Below, piece by piece: positions 1 through 64,000 of a stretch of DNA of 64,000 nt. The position numbers were made by a program, and so were the translations under genes. The notes under the pieces were generated by a model. It saw nothing but the letters and a program-made list of their open reading frames with translations. It ran no database searches and had not been told where the DNA came from. The stretch is taken from assembly GCA_028820655.1 (NCBI GenBank), contig JAPPIK010000056.1, positions 213,880 to 277,879 of the forward strand. The letters run 5' to 3'. Origin of the DNA: Candidatus Poribacteria bacterium. Its GTDB lineage: Bacteria; Poribacteria; WGA-4E; JAJDTR01. The stretch's first letter is position 1, and every line of letters begins with the position of its first letter.

Positions 1-589
1 CCTCGCCCCTGATGATGCGGAACGACAAGCGGAACAGTTTTCGCATCTCCTGTTGCCAGTTGCCGACGAGACCGGCGGGCGGCACGATGAGTATACGGCG
101 AATCAGCCGGCGGGACAGCATTTCGCGGACGTACAGCCCCGTCATGATGGTCTTGCCGGCGCCCGCGTCGTCCGCCAGCAGGAATCGCAGAGGCGTCTGT
201 TCCAGCATTTTTTCATACACAGCGATGCGCTGGTGCGGGAGCGGGTCGATTAACGAGGTTTCCGTGGCAAATGCCGGATTGAAGAGGTGACCATAAGCGA
301 GACGGTGCGCCTCCGCCACTGCCGCGACGGCGTTCGGGTCGGCGGCGAAGTCCATGCTCCGCGCTTCGTCGGATACGGTTTTCACGTCTTGACGCACCTC
401 GCTGGCTTCCGCCAATTCAATGATGCGTTTCCACGCCAATTTGTTTGGGCGCGACTGCCTATTCTCCCAGCGGTTGACGGTGGCGAAGGAGACACCGACA
501 AGCTCCGCGAATTTGGTTTGCGTTAAGCCTTTGGTCTCGCGGATATCTTTGATTTCCTGGGGATAGTCGTCGGGTAAAATGGTTGCCAT
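1..589 (-). CDS. XRE-headed SNF2-type helicase, 3' part beyond window
   Basis: The reading frame is open from the ATG at 589 to the window edge, giving the first 196 residues. Residues 11-60 are an XRE/Cro-type helix-turn-helix (GLTQTKFAELVGVS, then TVNRWE). Residues 116-121 look like the Q-motif region (PLPHQR) and 140-147 are the Walker A loop ADDAGAGKT, followed by the motif Ia region LIVPPAGLVGNW at 167-178. This loop is typical of the HepA/RapA-like SNF2 ATPases found in bacterial defence and repair loci. An ATP-driven DNA translocase carrying its own DNA-binding head is therefore likely. It lies about 200 bp downstream of a RecB-like nuclease on the same strand, so the two may be co-transcribed. 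The C-terminal helicase lobe and any further domain are outside the window, so the exact subfamily (for example a DISARM DrmD-like protein) cannot be settled. Confidence 0.85.
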   Translation of the reverse strand, partial: MATILPDDYPQEIKDIRETKGLTQTKFAELVGVSFATVNRWENRQSRPNKLAWKRIIELAEASEVRQDVKTVSDEARSMDFAADPNAVAAVAEAHRLAYGHLFNPAFATETSLIDPLPHQRIAVYEKMLEQTPLRFLLADDAGAGKTIMTGLYVREMLSRRLIRRILIVPPAGLVGNWQQEMRKLFRLSFRIIRGE

Positions 590-790
590 GTTTTCCAAAT
601 GATTCGCTTAATTCATAGGGGCGATCATCAATCTATAGTCCTCATGTGCATTCATGATCCTGATATCACGTCGTACTATGAGTCTCGCACATGGGCGAGT
701 TTCACGCAGGGATTTAATGCGCTGAGTGCCTCGCGTATTTTCCGACCTGCGCGAAGAGCAACAATCTCAGGTAATGATGTCAAAAGGCAT

Positions 791-2266
791 CTAAGCAGTT
801 TGTAGTTCCCGTATGCCGTCAAGCAGGACACGAGTGGCAACGCAATCATCGTGGTTGTATTCCAAGATTCGCTTTCTGATGGTCTCATCTTTAGCCTTAG
901 TCCAACGATCAAACCACTCGATTGAATTGGCGCCCGATGGGTGAGGGTCACGCCAGTTGAAGCCTAAGTACGTTGCTAAGGTCTTTAGCGAATAATCTCG
1001 GGTGGGCCACTCGGTCACCTTTCTTACGACGTCAGTGAAAAGGTCGACCGAATCGATAGAATGAAAGAGGCTTTCAATGTCATCCGAAGTGCATACGGAC
1101 GGATATTTTTCTTGCAACCTACGCCAGACGGTTCGCTCATAATGTGAATAATAGTAAACGGCGCAAGGCCTCCTGTCGCTAATATAAGTCCACGCTTCGG
1201 TGAAGGCACGTTCTTCTTCCTCTTGGTTAACCGCATTTGCAAAAAATGCATTGTAACGCTCGGTAGCACTATCACCGCCGCGGCGTTCGACAAATCCGTG
1301 AAGATAACAGAAGTCTCGCATAGGATCGACTTCAATGTCGAAAAACAGTTCAATCTCAGAGCTAGGAAAACTGACAGGCGCCTTCAGGTACGGGCTCGCC
1401 CCTTCGGTCTTTACGAGTTTCGCGCGTTCGTGTAACTTCAGTAGCGTACTGGGGCCGATTCCTGGAAATACTGTCTTCTTGCCAGACATGAATCCTCCAA
1501 TCTCTGCTACAGCCAAGTCTGATACTGTTGGAATGCGGTCAACCATCGCATCGCGTTTCGCACGTCCAAGATCGAAAATTAGGGTTAGATCATCCGATCT
1601 TTCGAGATTGGAGAGGCAAAACGAGTACCAATGACAATCTTTACAGCCGCTGCAATAGGCGGGAATCGTTTGATATTCCTGCGCCACGATTTGCCGCACC
1701 CGCATCAGTGTGTCCTGATAGACTTCCCACATTGTCCAAGGGGATTGCTTGCCGTGCTGTTCGTCAAGGTCGTAGGTAACCTCGTTCCCGTGTATGTCCC
1801 ACACGAAGGGCCGCCGTGAATTGGATAGTCTTAAGCGTTCAAGAATGTCGGTATAGAGTGCGAGTTGTACCCCGTAGTGCTTTTTGGGCTTGCCGTCATC
1901 GCCTTCCTCGCCCGCGCCAGACTTGATATCCCCCGCCAGGTAGCCGTCTCCCTCACGGCGCAATAGATCTGGTTCACCCAACAGGTCGTCTGCAGTAACG
2001 CGTCCGCCATAGATTAGCGGCTCTTCCTTCTGTATGGCTTCAATAGTCCGAAGTTCCTTTTCGTCGCCTGTATAAGACGAAAGGTCACGTACGGGTTGCT
2101 GCACGCCGGCCATTACTTCGAGTTCATACGCAGTACCTTTTTCCCAGAGTAGCTTCACAAACGGGCTCGTCTCATCGCGTTTCGCCCGATTGGTGAATAG
2201 GTCTACGTAAGGACGGTGCGGACACTGTGTCCAGTCGTAAAGCATTGTCGCGGTGATCGGATGCAT
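791..2266 (-). CDS. TM0106-family RecB-like nuclease
   Basis: A 491-residue protein with two nuclease modules. The N-terminal part is a Cas4/RecB-like PD-(D/E)XK fold: D100 in GEPDLL, D113 and K115 in GDIKSG, and Q134. The cysteines that would hold an iron-sulfur cluster are C15 near the start and C205, C208, C211 and C217 in YCSGCKDCHWYSFC. Residues about 250-285 look like helix-hairpin-helix. The C-terminal part is a YprB/RNase H-like 3'-5' exonuclease: D310 and E312 in FFDIEVD, YYYSHYER near 371, and NHDDC at 471-475. The ATG at 2266 follows a clear GGAAGGAG ribosome site. It sits between a decayed XRE head and the XRE-SNF2 gene, all leftward, suggesting a DNA-processing or defence operon. 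The family assignment is good; the biological role of the family is not established. Confidence 0.85.
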   Translation of the reverse strand: MHPITATMLYDWTQCPHRPYVDLFTNRAKRDETSPFVKLLWEKGTAYELEVMAGVQQPVRDLSSYTGDEKELRTIEAIQKEEPLIYGGRVTADDLLGEPDLLRREGDGYLAGDIKSGAGEEGDDGKPKKHYGVQLALYTDILERLRLSNSRRPFVWDIHGNEVTYDLDEQHGKQSPWTMWEVYQDTLMRVRQIVAQEYQTIPAYCSGCKDCHWYSFCLSNLERSDDLTLIFDLGRAKRDAMVDRIPTVSDLAVAEIGGFMSGKKTVFPGIGPSTLLKLHERAKLVKTEGASPYLKAPVSFPSSEIELFFDIEVDPMRDFCYLHGFVERRGGDSATERYNAFFANAVNQEEEERAFTEAWTYISDRRPCAVYYYSHYERTVWRRLQEKYPSVCTSDDIESLFHSIDSVDLFTDVVRKVTEWPTRDYSLKTLATYLGFNWRDPHPSGANSIEWFDRWTKAKDETIRKRILEYNHDDCVATRVLLDGIRELQTA

Positions 2267-2381
2267 GAATGACTCCTTCCGCAGTTGAATTAATGGAATC
2301 CCATCTGGCTGAATATGTTGTCCATTAGACTAAGTTTTGGGTTTTAAGATTGAGAGAATTAGTCACGCTTCCCCAAATAGT

Positions 2382-2501
2382 TCAGGTTACGACGGCGAAG
2401 GAAACGCTAACGAGTTCCGTGCATTGGGTTTGCGTTAAGCCTTGTGTCTCGCGGAGGTCCTTGATTTTCTGGGGATAGGCGTCCGGAATAATTGTTGACA
2501 T
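2382..2501 (-). pseudogene. truncated duplicate of the XRE head of the helicase gene
   Basis: The 39 codons from ATG at 2501 match the first 39 codons of the helicase gene at 589 residue for residue in most places (PDAYPQKIKDLRE against PDDYPQEIKDIRE; GLTQTQ against GLTQTK). Then a TGA ends the frame. Beyond it, nucleotide similarity to the expected NRWEN segment fades within about 20 bp. No helicase sequence follows; the nuclease gene starts 115 bp on. It may be a dead copy, or it may still make a short helix-turn-helix peptide, since a good promoter is kept in front of it. Confidence 0.7.
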
Positions 2502-2536
2502 GTCTTTTACGATCCCTGTGGGTAATGGATACAACT

Positions 2537-2566
2537 ATGTTACCATACTCGTCGCGTGCATGTCAA
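2537..2566 (-). promoter_or_regulatory. sigma-70-like promoter for the XRE remnant/nuclease operon
   Basis: On the minus strand TTGACA (2566-2561) and TAACAT (2542-2537) are separated by 18 nt. The expected start of transcription is near 2530, about 29 nt before the ATG at 2501. No other gene lies closer, so it would drive the remnant and then the nuclease and helicase genes. Confidence 0.55.
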
Positions 2567-2575
2567 GTCGTAATA

Positions 2576-2589
2576 TATAACATGTTATA
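2576..2589. promoter_or_regulatory. 14-bp perfect palindrome, possible XRE operator
   Basis: TATAACATGTTATA is a perfect palindrome 10 bp upstream of the -35 box of the promoter at 2537-2566. Its size and place suit a dimeric helix-turn-helix regulator, and the genes downstream encode XRE domains. The link is inferred; the sequence shows only the palindrome. Confidence 0.35.
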
Positions 2590-2846
2590 CGGGCTATTTC
2601 GCGGAGAGATATGCGGGTGGGAATTTAGGAGGATTAATGCGTGAAACGTGATGCGTAAGGAAGTATTCGTGTAATGATAGACATAAGCAAGTTTCGATAT
2701 GGAAGTTTATCTTCCGATTCAACAAGGAAGATTAGGGTTGGAAGGATGGACGGACGGGAGGTCTCCCTCCGCCCACTCTTAATGGTCATTCCTCCGGTGC
2801 AGATGATGGAGTTACCGAAAAATCCAGAAATGTGCTGCAAGATCTC

Positions 2847-3170
2847 AATCAAGAAACACTCTCTAAAGCTAGTCGTAAAGCGAAAAATGAATGTGTCCCG
2901 CTGATGGATTGTAATCGCAAACTAACAGTTTGCGGTACGAAGGTGTTACTTGCTGAATGAATTATCCCGGCAGGGATAATGGGGCGCTCTCAAGAAACAC
3001 TCGACATTGCACTCCGCTGGAGTGCAGACACGGGGAGGATTCATGTTCTATTGACATCTCACTCCTCTGGAGTGAAATCCATACCACGAAGGAACACTCT
3101 TCACGGCTAGTCATTGAGCGAAAAAACCAGTGTTACTTTCAGAATGAATTATCCCGACAGGGATAATTGC
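2847..3170. repeat. array of five different perfect hairpins
   Basis: Five short palindromes follow each other: 2916-2934 (arms CGCAAACT/AGTTTGCG), 2961-2980 (ATTATCCC/GGGATAAT), 3009-3025 (GCACTCC/GGAGTGC), 3060-3074 (CACTCC/GGAGTG) and 3148-3167 (again ATTATCCC/GGGATAAT). The segments between them begin with a recurring AAGAAACACTC-like word (about 2848, 2991, 3093), so the region looks built from shuffled modules. No convincing reading frame is present. Confidence 0.65.
3003..3075 (-). repeat. two-hairpin dispersed repeat, copy 1
   Basis: About 73 bp bounded by the hairpins at 3009-3025 and 3060-3074. Read on the minus strand it matches 36490-36565 over the whole length, including both hairpins and the spacer (common words GTCTGCACTCCAGCGGAGTG and TCCTCC). 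The two copies are 33 kb apart and inverted. Confidence 0.65.
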
Positions 3171-3532
3171 GCGCTATCAAGATCTACTATGGCTTTGGTA
3201 TCGGGAGAGGGATGTCCCTCCCACCGGAGCGGCCGCTCTTGGCAGAGTCGAACTAAACTATTAACCCCAATCTATCGCTAGGCAATACTCCCCTATATTA
3301 GCCTGCGTTAGCCCAAATAGCGATTTAAACAGGCGGTTTAGCCAGTAGAAGAAGGTTGATAAATACAGTCGTAGTCTGCATTGACGGCATTTCTGATTGG
3401 GTTAAAACAGAAGGCGCTTGCGTTCCCGGGCTAACGCTCAAGATCTGGGCAGTTGACGCCAATGAATGGTTGCTCCTAACACCCGCGACTGCCACTCCTT
3501 TTTTCGTTCGATTGATTGTCTATTTTGGCTAA

Positions 3533-3561
3533 ATCATACTATACATGTGTCAAGTTGTCAA
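3533..3561 (-). promoter_or_regulatory. promoter-like dispersed element, copy 1
   Basis: On the minus strand TTGACA (3561-3556) and TATGAT (3538-3533) lie 17 nt apart, a near-consensus sigma-70 promoter. About 34 bp around it recur almost unchanged at 18150-18184 in the same orientation. The nearest leftward reading frame is about 1 kb away, so either it makes a non-coding transcript or it is a repeat that happens to carry a promoter. Confidence 0.45.
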
Positions 3562-4067
3562 TGAAAATAACGTTGAGTGGTTAGTGGAGGTTGAATATAC
3601 TGAACGGTGAAGTTCCGAAACAAACTCTGTGTTTGGGCACTATTTCAATCAAGACGTCAGCCGAAGTAACGAAAATATTGGGTTACTATCTGTCGGTTGA
3701 TTCGCTTGGTTATCCGGAAGGCTATACGACCAATCTATCTGTGTGCGAATACTCTCAGGCGTAAGAACCTGCTAGACAGTTCATGTTTCCGATGAAAGAC
3801 CCGATGAAAGAAGTGTCAATTCAAGGCTTAAAATTGTTGTGGCGGCGAATCCGTTTCATACCAGAATTTCACACCAACATGTGAACTGTATGAATGTGAA
3901 TACTGCGGATAAGTTAGTCATATCAAGGGTATCAACCCTTTCTCCGCCCCTACTGAGAACCCAAAATTGTTATGAAAAGTATGAAATCGTTCAAGATTGC
4001 CAAACGCCGTTATTCAAACATGCTTATATGCGATTTTAAAATCTAAGTGTTACAGTTGATCCGTGAC

Positions 4068-4083
4068 GCGCAATGAATTGCGC
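4068..4083. repeat. GCGCAAT hairpin repeat, copy 1
   Basis: Arms GCGCAAT and ATTGCGC around GA, followed by CTACTAC. The same hairpin with the same flank is found at 23947-23962. It is a REP-like intergenic element lying just beyond the stop codon of the VanZ-like gene. Confidence 0.6.
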
Positions 4084-4128
4084 TACTACGAACCTCGGAT
4101 CTCATAACCTATGGGCTGCGAATTGGTA

Positions 4129-4566
4129 TTACTCGCTGACTTGAGTTTCTTTCCTCTTGACCCGCAAATATACGATGCCCACCCCTAGTGCGCTGCCAAT
4201 GATGTCAACAATCAAATCGGAAATGGACGAGTGCCGACCTAACACGAATGACTGGTGCCATTCGTCGCTCACGCCGAAGAGAACGGCAACGGCAAAAGCA
4301 ATGATCCAAACAGAGGTCGGGAGCATTCGCCGCAGCGAATACGACAATGCGCGTGCCAGCAAAATGCCAAGTACGGTGTACTCAACGAGATGAAAAACCT
4401 TGTCGATTGGCCCCCAGTCGATAACCTCCATCAGTGTTTCGGGCGGTTGGGACAGCGAAGAAATATAAACTATGAGTCCCATGTAAATCAGGAGTGGCAG
4501 CCAATATCTAATGAATTGCAGGATTCCTTCCTCCTGAACTAGTGCGCATTCACGCCCTGACGCCAA
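4129..4566 (-). CDS. VanZ-like family membrane protein
   Basis: Up to 145 residues with four hydrophobic segments (about 21-40, 57-76, 83-102 and 122-140). The VanZ-family pattern is clear: DKVFHLVEY at about 55-63 and DEWHQSFVLGRHSSISDLIVD at about 101-121. The family is named for a glycopeptide-resistance protein, but most members are small inner-membrane proteins of unknown function. The longest frame opens with TTG at 4566 and has no ribosome site there. A strong AGGAGG (4535-4530) lies inside it, 8 nt before a CTG at 4521. Translation may really begin near 4521 on a non-ATG codon, giving about 130 residues. It stands alone, 30 bp downstream of the dehydratase gene on the same strand, and could be co-transcribed with it. 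Confidence 0.8.
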   Translation of the reverse strand: MASGRECALVQEEGILQFIRYWLPLLIYMGLIVYISSLSQPPETLMEVIDWGPIDKVFHLVEYTVLGILLARALSYSLRRMLPTSVWIIAFAVAVLFGVSDEWHQSFVLGRHSSISDLIVDIIGSALGVGIVYLRVKRKETQVSE

Positions 4567-4596
4567 GTGATTGTGTCGATTACGATCCGTGTCTTT

Positions 4597-6615
4597 TCAA
4601 TCGGTCCCAAAAGCGGTGCCCGATTCTTGTAATGTCGCTCTGCCGGTTTCCAACATCTTGATGATCGTGTCCACATCATAAACACATCCGCCCCAGGTAC
4701 CGCCGCCAACTGATTGAAGCGCTGCCCAAAGACGCGTATCGTCCGGAATCATTTCATCCGCCGCAAGATCGCGACGTGGTGAACGTTCCGCTAGAACTTT
4801 CGCGCCGGCATCGGGGCCAAAAATATCCTCTTTATAGCCTACCAAGTCGACGCTGCCCTCAAGCCGGTTGCAGTCGACTACAATCTGTATTATGTCTCCG
4901 TCAAGGACCTTTCCGATAGGTCCCCCCGCCAAGGCTTCGGGACCGACGTGACCGATGCATGCGCCTGTGGACACGCCGGAAAACCGGGCGTCGGTGATCA
5001 GAGAGACTTCCTTTCCGAAGGATAGATGTTTCAGTGCGGCAGTAATCTGATAAACCTCCTCCATCCCTGTACCCATAGGTCCCCGGCAACAGAGCACCAT
5101 TACATCACCAGGTCGAATTCGATCCTCGTCGTGGCTCTTGATAGCGCGTATCGCATCCTGTTCACGCACAAATACACGTGCCGGACCAATCATTCGGTAA
5201 ACGCCGTCGGCATCGACTACGCTCGGGTCAATCGCGGTGCTTTTGATTACCGAGCCTTCGGGGGCAAGGTTGCCGCGCGGAAACGTAACAGTGCTCGTCA
5301 ATCCGCGCGCCTTCGCCACGCCGGGACTCATGATCACGTCATCAGGATGCACGCCGTCCCTCTCAAGGAGCAGGTTGCGCAATAGCCGGCGCCGCTCCGA
5401 CTCTTCCCACCAGTCTAGATTGTCGCCAAGTGTCTCGCCGGTTGCCGTCATGACCTTCTCGTTCAACACTCCCATTTCCCTCAAGTGCAGCATCACCTCG
5501 GGCACACCGCCCGCGAGAAAAGCCTGAACGGTTGGATGACCGACCGGACCGTTGGGAAGTACATCGACGAGACGTGGTACCTCGCGGTTAATCTCGATCC
5601 AATCTTGGACAAGCGGACGATCCAGTCCGGCAGCATGAACCGTTGCGGGGATGTGCAGGAGTAGATTGGTCGAACCGCCGAAAGCGGCGTGGAGCACCAT
5701 CCCGTTGCGGACCGCTTCAGGAGTGAGAATATCCCGCATCGTGATACCTTTTGATTCCAAATTCACAACGGCGCGCGCCGACCGCTTCGCCATGTCCAGC
5801 CAAATCTCCTGTCCGGACGGTGCGAGTGCGGCGTGGGGAAGCGTCATCCCGAGCGCTTCGGCAACGACCTGTGAAGTGGCGGCTGTACCCAAGAATTGGC
5901 ATCCGCCGCCCGGTGTTGCGCACGCTTTGCAGCCGAGGTCAGCGGCGTCTTGTAGAGATATTTCGCCGTGGGCGAATCGCGCCCCGATGGTCTGAATCTT
6001 TCCCGCATCCTCACCTTCCGTCGGCGGTAGAGTAACACCACCGGGAATTAGTACACACGGCAAATCTGGCGTCCCCGCCAATGCCAGCATCATCGCAGGC
6101 AATCCTTTGTCACAGGTCGCTATTCCTACCACCCCTCTGCGCGTCGGGAGCGAACGGACGAGACGCCGCAGAACTTGGGCGGCGTCGTTTCGGTAAGCGA
6201 GACTGTCCATCATTCCAACCGTACCTTGAGTGCGTCCGTCACAGGGGTCCGAGCAGTACCCCGCAAACGGAATTGCACCGAGCGCCTTGAACTCGTGCGC
6301 CGCTTCCTGCATCAGCAAGCCTATCTCCCAATGTCCCGTGTGGTATCCAAGCGCAATTGGTGTGCCGTCTGGCGCACGAATCCCACCTTGGGTGCTCAGC
6401 AGCAGAAACTGCTTTCGGTTCAATTCGGCGGGTGCCCAACCCATGCCAGCGTTTTGGGTCATGGCAAAAATGTCGCCGCTAGGCCAATTCAGGAGCATCT
6501 CTTCCGCAAGCGGTAGGCTGCCCTCGGGTCCTGCAGCATTCGTTTGGAGGTCATAGATACCGGGGTCTTGCGAATCTAGAATCTCTTCAAACGCGATGTC
6601 TTTCTTGGACGCCAT
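4597..6615 (-). CDS. YjhG/YagF-type sugar-acid dehydratase (IlvD/Edd superfamily)
   Basis: 672 residues, close to the 655 of Escherichia coli YjhG, whose family dehydrates D-xylonate to 2-keto-3-deoxyxylonate. Members use an iron-sulfur cluster held by three cysteines. Candidates here are C121 or C125 ([11 protein letters not shown]), C168 ([10 protein letters not shown]) and the cysteine in [14 protein letters not shown] at about 239. The C-terminal swivelling domain shows [14 protein letters not shown] and [21 protein letters not shown]. The ATG at 6615 follows AGAGGAG. It fits an aldonic-acid catabolic role, consistent with the aldolases and isomerases elsewhere in the window, though no aldolase is adjacent. 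Substrate could be xylonate or another aldonate; dihydroxyacid dehydratase for branched-chain amino acids is less likely because of the length and the YjhG-like motifs. Confidence 0.85.
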
Positions 6616-6769
6616 TGAATTTCTCCTCTGGCTGGATCATAGTAGCAACAAAATTTCGGATTCCGTTTGATGGCAAACTCGGCTGTATGGTGATGGGAGT
6701 GGACGAATGATTTGTTGACTTCGAACTTGACGCGAAAAGACTGGCGGCGAATCCCGGCGAGAAGATACT

Positions 6770-7588
6770 CTAAGCAAATCTCAACGAGACTCCCGGCGGC
6801 GCCAAATCATACCTCTGGGCGAGTTCATAGAACCGGTTCATCCCGGCAATTTCCGCCTCGCCAAGTTCGTAGGAGATACGGTTTGTCAGATAGTCGCTGC
6901 ACAACGCTTCCGGCAGGCCCAACGTTTCGGCTCCAACTCGTGCAATCTCGGGTATGTGCGGGATACTAAGTTCCTTTGCCTGCCGCAGGATATCGGTAAC
7001 TTTCTCAAGATCAACATCACGCCTTGCGACCCAACAGGCATAAACAAAGGGCAAACCCGTCAATTCGTCCCACTCCGCTCCGAGATCCACGGAATGCGGC
7101 GCTGAATCAAGTTGCCTCAACGCGGCATCTCCTATACGGAGCACTGCATCTGTGTCGGCTGATCGCAGTTCAATGGATGGCGGTGAAGCGGAAAACGTCG
7201 GCTGGAGATCGTACTTCTCGGTTAACACAATTCGAAGCAGAGCGTGTGAGGTACGCGATCCGGTATCCAATCCAACGCTCCGGATCTGTGGAATTGGCAC
7301 CCGGCTAAGAAGTTGAATACTACGCACAGCCCCGTGCGACGAGATAGAAATGCCGGGAATTATGCGGTATGACGAAGGATCTTCCTCGGACGCGCGAAAG
7401 AACTCGATAATCGGGATCAAGCCGACATCTACGCTGCCGACTTTCAACAGGTCGGCTAAACGGCTTGGCACATGAACACTTAGTTCAATCTCATCCCTTG
7501 ATGGAGTCGAGTTCAAAAGGCTGTAGATGAGAGGCTTGGTGTTCAGAAATGAAACCGCGCCGATTCTTACGCGGCTCTTCTGTGCCAT
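6770..7588 (-). CDS. mqnA: chorismate dehydratase MqnA (menaquinone, futalosine pathway)
   Basis: 272 residues opening with VRIGAVSFLNTKPLIYSL, the hallmark of the MqnA/MqnD periplasmic-binding-like fold. The family removes water from chorismate to give 3-enolpyruvylbenzoate, the first step of the futalosine route to menaquinone. Further family segments are VDVGLIPIIEF at about 53-63 and LPFVYACWVAR at about 178-188. The start codon overlaps the end of mqnE by 22 bp, so translation is probably coupled, and the next enzyme of the pathway is made from the same message. MqnD is a close relative, but the beginning of the protein and the pairing with MqnE favour MqnA. A GAAGG ribosome site precedes the ATG. 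Confidence 0.88.
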   Translation of the reverse strand: MAQKSRVRIGAVSFLNTKPLIYSLLNSTPSRDEIELSVHVPSRLADLLKVGSVDVGLIPIIEFFRASEEDPSSYRIIPGISISSHGAVRSIQLLSRVPIPQIRSVGLDTGSRTSHALLRIVLTEKYDLQPTFSASPPSIELRSADTDAVLRIGDAALRQLDSAPHSVDLGAEWDELTGLPFVYACWVARRDVDLEKVTDILRQAKELSIPHIPEIARVGAETLGLPEALCSDYLTNRISYELGEAEIAGMNRFYELAQRYDLAPPGVSLRFA

Positions 7589-8703
7589 TGATTACCTTCT
7601 CGGATGATTTCGTTGAAAAGTGTGTCACGTTCGACCGGGACTCTGCCGGCTTCTTCAATCAGGCGAGTTATCTCCTCAACACTCACAATTTCGGGGGTCG
7701 TTGCTCCCGCCATATGGGTTATTTTTTCCTCCGTCACCGTTCCATCTATATCATCGGCGCCGAAACTCAACGCCGTTTGTGCCACGTTCAAACCGGTCAT
7801 GATCCAGTAGACCTTGATATGTGGAAAGTTGTCTAACATGAGTCGCGATAGTGCAATGATCCGAAGGTCGATTAAACCCGATGGACTTGGCAGATAGTCC
7901 ATCCGCGTGTTTTCGGGGTGAAATGCGAGCGGGATAAAGGTGACAAAACCGCCTGACTTATCCTGCTGTTCGCGCAAACGAATCAGGTGATCGACCCGAT
8001 CTTCGTTCGTTTCAAGGTGGCCATACAACATGGTCGCATTTGTAGATATACCAAGATCGTGAGCCTGTTGATGTACATCAAGCCAGCCTTCCGGACTAAG
8101 TTTGCCGGGGCAAATTTTGTCACGAGTCTCTTCGGCAAAGATCTCTGCTCCGCCCCCGGGAAGAGAGTCTAAACCTGCTTCGCGGAGTGCAATTAACACC
8201 TCCTTAATCGACATTTTGAAAATTCGAGCGAAATGCTCAATTTCCACAGCCGTGAAGAATTTGAGATGAACCTGCGGCATACGTTTTTTGAGTCCGCGAA
8301 GCATGTCAAGATAATATTCGAACGGCAGCTTGGGGTGCAGCCCGCCGACACTGTGAATCTCCGTGCATCCGTGTTCGATTGAGTACATCGCCTTATCTAG
8401 GAACTCGTCAACGCTCATCTCCCATGCACCTTCCGTTTTCATGTCCTTCCGCGCAAAAGCACAGAAATGACACCGCGCATGTAGGATGCAAACATTTGAA
8501 TAGTCAATGTGTTGGTTGATGTTATAGAAAGCGAAGTTCCCGTTCTGGCGTTCACGCACGATGTTGGCGAGATGTCCAACGCCGGTTATATCGGGACTTT
8601 CACAAAGAGCGATGCCGTCTTCAAAGGAGAGGCGTTCGTCGGCGATTACTTTGTCGTGGATTGAGTACAGGTTGGAGTCTGTGATCGGCAAGAATTCCGT
8701 CAT
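7567..8703 (-). CDS. mqnE: aminofutalosine synthase MqnE (radical SAM)
   Basis: 378 residues. MqnE joins 3-enolpyruvylbenzoate to S-adenosylmethionine-derived adenosine to give aminofutalosine. The chain matches radical-SAM menaquinone enzymes: NINQHIDYSNVC, then CHFCAF, then GCTEIHSVGGLHP, LREAGLDSLPGGGAEIF, TNATMLYGH and GADDIDGTVTEE. MqnE and MqnC are related; the partner gene mqnA directly downstream and the GGGAEI context favour MqnE. The cysteines are spaced C-X5-C-X2-C (CILHARCHFC) rather than the usual C-X3-C-X2-C, and the DNA gives no sign of an insertion error. GAGGT precedes the ATG. It is the first gene of a two-gene leftward operon. Confidence 0.88.
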   Translation of the reverse strand: MTEFLPITDSNLYSIHDKVIADERLSFEDGIALCESPDITGVGHLANIVRERQNGNFAFYNINQHIDYSNVCILHARCHFCAFARKDMKTEGAWEMSVDEFLDKAMYSIEHGCTEIHSVGGLHPKLPFEYYLDMLRGLKKRMPQVHLKFFTAVEIEHFARIFKMSIKEVLIALREAGLDSLPGGGAEIFAEETRDKICPGKLSPEGWLDVHQQAHDLGISTNATMLYGHLETNEDRVDHLIRLREQQDKSGGFVTFIPLAFHPENTRMDYLPSPSGLIDLRIIALSRLMLDNFPHIKVYWIMTGLNVAQTALSFGADDIDGTVTEEKITHMAGATTPEIVSVEEITRLIEEAGRVPVERDTLFNEIIREGNQWHRRAA

Positions 8704-9008
8704 TACTACCTCGTGCGATCCCTCTCTAATTGGCGCTGAAGCTCGTAGCGATTGTCACTAGGACACCGGTTCATCGTTCAATTCCGTATAGACAGACATC
8801 GTAATTTGCCTATGATCTTGTGCATCTCGGAAACACAACCGGTATATGTGCAATAATGAATGAAACATTACAGAATTATACGGAAGTATTATAGCGTAAC
8901 GGATGCGGTCGCGCAAGCGAATATTTCACCTTGCCTGCTACAGCCTGTTTTGGTAGACTTTCGATGTTGTCCAGGCTGCCGCGAATCGAACGTACGGAGT
9001 GAACTACT
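8704..9008. other. divergent intergenic region, mqnE / SAM hydrolase
   Basis: 305 bp between two genes that point away from each other, so promoters for both must lie here. I see no repeat, no riboswitch fold and no promoter pair good enough to list. Confidence 0.4.
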
Positions 9009-9809
9009 ATGCATCTGGATTCATGCGGCGTCATCACATTAATGACTGATTTTGGAACGAACGATCACTTCGTCGGCGTTATGAAAGGCGTGATTCTCAA
9101 TATCAATCCGAAAATTCAGATAGTGGACATCACGCACGCTGTTCCGCCTCAGGATGTTCACGGCGCCGCATTCCTCATTGATTCTACATATCGCTATTTC
9201 CCTGACGGAACGATCCATGTCGTAGTGGTTGATCCCGGCGTAGGAAGTCAACGCAGGGTAATTGTCTGTCAAACGGACACGGCATATTTCGTCTGTCCCG
9301 ATAACGGTGTTTTGAGTTACGTCATCAGTGAAGATACCGTACATCGCGTAGTTGAGTTAGGTAACCCAGATTATTGGCTGTCCGAGGTAAGCAATACGTT
9401 TCACGGAAGAGACATCTTCGCACCCGCGGCTGCCCACTTGTCACGCGGGATTTCGCTTAGTCAATATGGGGATGCGGTGAACAACGTGGTCCGACTGCCA
9501 GTCCATATACCTCAAGTGACGAATACGACGATTGTGGGAAGCGTTATCTGGGTAGATCATTTCGGGAATCTGATTACGAATCTTACATCCGATATGCTAA
9601 AGTCATTTGGCATGGATCACGGTTTTGTCATCAGGGCTGGTAGCGCTGAGATTAGTCGGCTCAATCGTGCCTACGCCGAATCAAAGATAGGCGAGTGCCT
9701 CGCGATCATGGGAAGTTCCGGTTACTTGGAGATTTCAGTCAACCACGGAAGTGCTGCGCGTGTTCTCGGGCTAAAGCGCAACGATGCAATCGAGATTCAC
9801 AAGATTTGA
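9009..9809 (+). CDS. SAM hydrolase (DUF62, SAM hydroxide adenosyltransferase)
   Basis: 266 residues of the family that includes fluorinase and chlorinase but usually hydrolyses S-adenosylmethionine to adenosine and methionine. The N-terminal signature is ITLMTDFGTNDHFVGVMKG (9-27). The catalytic triad of the hydrolase type appears as D75 and R82 in VVDPGVGSQRR and H132 in FHGRDIFAPAAAHL. The C-terminal OB-like domain starts with GSVIWVDHFGNLITN at about 177-191. The start ATG follows an ACGGAG ribosome site. It is transcribed away from the menaquinone genes, one of which consumes SAM; whether this is meaningful is unknown. Halogenase activity is unlikely because the hydrolase triad is intact. 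Confidence 0.88.
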   Translation: MHLDSCGVITLMTDFGTNDHFVGVMKGVILNINPKIQIVDITHAVPPQDVHGAAFLIDSTYRYFPDGTIHVVVVDPGVGSQRRVIVCQTDTAYFVCPDNGVLSYVISEDTVHRVVELGNPDYWLSEVSNTFHGRDIFAPAAAHLSRGISLSQYGDAVNNVVRLPVHIPQVTNTTIVGSVIWVDHFGNLITNLTSDMLKSFGMDHGFVIRAGSAEISRLNRAYAESKIGECLAIMGSSGYLEISVNHGSAARVLGLKRNDAIEIHKI

Positions 9810-9900
9810 CCAAGTCTGGGGAATGGTCTGCAACCCGAGCACGCTGGCCTAATCGCTGATTGGTTTCTTTCGTTAAGTCGCATCCGTCCCGACAATAATC

Positions 9901-10944
9901 TCATGATATGTTGGACCAGTTGAATACAACACTATGACATGCTTCTTTCTTGTTCAACAAACCCAGGTAGCCTGTCTCCGCGTCTATCGGGGACAGAACA
10001 TGGCTCCGCAGCGGAGCCGCGTGGATTTGCCCGCGTGCAATCAGATTCATTGCGTGTTGGAGATTCTCGGCAGTGCTACCGTGTCTGAAGGAAGTTGGAA
10101 ATTCGGGAAGTTCCAATTCCCAACCGCTGCGAAGGTGAAGGTATTTCAAGAAGACGGGTTGCAGCAAGTCAGACATACTGTACGCCGAACTTCGTTTCCA
10201 CGGTCCGCCTATCAGCACGACTTCCGCACCCGTTGACGCGAGTTGTATGGCGGCATGAGTGGCGTCTGGCGTACCGCTAACTTCCAGCGCTAACTTGCAA
10301 GGAGTGTCTCCGAGCGTTCGTACCCATTGTGTTAGAAGATCTTCGCTTGGAAGCAGCGTATGGCGGACACCGCAACTTTGCGCACACCTACGCCGTGCAT
10401 CAATCGGATCAATTCCGATGATCTCATACCCGGACACTTGAAATATCTGGGCTGCCATGGTTCCGACGACGCCCAATCCAAAAACGGCCACACCGTCTCC
10501 CGGGCGCGCCGCCGTCGTTCGGAGGGTTGCCATACTAACTGCGCAGAACCGAACATAGACCGCGTCCTGTGGGGAAACATCCTCGGGAACTTTTATCACT
10601 GACGTCCCTGTCACATCGGCGCGATGATGCGATGCATGACCTTTGGCCACGAACACCATATCTCCAAGGTCAAAACCCTTCACTCCGTCGCCGAGATCAA
10701 TGATCGTCCCGACTGTTGCGTATCCGGGAAAAGCCGGATATGGAATGCCCGGATTTATGCTAAACGGCATCGCCCCCATGTCGTGATCGTCTGTGAAAGC
10801 TACAAGTTCGGAACCTGAGCTAACCGCAGAGAAGGCAGTTTCAATAACAATCTCATTCTCATGCTGCGCACTGTCTTCAAAGGCGTATCGCTCTAGGCAC
10901 GCTTGCAGTTTTCCGGGAAAGATGATACGATGCGCTTCAATCAT
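9901..10944 (-). CDS. medium-chain dehydrogenase/reductase-like oxidoreductase
   Basis: 347 residues with the GroES-like domain first and a Rossmann NAD(P)-binding fold after it (VAVFGLGVVGTMAAQIFQ at about 151-168, then an aspartate in GIDPIDARR). Where zinc-dependent alcohol dehydrogenases have a catalytic cysteine, this chain has SAVSSGSELVAF, and the four-cysteine structural zinc lobe is absent. This resembles BchC-like and inositol/polyol-dehydrogenase-like members of the superfamily rather than classical alcohol dehydrogenases. Substrate unknown. It is a single gene, tail to tail with the SAM hydrolase, and lacks a clear ribosome site at the ATG at 10944. Confidence 0.75.
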   Translation of the reverse strand: MIEAHRIIFPGKLQACLERYAFEDSAQHENEIVIETAFSAVSSGSELVAFTDDHDMGAMPFSINPGIPYPAFPGYATVGTIIDLGDGVKGFDLGDMVFVAKGHASHHRADVTGTSVIKVPEDVSPQDAVYVRFCAVSMATLRTTAARPGDGVAVFGLGVVGTMAAQIFQVSGYEIIGIDPIDARRRCAQSCGVRHTLLPSEDLLTQWVRTLGDTPCKLALEVSGTPDATHAAIQLASTGAEVVLIGGPWKRSSAYSMSDLLQPVFLKYLHLRSGWELELPEFPTSFRHGSTAENLQHAMNLIARGQIHAAPLRSHVLSPIDAETGYLGLLNKKEACHSVVFNWSNIS

Positions 10945-11340
10945 TGGATTTATTTTATCGCGGTTGATGTGTCCCGAAGTGCATTATAGTTGATGCAGCG
11001 TCATTGGGTAAACTGAAAAAAACGTAGGATGCGAAAGTTCTTGGGTTGGCGTATCCATCCCCGGAAACCCGATTCACAGGCCTTGGTATCGATCGGCGCA
11101 ACTTGTCACTTTTTGAAACGAAGAGAAGTGCAATACGTAGACATTTTGTAAACGTCCCATCTGCTCAACTCGATTCTTTGCCGATTGGCAGTGATAGCGT
11201 CATTACGGATCGAACTGGAATCATTGCTCTAACTCCCACTGGCCCCGGAGAGGACGCAGCGCTACGAGCGACCAGATTTGTCAAGGCCCGAAATTGGATT
11301 GGAATCTTCAGGTCACTAGCTACCGACAACTTCAAATGAT
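10945..11340. other. divergent intergenic region
   Basis: About 400 bp between a leftward dehydrogenase gene and a rightward acyltransferase gene. A 97-codon frame at 11046-11339 is open but has no ribosome site and no recognisable protein features; I do not call it. Confidence 0.35.
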
Positions 11341-12615
11341 ATGGCTGAGAAAATACTCTTCGAACAGTCTTATGAAAAACAGAAGCGTGGGCTCTTAACC
11401 GAGACGCTTGACCGGCTTCGACCTATCTATACCGAAGAGGAGCTCCGCGCTTTGCGAATCGACAGCATTAAACGCGACATGCTCTCTCTAGGGTCTGGGC
11501 GAGGGTTTGTCAATCGGGATATCCTGGAGACGATTCTCGGCAACTTGCTGGAATGCGTAGCGCCGGGCTCGCACAATGCCCCCGATCCGCAGTACCAGAA
11601 GCGGGATCTGGCCGAAGCCGTTGAAGAGGTTGTTGACCAACTTTATGCCATGATTGCCCAGTCCTTCCTCGCGGTTTCCGAATCACCGCGACTGGAAGAA
11701 GCCTTGGAGACGACATTTGCACTCCTGTGGGACCTGCCGCGCTTGAAAACCCGGGCGAGATGGAATCGCTTTGCGTCCCTCAGAGATCCTGCTGTTTGGG
11801 ATGCGTACCTGCTTCATCGCGGGGTCTCCCACGAAAAACTCGCCGAGCTAAATATCGGTGCACATGTAGATAGTGCGATTGTGGAAAGAAACTTCGAGCC
11901 TTATCAGGAGTTTCTTAATTCTCTCGGTCTGGGCTTCGCGTTTGACTACCAGATGCAATTGGTTGTGAGCGCCTATCCCGGGTGGCGCGTGCTGTTTTAT
12001 CATGACGTTGCCCATGCATTGACTCGCGTCGGACAACTTGACGACAGCCCGGATCTCCATCAAATTCCCGTACCGCTTCTTCCGCGCGCAATTGCAGAAC
12101 TTGGAGGGCGTTACTATCAAGCCGATCTACACCCTGAAACCCGGATTGGCGACGCCAATTTTCTGGAGCACCCTCATCGCGGCATCACGACGGGCCAAAC
12201 CGGTATCATCGGTTCCGGATGCGCCATGTATCCGTGCACGCTAGGCGGCCTCAGTGTAAAGGTTAAGCAGCGTCACCCTGATGTCGGAAATTTCGTACAG
12301 ATCGGTACTGACGCGGGGATATTCGGACCCGTAAAGATTGGCGATTACTCCAGCATCGGTACCAATACGGAGATGTACGGATTTATCGAAATGGGTGAGG
12401 GGTGCCGCATCGGTTCATCGGTCATCATCGGCACCATAAAGAGCGAGGCCAATCGACCGGGCGTGATTCGTCTTGGAAAGCGCGTCCATGTGGGCGATAG
12501 CACAATTATTGAGAACACCTCCGCGATCGACCTAATTATCCCGGATCAATCGGAGGTTCCTGCCAGAAGCCATGTCGCCAACGACGGTTTTGGCCACCCT
12601 CGCTTCATAGCGTAA
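11341..12615 (+). CDS. left-handed beta-helix acyltransferase, CysE-like, with long helical N-terminus
   Basis: 424 residues. The last 170 form hexapeptide repeats of the left-handed parallel beta-helix type. They begin like serine acetyltransferase (ADLHPETRIG, then FLEHPHRGITTGQTGIIGSG) and run through VGNFVQIGTDAGIFGPVKIGDY and IEMGEGCRIGSSVIIG. The first 240 residues are mostly helical and resemble no family I can name; they include a stretch FYHDVAHALTRVG. Serine acetyltransferases normally have about 150 residues before the helix, so this is an enlarged relative. It probably transfers an acyl group to a small molecule or sugar; serine itself is possible. No clear ribosome site precedes the ATG, so the start is uncertain. 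It converges on lpxI but runs on the opposite strand. Confidence 0.7.
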   Translation: MAEKILFEQSYEKQKRGLLTETLDRLRPIYTEEELRALRIDSIKRDMLSLGSGRGFVNRDILETILGNLLECVAPGSHNAPDPQYQKRDLAEAVEEVVDQLYAMIAQSFLAVSESPRLEEALETTFALLWDLPRLKTRARWNRFASLRDPAVWDAYLLHRGVSHEKLAELNIGAHVDSAIVERNFEPYQEFLNSLGLGFAFDYQMQLVVSAYPGWRVLFYHDVAHALTRVGQLDDSPDLHQIPVPLLPRAIAELGGRYYQADLHPETRIGDANFLEHPHRGITTGQTGIIGSGCAMYPCTLGGLSVKVKQRHPDVGNFVQIGTDAGIFGPVKIGDYSSIGTNTEMYGFIEMGEGCRIGSSVIIGTIKSEANRPGVIRLGKRVHVGDSTIIENTSAIDLIIPDQSEVPARSHVANDGFGHPRFIA

Positions 12616-12653
12616 ACCGATCTGCACCAGCGTCCTGTTTTCACCGGATTCAA

Positions 12654-13457
12654 TTACTCCACCGCCACGATGCAGATCCTCCAGCGGTCTGCCTGCCGGC
12701 AGAGTTCTGCCCGATCCAGGATAAACGTACGGTTGGCTTCTATTGCCAGCACACTCGCGCGGGCTTCGTGCAGCACGGTTAAAGTCTCGGTTCCAACGGT
12801 TGGCACATCAACTCGGAAATCGTGAGACGCGCTCGCCGCCTTTCCGACGACAACACCCTTGTTCCCGAGCCTCCCGCCGCGCCGAATTGCCTCGTTTGTG
12901 TCTTCTATCGCTTCAATTGCCACGGGAATGCCGTCTTTGACAACGACAGTCTGACCAATGTTCAGGTCAGCAATCTGGCGAGCAAGATGGATGGCAAACT
13001 TCAAATCCGCCCATTGCGATTCCGTCGGTTGCTTCTCGGTAAGTACGCCGGGTGATGGCAGCAGATGCTCCAAGAAATGGTGCTGCTCAATGACGCGAAG
13101 CCCATTCGATTCCAAGTAATCAATAATTGCGGAGACGATGGCAACGGCACCTTTCTGGCGTGTCGTGGCGAGGATCTTCGCCGCGGCGCGATCCACTTGA
13201 AACGGGCGAAGGAGTATTCCTTTGTGAACTTTGCCAATGAGCGTCACGTCTCTTACACCCGAGTCAAGCAACGCCCGCGTCAACTTCTGAAGTTGACCGA
13301 CACCATACGAATGAGTCTCGGGCGCTATACGGGAGAGGTGTTCAGACGGCGTTTTTGTCACCTGAATAACTACCGGTATCCGACCTCGCTCCAAAGCAGC
13401 CTGAGCCAAAAGTACCGGAAGCTCTCCTGCGCCAGCGATAATTCCGAGTTTTTCCAA
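12654..13457 (-). CDS. lpxI: UDP-2,3-diacylglucosamine pyrophosphatase LpxI
   Basis: 267 residues matching the LpxI family (formerly DUF1009), which cleaves UDP-2,3-diacylglucosamine to lipid X in lipid A synthesis and replaces LpxH where that is missing. Features: LGIIAGAGELPVLLAQAA at the N-terminus, GVGQLQKLTRALLDSGV with TLIGKVHK, TEKQPTESQWADLKFA at about 140-155, GQTVVVKDGIPVAIEAIEDTN with EAIRRGG, and VDVPTVGTETL. It is the last gene of the leftward envelope operon, 232 bp after lpxA. Operon membership with lpxA and lpxC supports the call. Confidence 0.9.
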   Translation of the reverse strand: MEKLGIIAGAGELPVLLAQAALERGRIPVVIQVTKTPSEHLSRIAPETHSYGVGQLQKLTRALLDSGVRDVTLIGKVHKGILLRPFQVDRAAAKILATTRQKGAVAIVSAIIDYLESNGLRVIEQHHFLEHLLPSPGVLTEKQPTESQWADLKFAIHLARQIADLNIGQTVVVKDGIPVAIEAIEDTNEAIRRGGRLGNKGVVVGKAASASHDFRVDVPTVGTETLTVLHEARASVLAIEANRTFILDRAELCRQADRWRICIVAVE

Positions 13458-13689
13458 TGAATCACTCCGTTATTGACTGGACATTTTCATGTTAAGGCAG
13501 TTACCTGCAAAGTACTGCCCGCGTATTTCGGGGAGCATTCACGCACTTTTTCCGTGTGCGAGGGAGGAGTTATCAAACAACAATCACCGGGCTAATGGAA
13601 TTGACGTGTTCGATGGCACGAATACCGTCGAGGGCAGGAGCATTGATTGGTCACAGGTCGATCTTACAGGATTTTCTCAAACCTGTGAG

Positions 13690-14481
13690 CTAGATTCCGA
13701 TGCCCCGTTGAGAATTTTCGATGAACTCAAGGAGATGTTCGACTTCGGGATCGGACTCAATTTCGCTTCTTGCGCGATCAACCGCTTCTCGCAGTGGAAG
13801 TTTAGAACGAAACAGAATGCGGTAGGCTCTTTTCAGCAGTTGAATCGTTTCGGGCGGGAGCGAGGACAAAGGGTTAGTACTTGATGTGCCGAGTCCAATA
13901 ATGTTCAAGCCCCGAACACGGGCAGGATGGCCATCGGAAAGGGCGAACGGAGGTATGTCTTTCACAAACTTTGAACACCCGCCCGCAATCGCCATTTTAC
14001 CTACGCGCACGAAGGGATGTAGCGCTGCATGTGCTCCCATTCGAACATCGTCCTCTATGATGACGTGTCCGCCAAGGGTTGCGAGATTAGCCATGATCGT
14101 TCGATTGCCGACAACCGAATCGTGCGCGATGTTCGTCCAATTCATCAACAGATTATCATCACCGATGGTGGTGGCTCCATCCTCGGTGGTTGCCCGGGAA
14201 ATTGAAACATACTCCCGAAACACATTTCGATTTCCGACTCGTGTGTAGCTGCGCCAACCGCCGTATTTCAAATCTTTGGACGGATTTCCGATTGTGCAAC
14301 CGAAATAAACCTGGCACTGTTCGCCAAGCGTCGTCCATTTGTCAATCTGCACGTGCGGCCCAATGACGGTCCCATCCCCAATCTTGACTTCGTCATTGAT
14401 GATTGAATACGGTCCGATCTCAACATCCGCTCCTAGTTCTGCCTTTGGTGAGATGATTGCGGTTGGGTGAATCTTGCTCAT
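13690..14481 (-). CDS. lpxA: UDP-N-acetylglucosamine acyltransferase LpxA
   Basis: 263 residues, normal for LpxA, which adds the first acyl chain to UDP-GlcNAc at the start of lipid A synthesis in the cytosol. It opens with IHPTAIISPKAELGADVEIG and continues as hexapeptide repeats (YSIINDEVKIGDGTVIGPHV). The catalytic histidine lies in LATLGGHVIIEDD, and the C-terminal helical domain follows GCSKFVKDIPPFALSDGHPA. GGGGAGG stands before the ATG. It lies between lpxC/fabZ and lpxI on the same strand, the expected company. Confidence 0.93.
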   Translation of the reverse strand: MSKIHPTAIISPKAELGADVEIGPYSIINDEVKIGDGTVIGPHVQIDKWTTLGEQCQVYFGCTIGNPSKDLKYGGWRSYTRVGNRNVFREYVSISRATTEDGATTIGDDNLLMNWTNIAHDSVVGNRTIMANLATLGGHVIIEDDVRMGAHAALHPFVRVGKMAIAGGCSKFVKDIPPFALSDGHPARVRGLNIIGLGTSSTNPLSSLPPETIQLLKRAYRILFRSKLPLREAVDRARSEIESDPEVEHLLEFIENSQRGIGI

Positions 14482-14596
14482 TCACCTATCCTCCCCCGTT
14501 ACCCTCACTCTCTGCGGTAAACCCGATGCACGACAGACACGCCATGAACATCTAATCACAGGAGTCTCGTCCCAAGTTAATACACGGATAAAGTTT

Positions 14597-15913
14597 TTAT
14601 GCCTGTCGATTCCTAGCCTGTGATTTATCAAGCACGATTGTTATTTCGCCTTCCGTGGCAAGCTCATCCCCGACATAGGCTTTTCCGCCCACGCGAGCCA
14701 ATGTCTCGCGCCCACGCAATACCTCAACCTCCAATCTGAGCTGGTCGCCGGGTATCACCGGTCGGCGAAATCTGGCTTCCTTGATCGTAGCGAAGTATCC
14801 AAGCTGTCCTTCGGCGCCGTAGTCGTGAAGTAACAACCATGCCGCGAGTTGGGCTAATGCTTCCATCTGGAGCACGCCCGGCATAACGGGCTGTTGCGGA
14901 AAATGCCCTTGGAAGAACTGCTCGTTATATGTCAGATTTTTCAGTCCGACCGCACGCTTCCCGCTTTCAAACTGGGTCACTCGATCAATCATACACATTG
15001 GGTATCGGTGCGGCAGGACGCCGTAGATATGCTGAGCCTCCACCGGCTCAGTCGATTCTGTGTCGATAAATCCCTTTTCAGCTAAGGATAATACGAGTTC
15101 AGTATGCAACGCGTGCCCTGACCGCAATGCCATTACATTGGCTTTGAGGCGGCGGCCCGCCAAATACAAGTCCCCGATCAAATCCAGAATTTTGTGCCGA
15201 ACAAATTCATCCTCAAATCGCAGTGCGTCGCTTGTGCTGCCATCTGCCTCAACGACGACAACGTTATCGTAGTTGGCGCCTTTCCCAATCCCTTGGCTTC
15301 TTAGCAAGTCGATTTCGTCCCTGAAACAAAAACTGCGTGCCGGAGCAATTTCTCTCGCATACGTTTCAGGATCAATCGTAAAGGTGCCGACTTGCGCTGG
15401 AACGTGTGGATGATCATAGACAAAGGAGAACTGCAATGAATCGGAGGGAAGCAGTACGATTTGCTTATCTGCTTCATGAACGGCGAACGGTTCCCCAAAT
15501 TCAATGTAGCGGCGCGGAACTTCCTGCTGGACAATGCCCGATCCGTTAATCAGATCCACGTAAAGCGATGCGCTCCCATCAAGGGCCGGCGGCTCGGAAG
15601 CGCTAATGTCGACCCTCACGTTATCAATCCCAAGCCCGGCTAGAGCTGACAAAATGTGCTCGACGCTGTTGACTACCGCGCCTTCCTCCTGCACGCTGGT
15701 ACAACGCGGGACGACGATGCCATAGTTTTGCGGGCAAACACGAATCTCGGGTGAATTGGGCATATCTATCCGTCGAAAGACAACCCCGGTATCGGGAGAC
15801 GCCGGCCGGAGTGTCAGGTCCACATGTTCCCCGAACATCAAACCGTGTCCGGATATTGTACAGTCGCCCTGCACGGTTTGCTGCATTTCAGTGTTAGTGC
15901 TTTTCTGCTTCAA
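14597..15913 (-). CDS. lpxC/fabZ: bifunctional LpxC/FabZ fusion
   Basis: 438 residues: LpxC deacetylase (about 15-285) joined to FabZ hydroxyacyl-ACP dehydratase (about 295-438). LpxC is the zinc enzyme that commits UDP-acyl-GlcNAc to lipid A. Its zinc ligands appear as the histidine in SVEHILSAL and the H and D of HKILDLIGD; SGHGLMFGEHV is the usual opening. FabZ shows LPHRYPMCMIDRV and the active-site H and E of GHFPQQPVMPGVLQMEALAQ. Fusions of this kind are best known in Bacteroidetes and relatives and couple lipid A with 3-hydroxyacyl chain supply. The frame opens with TTG at 15913 behind a GGA-rich site; an ATG nine codons later (15886) is the alternative. It starts 20 bp after mltG, so the genes are surely co-transcribed. 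Confidence 0.93.
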   Translation of the reverse strand: MKQKSTNTEMQQTVQGDCTISGHGLMFGEHVDLTLRPASPDTGVVFRRIDMPNSPEIRVCPQNYGIVVPRCTSVQEEGAVVNSVEHILSALAGLGIDNVRVDISASEPPALDGSASLYVDLINGSGIVQQEVPRRYIEFGEPFAVHEADKQIVLLPSDSLQFSFVYDHPHVPAQVGTFTIDPETYAREIAPARSFCFRDEIDLLRSQGIGKGANYDNVVVVEADGSTSDALRFEDEFVRHKILDLIGDLYLAGRRLKANVMALRSGHALHTELVLSLAEKGFIDTESTEPVEAQHIYGVLPHRYPMCMIDRVTQFESGKRAVGLKNLTYNEQFFQGHFPQQPVMPGVLQMEALAQLAAWLLLHDYGAEGQLGYFATIKEARFRRPVIPGDQLRLEVEVLRGRETLARVGGKAYVGDELATEGEITIVLDKSQARNRQA

Positions 15914-15932
15914 CTTTCGTCCGTTTCCTTCC

Positions 15933-16946
15933 TTAGCCTCGAGTCGAATTCCTTCTGATTCTGCGAATTACCCGGTTGTGTTCTGCTAGGGTATTGGAGA
16001 AGTGGTGTTTTCCGTCACCTATCGCCACGAAATAGAGATGGGAACTTTCAGCCGGTCGCAACGCTGCCATTATTGAAGCCAACCCCGGACTACAGATAGG
16101 CGCCGGAGGTAAGCCGCGATAAACGTAGGTATTGTACGAAGAGTCAAATTTGAGGTCCTTCTTCGTCAATGCGCGGGGTGGGTTACCTAGTGCGTACAGA
16201 ACCGTCGGATCTGCATCAAGTTTCCAACCACGTTTCAATCTGTTATGAAATACAGCCGAGATTAATGGTCGCTCGTCGGCGACCTGTGCTTCCTTTTCGA
16301 TGATTGAGGCAAGCGTAATAATTTCTCGTGGAGAGAAGTCCAGCGACTCCGCTTCCTCCGAACGTTCACTTGTCCACTGTCGTTCAAATTCGTCGAGCAT
16401 CAACTTGATAACTTTAGCGGCAGAGATTTCATCGACCAATTTATACGTATTCGGGAAAAGGTACCCCTCCAAGCTGGTTCCTTCAATGCCGTACCGTTTT
16501 TGCCACTTCGAATCACTCGCCGCACGGCTAAACGACTTCGCGGATCCAAATCCTTCGTCTTCGAAGCGCAGAGCGATTTGCGCCACGGTGAGTCCTTCCG
16601 GTACCACAAACTGACGGTAAACGACATCGCCTGATTTGAGTTTATGAATAATTTCGCGAAGCCCCATGGCGGCACTTAACTCATAGGTCCCCGCCTGCAA
16701 GTAGCGACTGGTCCCGTCAATGTACGCTACCGCTTCAAATAGTAGAGGGCTGCGAATGATCTGCTCTTCCGCAAGTTGCTTCGCGATTGATTTTGTGCTC
16801 GTACCGGGGGATATTCGTATCTCTTTGGGTTCTAAGGGTAACTCTTCCGAGGTCAGATGGATGCCGAAAATCAGCGCGAGGATTGTGCCCATAATCGCTA
16901 GGCAACAAAATACGATAATTGTGAGACGTGAGATGTGGCGTATCAT
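15933..16946 (-). CDS. mltG: endolytic murein transglycosylase MltG
   Basis: 337 residues with one N-terminal membrane anchor (about 8-30) and a YceG-like periplasmic domain. MltG cuts nascent glycan strands and is thought to end peptidoglycan polymerisation. Family segments: EGYLFPNTYKL at about 158-168, the catalytic glutamate in ITLASIIEKEA at about 211-221, VFHNRLKRGWKLDADPTVLY, and the C-terminal YRGLPPAPICSPG with FSNTLAEHN. It lies between ruvX and lpxC/fabZ, 20 bp before the latter. The pairing of mltG with a ruvX/yqgF gene is common in many bacteria. The ATG at 16946 lacks an obvious ribosome site. Confidence 0.92.
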   Translation of the reverse strand: MIRHISRLTIIVFCCLAIMGTILALIFGIHLTSEELPLEPKEIRISPGTSTKSIAKQLAEEQIIRSPLLFEAVAYIDGTSRYLQAGTYELSAAMGLREIIHKLKSGDVVYRQFVVPEGLTVAQIALRFEDEGFGSAKSFSRAASDSKWQKRYGIEGTSLEGYLFPNTYKLVDEISAAKVIKLMLDEFERQWTSERSEEAESLDFSPREIITLASIIEKEAQVADERPLISAVFHNRLKRGWKLDADPTVLYALGNPPRALTKKDLKFDSSYNTYVYRGLPPAPICSPGLASIMAALRPAESSHLYFVAIGDGKHHFSNTLAEHNRVIRRIRRNSTRG

Positions 16947-17002
16947 TTGTATGGTATCGCTATTCGGTCACATTGAACGCGGTTAACCGAAACATTTTAA
17001 TC

Positions 17003-17443
17003 CTAGGGACAGGGCGTTTCACCTATTGATTCGCGACAGTCGTTCAAATACTCGTCAAGAATGACCACCGCGGCAACTTGGTCGATTACCCTCCGCTGCT
17101 TCTTGCGCGGTTTCCCAACTTCCTGCAGGATTTCGGATGCTTCAACCGTGGTCAGACGTTCATCCCTCAGATGAACTGCAATGCGAGCCGCCCGCTTCAG
17201 GCGGTTTGCGAATCTCTGAACTTTCTCGGCTTGTACCCCGACCTCCCCGTCAAGCATCAGCGGAAGACCAATCACGACCTCTTCAACCCCATGGGTATTG
17301 ATGAGGTCACATATCGTCTCCAGGTCCGTTTTACGATTTTTCCGTGTGATTGTACAGAGCGGATGAGCCGCAAACCCGAGTTCATCACTAATTGCCACCC
17401 CAATTCGTACATCGCCAACGTCCAATCCTAGAATAATTGGCAT
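17003..17443 (-). CDS. ruvX: RuvX/YqgF Holliday-junction-resolvase-like nuclease
   Basis: 146 residues, standard for this RNase H-fold family, linked to maturation of 16S rRNA ends and to Holliday junction resolution. Motifs: LGLDVGDVRIGVAISD at 5-20 with the first catalytic aspartate, VVIGLPLMLDGEVG at about 56-69, HLRDERLTTVEA at about 95-106 with the glutamate, and DQVAAVVILDEYL near the end with the last aspartate. It is the first gene of the leftward ruvX-mltG-lpxC/fabZ-lpxA-lpxI run. The only good promoter-like site upstream is about 700 bp away. Confidence 0.92.
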   Translation of the reverse strand: MPIILGLDVGDVRIGVAISDELGFAAHPLCTITRKNRKTDLETICDLINTHGVEEVVIGLPLMLDGEVGVQAEKVQRFANRLKRAARIAVHLRDERLTTVEASEILQEVGKPRKKQRRVIDQVAAVVILDEYLNDCRESIGETPCP

Positions 17444-18410
17444 AATCGAAAAAGTTCAAAATGGAGTGCAACTCTGCGATCCGGTATCAATTTCAGGACA
17501 ACCGAGAAAACCTGAAACAGGCGTCAAATGGGTGTGCTTTTGCAAGACGGAATATGAATGACTAAGGAAGCCAAGACCACTAGATGATAGCATTGATACA
17601 AATTTTGTGTCAAGCACAAAGTCTAGTAGAGCTAGGGGAGACGCATTCAAAATCACTTAATTGCTTTCACGTTAAAACTAACCATGGCGTCTGAATTCAG
17701 ATTCATAGGTTCTTTGTTCCGCCGCATCATCGGAGCGAAAGGTATATTAAATCAGAGAATGTTCCCATACCTTTGATCACCGCTTGCTCAGTCGCATGAG
17801 AGAGTCCGAAAATGTGAAGAAATGTCAATCCATCGCTCTTTTTGGGCGATTTCGAGTGAACTTGTACTTAGTTTTTTTGTAAAAATAGCCCCTAAAAATA
17901 GGTGCGAGAATGTGAACGGAGGCATGATTTTGAGGGAGTGTTCACATGGTTTGATTCAACACTTTCCTTTGATAGCGCGGGATCATTTGCGGGCACATGT
18001 GAACAAGATGTTAACAGGAAAAAAAAGATCGTCGGCACGAAGGTCTATTTTAGGCACGTGAAAAGCCAAAGCGCCAGCCCGTTGTAACACGGATAGTCGT
18101 CGATTTGGGGAATAGCGCATCCACTCCGCCGCTTATCTGTACGTTCTATTTTATACTATACATGTGTAAAGTTATCAATGAAAAATCGGATGCGTTTTCC
18201 TTGTTGTTAGAGCCTGTTGGAAAGTACAGTTGGTAGGGTGTGATCAGCCGACCGATTAAGGAGTAGGATTCTCTATGGGATTGCTATCGCACTCATTATA
18301 GATTCAACAAAACTTGGTGCGAATGCGCCCAAGAGGAGATCAAGCGAACCACGGACTCGTCCAAGAGCCATTACCTGGCCGGGACAATCCGTATTATTAC
18401 TTGTAGTCCG
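17444..18410. other. gene-free stretch upstream of ruvX
   Basis: About 970 bp without a credible gene. It includes a stretch where TGTGAAC and GTTCACA words recur (about 17910-18010), the promoter-like element at 18150-18178, and an R1-type repeat near 18240-18300. Short open frames on both strands lack ribosome sites. Confidence 0.45.
18150..18178 (-). promoter_or_regulatory. promoter-like dispersed element, copy 2
   Basis: On the minus strand TTGATA (18178-18173) and TATAAA (18155-18150) are 17 nt apart. The spacer is almost identical to that of the copy at 3533-3561 (both contain ACATGTATAG). It points toward ruvX, about 700 bp away, and could be the promoter of the envelope operon with a long leader, or a repeat. 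Confidence 0.4.
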
Positions 18411-20366
18411 TCAGATCTTTCGTGCGAAAGTATGCCCCTCCATAATCGCATGTTGGAGCGTGCGCGGTGCAAACGCATCGCCGACGACTGTGCACGTCAC
18501 CTCGTTTTGGAGTAACTGAGAGATTTCGTCGACCGCTTGCCCGCCAAACGCATAGACCACGGCATCGTAACCTGTCAATTCACCCTTCGTCTCAGCCCAA
18601 GCATTTTCGGTGATGAGGGTACCGCCCTCAATCGCACGGACATGTAGGTGTGGGTGGATAACAATCCCTTTGCGGAACAGACGTTGATATACCGGTGGGC
18701 GTGTTGTTGCACCGAGCAACGTACAGATTGCCTCCATGCTTGTGATAATCTCCACGGATTTACCGAAATCAAGCAGTAGTTCCGCGACACTGGGGCCTTG
18801 GAAGCCGTATTCCTCATCAATCACCGCCACACGCTCACCTCCCGGAACATAGCCGTTCAAAACAGACCATGCATCCACCGAATTTTCCACCCCGGGGACC
18901 TCCGGGGTCAGTGGGCGGGCGCCCGTCGCTACGACCACGAAATCGGGGTTCTCACTCAAGATTGACTCAACGGTCGCTTCACAGTTCAGTCGAACCTCTA
19001 CCCCGGATTTCTGGCATTGCTCGCTCATCCATTCTGTTGCACCCGAGAACTCGCCGCGCAATGGGGCTTTGGCGCCAATCAACGTTTGACCGCCCAATTT
19101 GCCGCCTTTTTCCATCAACACTACTTCGTGCCGACGTCTCCTTGCGATCCGTGCGGCTTCAAGCCCGGCGGGACCACCGCCGACCACCACCACTTTACGT
19201 GGTTGCTCCGCCGGTGTGAGCGCACCCAACTCGGTCTCCCTTCCGATCGTCGCGTTCTGTACGCACGTCACGCCGCGTCCGGTGTAGATGCGATCGATGC
19301 AACCTTCGTTGTAACCTTGACACAACCGGATGTCATCCAATTGTCCTGCCATCGCCTTACGAGGTGCCTGCGGGTCGGCGATCAGCGCACGAGTCATGAT
19401 GACCAAATCCGCCTGCTCGTTTGAGACGATCTGCTCCGCTTCCATCGGATGTTTCACCCGACCTGCCGTGATGACCGGCACAGACACCACACCCTTGATT
19501 GACGCCGCCAACGGTGCGTATGTCGCATGTCGGAAGGTCATGTCCGGTACTGCTGCTGCCTCTCCAATGAAGGTCTCGGCAGTTCCCCCAATGACACTAA
19601 AGTAATCGAGTATTCTCAACCCATCCAGTTTTCCTGCGATCTCTTGCATCATCGAGTTTTTAAGACCGCCTTTAGTGAAATCGTCGCCTGTGATGCGGAT
19701 GCCAATAATGAAATCATCGCCGCACCGTTCACGAATAGCCTCAATAACCCGCGTCCCGAAACGTAAACGATTGGAGAGCACACCCCCGTATTCATCAGTG
19801 CGCTGGTTCGCGTTTTGTGTCCAGAACTGATCGATTAGGTGACAGTGGCTCGCGTTTACTTCGCAGCCGTCAAAGTTGCCTTGCTTCAATCGCCACGCTG
19901 CGTCCGAGAACGCTTGGACAAACTCTGTTATCGTCTCTTCGTCAAGTGTGTGCGGCGTTTCGCGGTGGTTTGGTTCGCGGATAGCAGACGGTCCGTACAT
20001 CCGATGCATCCGGTCTACGCTCCGTCCTCGTCGTCCGCGATGCGTAATTTGCGAAATGACCGGAACGTTGTAGGCGTGCATGGTATCGGCAAATTCAGCG
20101 AGGTATGGAATCACACGGTCCTCAAACAGTTCCACGCCGTGCCAATCCTGCGCCGGCGAAGTCGGGTGTACCCCTGCCGATCCAAAACACATCAGCAGTC
20201 CCACCCCGCCCTTTGCCTTTTCTTCATAGTAACATCGTGCTTTTTCCTTTGGCATCCCATCTTCCGCCAAGGCATCCGCGTGTGCCGATGAGACTATACG
20301 GTTCTTGACCGTGAGGTGGCGGAGTTGTAGGGGGGTGAATAGATGCTTAAATACAGGTGAAGCCAC
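18411..20366 (-). CDS. OYE-type flavin/iron-sulfur oxidoreductase (dienoyl-CoA reductase / dimethylamine dehydrogenase-like)
   Basis: 651 residues in the three-part layout of trimethylamine dehydrogenase and 2,4-dienoyl-CoA reductase. The FMN TIM barrel comes first (FKHLFTPLQLRHLTVKNRIV at 5-24, QITHRGRRG, NASHCHLIDQFW, NQRTDEYGG). Cysteines for a 4Fe-4S cluster follow (CQGYNEGC at about 344-351 and CVQNATIG). An NAD(P)/FAD-binding half comes last (VVVVGGGPAGLEAARIA at about 391-407, then HEVVLMEKGGKLGGQ). The GTG start at 20366 follows AAGGAGAA. The neighbouring gene is a betaine-homocysteine-methyltransferase-like protein, so demethylation of an N-methylated compound such as a betaine or methylproline is a reasonable guess; dienoyl-CoA reduction in fat breakdown is the main alternative. 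Confidence 0.82.
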   Translation of the reverse strand: MASPVFKHLFTPLQLRHLTVKNRIVSSAHADALAEDGMPKEKARCYYEEKAKGGVGLLMCFGSAGVHPTSPAQDWHGVELFEDRVIPYLAEFADTMHAYNVPVISQITHRGRRGRSVDRMHRMYGPSAIREPNHRETPHTLDEETITEFVQAFSDAAWRLKQGNFDGCEVNASHCHLIDQFWTQNANQRTDEYGGVLSNRLRFGTRVIEAIRERCGDDFIIGIRITGDDFTKGGLKNSMMQEIAGKLDGLRILDYFSVIGGTAETFIGEAAAVPDMTFRHATYAPLAASIKGVVSVPVITAGRVKHPMEAEQIVSNEQADLVIMTRALIADPQAPRKAMAGQLDDIRLCQGYNEGCIDRIYTGRGVTCVQNATIGRETELGALTPAEQPRKVVVVGGGPAGLEAARIARRRRHEVVLMEKGGKLGGQTLIGAKAPLRGEFSGATEWMSEQCQKSGVEVRLNCEATVESILSENPDFVVVATGARPLTPEVPGVENSVDAWSVLNGYVPGGERVAVIDEEYGFQGPSVAELLLDFGKSVEIITSMEAICTLLGATTRPPVYQRLFRKGIVIHPHLHVRAIEGGTLITENAWAETKGELTGYDAVVYAFGGQAVDEISQLLQNEVTCTVVGDAFAPRTLQHAIMEGHTFARKI

Positions 20367-20606
20367 GATGTATTCTCCTTATCACCAAGAACTTATGAAG
20401 TTCGTTCCTACTATTTCAAACACGTAGGATGCGAATCTGTCTACGTAATTGTTTAGTTCAGCCCAGAACTTACGCGCCAAAAGGAAATCGCGACCAGGAG
20501 ATCGCTCCTACATTACGCTCATGGTGTGGGAACGGGGATTGAACTGCGACACGACGAACCAACTTCCCCAAAACAGATTGATAGACTAAAGAGTCACTTG
20601 TGTCCT
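20367..20606. other. intergenic gap with REP-like repeat
   Basis: 240 bp between two leftward genes. Around 20484-20513 lies one copy, in reverse orientation, of the element that is tandemly repeated at 44151-44249 (common words CGCGACC and GATCGCTCCTA). Confidence 0.5.
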
Positions 20607-21605
20607 TTAATTCGTGTTTTCAGAGTCTTCCGGCTGCCGCCGTTTCCAGTTAAACTCGGTCTCGCTCATCGGGTCATCGGGATTCGGCTGCCAAACCTCC
20701 GGCTCGTCATACTTGCCTAACGCTCGCGCCATCTCTCGGACATGACTGGCAATGCTGCCGCAGCAACTCCCGATATAGTTTACACCCATATTCTTCGCTT
20801 TGGACGCGAACGCCTCCATCTCGTAGCGTGTGAGTTGGATCGGTTCAAGGCGGTCCGGGAAGGCTGGCGTCCCCGTGAACCATTGAACTTCATCGGAGCA
20901 CTGAAATGCTACAGGCTGCGCAGCAAGGTAGGCGCCAGTCGCGTCACGCATCTCTCCAATGAGGGGATACATTCGTTCGGGGTCCCTCATGCAGTTGATA
21001 CCTACAATGTCCGCCCCTGCGTCGACCAGACGCTTCGCACATTCAGCCGCCGCTACGTCGTCGTCGGTTTGGTTGCTGCCGCGGAATGCTAAGGTAATCA
21101 TCGCAGGCATGTTCGTCTTTGCCTTAATCCGTTCAAGGCATAACAACGCCTCGCCGAGATACCAGAATGTTTCTCCGATGAAGAAATCCACGCCCTCTTG
21201 GGCGTCAATCTGTTCATCAAACATGCTAGTGACTGCCGCCTGCGCCGATGGATTGTCCGCTTCCCATTTCCACGTCGCGCTCAGATCCCCTGCGACGAGC
21301 GCCTGATCACCGGCAACCTCCTTGACAATACGAGTCGCCGCACGATTAATCTCGAACGTTCTGTCCGCATAGCCGACCGTTTCCAATTTTTCGCGGCTGC
21401 CGTAGAACGCCATCACTTGCAGGACGTCTGCACCTGCCATGAGAAATTCACAGTGCATTTCCCGAATTGCGTCCGGATGGGTAACGGCTAATTCCGGGGT
21501 GAAAGCGCCTGCGACAACGTAACCACGTCTTTCCAATTCAACGATGTAGCCGCCATCGCCAAGAACAATGCCGTCAGCCAACCGTTCCAAAATTCCTTTC
21601 GCCAT
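20607..21605 (-). CDS. homocysteine S-methyltransferase / BHMT-like
   Basis: 332 residues of the zinc-dependent homocysteine methyltransferase barrel. The zinc cysteines are the one in GINCM and the pair in YIGSCCGS near the C-terminus. The start region LADGIVLGDGGYIVELERRGYV corresponds to the family's substrate-entry loop. I place the start at 21605 (MAKGIL) because GAGGAGG lies just before it; the frame is open 18 codons further upstream without a ribosome site. The closest well-known relatives are betaine-homocysteine methyltransferases, which move a methyl group from glycine betaine to homocysteine to give methionine and dimethylglycine. The adjacent dimethylamine-dehydrogenase-like gene on the same strand would suit stepwise demethylation. 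Other methyl donors are possible. Confidence 0.82.
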   Translation of the reverse strand: MAKGILERLADGIVLGDGGYIVELERRGYVVAGAFTPELAVTHPDAIREMHCEFLMAGADVLQVMAFYGSREKLETVGYADRTFEINRAATRIVKEVAGDQALVAGDLSATWKWEADNPSAQAAVTSMFDEQIDAQEGVDFFIGETFWYLGEALLCLERIKAKTNMPAMITLAFRGSNQTDDDVAAAECAKRLVDAGADIVGINCMRDPERMYPLIGEMRDATGAYLAAQPVAFQCSDEVQWFTGTPAFPDRLEPIQLTRYEMEAFASKAKNMGVNYIGSCCGSIASHVREMARALGKYDEPEVWQPNPDDPMSETEFNWKRRQPEDSENTN

Positions 21606-21659
21606 GTGAATCTCCTCCTCACAAATACTACGTAATGAGTAATCCGGGATGTTTGTCAA

Positions 21660-22216
21660 TAATGCTTGTCTGCTAAATGACGATAGTCGAGTGGATAATC
21701 CCTCTCGTGTTACTCGTCACCAATGGTCTTTCAAGAGCACGGAGAAATGAGTAGAAACTCATTGCGCTTCATCATTTCCATTATACCACAACCAACAATT
21801 TTCCACTAAACAATTGCAGGAGCGGCTTAAGCTTGATGCTATCATAGATGATGTGATCCCGCTTTGCTGGCATCATCAAGGACTGTCGCTGGGGGAATTT
21901 GGTTGTAGGCTGGGATGCCTACATTCTCTCAGAAGCCGACCGCCGCAAGATGGCTGCCGAATGGCGGGGCGTCGAGCACCAAGCGCTGCTGTCGGAATCG
22001 TATGGCATACCGGACCGTCGCACCGATTTTAGTGATGACCGACGGAGTCAACTGCTCACTGTCGTAGCTGATAATGCAGCGTGGTGCTCCATTGAGCAGA
22101 AACTCTGGCGTTACAGCATTTGCAACGGATTATTTTTCCCTTTACTAACCTGAAAATGATAAAATAAGCTGGTTCAGTTCCCCCTCCGGCTTCTGAATTA
22201 TTTAACGAGGTTCTCC
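21660..22216. other. divergent gap holding an IS fragment
   Basis: 557 bp between the leftward methyltransferase gene and the rightward acyl-CoA ligase gene. Most of the right half is the transposase remnant listed separately. Promoters for both genes must lie here, but none stands out. Confidence 0.45.
21820..22130 (+). pseudogene. IS1634-like transposase fragment
   Basis: About 310 bp match the beginning of the transposase at 42247-42580, with common words such as ATCATAGATGATGTGAT, GCCTACATTCT and TCAACTGCTCAC. The frame is broken by small deletions, and neither the rest of the gene nor terminal repeats are seen. Notably it lacks the R1 insertion carried by the longer copy at 42325-42364, so the two copies parted before that insertion or lost it precisely. 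Confidence 0.75.
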
Positions 22217-23782
22217 ATGAACATTGGCCGTTGCTTGACAAAATCCGCTCGAATATATCCCAATAACTTGGCTATTGCTTTCGGCGAACGGAGGCTTTCA
22301 TACGCGGAGTTTAACGGTCGGGTGAACCGTTTGGCAAATGCTCTGCACGGGAGAGGGATTCGAAAAGGCGATAATGTGGCAGTGCTCATGCACAATTGTC
22401 CCGAAATGCTTGAGTCGATGTATGCGGGCTTCAAAGCCGGATGCGGCGTCGTACCCATCAATTTTCGATTGCATCCCAAGGAGTACGCCTCCATTATCAT
22501 GCATTCCGAAGCCAAAGCGGTGATTGTATCGCCAGAATTCAACGGAGAAATCATCAAGACTTGCGCCCAATTACCGTGTGTCCAGTCGATAATCACCCTG
22601 TCTGGAGCGCGCGACAATTTATTGAATTACGAGTCCCTACTGGCTGCCGCATCTGACCAATTTTATGATGCGGATGTCGATGCGGAGGACGTGGCGTGGA
22701 TTTTCTATACGTCCGGAACAACCGGCAGCCCGAAAGGTGCGATGTTAACGCATCGCAATCTACTCGCCATGACAATGAACTTCTATGCGGACATGGCTCC
22801 CGGATTCGGCAAAAGCGATGTTGCCCTTCATGCCGCACCGCTATCCCACGGGAGTGGGTGCTACGCTCTGCCCAATATCGCCAAAGGCGCCGCCAACGTC
22901 ATCTTGGAATCTAAGTCCTTTGACCCGGAAATTGCTCTAAGGACAATTCAAGAACACCTCGTGACAAACATGTTCGCCGCGCCGACAATGATCAAGCGGT
23001 TGATAGATAGTCCCGCCATCGACCGATACGACCATAGTTCGTTGAAATACTTGACCTACGGCGGCGCGCCGATGTTGGCAGAGGACCTAATCAACGCCAT
23101 GGAAAAATTGGGACCCTGCCTTGTCCAACTCTACGGTCAAGCGGAATCTCCCATGACCATCACCTATCTTTCCCATGAAGACCACGTGCTTGACGGAGGT
23201 TCGGATCAGATGAAACGCTTGGCATCCGCCGGTATCCCGCGAACGGATGTCGAAGTCAAAGTCGTTGACTCGGATGGAAACGAACTCCCGCCGGGTGAAA
23301 CCGGGGAGATCGTGACCCGATCGGATTTGGTGATGAATGGATACTGGCGCGCACCTGAAGCCACCGCTGAAGCGCTGCGAGACGGATGGCTCTTTACAGG
23401 TGATATGGGCTACATGGATGAGCGAGGCTACCTGTTTCTCATGGATCGCTCGAGAGACATGATTATCAGCGGCGGTGAAAACATCTATCCTCGCGAGATA
23501 GAGGAGGTAATCGTGGGACACCCCGCCGTTCGAGAGGTTGCCGTTATTGGCATACCCGATCCGGAATGGGGTGAAGAGATTAAGGCTGTCGTTGCTCTTG
23601 CGCCCGGCAGTGCGGCCACGGAATCGGAACTGATTGATTTCTGTACGGAACACATTGCCCGTTACAAAAAGCCGCGATCTGTTGAGTTTGTAGATGAACT
23701 CCCGAAGAATAATTACGGGAAAATAGTCAAAAGGGAATTGAGAGAGAAGTATTGGGAAGGCAGAACCAGTAGGGTTATATGA
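22217..23782 (+). CDS. acyl-CoA synthetase (AMP-forming)
   Basis: 521 residues of the ANL superfamily, activating a carboxylic acid to its CoA thioester through an acyl-adenylate. The phosphate loop is YTSGTTGSPKGAMLTH at about 171-186; the A5 motif is LYGQAESPMTITY at about 310-322. Motif A7 is GWLFTGDMGYMDERGYLF, A8 is DRSRDMIISGGENIYPREIE, and the catalytic lysine sits in KNNYGKIVKRELR near the C-terminus. GAGG lies 6 nt before the ATG. It heads a rightward run with thiolase, DUF35 protein and an ABC/LolA-type export module. Fatty acid is the most likely substrate; aromatic or short branched acids cannot be excluded. Confidence 0.87.
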   Translation: MNIGRCLTKSARIYPNNLAIAFGERRLSYAEFNGRVNRLANALHGRGIRKGDNVAVLMHNCPEMLESMYAGFKAGCGVVPINFRLHPKEYASIIMHSEAKAVIVSPEFNGEIIKTCAQLPCVQSIITLSGARDNLLNYESLLAAASDQFYDADVDAEDVAWIFYTSGTTGSPKGAMLTHRNLLAMTMNFYADMAPGFGKSDVALHAAPLSHGSGCYALPNIAKGAANVILESKSFDPEIALRTIQEHLVTNMFAAPTMIKRLIDSPAIDRYDHSSLKYLTYGGAPMLAEDLINAMEKLGPCLVQLYGQAESPMTITYLSHEDHVLDGGSDQMKRLASAGIPRTDVEVKVVDSDGNELPPGETGEIVTRSDLVMNGYWRAPEATAEALRDGWLFTGDMGYMDERGYLFLMDRSRDMIISGGENIYPREIEEVIVGHPAVREVAVIGIPDPEWGEEIKAVVALAPGSAATESELIDFCTEHIARYKKPRSVEFVDELPKNNYGKIVKRELREKYWEGRTSRVI

Positions 23783-24119
23783 GACAGGAAGAGTGGAAGA
23801 ATGGATTGGTGGAAGATCACTCACCGCTCCGTCCTTAATTATCATTCCTTCGGAGCGGAAGAATAATGCTGTCCGTTTCTACGGACAAAGAGACTCTCCA
23901 TAGATTGTACGATTTTCCTATCAAAATGTTACCGCCACTCCGAGACGCGCAATGAATTGCGCTACTACCAACCCTTGCTTCTCGTAGCTGATGGATTACG
24001 ACTTAGTATTAGAATCTGCTGGATTTGCAATCCAGCAGAAGCGGTTTGGACCTGGAACGAAACGTAGGTTGATTCTTGGAACTCGCTGCATCTAAAAAGA
24101 CATTCTAAAGGAGTTCTCC
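23783..24119. repeat. intergenic gap with three hairpins
   Basis: Hairpins at 23871-23888 (arms TGTCCGT/ACGGACA), 23947-23962 (GCGCAAT/ATTGCGC, a second copy of the element at 4068-4083 with the same CTACTAC flank) and 24016-24038 (arms CTGCTGGATT/AATCCAGCAG, loop TGC). The last could end transcription or protect RNA ends, but no T-run follows. AAAGGAG before 24120 is the ribosome site of the thiolase. Confidence 0.6.
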
Positions 24120-25385
24120 ATGTACAAAAAACGTAAACTGGGAAGAGGAGTCGCAATGGTGGGCGCCGGCATGTCGAAATTCGACATGTTCAATGATAAA
24201 GACTCGAAAGATTTGTTTGTCGAAGCGTATATCCAAATGAACGCGTCTGTGGATAAGGGATTGGATCCGGAGGATATTGATGCTCTCTATTTAGGCAATT
24301 TCACTAACGATTTCTTCGTCCAGCAGTCCCATTGGGGAGCGATTCTTTCGGACTCTCTCGGGCTTGTTCCCAAACCGGCAACACGAACCGAAGGCGCCTG
24401 CGCCTCAAGCGCCCTCGCTTTCCGAGAAGGTGTTTTCGCCATCGCTTCCGGTTTCTATGATGTGGTCCTAATCGGCGGTGTCGAGGATATGTCGAAGAGA
24501 TCCACGGAAGAGGTTGCGGAGGGGCTGGCTTTGGCGGCTAGCCCCTACGAACGCAAAGCGGGATTGACGTTTCCGGGCGTTTTCGCCGCCATTGCTACGG
24601 CATACTTCGAGAAATACGGCGCATCGCGCGAGCACCTGATGAACGTAACGATAAAGAGCCACGATAATGCACCACTGAACCCCAAAGCCCAGTTCAACCT
24701 CGCTATTCGAGACATGATGGCTGCCAAGGTTAAGCGGGCGAAGAGTCAAGGAAAAGCGGTGCCCGATTGGATTGATGAAAAGGATTTCCTCCGCGATGAG
24801 AGAGCGAATCCTCCCATTGCCTGGCCCATGCACCTCTTCGACTGTTGCCCCATAAGTGACGGCGCGGCTTGCATACTGTTAGTCGCCGAAGAAATTGCGA
24901 ACCGCTTTACAGATACCCCGTTGCACGTCGTTGGGCTCGGGCAGGGAAGCGGGAGAGCGCTTCATTCCGCGGATGACCTGACGTACTTTGAAGCAACAAG
25001 ACACGCCGCCAAAGAGGCTTATGATATGTCCGGTCTGACGCCCAAAGATATTCAATTCGCCGAAGTGCACGATTGTTTCTCGATTGCGGAGATTCTTCAT
25101 ATCGAAGACCTTGGATTTTTCGCGCCGGGTGAAGGACACAAAGCGGTAGAGGAGGGCTTGACGAGATTGGATGGCCCCATGCCGATCAATACTTCGGGAG
25201 GATTGAAGTGCAAAGGTCACCCGGTCGGCGCGACCGGTGCGGCGCAACTAATTGAAGTATGGGAACAGTTGAGAGACAAAGCGGGTCGAAGGCGCGTGCC
25301 AAAATCCGACTTACGCATAGGCGCGGCGCACAACCTCGGCGGCACCGGCGGCACCTGTACCTTCACCATCCTCGAAAGGAGATAA
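24120..25385 (+). CDS. thiolase (SCP-x / acetyl-CoA acetyltransferase type)
   Basis: 421 residues of the thiolase fold. The nucleophilic cysteine is C94 in EGACASSA. The catalytic histidine region is HDCFSIAE at about 318-325, and GHPVGATGAAQ lies at about 361-371. The chain ends in AAHNLGGTGGTCTFTIL and lacks the classical CxG second cysteine loop, as in the SCP2/non-specific-lipid-transfer type and the archaeal thiolases that work with DUF35 proteins. The next gene, 4 nt downstream, is exactly such a DUF35 partner, so a complex is likely. It would condense or cleave acyl-CoAs supplied by the ligase upstream. Direction and chain length are unknown. Confidence 0.87.
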   Translation: MYKKRKLGRGVAMVGAGMSKFDMFNDKDSKDLFVEAYIQMNASVDKGLDPEDIDALYLGNFTNDFFVQQSHWGAILSDSLGLVPKPATRTEGACASSALAFREGVFAIASGFYDVVLIGGVEDMSKRSTEEVAEGLALAASPYERKAGLTFPGVFAAIATAYFEKYGASREHLMNVTIKSHDNAPLNPKAQFNLAIRDMMAAKVKRAKSQGKAVPDWIDEKDFLRDERANPPIAWPMHLFDCCPISDGAACILLVAEEIANRFTDTPLHVVGLGQGSGRALHSADDLTYFEATRHAAKEAYDMSGLTPKDIQFAEVHDCFSIAEILHIEDLGFFAPGEGHKAVEEGLTRLDGPMPINTSGGLKCKGHPVGATGAAQLIEVWEQLRDKAGRRRVPKSDLRIGAAHNLGGTGGTCTFTILERR

Positions 25386-25389
25386 TCCC

Positions 25390-25812
25390 ATGGCGGAGAA
25401 TCCGATCAACGATTACGGGTTTGAACAGTTTCTCAATGAGGGAAAACTGATGGGATCAAAGTGCAATGGTTGCGAGACTCTTTACGTGCCGCCGCGCTCG
25501 CTCTGTCCCGGTTGCCGCCAATCCGAGATGGAATGGGCGGAGACAGCGGGCGAGGGTAGGCTTGCCGCTTTCACTTCTATCTCAATCGGCACGCCCGCGA
25601 TGATTAAAGAGGGATATGACAGGAACAACCCGTATTGCTCCGGCGTCGTCGAGTTGGTGGAGGGAGCGCGCGTTGTCGCACGGATCGAAGGCATCGATTC
25701 GATGCATCCTGAAACGGTAGAGGTCGGAATGCCGCTGCGCGTCAAGTTCTTGAATCAAGGTACTGACGACGACAGGGGGACCGTCCTGGCATTTTCGCCG
25801 ATAGAAGAATGA
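25390..25812 (+). CDS. DUF35 zinc-ribbon/OB-fold protein, thiolase partner
   Basis: 140 residues. The rubredoxin-like zinc ribbon is C25-x2-C28 and C39-x2-C42 (KCNGCETLYVPPRSLCPGC); the OB-fold follows (GEGRLAAFTSISIGTPA, then VARIEGI and MPLRVKF). Such proteins are found beside thiolases and, in archaea, form a complex in which they carry the acyl-CoA between thiolase and HMG-CoA synthase. The stop codon of the thiolase and this ATG are 4 nt apart, so the pair is translated together. No HMG-CoA synthase is present here, so the partner set differs from the archaeal one. Confidence 0.88.
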   Translation: MAENPINDYGFEQFLNEGKLMGSKCNGCETLYVPPRSLCPGCRQSEMEWAETAGEGRLAAFTSISIGTPAMIKEGYDRNNPYCSGVVELVEGARVVARIEGIDSMHPETVEVGMPLRVKFLNQGTDDDRGTVLAFSPIEE

Positions 25813-25839
25813 TATTCGACTAGATAGGAAATCGAAAGC

Positions 25840-26634
25840 ATGGCAAAGTTTCAAAATAGGATTCCTACGATGCCGGGATACCTGAATCTATGGCTGCCTC
25901 TTACATTGTTGGTTCCGCATCTCGTGTTTGCGCAAGGGGTCGATCCGCTTCATGATGTTGAGGCGATAGTAAAGAAGATGGATCAACTCTATCGCGGTGA
26001 AACCAGCCACGCCGAAATTGAAATGCAAATAACCACGCCGCATTGGAAGCGAACGCTTGCCATGACCGTCTGGACGAAAGGGATGGACAAGACCTTTATC
26101 CGCATCACTGAACCAAAGAAGGAGCAAGGGGTAGCAACGCTGCGCATCGGAAATGAAATGTGGAACTACCTGCCTAAGACGAACAAGGTGATGAAAATTC
26201 CCCCATCAATGATGATGGGTTCATGGATGGGCTCCGATTTTACGAATGACGACCTGGTCAAAGAGTCGTCCATGCTTAACGATTACTCGTATCGGTTAAT
26301 CAAACCGGAGAACGCAGCCTCCGACCAGGTATACATTCAACTCACGCCGAAAGAGGATTCGCCAATCGTATGGGGGATGATTGTCGCTGCGGTGCGATCC
26401 AGTGATTACATTCCGGCGTGGCAACACTTCTATGATGAACAGGGAAACTTGATGCGCATCTTGAATTTCAAAGAAGTCAAAACTTTCAACGGGAAAGTCA
26501 CGCCATCGGTCATGGAAATGCTTCCTCAAAACAAGACGGATCACAAAACGGTCGTCCGCTTCCTATATGCCAAGTTTGATTCGAATATCGACGAGAGAAT
26601 CTTCACACGCCGAAATCTCCAGAAAAGGAGATAG
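25840..26634 (+). CDS. outer-membrane lipoprotein-sorting protein, LolA-like carrier
   Basis: 264 residues with a signal peptide (hydrophobic LNLWLPLTLLVPHLVFAQ, cleavage near 32). The mature part matches the LolA-like family often annotated as outer membrane lipoprotein-sorting protein: TSHAEIEMQITTPHWKR, then GVATLRIGNEMWNYLP, and MMMGSWMGSDFTNDDL at about 125-140. In many genomes this family sits beside RND or ABC permeases and outer-membrane barrels and is thought to ferry lipids or lipid-linked cargo through the periplasm. Here it lies between a fatty-acyl-CoA enzyme set and two FtsX-type permeases, which supports that role. True LolA for lipoproteins is usually elsewhere and shorter. 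Confidence 0.83.
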   Translation: MAKFQNRIPTMPGYLNLWLPLTLLVPHLVFAQGVDPLHDVEAIVKKMDQLYRGETSHAEIEMQITTPHWKRTLAMTVWTKGMDKTFIRITEPKKEQGVATLRIGNEMWNYLPKTNKVMKIPPSMMMGSWMGSDFTNDDLVKESSMLNDYSYRLIKPENAASDQVYIQLTPKEDSPIVWGMIVAAVRSSDYIPAWQHFYDEQGNLMRILNFKEVKTFNGKVTPSVMEMLPQNKTDHKTVVRFLYAKFDSNIDERIFTRRNLQKRR

Positions 26635-26736
26635 AGGTAGAAAAAACTGCCAGATTGGAGAAGCGAGTATCTTCTAGCGGTGATTTTCTCATACTATCAC
26701 GTATTGCCCATTACATTTTAGGCATTTTGCCTCAAT

Positions 26737-27951
26737 ATGGTACTCAGAATCGCATTCCGTAACATCTTTCGCCAAAAGCGGCGCACAATTCTTACCGCAC
26801 TCGCTATGATTGTCGGATTTACGCTGTCTTCGGTGTTCATCGGATGGTCCGATGGTGCGTACGGTGACATTATCACAATGTTCACGAGAAACCGCATCGG
26901 ACACATTCAGGTGCATCGGCAGGGGTACCTTGATAAACCATCACTCTACAAAACAATCAGCGACTATACAGCCGTAGGCGAAGCGATTCAAACCATCGCA
27001 GGCGTCGAAGCGTGGACGCCACGCGTGTTTGGTGCCGGCCTTGGTTCTGTCGATGAAAGGAGTACAACTGTACAGATTGTTGGCGTGGACCCGGTGCGTG
27101 AAATAGAGACGACTCGATTCGACAAGAAAGTGATTGAAGGCAGAACTCTGGGCGACACACCTTCCCACGACATTGTGATTGGAAAGGGACTGGCGAAAAC
27201 CCTCTCCGCGACCCTTGGCAGCGAGATGGTGCTTTTTTCACAGGGCGCCGATGGCTCCATTGCAAACGATGTGTACACGATTGTCGGAATTTTGGAAAGC
27301 GGCGACGATGCCACCGACCGAGTGACCTGTTACCTGAATCTCGAAGATGCACAGGAATTGCTCGTTCTAAACGGGCGCATCCACGAAATTGTGCTCACTG
27401 TCTCAAAGATTAATCAAGTTCCAAAAATCACCAAAGCGATTGAGACCCGTCTCAATGACTCAACGCTCCATGTCGCGCCGTGGCAGGAGGTGGCCAAATC
27501 CTTTTATCGAGCCATGCAATCCGATAAGCAAGGGGACGCTATAGGACGCATCGTGATTATGCTTATTGTAGCCATCGGTGTCCTAAATACGGTATTGATG
27601 TCTGTGCTGGAGCGCACACGGGAATACGGAGTGCTCAAAGCTGTCGGGACAAAGCCGACGCAGATTTTCCGGCTTGTGCTAAGCGAAGTTGCCATTATCT
27701 CGCTCGGCAGCATTTGCGTGGGGGCGCTGCTTGGGGTTCTGGCAAATCATCTGCTATCCATATACGGGATTACGTTACCGGAGGAATTCACCTACGGCGG
27801 CGTCAAATTTCAGACGATGTACGCCGAAGTCAATGCGCGAAGTCTGATTATTCCGGCAATCACGGTTTTGCTCTCGGCGCTGGTGGTCGGTCTCTTTCCC
27901 GCAATAAAAGCCGCGCGCATATTGCCTGCAAAGGCGATGCGGACGCATTGA
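26737..27951 (+). CDS. ABC transporter permease, FtsX/LolC-E type (first)
   Basis: 404 residues with the LolC/LolE/MacB layout: one membrane segment at about 18-40 after an arginine-rich start (IAFRNIFRQKRRT), a large periplasmic domain of about 215 residues (HRQGYLDKPSLY, then VIEGRTLGD), and three C-terminal segments (about 270-290, 318-342, 365-390) ending PAIKAARILPAKAMR. The GVLKAVGTKP stretch after the second segment is typical of the FtsX family's contact with the ATPase. The second permease and ATPase follow on the same strand. Together they form a half-and-half exporter that would hand lipid or lipoprotein cargo to the LolA-like carrier encoded just upstream. Confidence 0.87.
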   Translation: MVLRIAFRNIFRQKRRTILTALAMIVGFTLSSVFIGWSDGAYGDIITMFTRNRIGHIQVHRQGYLDKPSLYKTISDYTAVGEAIQTIAGVEAWTPRVFGAGLGSVDERSTTVQIVGVDPVREIETTRFDKKVIEGRTLGDTPSHDIVIGKGLAKTLSATLGSEMVLFSQGADGSIANDVYTIVGILESGDDATDRVTCYLNLEDAQELLVLNGRIHEIVLTVSKINQVPKITKAIETRLNDSTLHVAPWQEVAKSFYRAMQSDKQGDAIGRIVIMLIVAIGVLNTVLMSVLERTREYGVLKAVGTKPTQIFRLVLSEVAIISLGSICVGALLGVLANHLLSIYGITLPEEFTYGGVKFQTMYAEVNARSLIIPAITVLLSALVVGLFPAIKAARILPAKAMRTH

Positions 27952-28377
27952 ATTGGGGAAAGTGTTTAGCGGATCTCTACCGCCGTCGCTATTCGCTCCG
28001 TTGCTGGTCAATGGTCAGCGACCAGCAAAAACCTTAAAATCACGAGACACCCAATGAAGAGGAATCTCTATCGATCAACCGACTGGATAAGGAGGGCGAT
28101 AGTAAATCTTACTCACTATAGGACCTTCTATACTTAGCATCGGTTAAATTTGCGCAATTATGCGCTGAAGATTTGTAGGAGCGATTTCCGAATCGCGACG
28201 GGTCGGGAATCGGTGGGAACTCCTCCTACCAACTACAAAACTCGCGCTCCATTTCTTGACTCTTAAAAAACGCAACTTTCAACAGCGTAGAGTATATCAG
28301 GATCAATTATCGCTTTCGCTATTCGTTCAGTTGATCGTTCGCTTGATTGCTTTAAGGTTTAACATACGATTCAGATC
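27952..28377. repeat. gap with R1 and REP-like repeats
   Basis: 426 bp between the two permease genes. It holds R1-type repeats at about 27969-28008, 28066-28110 (reverse) and 28312-28350, plus a relative of the TAGGAGCGA element at about 28175-28205. A 7-bp inverted repeat GCTGGTC/GACCAGC spans 28001-28024 and is followed by AAAAA; it could act on the mRNA end of the first permease. Confidence 0.5.
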
Positions 28378-29607
28378 ATGTGGCTCATTCTAACAAAACT
28401 TGCTTGGAAAAACATATTTCGCAACAAACGGCGCACGATTATTGCTTCCACTGCGATGGGTATCGGCTTGGCCGCCCTGATTTTTGTCGATGCGTTCTGG
28501 ATGGGGATGGAAGAGAACATGATTAAGACGGCTACCGCCTCCTTTCTCGGTGACGCACAGATTCATCGGCAAGGTTTTCGAGACGAGCGTGAGGTGTCGC
28601 TGACAATCCAAGCGCTTGACAAGTTGACTGCGAATCTTGCCGAGGAACCCATTGTGAAGCGTTTCACGCGAAGAACGCTCGCCTCCGGCATGATCACTTC
28701 TCCGGCAAGCGTCGGTGCAGTCAATCTCGTCGGGGTTTATCCGCCTACCGAGAGGTTCTTGTCAAAGGTTGATGATGCGATTACGGAAGGCGTCTATTTT
28801 GAAGGAGAAAATAGTCGCGATATGGTAATCGGGACAAAACTCGCCGATGTCCTGGAGATTGGTCTTGGTCACAGGGTGGTCGTGACGGTGGCGCAAGCCG
28901 AGAGCGGAGAACTTGCGCAAGAGATGTTCAGAATTTCCGGTATCTATCACTTTGCCGACGAAGAGATGAACAGGGGGATGGTTTTTATTCGGATTGATAA
29001 AGCGCAACAGATGCTCGCTATCGGCGACGGTGTTCATGAAATCGCGCTTAAATTTACTTCTGTCGCGCACGCACAGGATTCGGAATTGCCGTTTTGGAGC
29101 GCATATACCCGACACGGCAACGAAGCGTTAAGCTGGACCGAGATTTTGCCGCAACTGGAGGCAATTCTAAAAATGTCTCAAACGAGTAAATACATCATGG
29201 GGATTGTGTTATTTGGAGTGGTTGTCTTCGGAATTGTCAACACGCTTTTCATGTCACTGTATGAACGCATGTTTGAGTTTGGCGTGTTGCGCGCCGTTGG
29301 GAGCCGCCCTTTGCGTATGGCGCAAGTTGTTCTATTTGAGGCGGGCGCACTGGCTATTGTAAGTATCGGGTTAGGCGCCGTACTCGGCTACCTCGTGACT
29401 GTGATATTCGTGCGTCGTGGAATTGATTACACTGGCATTGAAATGATGGGCGTGACGATGCAGGAGTTTCTCTACCCTATCATGGCAATCCGACAGTTCA
29501 TAGTTTATCCGATATGGGTCTTTTTATTCACGATTATTGCTGGGCTATATCCTGCTCGATACGTCGCTAAGATGACTCCGGTCGACGCCATGCGGCGCAG
29601 CTTCTAG
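28378..29607 (+). CDS. ABC transporter permease, FtsX/LolC-E type (second)
   Basis: 409 residues with the same architecture as the first permease and visible likeness to it (WKNIFRNKRRTII against RNIFRQKRRTIL; AQIHRQGFRDE against IQVHRQGYLDK; FGVLRAVGSRP against YGVLKAVGTKP; PVDAMRRS at the end). Membrane segments lie at about 20-42, 275-297, 318-345 and 375-395. The two are probably an old duplication forming a heterodimer, as LolC and LolE do. The ATG at 28378 has no clear ribosome site; a GTG or later start is not suggested by the sequence either. Confidence 0.86.
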   Translation: MWLILTKLAWKNIFRNKRRTIIASTAMGIGLAALIFVDAFWMGMEENMIKTATASFLGDAQIHRQGFRDEREVSLTIQALDKLTANLAEEPIVKRFTRRTLASGMITSPASVGAVNLVGVYPPTERFLSKVDDAITEGVYFEGENSRDMVIGTKLADVLEIGLGHRVVVTVAQAESGELAQEMFRISGIYHFADEEMNRGMVFIRIDKAQQMLAIGDGVHEIALKFTSVAHAQDSELPFWSAYTRHGNEALSWTEILPQLEAILKMSQTSKYIMGIVLFGVVVFGIVNTLFMSLYERMFEFGVLRAVGSRPLRMAQVVLFEAGALAIVSIGLGAVLGYLVTVIFVRRGIDYTGIEMMGVTMQEFLYPIMAIRQFIVYPIWVFLFTIIAGLYPARYVAKMTPVDAMRRSF

Positions 29608-29625
29608 ATTCTCCTATCCATGTAG

Positions 29626-29642
29626 GGTGGGCATTGCCCACC
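29626..29642. repeat. GGTGGGC hairpin repeat
   Basis: Arms GGTGGGC and GCCCACC around ATT, preceded by GTA, about 20 bp beyond the stop of the second permease. Elements of this wording (a TAGGGTGGGC hairpin) are widespread REP-like sequences in bacteria such as cyanobacteria. A terminator is less likely, as no T-run follows. Confidence 0.55.
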
Positions 29643-29749
29643 AGTCTTCTGAAATTGGATGGTTAGATGTCTGTCGCGCCACTCCATTTCTTACGTATTA
29701 CGTATTCTTCCATTGACTTGCAACAAACCACCTTTACCAAGCACTCATT

Positions 29750-30457
29750 ATGAACCTAGCTGAAAAAAGCGATGTCATCGTCACGGATGGTGTGACAAAA
29801 GTTTATGCGGCTGATGGAATTCCCGTTAACGCTCTTTGCGGAATTGACTTGGCCATTCGACAGGGAGAATTTACCGCGTTGATGGGGCCTTCCGGCTCGG
29901 GAAAGACTACCCTTCTCAACATTGTTTCCGGCTTGGATGACCCGACGGAAGGAAACGTGTGGCTAGCGGGAAAAATAATATCTGATATGAGCGGAAACGA
30001 ACTTTCCGATTTTCGGCGCGATAATATCGGGTTCATTTTCCAAGCCTACAATCTTATTCCCGTGCTTACGGTCGAGGAAAACGTCGAATATATCATGCTC
30101 TTACAAGGCGTACCAAAAGCCGAGCGACATGATCGGGTGGCATCCATTCTTGAAGCGGTTGGTCTCAAGGGGCTTGCCGACCGCAATCCGCCACAACTCT
30201 CGGGCGGGCAGCAGCGGGTCGCCATCGCTCGAGCCATGGTTTCGCAACCGGCTATTATCCTTGCCGACGAGCCGACGGCGAACCTTGACTCGAAAACCGG
30301 CGCAGACCTACTTGCCATCATGAATCGTCTCAATGTGGAAACAGGCATGACGTTCGTCTTCTCCACCCACGACCCAATGGTGAGGGAAAGCGCCAGGCGT
30401 TTGATTACACTCCGCGACGGTCAAATAGACACTGATGAGACGAAATGCAGTGGCTAG
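29750..30457 (+). CDS. ABC transporter ATPase, LolD/MacB type
   Basis: 235 residues, complete ATP-binding subunit. Walker A is GPSGSGKTTLL at about 46-56, the Q-loop IFQAYNLIPVLTVEENV at about 91-107, the signature LSGGQQRVAIARAM at about 147-160, Walker B IILADEPTANLDS at about 166-178, and the switch histidine in FSTHDPMV at about 204-211. The N-terminus and the lengths match LolD-like subunits that energise FtsX-type permeases. It closes the set LolA-like/permease/permease/ATPase. The last codons and the stop overlap a 7-nt tandem repeat (30446-30494), so the natural end may have been altered. Confidence 0.9.
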   Translation: MNLAEKSDVIVTDGVTKVYAADGIPVNALCGIDLAIRQGEFTALMGPSGSGKTTLLNIVSGLDDPTEGNVWLAGKIISDMSGNELSDFRRDNIGFIFQAYNLIPVLTVEENVEYIMLLQGVPKAERHDRVASILEAVGLKGLADRNPPQLSGGQQRVAIARAMVSQPAIILADEPTANLDSKTGADLLAIMNRLNVETGMTFVFSTHDPMVRESARRLITLRDGQIDTDETKCSG

Positions 30458-30494
30458 TGTCCAGTGACCAGTGGTCAGTGGCTAGTGATTAGTA
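30446..30494 (+). repeat. heptanucleotide tandem repeat across the ATPase stop codon
   Basis: Six successive 7-nt units end in AGTG (TGCAGTG, GCTAGTG, TCCAGTG, ACCAGTG, GTCAGTG, GCTAGTG) and a seventh is decayed (ATTAGTA). The stop codon TAG of the ATPase gene lies in the second unit. It is followed at once by an R1-type repeat (about 30494-30560). Confidence 0.65.
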
Positions 30495-30648
30495 GATCTC
30501 TGTCGCCCTCCTTATTCAGTCGGTTGATCCTTCGCTATCCGCTCGTTTGATCGCACGTTACAGATGTACAGAGTCGAGTTTACGCAATACGCATTACATA
30601 TTATTTTTCTCACGTTTCACCGAATCGAGTCCGTCGACTTATGCACAA

Positions 30649-31869
30649 ATGAGAACAACCCTCCTACTCGCAATCTGCTTGGTAACAATACCCTGTGTAG
30701 AAATTGCCAATGCTGAATTTCAAATTGGAGGCTACTACAAGAACTTTTTCACAATCTTCGATTCGCCGCTCGAAAACGAGCCGGTGACGGGCGCCGTTGT
30801 CAACCGATGCCGTCTCAATCTGTCCTACGCCTTTGCAGCGCCTATATCGTTTGCCCTTTCCTACGACTTTGCGCCGCGTGTACAAGATCCTTCTCTCTTT
30901 TCGGAGTCGCCGATAGCTGTTTCCATCCCCCCGCACCAGTATCGCGTCGTAGACCTCGAGTCCCGATTCTACCCAAACGAAAACGACCCGACCGGCAGCG
31001 TCGGAATCTATCATAATCTTGATCGGGCGTTCGTGGAGTTCAGCACAGATTTTGCGGACATTTCCGTTGGTCGGGATGCGATTGCTTGGGGAAGCGCTCG
31101 CGTTGTAAACCCGACCGATGTCCTTACTCCATTCACTTACGATCAGTTGGATACGGAAGACCGAATCGGAGTAGATGCGGTCCGAGTTCGTGTTCCGATA
31201 GGAGCTATGGGAGAGTGGGACACCGGCTATATCTTCGGCGAGGGTTTCAAGTTTGAAAAGAGCGCCTTCTACCTTCGGAGTCAGTTGAATGCCGCGGAGA
31301 CGGACTTCTCGGTTTCACTGGTGGGATTTCAGAAACATCTGCTGGCAGGGTTGGATATGGCTCGCGGGATCGGCGGCGCGGGATTCTGGCTTGAGGTTGC
31401 TTACGTGTTTGTCGAATCGTTTGCTCGGGATGCCGACACGGAGAGTAACTATCTGCGTGCCTCTACCGGATTGGACTACAGTTTTGGGGAAAAGACTTAC
31501 GGTTTCATCGAATATCATTACAATGGTGCTGGCGCGAAGGCACCCGAGAATTACATTGCGAATCTCGACCAGCCAGCCTATACCCAAGGGAGCGTTTATC
31601 TGATGGGCATTCACTATCTTGCCCCCGGATTCTCCTACCAATTAACTCCCTTAATTTCTTCAAGCGGTCAAATGTTGTTCAACCTATCCGATTTGTCAAT
31701 CTGGGTAGGCCCTCAAGTCGAGTATAACATAGCGGAGGACATTTACCTGTCTGCAGGCGGTTTTCTCAACATCGGAAAGCGTCTTGAAAATAAGAAAACG
31801 CCCGAATTTCAATCGGAGTTTGGCAGTTATCCCAATGTCATCTTTACCTCATTTCGGGCATATTTCTGA
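30649..31869 (+). CDS. putative outer-membrane beta-barrel protein
   Basis: 406 residues from the ATG at 30649, chosen because it opens a clean signal peptide (RTTLLLAICLVTIPCVEIANA, cleavage about 21). The frame is open 34 codons further upstream but that part is not protein-like. The mature chain has many alternating, aromatic-rich strands (FALSYDFAPRV, FVEFSTDFADISVGRD, YGFIEYHYN, DIYLSAGGFLNIG) and ends in phenylalanine (SFRAYF), the usual signal for insertion by the Bam machine. It probably receives cargo from the LolA-like carrier and ABC exporter encoded just upstream. Family unknown; DUF1302-like barrels keep similar company, but I cannot confirm that match. Confidence 0.72.
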   Translation: MRTTLLLAICLVTIPCVEIANAEFQIGGYYKNFFTIFDSPLENEPVTGAVVNRCRLNLSYAFAAPISFALSYDFAPRVQDPSLFSESPIAVSIPPHQYRVVDLESRFYPNENDPTGSVGIYHNLDRAFVEFSTDFADISVGRDAIAWGSARVVNPTDVLTPFTYDQLDTEDRIGVDAVRVRVPIGAMGEWDTGYIFGEGFKFEKSAFYLRSQLNAAETDFSVSLVGFQKHLLAGLDMARGIGGAGFWLEVAYVFVESFARDADTESNYLRASTGLDYSFGEKTYGFIEYHYNGAGAKAPENYIANLDQPAYTQGSVYLMGIHYLAPGFSYQLTPLISSSGQMLFNLSDLSIWVGPQVEYNIAEDIYLSAGGFLNIGKRLENKKTPEFQSEFGSYPNVIFTSFRAYF

Positions 31870-32218
31870 ATAAGTTCTATTCGTACAAGTGCCAGACTAA
31901 TCATTGTTTTTCTTACGAGTGCCGCGCGAGAATATCCAAGACATCGCTTGGCGCCCTTGACACGTCACAAGTCCAGCGTCCGAATTCGTGCACGAATAAA
32001 ATCATGAAGCAAGTTCCTACGATCCACCAGAAATGGCATTGCTACCGATTATTCAAGCAGGTTCCAAAAAACTTAAGGATTCAATCGTGATGCGGGTTGG
32101 CGTCGTTGATGCGCTATTTGGTTGAAGTAGCTCAGTTCGGCTCGCAGATCAAAAGATTGTTGATTGATTCGTGAGTTTTCAAAATACGACGCCAATGAAA
32201 GCTGTCTCTGCGTGCGGC
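31870..32218. other. gene-free stretch
   Basis: About 350 bp between the barrel gene and hicA. I see no reading frame, strong hairpin with a T-run, or known repeat. Confidence 0.4.
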
Positions 32219-32398
32219 TTACCGCAATCCCAGATGCTTTCTGATATGTCTTGCCAATCTTTCATCAATTTCGGAATGTCTTGGAATGGGTTGCCTGAGT
32301 CCTGTCTCAGGGTTTAGATAAATATCGTGTCTTGCACCATGTCTCAGCATAACGCAACCCTCTTTCAAGAGTTGGCGAACAAACTGCCTTCGCTTCAT
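32219..32398 (-). CDS. hicA: HicA family toxin
   Basis: 59 residues, a normal length for HicA, a small double-stranded-RNA-binding-fold mRNA interferase. The N-terminus KRRQFVRQLLKEGCVMLRHG carries the conserved glycine-to-histidine segment (here HGARHDIYLNP), and the C-terminus has PIPRHSEIDERLARHIRKHL, the usual PRH..EI....I.K.LG pattern. Its ATG at 32398 overlaps the TGA of hicB (ATGA), so translation is coupled. In most operons hicA comes first; here hicB precedes hicA. The catalytic histidine seems kept (H20), so the toxin may be active. Confidence 0.85.
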   Translation of the reverse strand: MKRRQFVRQLLKEGCVMLRHGARHDIYLNPETGLRQPIPRHSEIDERLARHIRKHLGLR

Positions 32399-32586
32399 AT
32401 TGCAATTTCTTTCGTCTCATATTCTTCCGGCACATCATCCATAGCCATTAAAAGATAGGCGTCTTTTATATTTTCTTCCAATTCCTCAAGTGTTTCCCCC
32501 TGCGTCATTATTTCCGGGTGTTCAAGGATCTTTCCTAGCCAAAATTTGTCCGATTTCCAGTAGAGCATCGTCATTTTTGGTTTCAT
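32395..32586 (-). CDS. hicB: HicB family antitoxin
   Basis: 63 residues with the partly degraded RNase H-like fold of HicB: YWKSDKFWLGKILEHPEIMTQGETLEELEENIKDAYLLM matches the family pattern of a strand pair, a P-x-(x)-x-T/S-x-G-x-T turn and the EEL..NI.EA helix. No DNA-binding tail is present, so it may not repress its own promoter by itself. It is transcribed first in the pair. Its partner overlaps it by 4 nt. Confidence 0.82.
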   Translation of the reverse strand: MKPKMTMLYWKSDKFWLGKILEHPEIMTQGETLEELEENIKDAYLLMAMDDVPEEYETKEIAI

Positions 32587-33164
32587 TATATTTGTGCCTC
32601 CAATCTATAGCATTCTATCTGTTTTCACATCTTGCGTCTTTCAATCATGATGCCGTTTGACTGGGGAGATGTGGTTCCGGTTCATCTCGCTCATTTACGC
32701 TGCGGTATCTGATTCCAGATTTTTTCATCCAACGTCCTGCCCGTTTAATTCTTGAATACACCGCCCCACTGCTTGAAATTGTCTGAATCACGGATTTTCA
32801 CGGATTACACAGATTAAAACATTCGATCGGTGGTATTCTTCACGCGCGACATTTCTAATGTCATTTGATGAGGGCGCTCCTTGGTATATCTATCACATTC
32901 GCGACAAGCTCTGTATTGCACTTACTAGAGGATTTCTATGGCAGTCTATCACGGTGGCTATAAGATCTCTATCAGGACTTGCTATCGCGTTGGAAACTCT
33001 ATCGCACTCGCTATTCACTCGTTTGATCCTATTCGGTCACTTGATCACTCGTTGTGCAACCGCTTGATCTCAGTTGATCGTTCGTTTAATCTCACCCTAA
33101 ATGATGTGCAAAGTCTAGTTGATTACTCAAATCTGGTTACGGTTCTCTCCATTGTGTTTATTCA
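32587..33164. repeat. gap with an R1 repeat cluster
   Basis: About 580 bp without a credible gene. From about 32950 to 33100 several R1-like words stand in series (CTATCGCACTCGCTATTC, then CTCGTTTGATC, CACTTGATCACTCG, CCGCTTGATC, CAGTTGATCGTTCG). An open frame at 32858-33067 is made almost wholly of this repeat and is not called. Confidence 0.5.
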
Positions 33165-33980
33165 TTAGTTGAGACAACATTTCTTGTATTTTCGCCCGCT
33201 ACCGCAAGGGCACGGATCATTTCTTCCAATCTTCAATTTTCGCGGCTCTTGGTCTAAACCGTCGTTTGCCAAGTTAGATAAAGCCTGCCGGACCTCTTCG
33301 AATAAAGGCGGAGGGGGAGTAGAACGCTTTTTTCTCAACCCCAAGGCAATCTCTACATCTTCCATATCTCCCCCTACCGACAAATCTACCCTCCCGTCAT
33401 CGAATGCTTGTCGTATCAAAGGCAGACGGTCTGCTGCCTGCAACCCGACAAGACCGCTAATCAAGAATCCATTCAAAGGCGCAGAATTGTAATGAAATTG
33501 TTCTAGTTGTGCGCTTAGCACCTGAGCACACTTCAATTTGGCATCTGGATGTGCCTTACCTATCTCTTCAATACTCTCTGCTACCGAAATGCCGGGCATG
33601 ACCTCGGCGGAATTGTCAGACAGATACTTTGCCAATGCCGGAATGGCGCTTGGTCCTATCATGGCATAGACAGTCGGAAGTTCCGATGGAATCCAATCAT
33701 CATCGAAATCTACGGCGAAATCGAACAGCGCCATCAATGGTTCGATTGCTTGTTCTGCTTTGAGTTGTCCCAATGTACGCCAAGCGTGCACCGGAGCCCA
33801 GACTTCCAGACTCTCAGAACTAGTCCAGTAAAGGTTGTCATCAGTTGCAATTTTTATGAGTTCAGGAACATGTTCCTCCGTGAACCCAAGTGACAGGTAA
33901 TCTTGCCATTCCGTTTCTTCACGGGGATCCCCATATGCTAATAATTGCGCCACGGGTTCCGTGAATTTAGCAGTCATCAC
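33165..33980 (-). CDS. SEC-C motif protein with HEAT-like body
   Basis: 271 residues. The last 20 are a SEC-C zinc motif (GRNDPCPCGSGRKYKKCC), as at the tail of SecA and of many unrelated proteins, where it binds metal. The preceding 240 residues are helical and repeat-like (WRTLGQLKAEQAIEPLMALF, then AIPALAKYLSD, then LISGLVGLQAADRLPLI), resembling HEAT/DUF1186-type proteins. Role unknown; such proteins may act as protein-protein adaptors. It is not next to secretion genes. The ATG at 33980 is one codon before a second ATG. Confidence 0.72.
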   Translation of the reverse strand: MMTAKFTEPVAQLLAYGDPREETEWQDYLSLGFTEEHVPELIKIATDDNLYWTSSESLEVWAPVHAWRTLGQLKAEQAIEPLMALFDFAVDFDDDWIPSELPTVYAMIGPSAIPALAKYLSDNSAEVMPGISVAESIEEIGKAHPDAKLKCAQVLSAQLEQFHYNSAPLNGFLISGLVGLQAADRLPLIRQAFDDGRVDLSVGGDMEDVEIALGLRKKRSTPPPPLFEEVRQALSNLANDGLDQEPRKLKIGRNDPCPCGSGRKYKKCCLN

Positions 33981-34355
33981 GTTTTCCTCTACTGTTTCCC
34001 TTTTCGGATGTTTGTTAACTAACCCAAGATGCGGCCTATAGCGGAAAATTCGAGTTTTTGGTTCACGATTGCCAAATAACGGGCAAATTGATTAGATTTT
34101 CGTCAAGCTTTTGCTTTCACGTGGGAAAAACTCGGTTTCTACCCCTATTCGTAATGAAGGTGGCAACTCGGGCTGCAATACCGATTCTCTAATCTGCAAA
34201 TGCATTGATGACTTGAATCAGGCAAAGAAACTTGCGTGTTGTAGGGCAAGAAACCTTGTCTCCGAGCAAAGTCGGGGTCAAGGAGATTTCTAACGCCCTC
34301 GCGGTTCGATCGCTTGATCGGCGCTATCCCAATCAAGAAATCATAACCGGAGATT
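33981..34355. other. gene-free stretch
   Basis: 375 bp between two leftward genes. No credible reading frame, hairpin with T-run or repeat family was recognised. Confidence 0.4.
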
Positions 34356-35222
34356 TTACCACGGCATCGTTCTATTCGAATGCTTTCGCCCAACCTCTGC
34401 CGTTTCCTCACCAGCGGACAATATCTTCACCCCTTCGTCAATCCTCTGGGCGACATTCTCCGGGTCAGCGCCATCAAGAAACGCGACGTTAGCCGATTCA
34501 CAGGCATTTTTCACTCGCGCTTGGGCACCCGCCATCTCCTCCGAATAAGGCGGATCATGGGCATCAGGCAGACCGAACGAAAAACCCATATCCCCGGGGC
34601 CCCATTCCGCGAAGGAAATGCCGGGGACGCTCGTGCTCGCTTCCGCGTTTTCAAGCGCGCGTCTATTCTCAATCTTTAGTCCGAGCATGAGTTCGCCTTC
34701 CGGGTTAAGCGGCCAGACATCGGCTTTGGTCTGATATTCCTGGCTCGATATACCCCAAATGGAGGAGGCGTTTCCCTGTCCGCCGTTTCCGCGCCGACCT
34801 TGTTCCAGTCCATTCCCGACAGCAGCCGACTGGAACGGATAGCGAGCCGCCTCGACAAATGCCCTGACCGCCGCTGGGTCTTCCGCATGGCAGAGCAGTA
34901 TGCCGTGCACGCCGCAGGCAAGCACCTGCTTGACCATCCACGCATTTGCGCGCATCACGCTCTCATTCGTTCCTTCCGCAGGCAGCGTGGTAATCACCGG
35001 GGGCGTGCGGTGACCGCTCGGGGTGGGGCCTCCCTCCACGAGACCGTGCATGAATTGGTGAAGTCCGGGGACATTGAAAAGACCGTGTTCCATCTCAACC
35101 ATAAGGTAGTCTGCCCACGTTTGGGCGGCTGTGACGCCGGCTTCGTAACTCAAATCGTTTAGTCCCGAGTAATAGATCGGCTGACCCTCTTGGAGTAGTT
35201 CGATTGCTTTGTTTATCCTCAT
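34356..35222 (-). CDS. HpcH/HpaI aldolase-like protein
   Basis: 288 residues from the ATG at 35222, which follows AAGGCGGA; another ATG five codons upstream lacks such a site. The phosphoenolpyruvate-binding TIM barrel pattern is visible: DYLMVEMEHG at about 36-45 (in place of DLEH), VKQVLACGVHGILLCHAEDPAAVRAFVEAARYPF, and a late acidic patch WGPGDMGFSFGLPD. The family cleaves or forms 4-hydroxy-2-oxo acids using a divalent metal held by E and D. This member has an insertion of about 40 residues after ARYPF, larger than in the canonical one at 49815-50579. Substrate unknown. It is 80 bp downstream of the XRE/MBL gene. Confidence 0.75.
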   Translation of the reverse strand: MRINKAIELLQEGQPIYYSGLNDLSYEAGVTAAQTWADYLMVEMEHGLFNVPGLHQFMHGLVEGGPTPSGHRTPPVITTLPAEGTNESVMRANAWMVKQVLACGVHGILLCHAEDPAAVRAFVEAARYPFQSAAVGNGLEQGRRGNGGQGNASSIWGISSQEYQTKADVWPLNPEGELMLGLKIENRRALENAEASTSVPGISFAEWGPGDMGFSFGLPDAHDPPYSEEMAGAQARVKNACESANVAFLDGADPENVAQRIDEGVKILSAGEETAEVGRKHSNRTMPW

Positions 35223-35313
35223 AATTCCGCCTTTCATTTCAATTGTGATGTTCCCGGCAGTGGGAGTCGGGATCAGGAGATTCTTCCTACAGGGGGTATC
35301 GGGATGTTAGCGA

Positions 35314-36141
35314 TTAAAAGAAAGGGTTGTGTTCCTTCTCTTCGCCGACTGTCGTCGATGGACCGTGTCCGGGGAACAGTCTCACGTCGTCCGGCAGCGA
35401 GAGCAGGTGGTCGCGAACACTCGTGATTTCGTCTTCATAAGAGATTTTTGGCCCCCCGACGGACCCCGCAAAAATCGCATCTCCCACGGCTGCAACGGAA
35501 CCCGTGTAAAAGCTGCATCCGCCGGGCGTATGTCCCGGAGTATCAAGCGTCGTTACCGTAAGTTCCCCGACCGACACCTCATCGCCGTGATTGAGTGTGC
35601 GGAACTGTTGAGAGCTGCGCGGCTTGGGCTCGTTCGCATGAATATACGTCGGGCAATTTGTCGCCTTTTCCAATTCCGGCAAACCGTCGGAGTGATCGGC
35701 ATGCGCATGCGTCAACAGAATGACAGCCGGTTCAACGCCAATCTCCCGTATCCGTTCCAAGATAAGGTTTGGGTGGGCGGCGGTGTCGATAACAGCCGTT
35801 TGCTTGGTAGCCTTGCAAATTAGAAGGTATGCGTTCACGGGGTATCCGCCGACATCCCCGGAGATTCGTTCGACATCCAGCTTTTCATCAAGTTCCGAGG
35901 GAACGGGAGCCGGTGCCCAGCGTTCCATGGCAATGTCAACCAGTTTACTCCCATTAAGTCCCAACGCTTTCGCGATCTTGTGAACCTGATCTTCCGTCGG
36001 TTTAAGTGTGTATGCCTCCATTTGCGAGAGTTGGGCATCCGTTATACCTGCTTCGTTGGCAACGTGGTTCAGGCTCAATCCATTGCCGCGGCGCGCTTTA
36101 CCGATAATGTCACCAAATTCGTCTTCAAGTTGATAAGCCAT
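35314..36141 (-). CDS. XRE helix-turn-helix fused to metallo-beta-lactamase hydrolase
   Basis: 275 residues. Residues about 10-70 are an XRE domain (GLSLNHVANEAGITDAQLSQME). Residues 90-275 are an MBL-fold hydrolase with an intact metal site: THAHADHSDG at about 144-153, histidine in DTPGHTPGG at about 200-208, D in AVGDAIFAG at about 218-226, and the final histidine in FPGHGPST. The fold is of the glyoxalase II/thioesterase-like kind. A DNA-binding head on such an enzyme is uncommon; it could be a regulator that senses, or destroys, its own effector. It lies upstream of the HpcH-like gene on the same strand. Confidence 0.82.
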   Translation of the reverse strand: MAYQLEDEFGDIIGKARRGNGLSLNHVANEAGITDAQLSQMEAYTLKPTEDQVHKIAKALGLNGSKLVDIAMERWAPAPVPSELDEKLDVERISGDVGGYPVNAYLLICKATKQTAVIDTAAHPNLILERIREIGVEPAVILLTHAHADHSDGLPELEKATNCPTYIHANEPKPRSSQQFRTLNHGDEVSVGELTVTTLDTPGHTPGGCSFYTGSVAAVGDAIFAGSVGGPKISYEDEITSVRDHLLSLPDDVRLFPGHGPSTTVGEEKEHNPFF

Positions 36142-36345
36142 TGTCTGTATTCTCCTATAATTTGATGGGAAATTAGTGTAACACGAAACAACCTATTTCA
36201 CTACCGAAAAAAGAGATATGGCGCGAAACAACCACGGCTAATTCATGGTTATAGAGTCATCGTCTCCTGCGTTGTGGTGGGCACGCGCAGGCAAGGCGAA
36301 AACGAGATATCGGTAGAACACGAGTCCTCACCGCGTCAGCACTCC

Positions 36346-36505
36346 AGTTGTAAGGTGCAATCAAGCGAGTGGATAGCGAGTGCGATAGAAATCCTATGCG
36401 CACCAGCCTTTGAAAACGCCGCCGCCGGTCAAGCAAGTGGACAGAAGACAGTCATACGATTAATGATCGCGATTCATATTCTCCACGTCTTGCATTCCAG
36501 CGGAG
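36346..36505 (+). repeat. 160-bp direct repeat, copy A
   Basis: Identical, base by base as read, to 36632-36791, offset 286 bp. It begins AGTTGTAAGGTG and ends TTCCAGCGGAG. The identity indicates a recent duplication or ongoing exchange. Confidence 0.85.
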
Positions 36506-36565
36506 TGAGATTTCAATTGAACACGACTCCTCCTCGCGTCTGCACTCCAGCGGAGTGCAATGTCA
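36490..36565 (+). repeat. two-hairpin dispersed repeat, copy 2
   Basis: Holds the hairpin 36541-36559 (arms TGCACTCC/GGAGTGCA) and the half-hairpin CCAGCGGAGTG before it. It is the inverted counterpart of 3003-3075. Its left hairpin is the end point of the 160-bp duplication. Confidence 0.65.
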
Positions 36566-36631
36566 ATAGAATCGCTATGCCCCCACTCTCCGCGCTCCGG
36601 AGGTGCGCCGTGTAAAATAGGATGATTTGAT

Positions 36632-36791
36632 AGTTGTAAGGTGCAATCAAGCGAGTGGATAGCGAGTGCGATAGAAATCCTATGCGCACCAGCCTTTGAA
36701 AACGCCGCCGCCGGTCAAGCAAGTGGACAGAAGACAGTCATACGATTAATGATCGCGATTCATATTCTCCACGTCTTGCATTCCAGCGGAG
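36632..36791 (+). repeat. 160-bp direct repeat, copy B
   Basis: Second copy of 36346-36505. The match stops at 36791 inside the GGAGTG hairpin word, where copy A goes on with T and copy B with C. Confidence 0.85.
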
Positions 36792-37433
36792 CGTAACGTT
36801 GACTGTTACTTGAAAGTATCCCATTATTCCATATCGGTATAATTCAATCAGCAGGTAACACGTGTCTTTTTGTCTATTCCAGGTTTTGAAAAGGTGTTGC
36901 TCTATAGAAGGGTTCTCACTCTAAAGGATCAAAGGAGTAGATAGCAACCGCGATAGAGATCTCGGCTATGTCGATAGAATCGTGATCCGTCCAATCTCCG
37001 CGCTCCAGAGGAGTGCTAACTCGAGTGTTACATGACAGAAAACATACCGATTGAAAACCTCGGGTATCTACCTGTTCGGTAATGCGAACTATTCTTCTCG
37101 TCGATTGTCTAATAGATGGAAGACGAAGGTTACTGCGCTGTCCGACAACCTATCGGATTTTCCCGGGTCGGGTTCAATATATAGTTTCCGTTTCAGGTGA
37201 ACTTGCGCATCGACGTGAGGCCCCGAATTATCGTAGGTGTCTATCAAGTGAAAAATATCATCGGATTTCAAACGCGCTTGCTTTCGTTCCCCGGACTTGC
37301 ACCGTCGGTTGTTCAACAGGTATTCTACAGGTTCCGGGGGTTCGACCGTACAATTTTGTGGCAATAACAAAAAGATTGGCATAATTCATGCATTACACTG
37401 GCAACTTGAGAACTTAAAGGAGGAAAACCAACC

Positions 37434-37670
37434 ATGAGACTTCAAAAATATCAGGATTTGGTTGCGAGAGTTTCCTCGGAGCGCCGGGGAATTGTTTCTA
37501 ACGGACTCGAAGGCGGTCAGCGCGAGAATGCTCTTTCCCGTCTAGAGGCTGCGAAAGCCGCTTTGTCGAACTTGAAAGTACAGATGAGAGCTGGCCAATC
37601 GTTAGATCCTAAGACCGAGATTCACCGCGCTATTGCGCGCCTAGAAGCCGCACCGAACGCAACTGTTTGA
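37434..37670 (+). CDS. small helical protein of unknown function
   Basis: 78 residues behind a textbook AAAGGAGGA ribosome site 9 nt before the ATG. The chain is charged and helical with alanine/leucine-rich spacing (ENALSRLEAAKAALSNLKVQM and EIHRAIARLEA), so a coiled coil or helix bundle is likely. No signal peptide, cysteines or membrane segment. A strong terminator follows within 40 bp, so it forms a one-gene unit. I do not recognise the family. The good start, terminator and composition make it a real gene. Confidence 0.75.
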   Translation: MRLQKYQDLVARVSSERRGIVSNGLEGGQRENALSRLEAAKAALSNLKVQMRAGQSLDPKTEIHRAIARLEAAPNATV

Positions 37671-37708
37671 AACCGAGAAAAACGAAAACATCTAACCGAA
37701 AATTTGGC

Positions 37709-37757
37709 AAAGCACCATGTTGCCGACGCTCCTGCGTCTTTGCATGGTGCTTTTTTT
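37709..37757 (+). terminator. rho-independent terminator
   Basis: An 11-bp stem (AAAGCACCATG with CATGGTGCTTT) encloses an inner GACGC/GCGTC hairpin and runs into seven T. It ends the transcript of the small gene at 37434-37670. Confidence 0.88.
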
Positions 37758-38086
37758 GTGTCAACGTTGTGCAAAATTTGGTCAACGCCGGAAGAGATAT
37801 TGAACAAGCACGACCGGGAAACGGTGCCGAGATAATGGGACATCGCGGCGCGGACTTTGGATTGATCTGTTATAGGTTATCTGTTATACTAAACGTGTAT
37901 GTCAATTCCAATGGGCCGTTGGCAAATATTAGTCTTACAATAGTGTCAGGTGTAACTCGATATTGTCACTAATGGCTGCGATTCATGATCGGTGTCGTAG
38001 TGTTAAAACAGTGTGTGGTGTTTTTGCCCCCTTGTGTTTCAAGCCAACCAACCCCGTTACCCCTGCTTCCTGCGTGTCTCACCTAA
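37758..38086. other. gene-free stretch upstream of purL
   Basis: About 330 bp. The purL promoter should be here, but I see no convincing -35/-10 pair on the plus strand and no purine riboswitch. Confidence 0.4.
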
Positions 38087-40525
38087 ATGAACCGTATGAA
38101 CGTTAAGCACATACCCATTCGAAATGTCGACGAGGCGGAATTAAGCCGAATCAGTCGCGAAGGCTTATTGTCGCTCAACCTCGCCGAAATGAAAACGATT
38201 CAGAGTTATTTCATCCAACAGGGGCGAGAACCCACGGACGTTGAAATAGAGACAATCGCGCAAACTTGGTCGGAGCACTGCGTGCACAAAACGTTTAAGA
38301 GTCGAATCGAGTACACGGAGAACGGCGGTACAGTTGAAATCATTGACGGACTGTTCAATTCATACATTCGCCGCGCGACCGAGGAAATTGACAAAGAATG
38401 GTGTGTTTCAGTTTTTGTAGACAATGCCGGAATCGTCGAATTTGATGACGATTACAACATCGCATTCAAGGTCGAAACCCACAATCACCCGTCCGCCGTC
38501 GAACCTTACGGCGGCGCCGGTACGGGAATCGGCGGCGTCATCCGCGACTGTCTCGGCACGGGCCTCGGTGCGAAACCGATTCTGAATACCGACGTGTTTT
38601 GCTTCGGTCCGTTGAATTTAGCTAATGACCAACTTCCCACGGGAAGTCTCCACCCCCGACGTGTCTTCAAAGGTGTTGTCGCCGGAGTGCGGGATTACGG
38701 CAATCGTATGGGAATTCCTACCGCTAACGGTGCAATTCTGTTCGACCCCCGGTTCACGGGTAATCCGTTGGTTTTCTGCGGCAATGTCGGATTGATTCCC
38801 AAAGATCGGTGCGAGAAATCCGTGCAGCCCGGCGATCTGATTCTTGCGGTCGGGGGCCGTACCGGACGTGACGGCATCCATGGGGCGACCTTCTCCTCTC
38901 TCGAACTGGATGACGCTTCCGAGAGTCTTGGCAGCGTTGTACAAATCGGTAATCCCATCATGGAGAAGAAGATGGTCGACGTATTGATGGAGGCGCGTGA
39001 TCGGGGACTCTATCGAACTATTACAGACTGCGGCGCCGGTGGGTTTTCATCAGCCGTGGGAGAGATGGGAAAAGACACCGGCGCAGAGGTTCACCTGGAG
39101 AACGTGCGGTTGAAATACGAAGGACTCGCTCCGTGGGAAATCTGGCTCTCTGAAGCACAAGAGCGGATGGTGTTGGCGTTGCCCCCGGAGAACCTCGAAG
39201 CAATGACCGAGTTATGCGAAGCCGAATTGGTCGAAGCCACCGTGCTTGGAGAATTTACGGATAGCCAGAAATTACGTGTGTCCTACGACGGGGAACTTGC
39301 CGCAGAACTGGACATGCACTTCTTGCATGAAGGGCTGCCGACACTTACTAAGAAGGCAGTCTGGGAGATGCCATGTTTTCCGGAGCCGCCCGATAGAACG
39401 GGCGTTACCGGGAAAAATGGAGTGTTAGATGGTAGCAACGTTCTGGATTTCACACAAGATCTTTGCGCGATTCTTGGAAGTCCCAATGTTGCGAGCAAGG
39501 AGTGGGTCATCCGGCAGTACGATCATGAGGTACAGGGCGGAGTCGTTCTCAAACCGCTTGTGGGTGTAGAGAATGATGGACCAAGCGATGCATGCGTTGT
39601 TACACCGGTGCTCGGTTCGCATAAGGGAGTTATCGTTTCGAATGGTATCAATCCCAAATACAGCGACATAGACCCGTACCACAGCGCGGCGGCGGCAATT
39701 GATGAAGCGCTCCGAAACATCATTGCTGTCGGCGGGAAACTCGAATCCACGGCGCTGCTTGACAACTTTAGTTGGGGAAATCCCGATAGACCCGACCGCC
39801 TTGGCGGGCTGGTGCGTGCGGCGAAAGCCTGCTACGACATCGCGACCGCCTACGGAACCCCGTTCATCTCCGGGAAAGACAGTCTCTACAACGAATATCG
39901 CGATACCACAACCGGCAAACAGCTCGCTATTCCGTCAACGTTGCTAATCTCCGCATGCTGCGTAATTCCTGATGTAACGAAGGCAATCACGATGGACGCA
40001 AAATCGGTGCAGAATCTGATTTATGTTATCGGGAAGACCTATGATGAACTCGGAGCCTCGCACTACTACGATATACACGGATTCGTCGGGAATAGTGTTC
40101 CCATTGTTCGTCCCGAAGAAGGGAAGGCCACGATGATGGCGTTGAGCCGAGCAGTTGAGGAGGGGTTGATAAAGTCCTGCCACGACTGCTCGGAAGGGGG
40201 GATCGGCGTTGCCGCAGCGGAGATGGCATTCTCCGGGGGATTCGGGATGGAACTCGATTTGGCGAGTGCGCCGCGTAGTGCAGAGGTTACAACTGATGAT
40301 GTTCTTCTTTTTGCCGAATCTAACAGCCGATTCATCGTTGAAATCTCACGCCCGAATCGCGCCGCATTTGAAGATTGTATGGTTGGGATACCGTTTGGTT
40401 GCATTGGAAGGATTCTACCATACCCGGATTTCAACGTCCGGGGGATTAGCAGAGAGATGGTTGTAAGCGCCAAGATTTATCAACTGAAAGAAGCTTGGCA
40501 GTCCACTTTCCGCGACGGCAGATAA
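38087..40525 (+). CDS. purL: phosphoribosylformylglycinamidine synthase subunit PurL
   Basis: 812 residues. PurL makes formylglycinamidine ribotide from FGAR, ATP and ammonia in purine synthesis. Segments of the family: TWSEHCVHKTFKS at about 61-73, ETHNHPSAVEPYGGAGTGIGG at about 130-150 with RDCLGTGLGAKP, GGRTGRDGIHGATFSS at about 255-270, DCGAGGFSSAVGEMG, and SGKDSLYNEY in the second half, with CHDCSEGGIGVAAAEM near the end. It is longer than the about 740 residues of the small bacterial type, without the glutaminase domain, which is encoded 24 bp downstream as purQ. A purS gene, needed by the small type, is not seen nearby. Confidence 0.93.
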   Translation: MNRMNVKHIPIRNVDEAELSRISREGLLSLNLAEMKTIQSYFIQQGREPTDVEIETIAQTWSEHCVHKTFKSRIEYTENGGTVEIIDGLFNSYIRRATEEIDKEWCVSVFVDNAGIVEFDDDYNIAFKVETHNHPSAVEPYGGAGTGIGGVIRDCLGTGLGAKPILNTDVFCFGPLNLANDQLPTGSLHPRRVFKGVVAGVRDYGNRMGIPTANGAILFDPRFTGNPLVFCGNVGLIPKDRCEKSVQPGDLILAVGGRTGRDGIHGATFSSLELDDASESLGSVVQIGNPIMEKKMVDVLMEARDRGLYRTITDCGAGGFSSAVGEMGKDTGAEVHLENVRLKYEGLAPWEIWLSEAQERMVLALPPENLEAMTELCEAELVEATVLGEFTDSQKLRVSYDGELAAELDMHFLHEGLPTLTKKAVWEMPCFPEPPDRTGVTGKNGVLDGSNVLDFTQDLCAILGSPNVASKEWVIRQYDHEVQGGVVLKPLVGVENDGPSDACVVTPVLGSHKGVIVSNGINPKYSDIDPYHSAAAAIDEALRNIIAVGGKLESTALLDNFSWGNPDRPDRLGGLVRAAKACYDIATAYGTPFISGKDSLYNEYRDTTTGKQLAIPSTLLISACCVIPDVTKAITMDAKSVQNLIYVIGKTYDELGASHYYDIHGFVGNSVPIVRPEEGKATMMALSRAVEEGLIKSCHDCSEGGIGVAAAEMAFSGGFGMELDLASAPRSAEVTTDDVLLFAESNSRFIVEISRPNRAAFEDCMVGIPFGCIGRILPYPDFNVRGISREMVVSAKIYQLKEAWQSTFRDGR

Positions 40526-40549
40526 GGGACAAATGTATACGGAGGCATA

Positions 40550-41332
40550 GTGAGGCCAAAAGTCTTGATCCTTCGCACGGCGGGCACTAACTGCGATTAC
40601 GAAACAGAATACGCCTTTCGACTTGCCGGCGCGGAAACAGCGCTAGTTCACATTAATCATCTAATCACTGCGCGTGCGAACCTAGATGAATTTCATATCC
40701 TCGCCCTGCCTGGAGGGTTCTCTTACGGTGACGATGTCTCGGCGGGAATACTGCTTGCGAATGAGATAAAATATAAGCTTGGGGACCTTCTGCGAGATTT
40801 TGTTAATTCGGGTAAGCTAATCATTGGTATCTGTAACGGATTTCAAGTGTTGGTGCGCGCGGGCCTACTTCCGGGACTTAACTCGAATATCGCACAAGAA
40901 GCGACTCTAGCCATGAATACATCCGCCAAGTTTGAATGTCGGTGGGTGCACTTGGAGACACAGAAAAGTCCCTGTGCTTTTACGCACGGACTGAAGTGGC
41001 GTCTTTACCTCCCAGTTGCTCATGCCGAGGGACGCTTCACCGCGCCTAGCCAGATCCTGGATCAGCTTGAATCCAATCGGCAAGTGGTGTTTCGCTATGC
41101 GTCTCGGTATGGAGGCATTCCTTCGTATCCCGATAATCCAAATGGATCCGACCTTCAAATTGCCGGCATCTGCGACCCCACCGGTCGAATCTTCGGAATG
41201 ATGCCTCACCCGGAACGTTTTCTCACGCGGCTAAACCATCCGCGTTGGACGCGAGACAGTCTACCAGAAAAAGGGGACGGACTTGGAATTTTTCGGAATG
41301 CCGTTGCTTATGTGCAGCAAAACTTTTCGTAG
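40550..41332 (+). CDS. purQ: phosphoribosylformylglycinamidine synthase subunit PurQ
   Basis: 260 residues, glutamine amidotransferase that feeds ammonia to PurL. The nucleophile is the cysteine of GICNGFQVLV at about 99-108; the catalytic histidine and glutamate are in MMPHPERF near residue 224. ALPGGFSYGDDVSAG at about 52-66 is the family's early signature. The start is GTG at 40550 after ACGGAGG. It is somewhat longer than usual (about 225-235), with extra residues in the middle. Directly downstream of purL and certainly co-transcribed. Confidence 0.93.
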   Translation: MRPKVLILRTAGTNCDYETEYAFRLAGAETALVHINHLITARANLDEFHILALPGGFSYGDDVSAGILLANEIKYKLGDLLRDFVNSGKLIIGICNGFQVLVRAGLLPGLNSNIAQEATLAMNTSAKFECRWVHLETQKSPCAFTHGLKWRLYLPVAHAEGRFTAPSQILDQLESNRQVVFRYASRYGGIPSYPDNPNGSDLQIAGICDPTGRIFGMMPHPERFLTRLNHPRWTRDSLPEKGDGLGIFRNAVAYVQQNFS

Positions 41333-41580
41333 GACTAAGGGTTGTTTAGTAGCGGCGTAGACAGAACGGTTAGATTTTGATTCCGACACTCCCGCCATGG
41401 GACATTGCGCATCCAGAGCAGTACCACAATTGTGTAGGACGTACAACTTCAGACTGTACCGGCACTTTCTTTCGTTCGCAACCAAAGATTATCTACACTA
41501 AGCAAAGATTAAGGTTGCATGCGGTCGCGATAGCGCTTCATACGCCGAGGTTGGAGAGCATAAACAATTCAGCTCGAATT

Positions 41581-42063
41581 ATGAAAGGATGGCAAGTGGA
41601 ACCCTCGTTGAAGAAAAAAGCGGCAACTCAACCTGACAAACTTCACCGCCATCACCTGCCGTTTTACATGCAACTTCCGATGGTAATCTCGTTCATCGTG
41701 GTTTCGATGGTAGGTCAAATAATGTGGACTGCCGCGGTCAATCTAAGTCGCGTCGACACGGGTTGGTGTGGCGTCGGTTTCGCCGCGGGGATTGTTATCG
41801 GATTTATACAAGGAAAATGGACGGGGCGAATGTGGGAGCGAGACTACATGCGAGTCTTGACGCGAGAGATCACGTTTTGGGATGCAAAGGGGGCGAGAGG
41901 TACAACTATTTTTGTGGTTCTCGCGCTTGGAATGCCGGTACTCTTTGGATTGTTGGTTCGGCAAACCTACGGCATCTTGGCAGGGCTTCAATCGTATGTT
42001 TTTGGGTTTGTCGGCGGGATGAACGTGGCGCTGGCGCTATGGGTGCGGCGGTTGCCGCGGTGA
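41581..42063 (+). CDS. small integral membrane protein
   Basis: 160 residues from ATG 41581; a GTG at 41596 with AAGGA in front is an alternative start. The frame stays open about 200 bp upstream, but that part is unlike protein and overlaps the intergenic gap. Four hydrophobic segments are predicted by eye (LPMVISFIVVSMVGQIMW, GVGFAAGIVIGFIQG, IFVVLALGMPVLFGLLV, and LQSYVFGFVGGMNVALAL), after a positively charged, cytoplasmic start (EPSLKKKAA). Family not recognised. It lies 250 bp behind purQ and just before an insertion element. Confidence 0.6.
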   Translation: MKGWQVEPSLKKKAATQPDKLHRHHLPFYMQLPMVISFIVVSMVGQIMWTAAVNLSRVDTGWCGVGFAAGIVIGFIQGKWTGRMWERDYMRVLTREITFWDAKGARGTTIFVVLALGMPVLFGLLVRQTYGILAGLQSYVFGFVGGMNVALALWVRRLPR

Positions 42064-42167
42064 TTGGCTCTCGCTAAGTTATGTGATAATACGTTTAACT
42101 GTTGATCCTATCTTACCATCCGCATTATTTGAAGTTGAAAAGTTGAATTTCGTCGTTGAGTATAGGT

Positions 42168-43987
42168 ATGACAACTCAACCTACCTCTTTGACTGAAATT
42201 CAGATAGAAAGACTTGATGATATTCCGCTGTTGATTGGCTTGCAGCAGCAACTGGGGCTTGATGTTATCATAGATGATGTGATTCCTCGTCACTGGCGGC
42301 ATCAAGGATTGTCGCTGGGTCAACGCGATCTACTACCGCCCTCGCTATCCGCTCGGTTGCTGATTGTGGGCTGGAATGCCTACATTCTGTCAGAAGCTGA
42401 CCACCGCAAGGTAGCTGTTGAACGCTGGGGTGTCGAGCATCAAGCGCTGTTATCAGAATTGTTTGGCACATCCGTCCGTCGCACCGATTTCAGTGATGAT
42501 CGACTGAGTCAACTGCTCACGCAGTTAGCTGACGATGAAGCCTGGCGCTCCATTGAGCAAAAACTCTGGAGTAACAGTATCTCCGTTTATCAACTTGTAC
42601 CTGATCGAGTTCGGCTAGATGCGACTCGTTTTAGTGGCTATCATACCCCTTGCGATGATGGGTTGATGCAACACGGATACAACTCAAACACGCCACAACT
42701 CGCGCAAGTGAAGCTGATGGCTTCCAGTATTGACTGTGGGGCATCGGGACATCTGCTTTCGACCGAAGTAGTGTCGGGTGAAAAAGCGGACGACCGGTTG
42801 TATCTACCGACGATTGACGATGTGCGTCAGATGGTTGATGAATCCGGGCTATTGTATATCGGCGACAGTAATATGAGCGCCATTGAGATTCGCGCCGAAC
42901 TGGCACGAAAGGGTGATTTCTATTTGATTCCGTTGGCGAAAGTCGGCGGTGTTCCGGCGCTTTATGAGCAATGCCTGCGGTTCATCGTTTGCGGTTCACA
43001 GCCTGCGACATTAATTTACGCCTCCGATAATGAGAGCCAATCGCCGCAACTTATCGCGGCAGGGCATGAGACAACCCGCGATCAGGAAACTACTCCGGCT
43101 TCGGGAGAGACCATTACTTGGCAAGAACGCATCTTAGTGGTGCGTTCCTTATCCAAAGCCGAAAAGCAGTTCGCTACTTTAGAGCGAAACCTTCAACAAG
43201 CGACAGCGGAGATACTTGTCTTAACGCCAGACCCCGGTCGTGGACGACAGCAGATTTGCACCGCCGCCGAGTTGGACGCAAAGGTTGAAGCCATAAAAGC
43301 GACGTATCAAGTCGGTGAGTATCTGCACTACACTGCCGAATGCGAAGAATCGGTGCAAACGCGTTACATCGGTCGCGGACGCGGGAGCGCCAATCGCCAA
43401 AAGAAGGAAATCCGCAGTGTTCGCTATCAAATCACACAAGTGATTCGAGATGAGCGGGCGATTCGGCAAGCCTACTGTCAGATGGGATGGCAATTGTACG
43501 CCACCAATCAACTCCAAGCGCAACTACCGCTTGATGAAGCGGTTAGACTTTATCGTGCCGCGCCGCGCATCGAACGCCATTTTCATCTGTTTAATCCGCC
43601 CCGATAGGGATATCACCGATGTATGTAAGAAACGATGACCAGATTAAAGGGTTGGTTTGACTGCTTTCGCTGTGTGTCCGACATTCTACCTTGATTGAAA
43701 TTGTCTGCCGACGCCATCTCGAAGCGCACGGTCAAACTTTGCCGGGACTGTACCTGGACAACGCAAACCGTCGCACCGCCAAACCGACAGCAAAGCGACT
43801 TTTACGCGCTTTCCATGGTATCCATCGCGTGCGATTGCCAAATCAGGTCGCATCTTACACCACCCCACTGACCGATTTACAACAACAGATTCTTTCGATA
43901 CTTTGTATCGCCACGTCAATTTACCAAGCTAGGGCGCCTGATTCACACCACTCGTCGCCTTCGAACGAACGTGCGGACAAACTCTAG
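42168..43987 (+). pseudogene. IS1634-family transposase, frameshifted
   Basis: The first 479 codons (to 43607) carry the DUF4277-like head (DDIPLLIGLQQQLGLDVIID) and the DDE-type catalytic core (LLYIGDSNMSAIEIRAELARKG). The frame then ends at TAG in NPPR, while the expected continuation is read in another frame: PIGISPMYVRNDDQIKGLV, a TGA at about 43661, then LLSLCVRH and IEIVCRRHLEAHG through to about 43830. So one frameshift near 43590-43600 and one stop divide the gene. About 33 nt of an R1 repeat are inserted in frame after LSLGQ. Probably inactive. Confidence 0.82.
42325..42364 (+). repeat. R1 repeat inserted within the transposase gene
   Basis: The segment reads CGCGATCTACTACCGCC then CTCGCTATCCGCTCGGTTG. 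It matches R1 copies between genes, for example 27969-28008. It adds about 11 residues (RDLLPPSLSAR) that the partial copy at 21820-22130 does not have, and leaves the frame intact. Confidence 0.65.
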
Positions 43988-44044
43988 ACTAAATCTGCTA
44001 CACATAATTCAACTTTTGCTCATCTGATAATGCGGATGATAAGT

Positions 44045-44400
44045 CTTATCTTCCGCATTATCGAGCACCTAAAAGTTTAATTTCTCATGTGGTCGTATCG
44101 CGCACCATTATTAACAGAAATGAGCCCGTTTGAAAAGTACTCTTGTAGTCTGTCGGAGCGATCGCCAGGTCGCGATTCCCCACTGTAGGAGCGACCTCCA
44201 GGTCGCGATTCCCTATTGTAGGAGCGATCTCCAGGTCGCGATTCCCTACTCTGAAACTGATAATGCAAGGGACAACCGGTCAATCAATCGGACTCGCGGA
44301 AGTATCTCGGTAAATTTTGCTCGTTCGAGGCGACATGCCCTAAAATCAAGGATGTAAAAATTCGAGATTACACAAGTCTATTATGCGGAAGATGAGTAAG
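44045..44400 (+). mobile_element. MITE-like derivative abutting the IS
   Basis: It starts at 44045 with CTTATCTTCCGCATTATCG, a direct copy in type of the left IS end including AAAGTTTAATT at about 44073-44083. It ends at about 44359-44400 with AATTCGAG through TTATGCGGAAGATGAGTAAG, a right-end type. No gene is inside; instead it holds the three-fold 33-nt repeat at 44151-44249. It looks like a non-autonomous relative of the IS1634-like element, inserted directly beside it. Confidence 0.55.
44151..44249 (+). repeat. 33-nt tandem repeat, three units
   Basis: Units begin at 44151, 44184 and 44217, each reading TGTNGGAGCGA, then a variable pair, CCAGGTCGCGATTCCC. Single relatives stand at about 20484-20513 (reverse) and 28175-28205. 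Each unit can fold (GCGACC with GGTCGC). Confidence 0.75.
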
Positions 44401-44438
44401 TCTATACTAAAACCAATAATTATTTGTACAAGGCGGTA

Positions 44439-44460
44439 GGTTCGGTTTCCTAACCGAACC
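44439..44460. repeat. GGTTCGGTT hairpin
   Basis: Perfect 9-bp arms GGTTCGGTT and AACCGAACC around TCCT, preceded by GGCGGTA. REP-like; a shortened echo (CAGTTCGAAACCGCATC) follows about 30 bp on. Confidence 0.55.
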
Positions 44461-44558
44461 GGTATATACCTAGTCTCCTAAGTGCAGTTCGAAACCGCAT
44501 CTACCGAAATATGTGTAAATATGAATTGATTTGACTATAAATTTAGAGACGCTATACT

Positions 44559-44888
44559 TCAACGAACTTCGTAGTGAATGGCAAGATCCGTTCTTCCCTC
44601 GAGTCCCTCCGCAAACAGAGAAAGCAATTCTTCGTCGCAGCCGTTCTCGGCAAGAAACTCCAATACGTCTTCGTTGATATAGAATTCCTCATCTTCAACC
44701 CCATCCTCGGCCAAGTTATCAATCAAGAATTGAACCTGATCGTCCGTGATTATACCCATTTCTGCCTCTTTCTCGGAATCTATCAAGTAAAATATCTCAT
44801 CCATTCCTCTGTCCATCCACGGGAATTCGCCGAGGCGAAAGTAGCGCAACGCGATGAGAATTGTATCAAAAACAGCGATGCTTTTCAT
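44559..44888 (-). CDS. small acidic protein of unknown function
   Basis: 109 residues if it begins at the ATG at 44888; ATGs at 44816 and 44804 are alternatives and none has a good ribosome site. The last 81 residues are strongly acidic (TDDQVQFLIDNLAEDGVEDEE, ENGCDEELLSLFAEGLEGR) and have the even spacing of a folded helical domain, beginning MDEIFYLIDSEKEAEMGI. No family recognised. It is divergent from the MBL/cupin gene, with the 5' ends close or overlapping, so they may share control. Confidence 0.5.
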   Translation of the reverse strand: MKSIAVFDTILIALRYFRLGEFPWMDRGMDEIFYLIDSEKEAEMGIITDDQVQFLIDNLAEDGVEDEEFYINEDVLEFLAENGCDEELLSLFAEGLEGRTDLAIHYEVR

Positions 44889-44920
44889 CTTAAATGTATT
44901 GATTGACGAAGGAGTTTCCC

Positions 44921-45982
44921 ATGAAGCAACTTTTGTATACCGACATCTATAGCTGGTCAATCTTCAGCGAGATGCGCCAACTCGACTTTAACGGACATTT
45001 GTGGGTTCGACCGGAGGGCAACATCCTGATCGACCCAGTGCCTATGATTGATTCGGATTTGGAGCAGATGGTCGCCCTCGGCGGTGCGGAGATGATTGTC
45101 ATTACGAATTGCGACCATGAACGGGAAGCCGTGAAATTTCGAGAGATTACGGGGGCGCAGGTCGCCGTTCACGAAGCTGACGCAGGTGAGCTTTCCACGA
45201 AGGTGGATAGGTTACTCACCGATCAAGAGGAAATTGTGCCCGGTTTAACCGCAATTCACCTGAAATACGGCAAAAGTGGGGGCGAAATCGCACTTTATTT
45301 TTCAGAACAGGGAATCGTGTTGGCTGGGGATCTGATCGTTGGCGCACCGATGGGGCATCTCTCTTTGTTAATGGACGACAAGTTGGAAGATCCGGTGAAC
45401 GCGGCATTGGAAATCCGCAAAATCCTCGCCCTATCGTTCGACACGGTGCTTGTCGGTGACGGACATTCCATTCTTCGTGATGGACGGCGGCAGTTGGTCG
45501 AATGTCTGGAACGCCGCAATGATATCTACATCAACCGAATAAACCTTAACGAGATTGAATGGGAAAAAAGAGACGTACCTCCTCCGTACGACTTCATGGA
45601 TAAGGATCTCGATCCCCTTATCGGGGCTCGGAGTCTGGGTTATCGACTCATACGGCTGGAACCCGGCAACGCGAGTTATCCGATGCATTTGCACAATTTT
45701 GGTGAGGAGATGTTTTACGTCATTGAGGGGAGTTGTACGCTAAAAACGCCGCGCGGCAATCTGACGGTCGTACCGGACGATTTTATTGCTTTTCCTCCCG
45801 GGCAGTCGGGCGCGCACAAGTTTGTGAATGACGGGGAAACATTCTGTACGCTTCTTGCCGTCGGCATACAGTTGCCGCACGATGTCAGCGAATATCCCGA
45901 TTCCGACAAAATATTCCCTTATGTGGCGGGACGTATTTTCCGTAAATCGGAACACCTAAGTTATTGGGATGGAGAGGAATAA
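44921..45982 (+). CDS. MBL-fold protein fused to a cupin
   Basis: 353 residues from the ATG at 44921, which follows AAGGAG. Residues 1-205 resemble a metallo-beta-lactamase fold: strands LWVRPEGNILIDPV, then ITNCDHEREA where HxHxDH is expected (only the DH part remains), LAGDLIVGAPMG and VGDGHS. Residues 245-325 are a full cupin: motif 1 PMHLHNFGEEMFYVIEG and motif 2 DFIAFPPGQSGAHKFVN with all metal-binding H, H, E and H in place. So the cupin half looks catalytic or metal binding, the MBL half perhaps structural or binding. Role unknown; related half-proteins occur in catabolism. It opens the catabolic-looking stretch to 50.6 kb. Confidence 0.8.
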   Translation: MKQLLYTDIYSWSIFSEMRQLDFNGHLWVRPEGNILIDPVPMIDSDLEQMVALGGAEMIVITNCDHEREAVKFREITGAQVAVHEADAGELSTKVDRLLTDQEEIVPGLTAIHLKYGKSGGEIALYFSEQGIVLAGDLIVGAPMGHLSLLMDDKLEDPVNAALEIRKILALSFDTVLVGDGHSILRDGRRQLVECLERRNDIYINRINLNEIEWEKRDVPPPYDFMDKDLDPLIGARSLGYRLIRLEPGNASYPMHLHNFGEEMFYVIEGSCTLKTPRGNLTVVPDDFIAFPPGQSGAHKFVNDGETFCTLLAVGIQLPHDVSEYPDSDKIFPYVAGRIFRKSEHLSYWDGEE

Positions 45983-46081
45983 ATAGGGCGGCGGCGTATT
46001 ATTAATGAATGGGGGACTGAAATGACTTCCTGCGCGCCGTCCAACGATGCGGCGGAAGGCGACATTTACACCGAATTAGTA

Positions 46082-47863
46082 TTAGTTCTTTACGCTAAAC
46101 AGCAATCCGTCTCCGGCTGCAAACTCTCGCGAGAGTTCGCCTGCCACGCGGGAATATCCTGCACTGGTCTGTTCGTTGCCGGTCTGCTTTGAAACCTCAA
46201 ATAGTTCATCCGGAGCAGTGCGAAACGTCAACTGCAACACTGCGGGTTCGATGAAATCCCTATTTACCACCATCATGTAAGAGTGACCGGCTTCACCCGT
46301 AAATTCGCCAACTAGCCACATTCCGCCGCTGATGGATTCCACAAGTGTCGATTCGTCGATTGATCGCGTCATTACGGGTAACGGCTCTGTATGGTAAACC
46401 CCCGTGGATTTTAGCCGCAGAAGTGTCGGAGCCCAAGCAAGTACCTCCCCGTTGAGATATTTCAGCATCGAGTAGTGGCGTGTCCTGGTACCGTCCCGGT
46501 TGATGACCATATCTTCCCAACTTGTCATGTTCCCGTAGCTGGCTTCGGTCAGATAGGTGAACCATCCCAGCGATCTTGCGCCGTAAGCAAGTGTCGTGAA
46601 CGCCTGCCATCGCAGTTCTGCTTCGCTGGCGCCTCGGACTCCCATGAAGACTCCAACCGAGACGATTACGCCGAACTCTATGTCCGCCTCAAGTGTATGC
46701 TTGCGCACAATCTCCAAGTTGGGGAAGTAATCGCCTTCTTTGTTTGGGCTGTACCAACTGTCTACATGGATCTGCCGGTCATGTCCGAGCATACAGTAGT
46801 GGTCGTAGGTCAACATTTTCGGTTTTACAATCTCGATATATGACTTGATGTGATGGTCGTACTCATCAAGCGAGGCGCGTCCGTATGTAGGAATCAGATT
46901 CACCCAAAAGAACTTGGACGGCGCTAACCGCTCCACCCGTTCGTTGATGTCCGCCAAACCCGGAAATGCGTCCTCATGGGGTTCATCCACACCGAAGAAC
47001 CACCAGAGCATCGGATCATTATCCAACTCTGCCAGCGCTGCGTCGTCTTTGGGGAGCCCTCCCTCAAGGAAGTATTTCACGCCAAATCCGGGCTTTTTTC
47101 CCAGCTTGCTCCGGCTGCCCATGTTGAAATTCGCGAGCGCATACTGGGAGTGGTGAAGATCGGAATCGATGTTGCTCCCCGGCTCCTCTTGGCGGCCGCT
47201 AGGCGGCAGAATGGCATAGATTGGAAAGAAATCCTCGTCGGGCACCTGTCGGATGGAGAACTCTTCCTCAAAATCCATGATCTTGCCCTGTCGGAGAGAG
47301 AAGTCATCAAAACGCAGCCGACCGCCCACCCAGCGGCGGAAAATTTGAATCTGCAGTTCGTGGGCGCCATCCGGAGGGCGTACCTCCTGGTAAAACTCTA
47401 TCCATCTATCCTGAGTATCCGGTAGCGCGATTGTGAATGAACCGATTTTTTCCCTATTCGCGTCGAGCCAATTGCCGGCTAAAGACACCCCCTCGGCATC
47501 CATCCATCTCTTGTCCGTAGTTGTGCCTTGACAAGTCGATGCGTAATAGCCCTTAAAGAGGTAGTCCTGGTTCGCTGATACGCCAAATGCCGGACTAGTC
47601 AGTGTCGTAAGAGCAATCGGTGTGGTCGGTTCCAACTCTAAGCAGTAACCTTCGCCATTGCGGCCCGGGCTAGACCTGTGAATCTTCTCTTTTACCATTG
47701 GCTGGTTCCATATCCTGGATGTCCAGCCCGTCGGCAGGTCGCCGTCAAAGTTGTCGAAATTTGGATTAGGAAATAGGTTCACGGTATTCCCATCCGCTGT
47801 GTTTCCCAAGCTTGAGTACAAAACAAACGCGAAGATTCCCGCACACGTTATTCCTGTAGTCAT
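46082..47863 (-). CDS. secreted multi-domain protein, carbohydrate-active-enzyme-like
   Basis: 593 residues from the ATG at 47863, which follows AAGGAG and opens a signal peptide (ITCAGIFAFVLYSSLG); the frame is open 19 codons further up without a ribosome site. Residues about 30-190 look like a jelly-roll carbohydrate-binding module (NLFPNPNFDNFDGDLPTGW, then WIEFYQEVRPPDGAHELQIQI and LRFDDFSLRQG). Residues 200-480 look like a TIM barrel (WFFGVDEPHEDAFPG, MLTYDHYCM, WQAFTTLAYGARSLGWFTY), and the end is a beta domain (YMMVVNRDF). The acidic DEPHED turn could hold a catalytic acid. This layout resembles glycoside hydrolases of clan A, but no family is certain. It lies last in a leftward group aldolase-MBL-PhyH-secreted protein. 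Confidence 0.65.
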   Translation of the reverse strand: MTTGITCAGIFAFVLYSSLGNTADGNTVNLFPNPNFDNFDGDLPTGWTSRIWNQPMVKEKIHRSSPGRNGEGYCLELEPTTPIALTTLTSPAFGVSANQDYLFKGYYASTCQGTTTDKRWMDAEGVSLAGNWLDANREKIGSFTIALPDTQDRWIEFYQEVRPPDGAHELQIQIFRRWVGGRLRFDDFSLRQGKIMDFEEEFSIRQVPDEDFFPIYAILPPSGRQEEPGSNIDSDLHHSQYALANFNMGSRSKLGKKPGFGVKYFLEGGLPKDDAALAELDNDPMLWWFFGVDEPHEDAFPGLADINERVERLAPSKFFWVNLIPTYGRASLDEYDHHIKSYIEIVKPKMLTYDHYCMLGHDRQIHVDSWYSPNKEGDYFPNLEIVRKHTLEADIEFGVIVSVGVFMGVRGASEAELRWQAFTTLAYGARSLGWFTYLTEASYGNMTSWEDMVINRDGTRTRHYSMLKYLNGEVLAWAPTLLRLKSTGVYHTEPLPVMTRSIDESTLVESISGGMWLVGEFTGEAGHSYMMVVNRDFIEPAVLQLTFRTAPDELFEVSKQTGNEQTSAGYSRVAGELSREFAAGDGLLFSVKN

Positions 47864-47947
47864 AGTGATTTCTCCTTCTATTTCAGATGATTCTGCCTCG
47901 GGACTGTGGGGCAAATTCATCTCCCATAGCGCCTAGTGCCCCTGTCG

Positions 47948-48964
47948 TTATCGCTGAGTTGCCCGGATGTATTCTTGATCTACGGCTCCCATTGTTTCTA
48001 CAAAGCCCCGTCCTTCGAATAGACTAATTAACGGCGCACCTTCGTCAAAGGGGTGGATGCCTCCGTTGGTGTTGGGGAGCGTCAATTCGCCCAATAACTG
48101 CCGGCGTACCGGATTGCATTTAGCGACCAACTCTGGCGAATTCCCCATACGATCTCCCAGCCGCATCCACAACGGCGTGTATACGTACCACAGGTTTTTC
48201 CGCCGTGCGTGTGAGGTGTTGCGCGGAACACAGTGCCAAAGTGCATTGTGAAACAGCACCGCGTCGCCGGCCTTGAGCAACAACTGCCGAGCGCCGGGAA
48301 CACCGGCGTCAATCTGGTCAATCTGTTTGAAGTCAGTAAATGAGGTAATGGTTAGAGCGTGATCCATGCCTTGAGGCAATTTGGGAAAACCGGCGCGATG
48401 GCTGCCGGGTATGACCGTAAAATTACCCATGTCCGGCTGAGGCACATCAGTCAGAAAGAAACCGATTCTTGCCCATTGAAGCGGGGTCTTGCCTTCCACC
48501 GTAGGAAAATAGTACGGCTTTGAACCATCTTTATGCCACCGGTTTGCCGGTATTGGACTTGGCGGCCGCACAACGGCTTCTGACCAAGCTAGCTGGATTG
48601 CGGCGCCAATCAACTCGCACACAATACCCAAATGATTCGGATGGTCGATCAAGTTTAAGAACGCTTCGCACGGCTCGGGGCGCAGTACTGTGCCAACGTT
48701 GTCTTGTTCAGGCTGGAACAAACCTTCAGTTGCCGCATCTATGATGTTGACTGCGTCGAGCATCAGGTCCGGATCTCGCCCCAGTCGCTGTGACGCCTCG
48801 TCGAGGCGATCAACTTCAACAGCTAAATCTGCCACCTCCCTTGCTGAAAGCGCGTTTCTGATAACCAAATAGCCTTCGTTATCCCACTGGCTCTTCTGCT
48901 CGGGAGACATACGCTTGAATGTCATAGCCTCGTCCACTTCGACCTCCCGCCCCAAAAAGTGCAT
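47948..48964 (-). CDS. phytanoyl-CoA dioxygenase-like (PhyH) oxygenase
   Basis: 338 residues of the Fe(II)/2-oxoglutarate PhyH family. The iron site is H and D of RWHKDG at about 146-151 and the distal histidine in LWHCVPRN at about 248-255; the 2-oxoglutarate arginine follows in HARRK. The N-terminus WDNEGYLVIRNALSAREV and VIPGSHRAGFPK are family hallmarks. The ATG at 48964 has no good site; a GTG at 48937 behind GGGAGG may be the true start. Substrates in this family range from phytanoyl-CoA to ectoine, quorum lipids and secondary metabolites. It lies between the secreted protein and the MBL hydrolase, same strand, which argues for a part in breakdown of some natural compound. Confidence 0.85.
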   Translation of the reverse strand: MHFLGREVEVDEAMTFKRMSPEQKSQWDNEGYLVIRNALSAREVADLAVEVDRLDEASQRLGRDPDLMLDAVNIIDAATEGLFQPEQDNVGTVLRPEPCEAFLNLIDHPNHLGIVCELIGAAIQLAWSEAVVRPPSPIPANRWHKDGSKPYYFPTVEGKTPLQWARIGFFLTDVPQPDMGNFTVIPGSHRAGFPKLPQGMDHALTITSFTDFKQIDQIDAGVPGARQLLLKAGDAVLFHNALWHCVPRNTSHARRKNLWYVYTPLWMRLGDRMGNSPELVAKCNPVRRQLLGELTLPNTNGGIHPFDEGAPLISLFEGRGFVETMGAVDQEYIRATQR

Positions 48965-49000
48965 AGCCCATGCGCAGCATTTGGAGGGATTCTCTACGTT

Positions 49001-49744
49001 TTAGGCGGAGCGAAATTCCGGAAGACCGCCCGTGGGTTTGTATCCAGACGGTTCGAGCACAATGATTGTCGGATATCCACTGTCCGACTTCGGCAACGGA
49101 AATGTCACCGTGTGGTGTCGTACGACGTAAACGGCGGAACGAGGGTGTCGATTGAGGAAAGCGTCCACGGGAGTCATTCCCCCGCCATCGACGCCTCCAA
49201 GCGGCGGGAGACCGTAGTGCATCGGCACAATCCACGTCGGTTTGAGGAACTCGATCATCATATCCAGCGGTCCCAACTTGACTGTGTTCATTTCGCCCAC
49301 GATTGGCATCAGCACATCGCATCTGTTTGCCCATGGCGTAAGTTCCTCTTCACCCAACCCGTAGCCCAAATCGCCAAAATGGGCGAACCACAAACCGCCC
49401 GCTTTGAACGCGTACATTGCGTTGTCCATAGGAGCATGATGGATATGGTCGGGTGCTTCCGCTGTGGCTATTCCTACGATGGGTTCCCCGTTGATTGTCG
49501 CTGAAGTCGCACCTGTGGCTACGTCGAGAGCGTTTATCACGCGCGGATTGCCTTGAACAAAGCCTACGTTGCTATGCGCTCTGTCCGTCAGTGAACTAAC
49601 AATGACCGTGTCGGCGTCTAGGCGGGAACCGTCATCTTCCAGCTTGGTTTCCTCATGGAGGTACGGGTCCATCACAATGGACGGTCTACCGTCCTCCCAG
49701 AGGCGAAAACATGCGTGGCCTACAAATTCGAGTCGCAAAGGCAT
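49001..49744 (-). CDS. MBL-fold hydrolase, UlaG-like, with altered metal motif
   Basis: 247 residues. The opening LRLEFVGHACFRLWEDGRPS is that of UlaG/DUF-type MBL hydrolases (L-ascorbate-6-phosphate lactonase and relatives), and VMDPYL, LWFAHFGDLG, MPIVGEMN and IVPMHYGLPP follow in the family's order. The first metal loop, normally THxHxDH, reads SSLTDRAHSNVGF, so two of the histidines seem lost. Activity with fewer metals, or a binding role, is possible. AAGGAGG stands before the ATG. It is second in the leftward group of four. Confidence 0.78.
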   Translation of the reverse strand: MPLRLEFVGHACFRLWEDGRPSIVMDPYLHEETKLEDDGSRLDADTVIVSSLTDRAHSNVGFVQGNPRVINALDVATGATSATINGEPIVGIATAEAPDHIHHAPMDNAMYAFKAGGLWFAHFGDLGYGLGEEELTPWANRCDVLMPIVGEMNTVKLGPLDMMIEFLKPTWIVPMHYGLPPLGGVDGGGMTPVDAFLNRHPRSAVYVVRHHTVTFPLPKSDSGYPTIIVLEPSGYKPTGGLPEFRSA

Positions 49745-49814
49745 GGTATGTCCTCCTTAATCTTAAATCTGTGGTTCGCTGAACTCGGCTGCCTGCCACC
49801 ACCGTATTCCGATT

Positions 49815-50579
49815 CTACTCATGAAATTGGCGAATCCGTTCTGCCAAGGCGCCGCGCTTAATGGTAATGTCCACACCCAATATAAATATACGTGCGCCCA
49901 TGCTCTCGCTACGACGGGCATCTTCGGGGCTGGAGGCGCTGGCGGCGACGATTTTTCCCGCTTCTGAAGCCGCCGTCGTGAGTCGGTCAATCTTTGGGCT
50001 CAACTGTTCTTTCGCCAACTCACCGAAGATTCCGGAACTGGCGCCCCAGTCCTGCTGCCCCACCATGATCATGTCAACTTCGTCGATTTCAAGAATGTCA
50101 TCCAGTGCAGCATACCCTTCATCACTTTCTATCAGCACCATCAAGTGCGTCCCATCGTTCGCTTCCGAGAGTGTCTCCTGCGGCTCCGCCCCGAGCGTGT
50201 AGCCGGCGGCCGCCGTCGTACTGGAGACGCCGCGTCTGCCTATGGGCGGATATTTTGCCAATTCCACGAATTGCCGTGCTTCGTCAGCGCTCCTTACATC
50301 GGGAAGAATTATATTCGGGATCCCGCCGTCTAACAGAAGCTGGACATACGCGCGTGAAAGCTCGGGAATTCGCACCAGCGGAACCATCCCCAAATGGGCG
50401 ATGGATCGCCCCAATCGATTCACCTCGGATAGCGGTTTTGTGCTGTGTTCGAGATCAATCCACACGAGATGGTATCCGAGTTGCGCGAGAAGTTCGATAT
50501 CAACGGGTGTCGCATCGCGGCAAATGACTCCGTACAGACGGTTGTGTCTGCTCAATAGTTGCTTGAGTCGATCCTCCAA
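49815..50579 (-). CDS. HpcH/HpaI aldolase family protein
   Basis: 254 residues, canonical length. Signature segments: HLVWIDLEHSTKPL at about 33-46, GGIPNIILPDVRSADEARQFVELAKYPPIGRRGV at about 84-117, and VLIESDEGYAALDDI with VDMIMVGQQDWGAS, which carry the metal-binding E and D. These enzymes split 4-hydroxy-2-oxoacids to pyruvate and an aldehyde, or carry out the reverse aldol. It is first of the leftward group aldolase-MBL-PhyH-secreted protein (50.6 to 46.1 kb), 70 bp from the MBL gene. AGGAGG stands before the ATG. Confidence 0.85.
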   Translation of the reverse strand: MEDRLKQLLSRHNRLYGVICRDATPVDIELLAQLGYHLVWIDLEHSTKPLSEVNRLGRSIAHLGMVPLVRIPELSRAYVQLLLDGGIPNIILPDVRSADEARQFVELAKYPPIGRRGVSSTTAAAGYTLGAEPQETLSEANDGTHLMVLIESDEGYAALDDILEIDEVDMIMVGQQDWGASSGIFGELAKEQLSPKIDRLTTAASEAGKIVAASASSPEDARRSESMGARIFILGVDITIKRGALAERIRQFHE

Positions 50580-51270
50580 GTGGGCCTCCTAAAATTCAAT
50601 ATACCGTCAATTGTGCATAAACACGTAACGGCGAGATGCAATCGTATAGCGCACGTGCATCGTGCAGCCGAACCCGCCCGGTTAAACAAGCTTACCCTTT
50701 CCATCACAAAGCCGGGCAAGCTAAAGACTATAGCGCCAAGCGTTTGAAGAGCGCCCCAATTGTCACAGTTGAATCTTGCGTTGCTAGGTTGATTGTGCAA
50801 AACATTTCCCGGATTTGAAAATACTCTTTTTGATACTCCTCTGCATCCCGTGTCTCTTGGTAGCGCATGATCTCACAGATTATTTGCGAGGTCGACATGA
50901 ACCGGGCAAAGGCAGGTATGATAACGTATCGTGCGGCGCGTTCCCAGCGAACGTCCCCGATGTCTAAAGGGGGTTTTTTCTTTTTTTACGATTGTCCTTC
51001 TCAATTGCCTCCAAGTAGATAATTTAAGTTGCAGTAAACTACGTCGCTGCAGGAAAAACAGGAAGACCGCCCAAAACGCACTGAATCGGAATAGAATTGA
51101 TTTTAGATGGTTCTCCAGAGGATTTACTACCGCCTTGGGAGTTCTATAGGATCTAAATTGCGTCCGCCGTTCACTCACTTGATCACTCGCAAGTCGCTCG
51201 CTTGCTGGATTTTCGCGTGAATCGGTCATTTTGGATGAATTCTCCGGAAAACGGCTTTCATACTTTCGAT
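50580..51270. other. gene-free stretch
   Basis: About 690 bp with no credible gene on either strand. It includes R1-type words at about 51165-51210 (CACTTGATCACTCG, TCGCTCGCTTG). Confidence 0.45.
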
Positions 51271-51636
51271 TTAAGCGGTTTTCTCGGAATCGGGAGTATC
51301 CTGATACCCCGCCGAATGCCGTGTTAAGTGGTCGATGTGGTTTTGATTGAGTTTGCTGATTTCGGCAGCCACATCGGAAAGGCGCTGGTTCATTTCCGAG
51401 CGCACCTCTATGATTTCGGCTTTGACATCGGTAAAGCGTTTGTCCATTTTGTCTTCTAGCCGTTCGATAGCATGTATCAACGTTTCGGATTGTTTGTGCA
51501 TGGCGTCGTTCTGTTTATCCATGCGTTTTTCGAGGCTGCCGGTTCGGTAGAACAGCACGGCGACTTGACCGACGAACGCCAGCAGCGCGAAGGCGGCGAG
51601 GATGGTGTGTGACGGTGACCAGCTGGCAAAATCCAT
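51271..51636 (-). CDS. membrane-anchored coiled-coil protein
   Basis: 121 residues from the ATG at 51636, which follows AAAGGA. One N-terminal membrane segment (TILAAFALLAFVGQVAVLFY at about 11-30) leads into a long heptad-patterned helix (SLEKRMDKQNDAMHKQSETL, LEDKMDKRFTDVKAEI, EVRSEMNQRLSDVAAEISKL), then a short polar tail. Such a layout resembles small hydrophobic-anchor coiled coils of phage and of unknown families. An open frame of 48 codons upstream is made partly of R1 repeat and is not part of the gene. Confidence 0.7.
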   Translation of the reverse strand: MDFASWSPSHTILAAFALLAFVGQVAVLFYRTGSLEKRMDKQNDAMHKQSETLIHAIERLEDKMDKRFTDVKAEIIEVRSEMNQRLSDVAAEISKLNQNHIDHLTRHSAGYQDTPDSEKTA

Positions 51637-51755
51637 TAGATTGTCCTTTCGATTGAATGAAAAGAGGGGGAACAATGCCCAGCACCTGAATGGATAGCGA
51701 AGGATCAAGGGAGCGGCTAGCGAGCACGATAGGAGTCCCGTAGAGAATCCTGAGG

Positions 51756-51932
51756 TTATGTCGAAAGTGTTGTCGGACAAATGTCCAGTTCTCCGAAGGG
51801 GCGTGGTTGCCGGATTTTAGCGCGTTTGTCCGCTTTGGTTTTGCGTTCAATCAGACGCGGCAGGTCACTGGCGACGCATTCATGAATGATGTCGCTGATA
51901 TAGAGGTCGAGGCGTTCAGCCGCGGCAGACAT
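51756..51932 (-). CDS. small protein, possible broken ribbon-helix-helix
   Basis: 58 residues from the ATG at 51932 (SAAAERLDLYISDIIHECVASDLPRLIER). Immediately upstream in the same frame a TAG at 51941 separates it from about 25 more codons that read like the first strand and helix of a ribbon-helix-helix protein (GRPNKIRFSSKVSVGFSDKI). So it is either the remnant of a longer DNA-binding antitoxin-like protein cut by a stop, or a short protein started behind AGGA at 51940-51937. Function unknown. Confidence 0.4.
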   Translation of the reverse strand: MSAAAERLDLYISDIIHECVASDLPRLIERKTKADKRAKIRQPRPFGELDICPTTLST

Positions 51933-52217
51933 TTGTTCCTAGATTTTATCACTGAATCCGACGCTGACTTTACTTGAGAATCGTATTTTATTGGGTCGTC
52001 CAAATTGGTTTATTTGTGGGGCATTGCCCTCTCTTCACAATTTGTGGACATGGTATCGTATCATAGAAGTTTATGCAAGGGAAACAGAGGCTATAAAGCA
52101 TCCAAAACAGGCTTGACTTCGCGGTTGCGTTTCAGGGCTCTCAGGGAATCTTGATGGAAACGAGCACGCTTACCGTGCCAATGATGTACCACAGGTATTC
52201 AAGCGGGATCATGCGGG

Positions 52218-55200
52218 TTAGCCTCCTTCCGGCGCATCGGCGTACTGATTGAATCCTAGCCCGCGGACATGAGGTTCTTTGTGCAGTAGGTGGCGTAGGC
52301 GAGTTAATTCTTCGGGGGCCCAGCCCATGGCGTCAGCAACAGCATCATCCCAAACCTGGCGCACTTGACACTCGCCTTCACGGTATTGAGGCACAACCGT
52401 ATCCTTTGTGCGCTCCCAGCAGTTGAGCAATACTTGCATGACGCGGGGGGCATTTCGGTCAGGCACAGGTATTCCTCTTATACTATCGAGGCTGAACATA
52501 GGGTACGTAATTTTTCTGCTCGCTATTGCCCCCATTTGGAGTCTTCCGGGCGTGGAGTTCAGATAAACGGCTAGTGCTTTTGCTTCGTCTGCGGATACGT
52601 TTGGGACTGTCCGCCAAGCATTTGTACTAACATATTTTGTCGTACTAGCAATGGCAGTGACTCTAGCGGAGGCACTATCTTGCCTGCCGGTAATCAATAA
52701 GTGCCCCGCCGACTGTAGAAGTGTGTCAAATTCGTCTTGGGAGGTATTGGGTTTTGTTCTCCATTGCCTATCAGGTCTGCTTTGGATAGTACGTTGACCA
52801 TCCTTACCGGCTGTATCTACGACAAAGAACGAATCCTGCTCCCCCTCCGTTGCGCGCACACATTTCTTGAGCAATTCATCGCCCACCCGAGAGATGGTGT
52901 AATTGTCACCTAAGGGTAGTAACCTTGAATCTGTGAAAAATCCGTGGGCTTCCGCCAATTTCGGGGACCTCCAAACAGTGCTTGACCAGTCACCTGCGAG
53001 CATTTGCTCCTCCGTACAGTAGGATACCTCCCCCCACCCGTCCGCCATGAGTCCTTGAGTACACTCGAGCAGCCTCCAATGCAGCTTTTCAACTTCGGAT
53101 TCCTGCGTTGGCATCTTGTCTAGCGATATAAACCGCGTCTGTAGTTGGGTGCCTTCGGAGGTATAATTGCGACGACGGAGAACAATGATGCTTTCGCCTA
53201 TGTCACAATTCTGACTCAGATTAATCTGTTTTGGTTGATGACAGGTGAGCACCGTGTGTACATGATAACGCTCTGCGAGAAACTTTCGTTCAGAGAGCCC
53301 GCTAGCGGAAGTCAAAGACATGGTAGGTACTACAGACGTCATAATTCCGTCGTCCTTAGATAGGATTTTATCCGCTAGCGCGACAAACAAGGGACGACAG
53401 GTATTCTTATCCATGAAAGTGCTTGTCAGGCATTTTTCCATCGCATCGGTTCGGGCGCATAGTCGGTCTTTGATTTGCTTCGGGAATTTTTCGCCCATTT
53501 TCGCCCTGTTTGTGAACGGTGGATTCATGATTACAATCTTTGCGTCTTTGACGGCTTCGACCGCTTCTTCAAGTTCCGGGGACCCGTGTGGCCAGACGCT
53601 TTTAGATGCTATTTCTTCGTCCGGTATGCCGTCCAATTCTCCCTGACGCTCGACGATGGCACTTTGACCTAGCAGTTCCAGGGTGCCTGTGGATACCTTA
53701 TATTCGTTATCGGGATGTGGACCGTAAGGCATCTGGAACAGCCCCATTTTCCTGTAACTAACGTGTTGATTGCCGGCGGTCAGTTGAGATGCGGCTAACT
53801 GTAGGGATATGGGGTTTATATCCAGACCCTTTATGGTTTCTTCAACAGCTGTCTTCTGGAAACTAGTGAGTTGAAGCTCATTCGCACCGCACTTTTTCGC
53901 GCGGCGTTTCATGTCGGTCAGCATAGCTGTGAGTAATGTTCCGCTGCCGCAAGCCAAATCAACAATTTTTAAGTCTGTCCAGACCTGTTCGTCTGTCCAA
54001 TCCACGTCGCCACATGCGTCGAGCGTCAAACGCGCGGCGATAGAGGCAGCCACGGGCCTTGTGAAGTACGCCCCATCGCTTGCCTGATTCCCCATGATTT
54101 TGTTGAATAACGCCCCGGCGTGATCCGCTCCCATATCGGCATAGGTTTCCGCGATGCGTTCCGCTTCGGCGCAAATATGACGCAGTGCTCTTTCGAGCCC
54201 CGCAATTTTACCGGTATCCTCGATAGCGTAAATAGCCGTTAGTGCCGGATCGAATATCGCGTGAAAATCATGCTTCATAATATTAGGCCATTCTCGCGAT
54301 ATGGCCTTAACAATGTTAGTATTGTTTTTTAGCGTTAACAGGTCAGATACGCCAGGCAGCCATTTACCGTTACTGATGCGCTGGTGAAGCATGGCTGCGT
54401 TCATCATGAGCAACGATGCGATTACACAGCCGTCTGCTGTTTTGGCTTGGGCGTCCGAGGTCATGTTATGTAGCTGAAAATGCTTATTGAGGGGTTCCCT
54501 GAGGCGTTCGGCTCTTAGATGAAAGGCGGCTTCGTTTACGGCGTCCTCAAGCAGGTTGAGATCTCTGGTGATACGGTCATTGGTTAACCCGGATTTGGCA
54601 AGCAAGTTCATGCTGATGGTTTTTTCGTTTTCACTCAAATCCTTGAGATACAACTGCATGCGTGTGAGGGGCTTTTCTTGTGTCTTAACGGAGGCGTCGA
54701 GTTTAATTCCAGCGCCGTCGTTTATCATTTTCCGAGCCTTTTTCTTCGTCTTCTCAATGTCTACCTTTCCTCGCGGTTCGTCGTGTTTTGGCTTGGTTCG
54801 AGCAACGGTATCCAGGCGCATCTCAACGCTGCTGTCTTGATTCTTTTTCCCCGTGATTATACCGGTTGGTTCCTCGTCTGCTTGGTACGTTGTTTGTACG
54901 GGCTTAAATTGGCTTTCAAAAGACTCATTGCCCGCAAGCACTTCCTCTACGGTTTTTTGAGCTGTGCCGCTTTGCCCTTCGTGTACGCCGTACTGTATCT
55001 GCCCGCTCTCGTGGAGGGCGACTGCGACGAAGGTGTGAGACTTCGGTGGCGGCGATGGCAGATACAACATTAGCAATCCTTCTAAGTTATCTTCAATGCG
55101 CTGGTCATGTGAACGCAGAGCGCGGAGTATTTGACCGAGTTCTTTCCACCCCTCCTCCTCGTTGCTAGCGCTAAGGTGTTGTTCGGGGTCCGCGTTAGGT

Positions 55201-56537
55201 GGTATGAGTACCGGGCACACAATGTAGCCCATGGTTTTGCCAGGTGCGGTGCGCATAGCGCGTCCGACGGCTTGAATAACGTCAATAGGGCTTTTTCGGG
55301 GTTCTAAGAATGCAACGGCGCTTAAAGAAGGAGAGTCTGTGCCCTCGCCAAATATCCCCACATTTATGACGCCGTGGGGGGCGGATTCAGTGGCGCTGGC
55401 AAGGCGTCGCTTGGCGTCATCTCTCTGTGTGACGCTGCTCGTGGCGTCTAGGTGTTCCAATGTATACTCCGAAGCCTGCGTGCCTCTTATGTGCGTGTTA
55501 AGGTTATTATCTACCCATGTCTTAACTTCTTTTTCATTTAAGGCAGAAGCCATGCGTTTGGATTTGTCCACCCTATTCATAAAAGCGATACATGATTTTA
55601 GTTGCGCGGGGATGGGGAAGTGCCCATCCGCCTGTGTTGAACCACCCATAACGAGAGCGAAGGCAAGGCCCCGAAGATAGTCGAGGGTGTTTAATGAGGC
55701 AGAATCGGGTTTGTTCGCGAGGCGATTCGCTTCGTCGTAAGCTTCTTTGGAGTTGATACCTAATGCGATGATGCGATAATCGGATAGCCATCTGTTTTTG
55801 ACGGATTCCACATAACTTTTCCGGTAGAGCTCGACGCCAAAGACGGTTTCATCGTCCATGCTGCGGACGATCCAGGTGTGGGGATTACTCTGTTGTTTTG
55901 TGTCCACTTTTTGTGTGTCATATATTCTAGGGGTGGCGGTCTGATAGAGACGGAAAATCGCGGGGAATTCGGCGTTGTCATGGCATAGCGTGAAGTCTCG
56001 GACACGTCTCTCATCCTCTGACATGACCTCTTTGGGTGCATTATTCTTGCGAAGGCCTGCTGTGCGGTGCGCCTCGTCTGCAATGAGAATTTTGGCAGTT
56101 ACATTCGTTGATCTTAGCGCGTCCGCGATGGGTCTGCCACTCTGATACGTACCAAAGATAACGCTTATCCGGTCGGTGTTTTGACCTTGCGATATCCAGT
56201 CTGCGATTTTTCCGCTGTCTGTGGTCACTTCGCCTTTTACTTCCGACGCACTGACGTTGCTATTATCTACCGTGGGATCCTTCGCCGTATTCCGAGTTCC
56301 CTCTTTACCGGGGGCGTACCCCGCCGTTTTATCAGAGCATACCGCCAGTGTCCGAAGGCCAGCTTTTGTGTATTGAAGGTATTCACGGCGTATCTGGGCG
56401 ACTAAGGCTATGGACGGGCAAAGGACTATCGCCAGTTCGCCCGACGGTGTCAATTCCTCCATGATGCGGAGTGATACCCGTGTTTTCCCCGTGCCGCAAG
56501 GCAAAATGATTTTTCCGCGCGCCTGCCCAATAGGCAC
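52218..56537 (-). CDS. helicase-methylase part of a type ISP-like restriction-modification enzyme
   Basis: 1439 residues. It begins inside a superfamily 2 helicase: Walker A LPCGTGKT at 12-19, DEAH box ADEAHR at 153-158, and GIFGEGTDSPSLSAVAFLEPR with QAVGRAMR near 395-435. An N6-adenine methylase follows: motif I DLACGSGTLL near 858, and NPPF near 1001. The last 280 residues should be the target recognition domain. No start fits the helicase N-terminus (the first codon is GTG, without a ribosome site). The missing front, including a Mrr-like nuclease, is present just upstream in another frame (56450-57163). Order and combined size (about 1640 residues) match the single-chain ISP enzymes such as LlaBIII and LlaGI, which methylate one strand and translocate to cut. 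Confidence 0.85.
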   Translation of the reverse strand: MPIGQARGKIILPCGTGKTRVSLRIMEELTPSGELAIVLCPSIALVAQIRREYLQYTKAGLRTLAVCSDKTAGYAPGKEGTRNTAKDPTVDNSNVSASEVKGEVTTDSGKIADWISQGQNTDRISVIFGTYQSGRPIADALRSTNVTAKILIADEAHRTAGLRKNNAPKEVMSEDERRVRDFTLCHDNAEFPAIFRLYQTATPRIYDTQKVDTKQQSNPHTWIVRSMDDETVFGVELYRKSYVESVKNRWLSDYRIIALGINSKEAYDEANRLANKPDSASLNTLDYLRGLAFALVMGGSTQADGHFPIPAQLKSCIAFMNRVDKSKRMASALNEKEVKTWVDNNLNTHIRGTQASEYTLEHLDATSSVTQRDDAKRRLASATESAPHGVINVGIFGEGTDSPSLSAVAFLEPRKSPIDVIQAVGRAMRTAPGKTMGYIVCPVLIPPNADPEQHLSASNEEEGWKELGQILRALRSHDQRIEDNLEGLLMLYLPSPPPKSHTFVAVALHESGQIQYGVHEGQSGTAQKTVEEVLAGNESFESQFKPVQTTYQADEEPTGIITGKKNQDSSVEMRLDTVARTKPKHDEPRGKVDIEKTKKKARKMINDGAGIKLDASVKTQEKPLTRMQLYLKDLSENEKTISMNLLAKSGLTNDRITRDLNLLEDAVNEAAFHLRAERLREPLNKHFQLHNMTSDAQAKTADGCVIASLLMMNAAMLHQRISNGKWLPGVSDLLTLKNNTNIVKAISREWPNIMKHDFHAIFDPALTAIYAIEDTGKIAGLERALRHICAEAERIAETYADMGADHAGALFNKIMGNQASDGAYFTRPVAASIAARLTLDACGDVDWTDEQVWTDLKIVDLACGSGTLLTAMLTDMKRRAKKCGANELQLTSFQKTAVEETIKGLDINPISLQLAASQLTAGNQHVSYRKMGLFQMPYGPHPDNEYKVSTGTLELLGQSAIVERQGELDGIPDEEIASKSVWPHGSPELEEAVEAVKDAKIVIMNPPFTNRAKMGEKFPKQIKDRLCARTDAMEKCLTSTFMDKNTCRPLFVALADKILSKDDGIMTSVVPTMSLTSASGLSERKFLAERYHVHTVLTCHQPKQINLSQNCDIGESIIVLRRRNYTSEGTQLQTRFISLDKMPTQESEVEKLHWRLLECTQGLMADGWGEVSYCTEEQMLAGDWSSTVWRSPKLAEAHGFFTDSRLLPLGDNYTISRVGDELLKKCVRATEGEQDSFFVVDTAGKDGQRTIQSRPDRQWRTKPNTSQDEFDTLLQSAGHLLITGRQDSASARVTAIASTTKYVSTNAWRTVPNVSADEAKALAVYLNSTPGRLQMGAIASRKITYPMFSLDSIRGIPVPDRNAPRVMQVLLNCWERTKDTVVPQYREGECQVRQVWDDAVADAMGWAPEELTRLRHLLHKEPHVRGLGFNQYADAPEGG

Positions 56538-57163
56538 AGTCCGCCGCTTTCCGATCGTTCATGTTCTCTAAGGATTCTTACACTTTCGGAAACCGCCTCT
56601 GACTGCATACAGTTCTTGGATTGACGGCGCTCTTCATTCTGAGGGTTCGGGGCGCAGTGGGGGCACGCTTCTGCCGGTTCCGGGAATGAGGCTTGCTGCT
56701 GCTGCAAGTCTTGGCGGATGTTGATAAGCTTAATGGGGTGGAAATCTGGTATGACTGCCAAAGCATTCTTGCTTAGGGAATTTCCCCCGTTTGTGATAAT
56801 CCAACGTTCAGCCCAAAAATCCGGATCTGAAGACGCGGCGGCGAAGCTGTCAACCTCCCTCTTCGATATATCTGCACCCTGTTCCACGTTGTCCAACTGA
56901 CGCGATTTACACTGAATAGCAATATGTTTGCTGTCGGTGCGCCTGATAGCGACGACATCAATTCCGACGTCTGTTCCCGTGGATTTGGGTAATTCTTGCT
57001 GCCGGTCGGGCCACTCGCTCCAGAGCCAACATCGCTCAAGATCCCACTCCTGAACGTGACTCGCCACTTCAACAACCAATTGTTCAAGCCATTTGCCGTC
57101 GGAGCGTTTATAACTATTCTCCTCTACGCACTCTATTGCTTCGCGAATAATATCTTGCGTCAT
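56450..57163 (-). CDS. Mrr-like nuclease part of the same enzyme, frameshifted
   Basis: 237 codons are open, but only the first about 208 residues belong to the protein; after ESGG the natural continuation is in the helicase frame (PIGQARGKIILPCG). The nuclease core is of the Mrr type of PD-(D/E)XK: D69 in GTDVGIDVVAIRR and Q84-C85-K86 in IAIQCKSR, preceded by an acidic helix KWLEQLVVEVASHV. A single-base deletion around 56537-56545 would explain the break. If real, the product is a stranded nuclease without its motor and the restriction function is lost; if a sequencing error, the enzyme is whole. Confidence 0.82.
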   Translation of the reverse strand: MTQDIIREAIECVEENSYKRSDGKWLEQLVVEVASHVQEWDLERCWLWSEWPDRQQELPKSTGTDVGIDVVAIRRTDSKHIAIQCKSRQLDNVEQGADISKREVDSFAAASSDPDFWAERWIITNGGNSLSKNALAVIPDFHPIKLINIRQDLQQQQASFPEPAEACPHCAPNPQNEERRQSKNCMQSEAVSESVRILREHERSESGGLCLLGRRAEKSFCLAARGKHGYHSASWRN

Positions 57164-57458
57164 GAGCTCCCCATAGGTGTAATAAAACGTTGCAAAAAAA
57201 GTCGTCGTGTAGGGTGTGTGCAGACAGAATCCTCCTAAAGAATGTTCTGATCGGTTCTGGACATCCGGTGCTTGGATGCGATAGAATCAGCCACTGTCTT
57301 TTCACGTTCAACAATGCGCTGAGTAGACTGCGATTGAAAGCTTCCGCGGGTCGGTCCCGGCGGGGGCCTGTTCTATTTCAGGTTATCAAATCCGCTTGTG
57401 CTAGTCAGGATGTTGCGCTTCCAATTCGCCTTCGAGTGCACGGAGGGGCTTGACCCAC
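57164..57458. other. intergenic gap
   Basis: About 295 bp between the restriction gene and the isomerase gene, both leftward. A few short frames, none with a ribosome site or family likeness. Confidence 0.4.
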
Positions 57459-58313
57459 TCACGATCCCTGCATTTGATCCAACAGGTACTCGCGGCTTTG
57501 GTAAAGCGCTCTGTTCCACTCATCGGCATGGGCATGTAACTCGACGCTTAAGTAGTGTTCGTAGTTCGCCTGTTTGAGAACCTCCAACACGGACCGGAAA
57601 TTGATGTCGCCTTCTCCCGGAATCTCGTGATGGTGTACTTTTCCCTTTACGTCTGCAACGTGAATATGACGCGTATATGGCAGCGCATCAGCGATGCACC
57701 GCAATAGATCCTCCTCGCAACACTGGACGTGGGTGACATCCATGTTTAATCTGAACTGCGGCGAATCAATCTCGGTGATGATTGGAATAGCTTGACTCGT
57801 TGTTTTTATGAAGCAACAACCACCGCCCATGGATGCAGGTAGAGGCGCTTCCGGCTCAAGAACCAAAATCACGTCACCGGCATCTCTCAGGCAGGCGCGA
57901 ATCCCCTCCGTCAGCATCTTTATCGCCTCTTCTTCCGTAACTCCTTCCTGCCGAATACCGCTTACAAATTGAACAACCGGTATAGACAATTCCCTTGCCA
58001 TGTCAAGCGCCGTGCGAATAACATCTATCCTTTCCTTCCGGTCTTGTTCGCGGGGAGAAATCAGCGAGGGCTCGAACGCATCATCGCCAAGAAGGAAGGG
58101 AGCACCGGTTGCCAGCGATACCGGTTTCACCGGGAGCGTGGAAAACTGCTCGTTCAATTCATCCATCTGTGCCTGCGTAACATCGAATGGGTGCAGATGT
58201 CCGTCGCGATAGAATAGGTCTACCCCCTCATATCCGGCTTTGCAGGTTTCTTCAATTGCCTCATCCAACGGGAGTTTCTGTAAGCAATTCGTGTTAAAGC
58301 TCAAAGGAAACAT
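57459..58313 (-). CDS. sugar-phosphate isomerase/epimerase-like TIM barrel
   Basis: 284 residues from the ATG at 58313, behind AGGAGGA and 15 bp beyond the PhyH stop codon; an ATG 16 codons further up is overlapped by that gene and has no site. The xylose-isomerase-like pattern is clear: EAIEETCKAGYEGVDLFY at about 19-36, VILVLEPEAPLP at about 143-154 with a metal glutamate, LNMDVTHVQC at about 185-194 with D and H, RHIHVADVKGKVHHHEIPGEGDINF at about 213-237 and LSVELHAHADEW. All the usual E, D, H and E metal ligands seem present. Epimerases, isomerases and dehydratases of ketoses or inosose are options. Co-transcribed with a PhyH gene. Confidence 0.82.
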   Translation of the reverse strand: MFPLSFNTNCLQKLPLDEAIEETCKAGYEGVDLFYRDGHLHPFDVTQAQMDELNEQFSTLPVKPVSLATGAPFLLGDDAFEPSLISPREQDRKERIDVIRTALDMARELSIPVVQFVSGIRQEGVTEEEAIKMLTEGIRACLRDAGDVILVLEPEAPLPASMGGGCCFIKTTSQAIPIITEIDSPQFRLNMDVTHVQCCEEDLLRCIADALPYTRHIHVADVKGKVHHHEIPGEGDINFRSVLEVLKQANYEHYLSVELHAHADEWNRALYQSREYLLDQMQGS

Positions 58314-58327
58314 TGACTTCCTCCTGT

Positions 58328-59563
58328 TCACGCTACTATGCCCGTGTTCTGGGTATTCCATCCGGCAGAGAACGCATCTACATCCATATCGCTCGGCATT
58401 ACGTTGAAGTAATACCGCACCGGCCCAGACTGGAACCCCGGGGCAAAATGCACCTCATCCGCTTGGAGGCTGGCATCGATCGGTTCGAAGCGCCGCCAGA
58501 GTATTTCCGATTCCGCACGCGAAAAACGATCGGCGAAAGCAGGTCCCCAATTCAGCGTGGTCGGGTGTCCCCTCGTAGAAAAATGGCGCATTTCTGGTAG
58601 GATACCGTCTTCCTTCGGATGTTTAAGTATATGAATGAAATATGCCTCCTTGGCCAAAAATACCATCAGTAAGAGTTTACCCTTGTCTCCGCTCCCGGGC
58701 TGTAGTTTTTCGAGCCCTTCATGGAAGGCTGCCGCGTCTTGATTTATGACCGCACGAAACACCGCCGCCGTAATGTCCTGCATCCGTTCACTCTGCCGGT
58801 TCCACCGGTCGAACAGAGCTTGGTCCGAAGGAGACAAGCATCGCGTGTAGCTTAAGTCTTGATACTGTGTGTGGTTGGCGTAACCCCCATGAATCGTACG
58901 TCGCATCTTGGTGCTGTAATTGCTTCCCCAATGTAGAATCGGAAGAATGTAGACCGCGCCATCCCCGGCTTTTAGATTCACCGGAATTCCTTCAGGCAAG
59001 GGAACGCGGGGATCGGCAAGCAGTTGCCGGTCCTCTTCGGCCGTGTTGAAGCGGCGGTGACTTCCGGGCACAACCCATAGTACGTCATCATCGTATAGTG
59101 CGATGTTCCATTGTATATACCGAGGTCCATTCTCCAAAAGGTCGTCGATATAGCCCTGCAGCGGCGCCGTGTTAAAGGGATGGAGGTCCCGGTGCCAATG
59201 CGCCGGCCCGTGGTTGTGCACAGGATTGCACATCATCATCATCTCCGTAACAGCCGCACCGGGGGAGTCCATCAATTCCCTGCTAACACCTAGCGTGTTC
59301 TCATAGAGCCAAAGTTCCACGGCGTTAATTGTACGCTCGTCGATCAACTCCGGAGTGTTGTGAAGGTTCAATCGAGGCTGCGGAGCCGTCTCCCATATCC
59401 CGCCCGGCGGATCACCCGGCTCACGCTCGCGCGCCCAAATACACTTCTGGCGCTCAACCAACATTTCGTGGCTCGTGCGCAATTCCTCCAGCTTATCGGC
59501 CGGTATGGCGTTACGCACGATGAGATAGCCGGTCTCTAGGAATTGATCTCGATTGAGTTTCAC
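58328..59563 (-). CDS. phytanoyl-CoA dioxygenase-like protein
   Basis: 411 residues of the PhyH family, longer than most (about 280-340). N-terminus FLETGYLIVRNAIPADKLEEL at about 9-29. The iron ligands are H and D of HWHRDLHPF near 137-145 and a histidine in PILHWGSNY with the arginine in KMRRTIHGGY. VVPGSHRRFN near 185 is a family mark. About 100 extra residues at the C-terminus (from GSGDKGKLLLMVFLAK on) have no clear domain. Leftward, directly before the isomerase; this PhyH-isomerase pair is repeated next door with 60617-61585 and 59699-60553. Confidence 0.83.
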   Translation of the reverse strand: MKLNRDQFLETGYLIVRNAIPADKLEELRTSHEMLVERQKCIWAREREPGDPPGGIWETAPQPRLNLHNTPELIDERTINAVELWLYENTLGVSRELMDSPGAAVTEMMMMCNPVHNHGPAHWHRDLHPFNTAPLQGYIDDLLENGPRYIQWNIALYDDDVLWVVPGSHRRFNTAEEDRQLLADPRVPLPEGIPVNLKAGDGAVYILPILHWGSNYSTKMRRTIHGGYANHTQYQDLSYTRCLSPSDQALFDRWNRQSERMQDITAAVFRAVINQDAAAFHEGLEKLQPGSGDKGKLLLMVFLAKEAYFIHILKHPKEDGILPEMRHFSTRGHPTTLNWGPAFADRFSRAESEILWRRFEPIDASLQADEVHFAPGFQSGPVRYYFNVMPSDMDVDAFSAGWNTQNTGIVA

Positions 59564-59698
59564 CGGTATGCATCCTTGTACATGTCAGATCGGGCACCAA
59601 GTTCATCAGACACCATTGTGTTGTGTGAGATCGTCGGCGGGCAATTCGGTATCACATTCTTTACCCTCCGATCTTGCCGGTTCCGTGCTAGCGTTCTG

Positions 59699-60553
59699 CT
59701 AGAGTAGATTATCTACGAAGCGCTTCGCCGCCGCGGCAACCTCCCAAGGGTCTTCACGGTAACCGAAATGGTGGGCGGCATACTCCACCGAAAGGAATCC
59801 CCCGTAATTAATCTGGCGCAGCGCACCAAATAGCTCTTCCCAGTCAATGATTCCTTTGCCCAAGGGAGGATAGTCAAAGTCAACCGGAATGCCAAACAGC
59901 GTAGCTTGTTCCACCCTCGGTTCGCGTGGTTTAACGTCCTTCAAGTGGACATGCACTATGCGTGAGTTCAGGGTTTTCACCCATTCTGCGGGATTCTCGC
60001 CCATCGGGATCGAGTGGCTGGCATCGAAGTTCACGTGCAGTTTAGCTGGCTCCACATCAGTCGTCAATCGACCAAGGTCAGCCATGCTGGCGAGCAGCAT
60101 AATCTCGTCGGCCTCGATCCCGAAGACAATACCCCGCTCCCCCGCGTAGTCGATGCAGGCGGAAACACTTTCCACCAGCCATGTCCAAGCGCGTTCTCTC
60201 GGAACCCCGGTTGGAGGTAATCCGCTGATGGCATGCACGATGTTCGTACCGACATCTGTGGCGATGTCAATACAGCCTTTAACGAATTCCACGTGCTTCT
60301 GTCTCACGGCGTCGTCGGCGTCAATCAGTGAGATATGCGCGCTGATTGACGAGATTTCAAGACTGTGCTCTTGTGACAACTGATGTATCGCGGCTCGTTC
60401 CCGGACACCGAGGTCCGGGGTCAGGTGCGGATTTCCCCAAGGCCCAGTCTCGGCGTTCAATTCAAGACCTTGGTAGCCCAAATCGGCAATGCGCGGGATG
60501 ATCTCGTTAAGCCGGTAATCGCTAAGCACGCCCGAATGAATGCCGATTTTCAT
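59699..60553 (-). CDS. sugar-phosphate isomerase/epimerase-like TIM barrel
   Basis: 284 residues. Family pattern: IGIHSGVLSDYRLNEIIPRIADLGYQGLELN (start), SLEISSISAHISLIDADDAV, GERGIVFGIEADEIMLLASM with a metal glutamate, LHVNFDASHSIPMGENP with D and H, RIVHVHLKDVKPREPRV, and GFLSVEYAAHHFG at the end with the final glutamate. The metal-ligand positions correspond to those of the neighbour at 57459-58313, although the two are not close in sequence. It lies 64 bp downstream of the third PhyH gene on the same strand. Confidence 0.83.
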   Translation of the reverse strand: MKIGIHSGVLSDYRLNEIIPRIADLGYQGLELNAETGPWGNPHLTPDLGVRERAAIHQLSQEHSLEISSISAHISLIDADDAVRQKHVEFVKGCIDIATDVGTNIVHAISGLPPTGVPRERAWTWLVESVSACIDYAGERGIVFGIEADEIMLLASMADLGRLTTDVEPAKLHVNFDASHSIPMGENPAEWVKTLNSRIVHVHLKDVKPREPRVEQATLFGIPVDFDYPPLGKGIIDWEELFGALRQINYGGFLSVEYAAHHFGYREDPWEVAAAAKRFVDNLL

Positions 60554-60616
60554 AACTGTTTCCCTTAATGCTGTCAGCGGAGATGCCCCCGGGAACGCTG
60601 TAAGGTGCTGCTAAGG

Positions 60617-61585
60617 TTAAATGCTGTCTTCCGATCTATTGACCCCACGCTTTTTCGTCTCGTCAATGCTCACCTGCGCCGCAATAGTCTCCGTGTTGGC
60701 GGCACAGCGGCGAAGGTAGGGTTTTCGGTGATGTTCCGCAATTCCTTTCCACGCGTACGGATCCGTGCCGGAAACAGGGATAATCGCACGCCTGTCACCG
60801 GTAGAAGGCACCGGCAAGTCCGGATTTGACCATGGCAATATGGACCATGCATTCATATAGTGATTGACCATCGCCCTTCGATAACCGGTGCTCCGGTTCT
60901 TCCGCGATGAGTGAAGAAGATATCCATTGAAGAAGATTATTGAACCGGAAGCTACCTCGACAGGTGTGGCGAGAGACTCATCGAAACCGTACGACTTCGG
61001 CCCAACATCGTAATGTTCGGGTTCATCATGTTCCCGCTGAGGCCACAGGTAACCATTGCGGTGCGAGCCGGGAATAACTCGGACGCAGCCGTTGTCAAGC
61101 GTTGCGTCGTCAATCGCAATCCAGACGCCCGTCAGCGAGCGATCACGCGTTTGGATATAGAGTTCGTCCTGATGCCATGCCTGTCCCTGGAAGTCGGGCG
61201 GTTTCACGAATAGCATTGTTTGCATGCACTTGACGCTGCCGTCCCAAAAGGGTAGATGTACTGCCACAAGTTGAGCCAGCATACCGCAGATTTCGGGATG
61301 TCGAGCGTAATTGACGATGACGGGGCTGATTAGGTGTGGGTGGTGGATCGCCAAGATATTGCTTACGGCGTCATCATCCGAAATGTCCGCCGCAAGCGGC
61401 TGCAGATTGTCGGAAGGGTACTCCCCCTTGGCAATCGCTACAATCTCGCGCTTCAATTCGCCGATTTCGCCGGGTGCCAACACGTCTGGCACAACCAGAA
61501 ACCCATCCTCAAGATATCGATCGATCCGGTCTTGGTCAAGAGGTCGAGGAACTTTAATGCAGTTAGTATCCGGCACTGTCGTCAT
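60617..61585 (-). CDS. phytanoyl-CoA dioxygenase-like protein
   Basis: 322 residues, ordinary PhyH length. RYLEDGFLVVPDVLAPGEIGEL at about 23-44; iron ligands H and D of AWHQDELYIQT at about 137-147 and H in FFNGYLLHSSRKN at about 215-227 with R in YRRAMVNHY. GCVRVIPGSHRNGYLWP at about 166-182 is the usual loop. It stands upstream of the isomerase 59699-60553, so the pair PhyH-isomerase occurs twice in 4 kb. Substrates likely differ between the three PhyH proteins, since they share little beyond the family motifs. Confidence 0.86.
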   Translation of the reverse strand: MTTVPDTNCIKVPRPLDQDRIDRYLEDGFLVVPDVLAPGEIGELKREIVAIAKGEYPSDNLQPLAADISDDDAVSNILAIHHPHLISPVIVNYARHPEICGMLAQLVAVHLPFWDGSVKCMQTMLFVKPPDFQGQAWHQDELYIQTRDRSLTGVWIAIDDATLDNGCVRVIPGSHRNGYLWPQREHDEPEHYDVGPKSYGFDESLATPVEVASGSIIFFNGYLLHSSRKNRSTGYRRAMVNHYMNAWSILPWSNPDLPVPSTGDRRAIIPVSGTDPYAWKGIAEHHRKPYLRRCAANTETIAAQVSIDETKKRGVNRSEDSI

Positions 61586-62060
61586 CGTTAATCACTCGCA
61601 TTCAATGTCCGATGTTGATGGCCAACAACCCGATAGTGCACGGGTAGAGTAATGATCAAAGAGAGAGTTACATCGTTGATTCTCTGGGTGAAACGCGTTT
61701 CTGGTGATATCGGGGATTATGAACCACTAGGAATTATGTCGTAGATGTCCGCATTGGATTGATTGAACTTGGCCGCAAGTCAAACCACTCAATGGAGTTT
61801 TAACTTAGCACATGTCGACGATTCTGTCAACAAGAACATTCTTGACTCACTCCATGATGAATGCTATAATGCACCTGCAGTGGTGGTTCACATTCGCCGC
61901 GGACTCGTGCATGGGCGCAATTGTGGACGACTGAAGTTCGCATGTAAGGTATAGCAAGTTCCTTGAATACCCAACAAATTCCGTTCAGAATGGGTTGTTT
62001 ATATCTATTGGCTCATCCTGAGGAATCTTAGTTTAAACTTACACTTTGGAGGATCCTACA
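61586..62060. other. divergent gene-free stretch
   Basis: 475 bp between a leftward PhyH gene and the rightward secreted-protein pair. It must hold promoters for both. No repeat or strong promoter pair was picked out. GGAGGATC before 62061 is the ribosome site of the next gene. Confidence 0.45.
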
Positions 62061-62642
62061 ATGAAAGTTGCTTTAGCCTTAACCATTTCGCTTTTGCTCG
62101 CATTTGCGGGATACACCTATGCCCTGCAAGTGTTGGCCGGTCCCGAAGTTTTCACAGACGTGCCGGACGGCACTCCCGTACCGTTCGATGTCGGTACCCA
62201 ACCCCCCGGTTATTACTATGTCGAGTGGACCGAGCCTACGGGCACGTCCGTCGGTATCTTCGGTGCAAACACGAACGTCTATGACGGCGGTATGGCATGG
62301 CGAGATCGGGAGCCGATTGAGGATGGCGTCTTCGATTTCTACATGGCGCTTACGACGGACACGGGCGAACTTAACGATTGGCTCATCGAAAAGAAAGATG
62401 GGGACCCAAACATCCCGCTGGCATTGAGGCAGGGGCATCCCGATCTGCCCGCGGAGGAATATACGTCACTAGGACAGTCCTTCACGGCCACAAAGGAGTT
62501 CACTCAACTCGGTGTGAGGGTTGTACTCTGGACCATACCGGGCGGCGGCTACACGGTCACGCTTTACTCCGGCGATCCGGTGACCAGCGTCGAACCGAAT
62601 GAGAAATTGGCAACCACGTGGGCAAGCATCAAGAACCGGTAG
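62061..62642 (+). CDS. secreted protein, tandem paralog 1
   Basis: 193 residues from the ATG at 62061 behind GGAGGA. Signal peptide LALTISLLLAFAGYTYA, cleavage about 21. The mature part is beta-rich and recurs in the next gene: YYYVEWTEPTGTSVGIFGA against YYLEMSKPTGASIGAWGA; DWLIEKKDG against GWIIEKRGG; YTSLGQSFTATKEF against HQTLGQTFFVPEEF; ending KLATTWASIKNR. These repeats of WxIEK and LGQSF suggest a jelly-roll or lectin-like domain. No family recognised. Likely periplasmic, surface or released. Confidence 0.72.
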   Translation: MKVALALTISLLLAFAGYTYALQVLAGPEVFTDVPDGTPVPFDVGTQPPGYYYVEWTEPTGTSVGIFGANTNVYDGGMAWRDREPIEDGVFDFYMALTTDTGELNDWLIEKKDGDPNIPLALRQGHPDLPAEEYTSLGQSFTATKEFTQLGVRVVLWTIPGGGYTVTLYSGDPVTSVEPNEKLATTWASIKNR

Positions 62643-62803
62643 GAATCCTAACGGTTTTTGACGCAGACGAGGTGATCAGATGGAGTCGCACAGATGTAGC
62701 GGGAGCCTAATCTCCATTCTGAAATCGATGTGATTCCATCTGATAATTTGAGACGTTCCTATTGTCCGAAAACCGGAACATATTTCGTGACGAGGAGGAG
62801 AAG
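62643..62803. other. short gap between the two secreted proteins
   Basis: 160 bp without a gene; GAGGAGGAG just before 62804 is the ribosome site of the second paralog. No terminator hairpin with T-run, so the two may share a message. Confidence 0.4.
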
Positions 62804-63424
62804 ATGCGTAAAGGATTCTCCATAGCGGCGTTTACACTTTTGCTTGCATTTGCGGCATACACTATAGCAGATACCCCTCCAAGAGACGTCAAGATTGCCG
62901 ACAAGACCTTCAAAGTTGGTACGGTGGTGGACGGCCACTTCTCGATAATGGAGTTTGATCGCCAACCCGCAAAAGACGAGAGTGGCAACCCCATCCTTTA
63001 CTATCTTGAGATGAGTAAACCCACGGGCGCATCCATCGGTGCTTGGGGTGCGTTACACGACCCTTATCCCGATGGCAGAGCGTATTTGGATGACAAACCT
63101 TATCCCGACACTGGAAAAGGGGACTTATATCTGCAGTATACGCCGGCTATCGGAGCCGAAGGCTGGATCATCGAAAAGCGCGGCGGAGCCTTCGCCGTTG
63201 CGTTAAACCATGACAAGAAAAACCACCAGACATTAGGACAGACCTTCTTCGTTCCGGAAGAATTCAAGGGACTCGCTTTTGGAACACCGACTTGGACTAC
63301 CGCCGCCGGTTTCACATTGACCCTGTACAGAGGGTTACTCCCGGGGGAGCAACCGCAAAATGTGGATCGGATTGGCAAATTAGCCACCACTTGGGCAAAC
63401 ATCAAGAAGCCGTACCTCGATTAA
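62804..63424 (+). CDS. secreted protein, tandem paralog 2
   Basis: 206 residues from the ATG at 62804 behind GAGGAGG; the frame is open 14 codons further up. Signal peptide GFSIAAFTLLLAFAAYTIA, cleavage about 22. The mature chain follows the first paralog with some insertions (PPRDVKIADKTFKVGTVVDGHF at the start has no counterpart there). It ends KLATTWANIKKPYLD. Family unknown. A tandem pair of similar secreted proteins often points to a surface or carbohydrate-binding role, but there is no direct proof here. Confidence 0.72.
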   Translation: MRKGFSIAAFTLLLAFAAYTIADTPPRDVKIADKTFKVGTVVDGHFSIMEFDRQPAKDESGNPILYYLEMSKPTGASIGAWGALHDPYPDGRAYLDDKPYPDTGKGDLYLQYTPAIGAEGWIIEKRGGAFAVALNHDKKNHQTLGQTFFVPEEFKGLAFGTPTWTTAAGFTLTLYRGLLPGEQPQNVDRIGKLATTWANIKKPYLD

Positions 63425-64000
63425 GAATGCTAAACCGGGAATACGGAATTACCACAAACACGGCTCTTGCGAAAGCATAATTCGCTTAATTAAGCTGAAT
63501 TAGAATCTTGAGATTCACCAATCCTGACAGTTGTTCAATCGCCTCCTTGTTACATTTTATTCGATTGATTGACAAACTCAATGTGGATTGGTGAATTCCG
63601 TCGACAAACAGAATGCCGAGTCCACTTGCCTCCGTGCGTAATCCGTACGATTTCTAACTCTGGCGTTGGGTGCCCTTCGTTTCCGCTGCTATACTCCTGC
63701 ATTTCGAAACACTACATCCCTACGCTCCTCCCGCCGCACATTGTGGGGCGGCTAAACCACATTGTCTCTCCATTTTTATAGTTCCATTCACTTCCATTGA
63801 CGAGCAGTAATATAATTTCTGTCTATCGCTACGCGGTGCATGTCGGGCAAATCAGAAGCGTTTCGTAGTCACTAATCGCTAGATCCGCCGCTTTCATGCG
63901 CACGGCGACTCAGTCCTAATCTCGAATGCAATAACTCGAGCCTACCATCTATAAGTCGGTGGGAGACGCTATGACAAGAAGGAGAGCGTGACGGCTGTGA
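63425..64000. other. gene-free end of window
   Basis: 576 bp with no credible gene. The open frames present lack ribosome sites. The region may hold the start signals of a gene beyond the window. Confidence 0.4.

What the first reader, a model, noticed from the sequence alone, without database searches (positions are those of the whole stretch)
52218..57163. Type ISP-like restriction-modification enzyme split by one frameshift
The nuclease frame (56450-57163) and the helicase-methylase frame (52218-56537) overlap, and the junction ESGG / PIGQARGKIILPCG reads naturally only if one base is restored near 56540. The reunited chain of about 1640 residues has the LlaBIII order nuclease, helicase, methylase, target recognition. 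It is either a recently silenced defence gene, a phase-variable one, or a base-call error.
Basis: partly seen in the sequence, partly recalled or inferred. Interest (0 to 1): 0.6.

Follow-up and report, generated by a model that had tools for sequence, protein, structure and literature searches.

The report
Broken single-chain restriction-modification gene
A bacterium carries a probably recently gained anti-phage gene for one giant DNA-cutting, DNA-walking and DNA-marking enzyme, broken here by two extra bases between the cutter and the walker, and a sister group of the same enzyme carries stuttering repeats that look like built-in on/off switches.

Summary
ORF 56450-57163(-) is an Mrr-type nuclease; ORF 52218-56537(-) is a helicase-methylase-recognition chain. 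The eight relatives compared across this junction read both parts in one frame. Codon alignment shows two extra bases (TG, about 56535-56538), not one missing base.

The gene is only half a canonical Type ISP enzyme. Its nuclease-helicase half is ISP-like, but its C-terminal half matches neither ISP Pfam domain and groups with BrxX/PglX- and Type IIG-like gamma methylases.

It lies in a ~6.8-kb stretch absent from a congener. About 25 kb of neighbouring coding DNA shows no net frame-breaking indel, so a noisy assembly is unlikely, although no reads were available. The break is not in a repeat. I read it as a recent inactivation that may leave the methylase ORF expressible, as in the split Helicobacter Type ISP gene (PMC3936762).

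By-product: a sister clade carries long poly-C and (AG)7-35 tracts inside this gene, 15 in 64 kb against 2 in 239 kb of surrounding DNA. Phase variation is likely there, but is not shown for the window copy.

The parts
56450..57163 (-). Nuclease ORF (237 aa): Mrr-family PD-QxK nuclease plus linker; the last ~28 residues are out-of-frame tail
   Evidence: Mrr_cat_2 3.2e-16; PADLOC PDLC03597 positions 19-189 of 1646; invariant G67-x-D69 and Q84-x-K86 in 8 relatives
56906..56959 (-). Predicted nuclease catalytic residues D69 ... Q84-x-K86
   Evidence: invariant in alignment A2; assignment by analogy to the PD-QxK form described for Type ISP (PMC3874165)
56535..56538 (-). Site of the two extra bases (TG within CTGTGCC); breaks the nuclease-to-helicase frame and creates a GTG codon in the helicase frame
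   Evidence: codon alignment with L003, L027-L032, L034; single +2 shift by frame-aware alignment
56450..56555 (-). Stretch where both frames are open
   Evidence: translation in both frames
52218..56537 (-). Helicase-methylase-recognition ORF (1439 aa from the GTG at 56537)
   Evidence: ORF list; ResIII, Helicase_C, Eco57I and N6_Mtase matches; LlaBIII/LlaGI helicase 1e-51 over residues 7-490
56481..56495 (-). Walker A (GTGKT) of the SF2 translocase
   Evidence: translation and alignment with LlaBIII
53937..53960 (-). Methylase motif I (DLACGSGT)
   Evidence: D370-T377 conserved in alignment A1
53514..53525 (-). Methylase motif IV (NPPF)
   Evidence: N515-F518 invariant in A1
52221..54620 (-). 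Helical + gamma-class N6-adenine methylase + TRD part; AlphaFold2 model pLDDT 81.7, pTM 0.83
   Evidence: Foldseek hits CamA, BseCI, BrxX/PglX, BpuSI, and LlaBIII at rank 45
50626..57454 (.). Stretch of about 6.8 kb replaced by 63 bp in a congeneric genome (G013) whose flanks are 90-91% identical
   Evidence: weak visible similarity may continue to about 50673 on the left

Best explanation
The locus encodes an ISP-like single-chain restriction-modification enzyme, variably present in its genus: an Mrr nuclease and SF2 translocase of the Type ISP lineage fused to a BrxX/PglX- and Type IIG-like gamma N6-adenine methylase with its own recognition domain. Intact relatives should recognise an unmethylated asymmetric site, translocate using ATP and cut, while methylating their own sites (inferred from LlaGI/LlaBIII). 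In this genome a real two-base insertion in the nuclease-helicase linker recently broke the chain. Translation from the ATG now gives only the untethered nuclease with a short nonsense tail, so restriction is off. The downstream ORF keeps every helicase, methylase and TRD motif and has a GTG start created by the insertion, so residual methylation (M-on, R-off) is possible but not shown.
For: One frame in the eight relatives compared at the junction; exactly one +2 shift and no stops in ~1,650 codons, all catalytic motifs kept, so the break is young. No net frame-breaking indel in 24.9 kb of neighbouring coding DNA against a congener. No repeat at the site: no homopolymer over 6 and no dinucleotide run of 4 or more units in the gene. 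The gene is on a stretch missing from the congener. Frame breaks of relatives lie at other positions, as expected of decay and not of a conserved recoding site. Precedents: a Type ISP gene of H. pylori split by frameshifts not due to repeats, whose downstream part HP0669 alone is an active methylase (PMC3936762); LlaGI without its nuclease keeps translocating (PMC4872093).
Against: No reads, so a local consensus error is not excluded. No second strain of the species was available. The GTG start has only a weak Shine-Dalgarno match (-5.0 kcal/mol, against -7.8 for the nuclease ATG; random background median -2.5), so M-on is uncertain. The direction (gain here or loss in the congener) rests on one congener.
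Confidence: 0.7

Rival explanations
1. Base-call or assembly error: the organism has the intact frame.
For: All else in the gene is intact. Several relatives' apparent breaks turned out to be assembly gaps with N or poly-G/C junk (L083, L088).
Against: A dinucleotide gain outside any homopolymer is an unusual sequencing error; 24.9 kb of flanking coding DNA has no net frame-breaking indel against a congener; the other ISP-type gene of the same genome is an intact 1,604-aa ORF.
Confidence: 0.15
2. Reversible phase-variable OFF allele.
For: A sister clade of the same family has long poly-C and (AG)n tracts in the gene, including at the nuclease-helicase boundary (L140, L141) and the methylase-TRD boundary.
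Against: The window site is only (TG)2 and the gene has no long repeat. The window belongs to a separate, well-supported clade of 12 rows in which only one member (L146, G10, in frame) has any tract.
Confidence: 0.07
3. Programmed -1 frameshifting or a functional two-gene split that makes a nuclease subunit and a helicase-methylase subunit.
For: The insertion creates a GTG start right at the domain boundary, the frames overlap, and the downstream product resembles the active LlaGI deletion mutant. A heptamer of X XXY YYZ form (G GGA AAA) lies in the overlap.
Against: Relatives are fused without any shift. The heptamer lies inside the Walker A codons, so slipping there would destroy the P-loop. 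The GTG start has a weak Shine-Dalgarno. An untethered nuclease would lose its link to the translocase.
Confidence: 0.08

Closest known systems
[quoted passage not shown]
   Same: Domain order; Mrr PD-QxK nuclease; SF2 translocase (about 35% identity to a genuine ISP helicase in the same genome, profile match over 616 columns); gamma-class methylase then a C-terminal TRD
   Different: No ISP_coupler and no Type_ISP_C domain; a ~170-residue linker of its own after the helicase; methylase-TRD half not alignable to ISP by sequence; chain broken in this genome
BrxX/PglX, CamA, BseCI and Type IIG methylases (BpuSI, DrdV, BsaXI)
   Same: Methylase-TRD half: profile hits to BrxX 1e-12, DrdV, BsaXI and TaqI; Foldseek E down to 1e-15; standalone ~930-1,150-aa relatives in many genomes
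   Different: Here fused behind a nuclease-translocase instead of standing alone or beside BREX genes
Helicobacter pylori HP0667-HP0668-HP0669 (HpyAXVIII) and JHP0612-JHP0613
   Same: Type ISP genes split by frameshifts that are not repeat-driven; in 26695 the downstream methylase-TRD ORF alone is active (PMC3936762)
   Different: Different lineage; here one break, at the nuclease-helicase linker, and methylation untested
Phase-variable single-chain Type IIG systems (Campylobacter, PMC4889913; H. pylori JHP1272 and HP1353-1354, PMC3936762)
   Same: Tracts inside a single-chain R-M gene that can switch activity or TRD, as in the sister clade found here
   Different: The window gene has no tract; the sister-clade enzymes carry an ISP-type translocase

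Membership tests
Type ISP restriction-modification enzymes | Single polypeptide from nuclease to TRD | tested here: not met
   Two frames in the window; met in intact relatives
Type ISP restriction-modification enzymes | N-terminal Mrr-family PD-QxK nuclease | tested here: met
   Mrr_cat_2 3.2e-16; GxD...QxK invariant
Type ISP restriction-modification enzymes | SF2 helicase-like translocase of the LlaBIII type | tested here: met
   LlaBIII/LlaGI 1e-51 over residues 7-490; profile-profile match 5e-71 over 616 columns with canonical ISP
Type ISP restriction-modification enzymes | ISP coupler domain (PF22240) | tested here: not met
   Not reported for the window ORF at E<=0.01 nor for five intact relatives at E<=1; 7.6e-42 in the canonical ISP gene of the same genome. 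A helical region of unassigned family sits there in the model
Type ISP restriction-modification enzymes | Type ISP C-terminal specificity domain (PF18135) | tested here: not met
   Not reported for the window ORF at E<=0.01 nor for five intact relatives at E<=1; 1.5e-76 in the canonical gene
Type ISP restriction-modification enzymes | Gamma-class N6-adenine methylase | tested here: met
   DLACGSGT and NPPF motifs; fold match to CamA, BseCI, BrxX and LlaBIII. Class only; the lineage is not the ISP one
Type ISP restriction-modification enzymes | ATP-driven translocation, cleavage between head-to-head sites, one-strand methylation | not testable with these tools
   Biochemistry and methylome needed
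Phase-variable R-M genes (window copy) | Hypermutable repeat at the site of the frame change | tested here: not met
   No homopolymer over 6 and no dinucleotide run of 4 or more units in the gene
Phase-variable R-M genes (sister clade, not the window) | Hypermutable repeat inside the reading frame, length varying between relatives | tested here: met
   (AG)7, 12, 14, 19, 26, 35 at one position and poly-C 9-14; 15 tracts in 64 kb against 2 in 239 kb
Phase-variable R-M genes (sister clade, not the window) | Both states seen within one population | not testable with these tools
   No reads

The most novel reading that the evidence does not exclude
The gene belongs to an undescribed family of chimeric ISP-like enzymes in which the linkers between modules are switch points. 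In a sister clade, hypermutable poly-C and (AG)n tracts at the nuclease-helicase and methylase-TRD boundaries could drop the nuclease or the recognition module separately, moving cells between full defence, methylation only and off or altered specificity. The window's break in the nuclease-helicase linker gives the same methylation-only state by an ordinary indel.
Probability: 0.25. Interest if true: 0.7.

Novelty: new variant of a known kind. Interest (0 to 1): 0.42.

Why it matters
If right, the ISP-type nuclease-translocase module can be joined to a methylase-TRD from outside the ISP lineage and presumably still be controlled by it, which bears on how modular ATP-driven restriction enzymes are. 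The window copy illustrates how such a gene is silenced in one step without obvious danger, because nuclease tethering and methylation sit on one chain. The tract-bearing sister clade, several of whose members come from sponge-associated metagenomes by their record titles, would be to my knowledge (limited to the open papers searched) the first case of SSR-type switching in ISP-like translocating enzymes.

Tried and rejected
Viral collection: no relatives of the full ORF. Plasmid and phage collections: only distant methylase-half hits. PDB search with the nuclease alone: nothing. PDB profile of the C-half from nine rows: nothing; with 31 rows: BrxX, DrdV, TaqI. First AlphaFold2 job on nine sequences was poor (pLDDT 58.7) and was not used. 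Frame breaks first counted in L083 and L088 were dropped, because they are N gaps or poly-G/C assembly junk. An excess of broken frames over canonical ISP genes (5/12 against 4/34, Fisher p = 0.04) was computed on an early sample and is not relied on; with the later members it splits by clade (2 of 11 in the window's clade, mostly tract-associated in the sister clade). A -1 slip at G GGA AAA was rejected because it lies in Walker A. One search gave empty alignments because of a variable-name clash and was rerun.

Full report
OBSERVATION. The helicase frame is open from just downstream of a stop at about 56558; the nuclease frame stops at 56450. Nine loci were first examined: L003 from another genus of the same class and L027-L034 from the genome collection. 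L003, L027-L032 and L034 have nuclease and helicase in one open frame; L033 starts downstream of the junction at a contig end. The codon alignment reads AGC GGC GGA CTG TG CCT ATT GGG CAG in the window against AGC GGC GGA CTG CCA ATC GGT CAA in L003: two extra bases, with ESGGL on one side and PIGQARGKIILPCGTGKT on the other. A frame-aware protein-to-DNA alignment of the whole gene to L003 and to L031 needs one +2 shift and finds no internal stop.

IS IT AN ERROR? Reads are not held. As an indirect test I compared 26 neighbouring window ORFs with a congener (G013). Over 24,888 coding bases at roughly 78-95% identity there is no net frame-breaking indel: one single-base gap falls near a doubtful TTG start, and one cluster of gaps sums to zero. 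The second ISP-type gene of the same genome is an intact 1,604-aa ORF. The extra bases are not in a homopolymer; the whole gene has no homopolymer longer than 6 and no dinucleotide run of 4 or more units. A real insertion is therefore more likely than an error, but this is inference.

SETTING. The congener is 90-91% identical on both sides and has 63 bp where the window has 50626-57454. The neighbours are ordinary metabolic genes (HpcH/HpaI aldolase, xylose-isomerase-like and PhyH proteins). The R-M gene is thus a solitary accessory gene; whether it was gained here or lost in the congener is not settled by one comparison.

WHAT THE PROTEIN IS. Nuclease: Mrr_cat_2 3e-16, with GxD...QxK invariant in eight relatives. 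Helicase: LlaBIII and LlaGI 1e-51 over residues 7-490. After residue ~490 the similarity to Type ISP stops. hhalign of the family against 13 canonical ISP proteins aligns 616 columns (5e-71) and then nothing; the C-halves alone give E = 0.1 (shallow profiles). A canonical ISP protein of the same genome matches ISP_coupler (7.6e-42) and Type_ISP_C (1.5e-76), whereas the window ORF (reported to E 0.01) and five intact relatives (reported to E 1) match neither. A 31-row profile of the methylase-TRD part hits BrxX (1e-12 to 3e-12), DrdV, BsaXI, BseCI and TaqI in the PDB, not LlaBIII. The AlphaFold2 model (pLDDT 81.7, pTM 0.83) matches CamA, BpuSI, BrxX and BseCI best, and LlaBIII at rank 45, E 1.5e-10. 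So the fold class (helical part, gamma methylase, TRD) is shared with Type ISP, but the lineage is not. I call it an ISP-like chimera and not a Type ISP member: it can work like one without being one.

RELATIVES AND BREAKS. Further searches of genome sets and re-reading with the frame-aware aligner give, in the window's clade, nine intact genes (L003, L027, L028, L029, L030, L031, L084, L146, L147) and two broken (window, L085), plus one with an N gap (L083). Breaks lie at different positions, which speaks against a conserved recoding site.

SISTER CLADE. A tree of the methylase core puts ten loci in one clade (SH-aLRT 99) and the window with eleven others in another (99). The ten-row clade carries long tracts inside the gene: (AG)7, 12, 14, 19, 26 and 35 at one place at the methylase-TRD boundary; poly-C 9-14 near residue 1362, where they encode prolines; and poly-C at the nuclease-helicase boundary in L141 (C13) and L140 (C9 at the contig end). 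For the tract count I took this clade plus three early-branching relatives (L137-L139). Homopolymers of 9 or more or dinucleotide runs of 6 or more units number 15 in 63.9 kb of these genes, 2 in 239 kb of surrounding DNA in mostly the same genomes (0.5 expected, Poisson P about 4e-17), 1 in 60 kb of genes of the window's clade and 0 in 116 kb of canonical ISP loci. The genes share ancestry, so the P value overstates independence, but tract lengths differ in every member. In L086, L141, L142 and L143 the frame entering the (AG)n tract stops 50-90 codons later while the TRD continues in another frame; in L087 (AG7) it reads through. L034 and L144 contigs end at or near the tract, and L145 near its poly-C tract. 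This is the anatomy of phase variation, unproven without reads. The window copy is outside this clade and has no tract.

MECHANISM. Shown: frame break, intact motifs, fused relatives, fold class. Inferred: intact enzymes act as LlaGI/LlaBIII do (recognition, ATP-driven translocation, cutting after convergence of two enzymes, one-strand methylation). Inferred for this allele: restriction off. Possible: methylation still on from the GTG that the insertion creates at 56537, with a weak ribosome site. Precedents: LlaGI lacking residues 2-165 is a soluble, active translocase (PMC4872093); H. pylori HP0669, the downstream part of a frameshifted Type ISP gene, is by itself an active methylase, and those frameshifts are not repeat-driven (PMC3936762).

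NOVELTY. A frameshift-split Type ISP gene is known from H. pylori. The chimeric build and the tract-bearing sister clade were not found described in the papers searched, a search limited to open-licence full texts. REBASE was not available.

Noticed in passing
L086, L087, L141, L142, L143, L144 (methylase-TRD boundary); L140, L141 (nuclease-helicase boundary); L144, L145 (about residue 1362): Long (AG)7-35 and poly-C tracts inside the relatives' genes, strongly enriched over surrounding DNA: candidate phase-variable R-M genes.
   Followed up: partly
G000:C4:34946-39760 (L057:947-5761, minus strand): A second, intact, canonical Type ISP gene (1,604 aa, with ISP_coupler and Type_ISP_C) on the same contig as the window.
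   Followed up: partly
51137-51213 and 51688-51750: Two copies, in opposite orientation, of a dispersed ~65-nt imperfect repeat flanking a small coiled-coil ORF (51271-51780); about 50 matches in this genome and many in the congener. Possibly a MITE- or REP-like element.
   Followed up: partly
about 51790-51990, minus strand: Remnant of a small protein (KVSVGFSDKI*EQMSAAAERLDLYISDIIHECVASDLPRLIERK, reminiscent of ribbon-helix-helix proteins) with an in-frame TAG, in the same insertion as the R-M gene.
   Followed up: no
L028, L029, L030, L031 C-termini: About 100 extra residues after the TRD (..HPAHKEIIGMGEPAVPLILERM..), with no Pfam match, absent from the window, L003 and L027.
   Followed up: no
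L101-L106, L108-L118, L058-L060, L120: Standalone ~930-1,150-aa relatives of the methylase half in many genomes of the phylum; L120 is 30% identical across nearly the whole methylase-TRD part and may resemble the module donor.
   Followed up: partly
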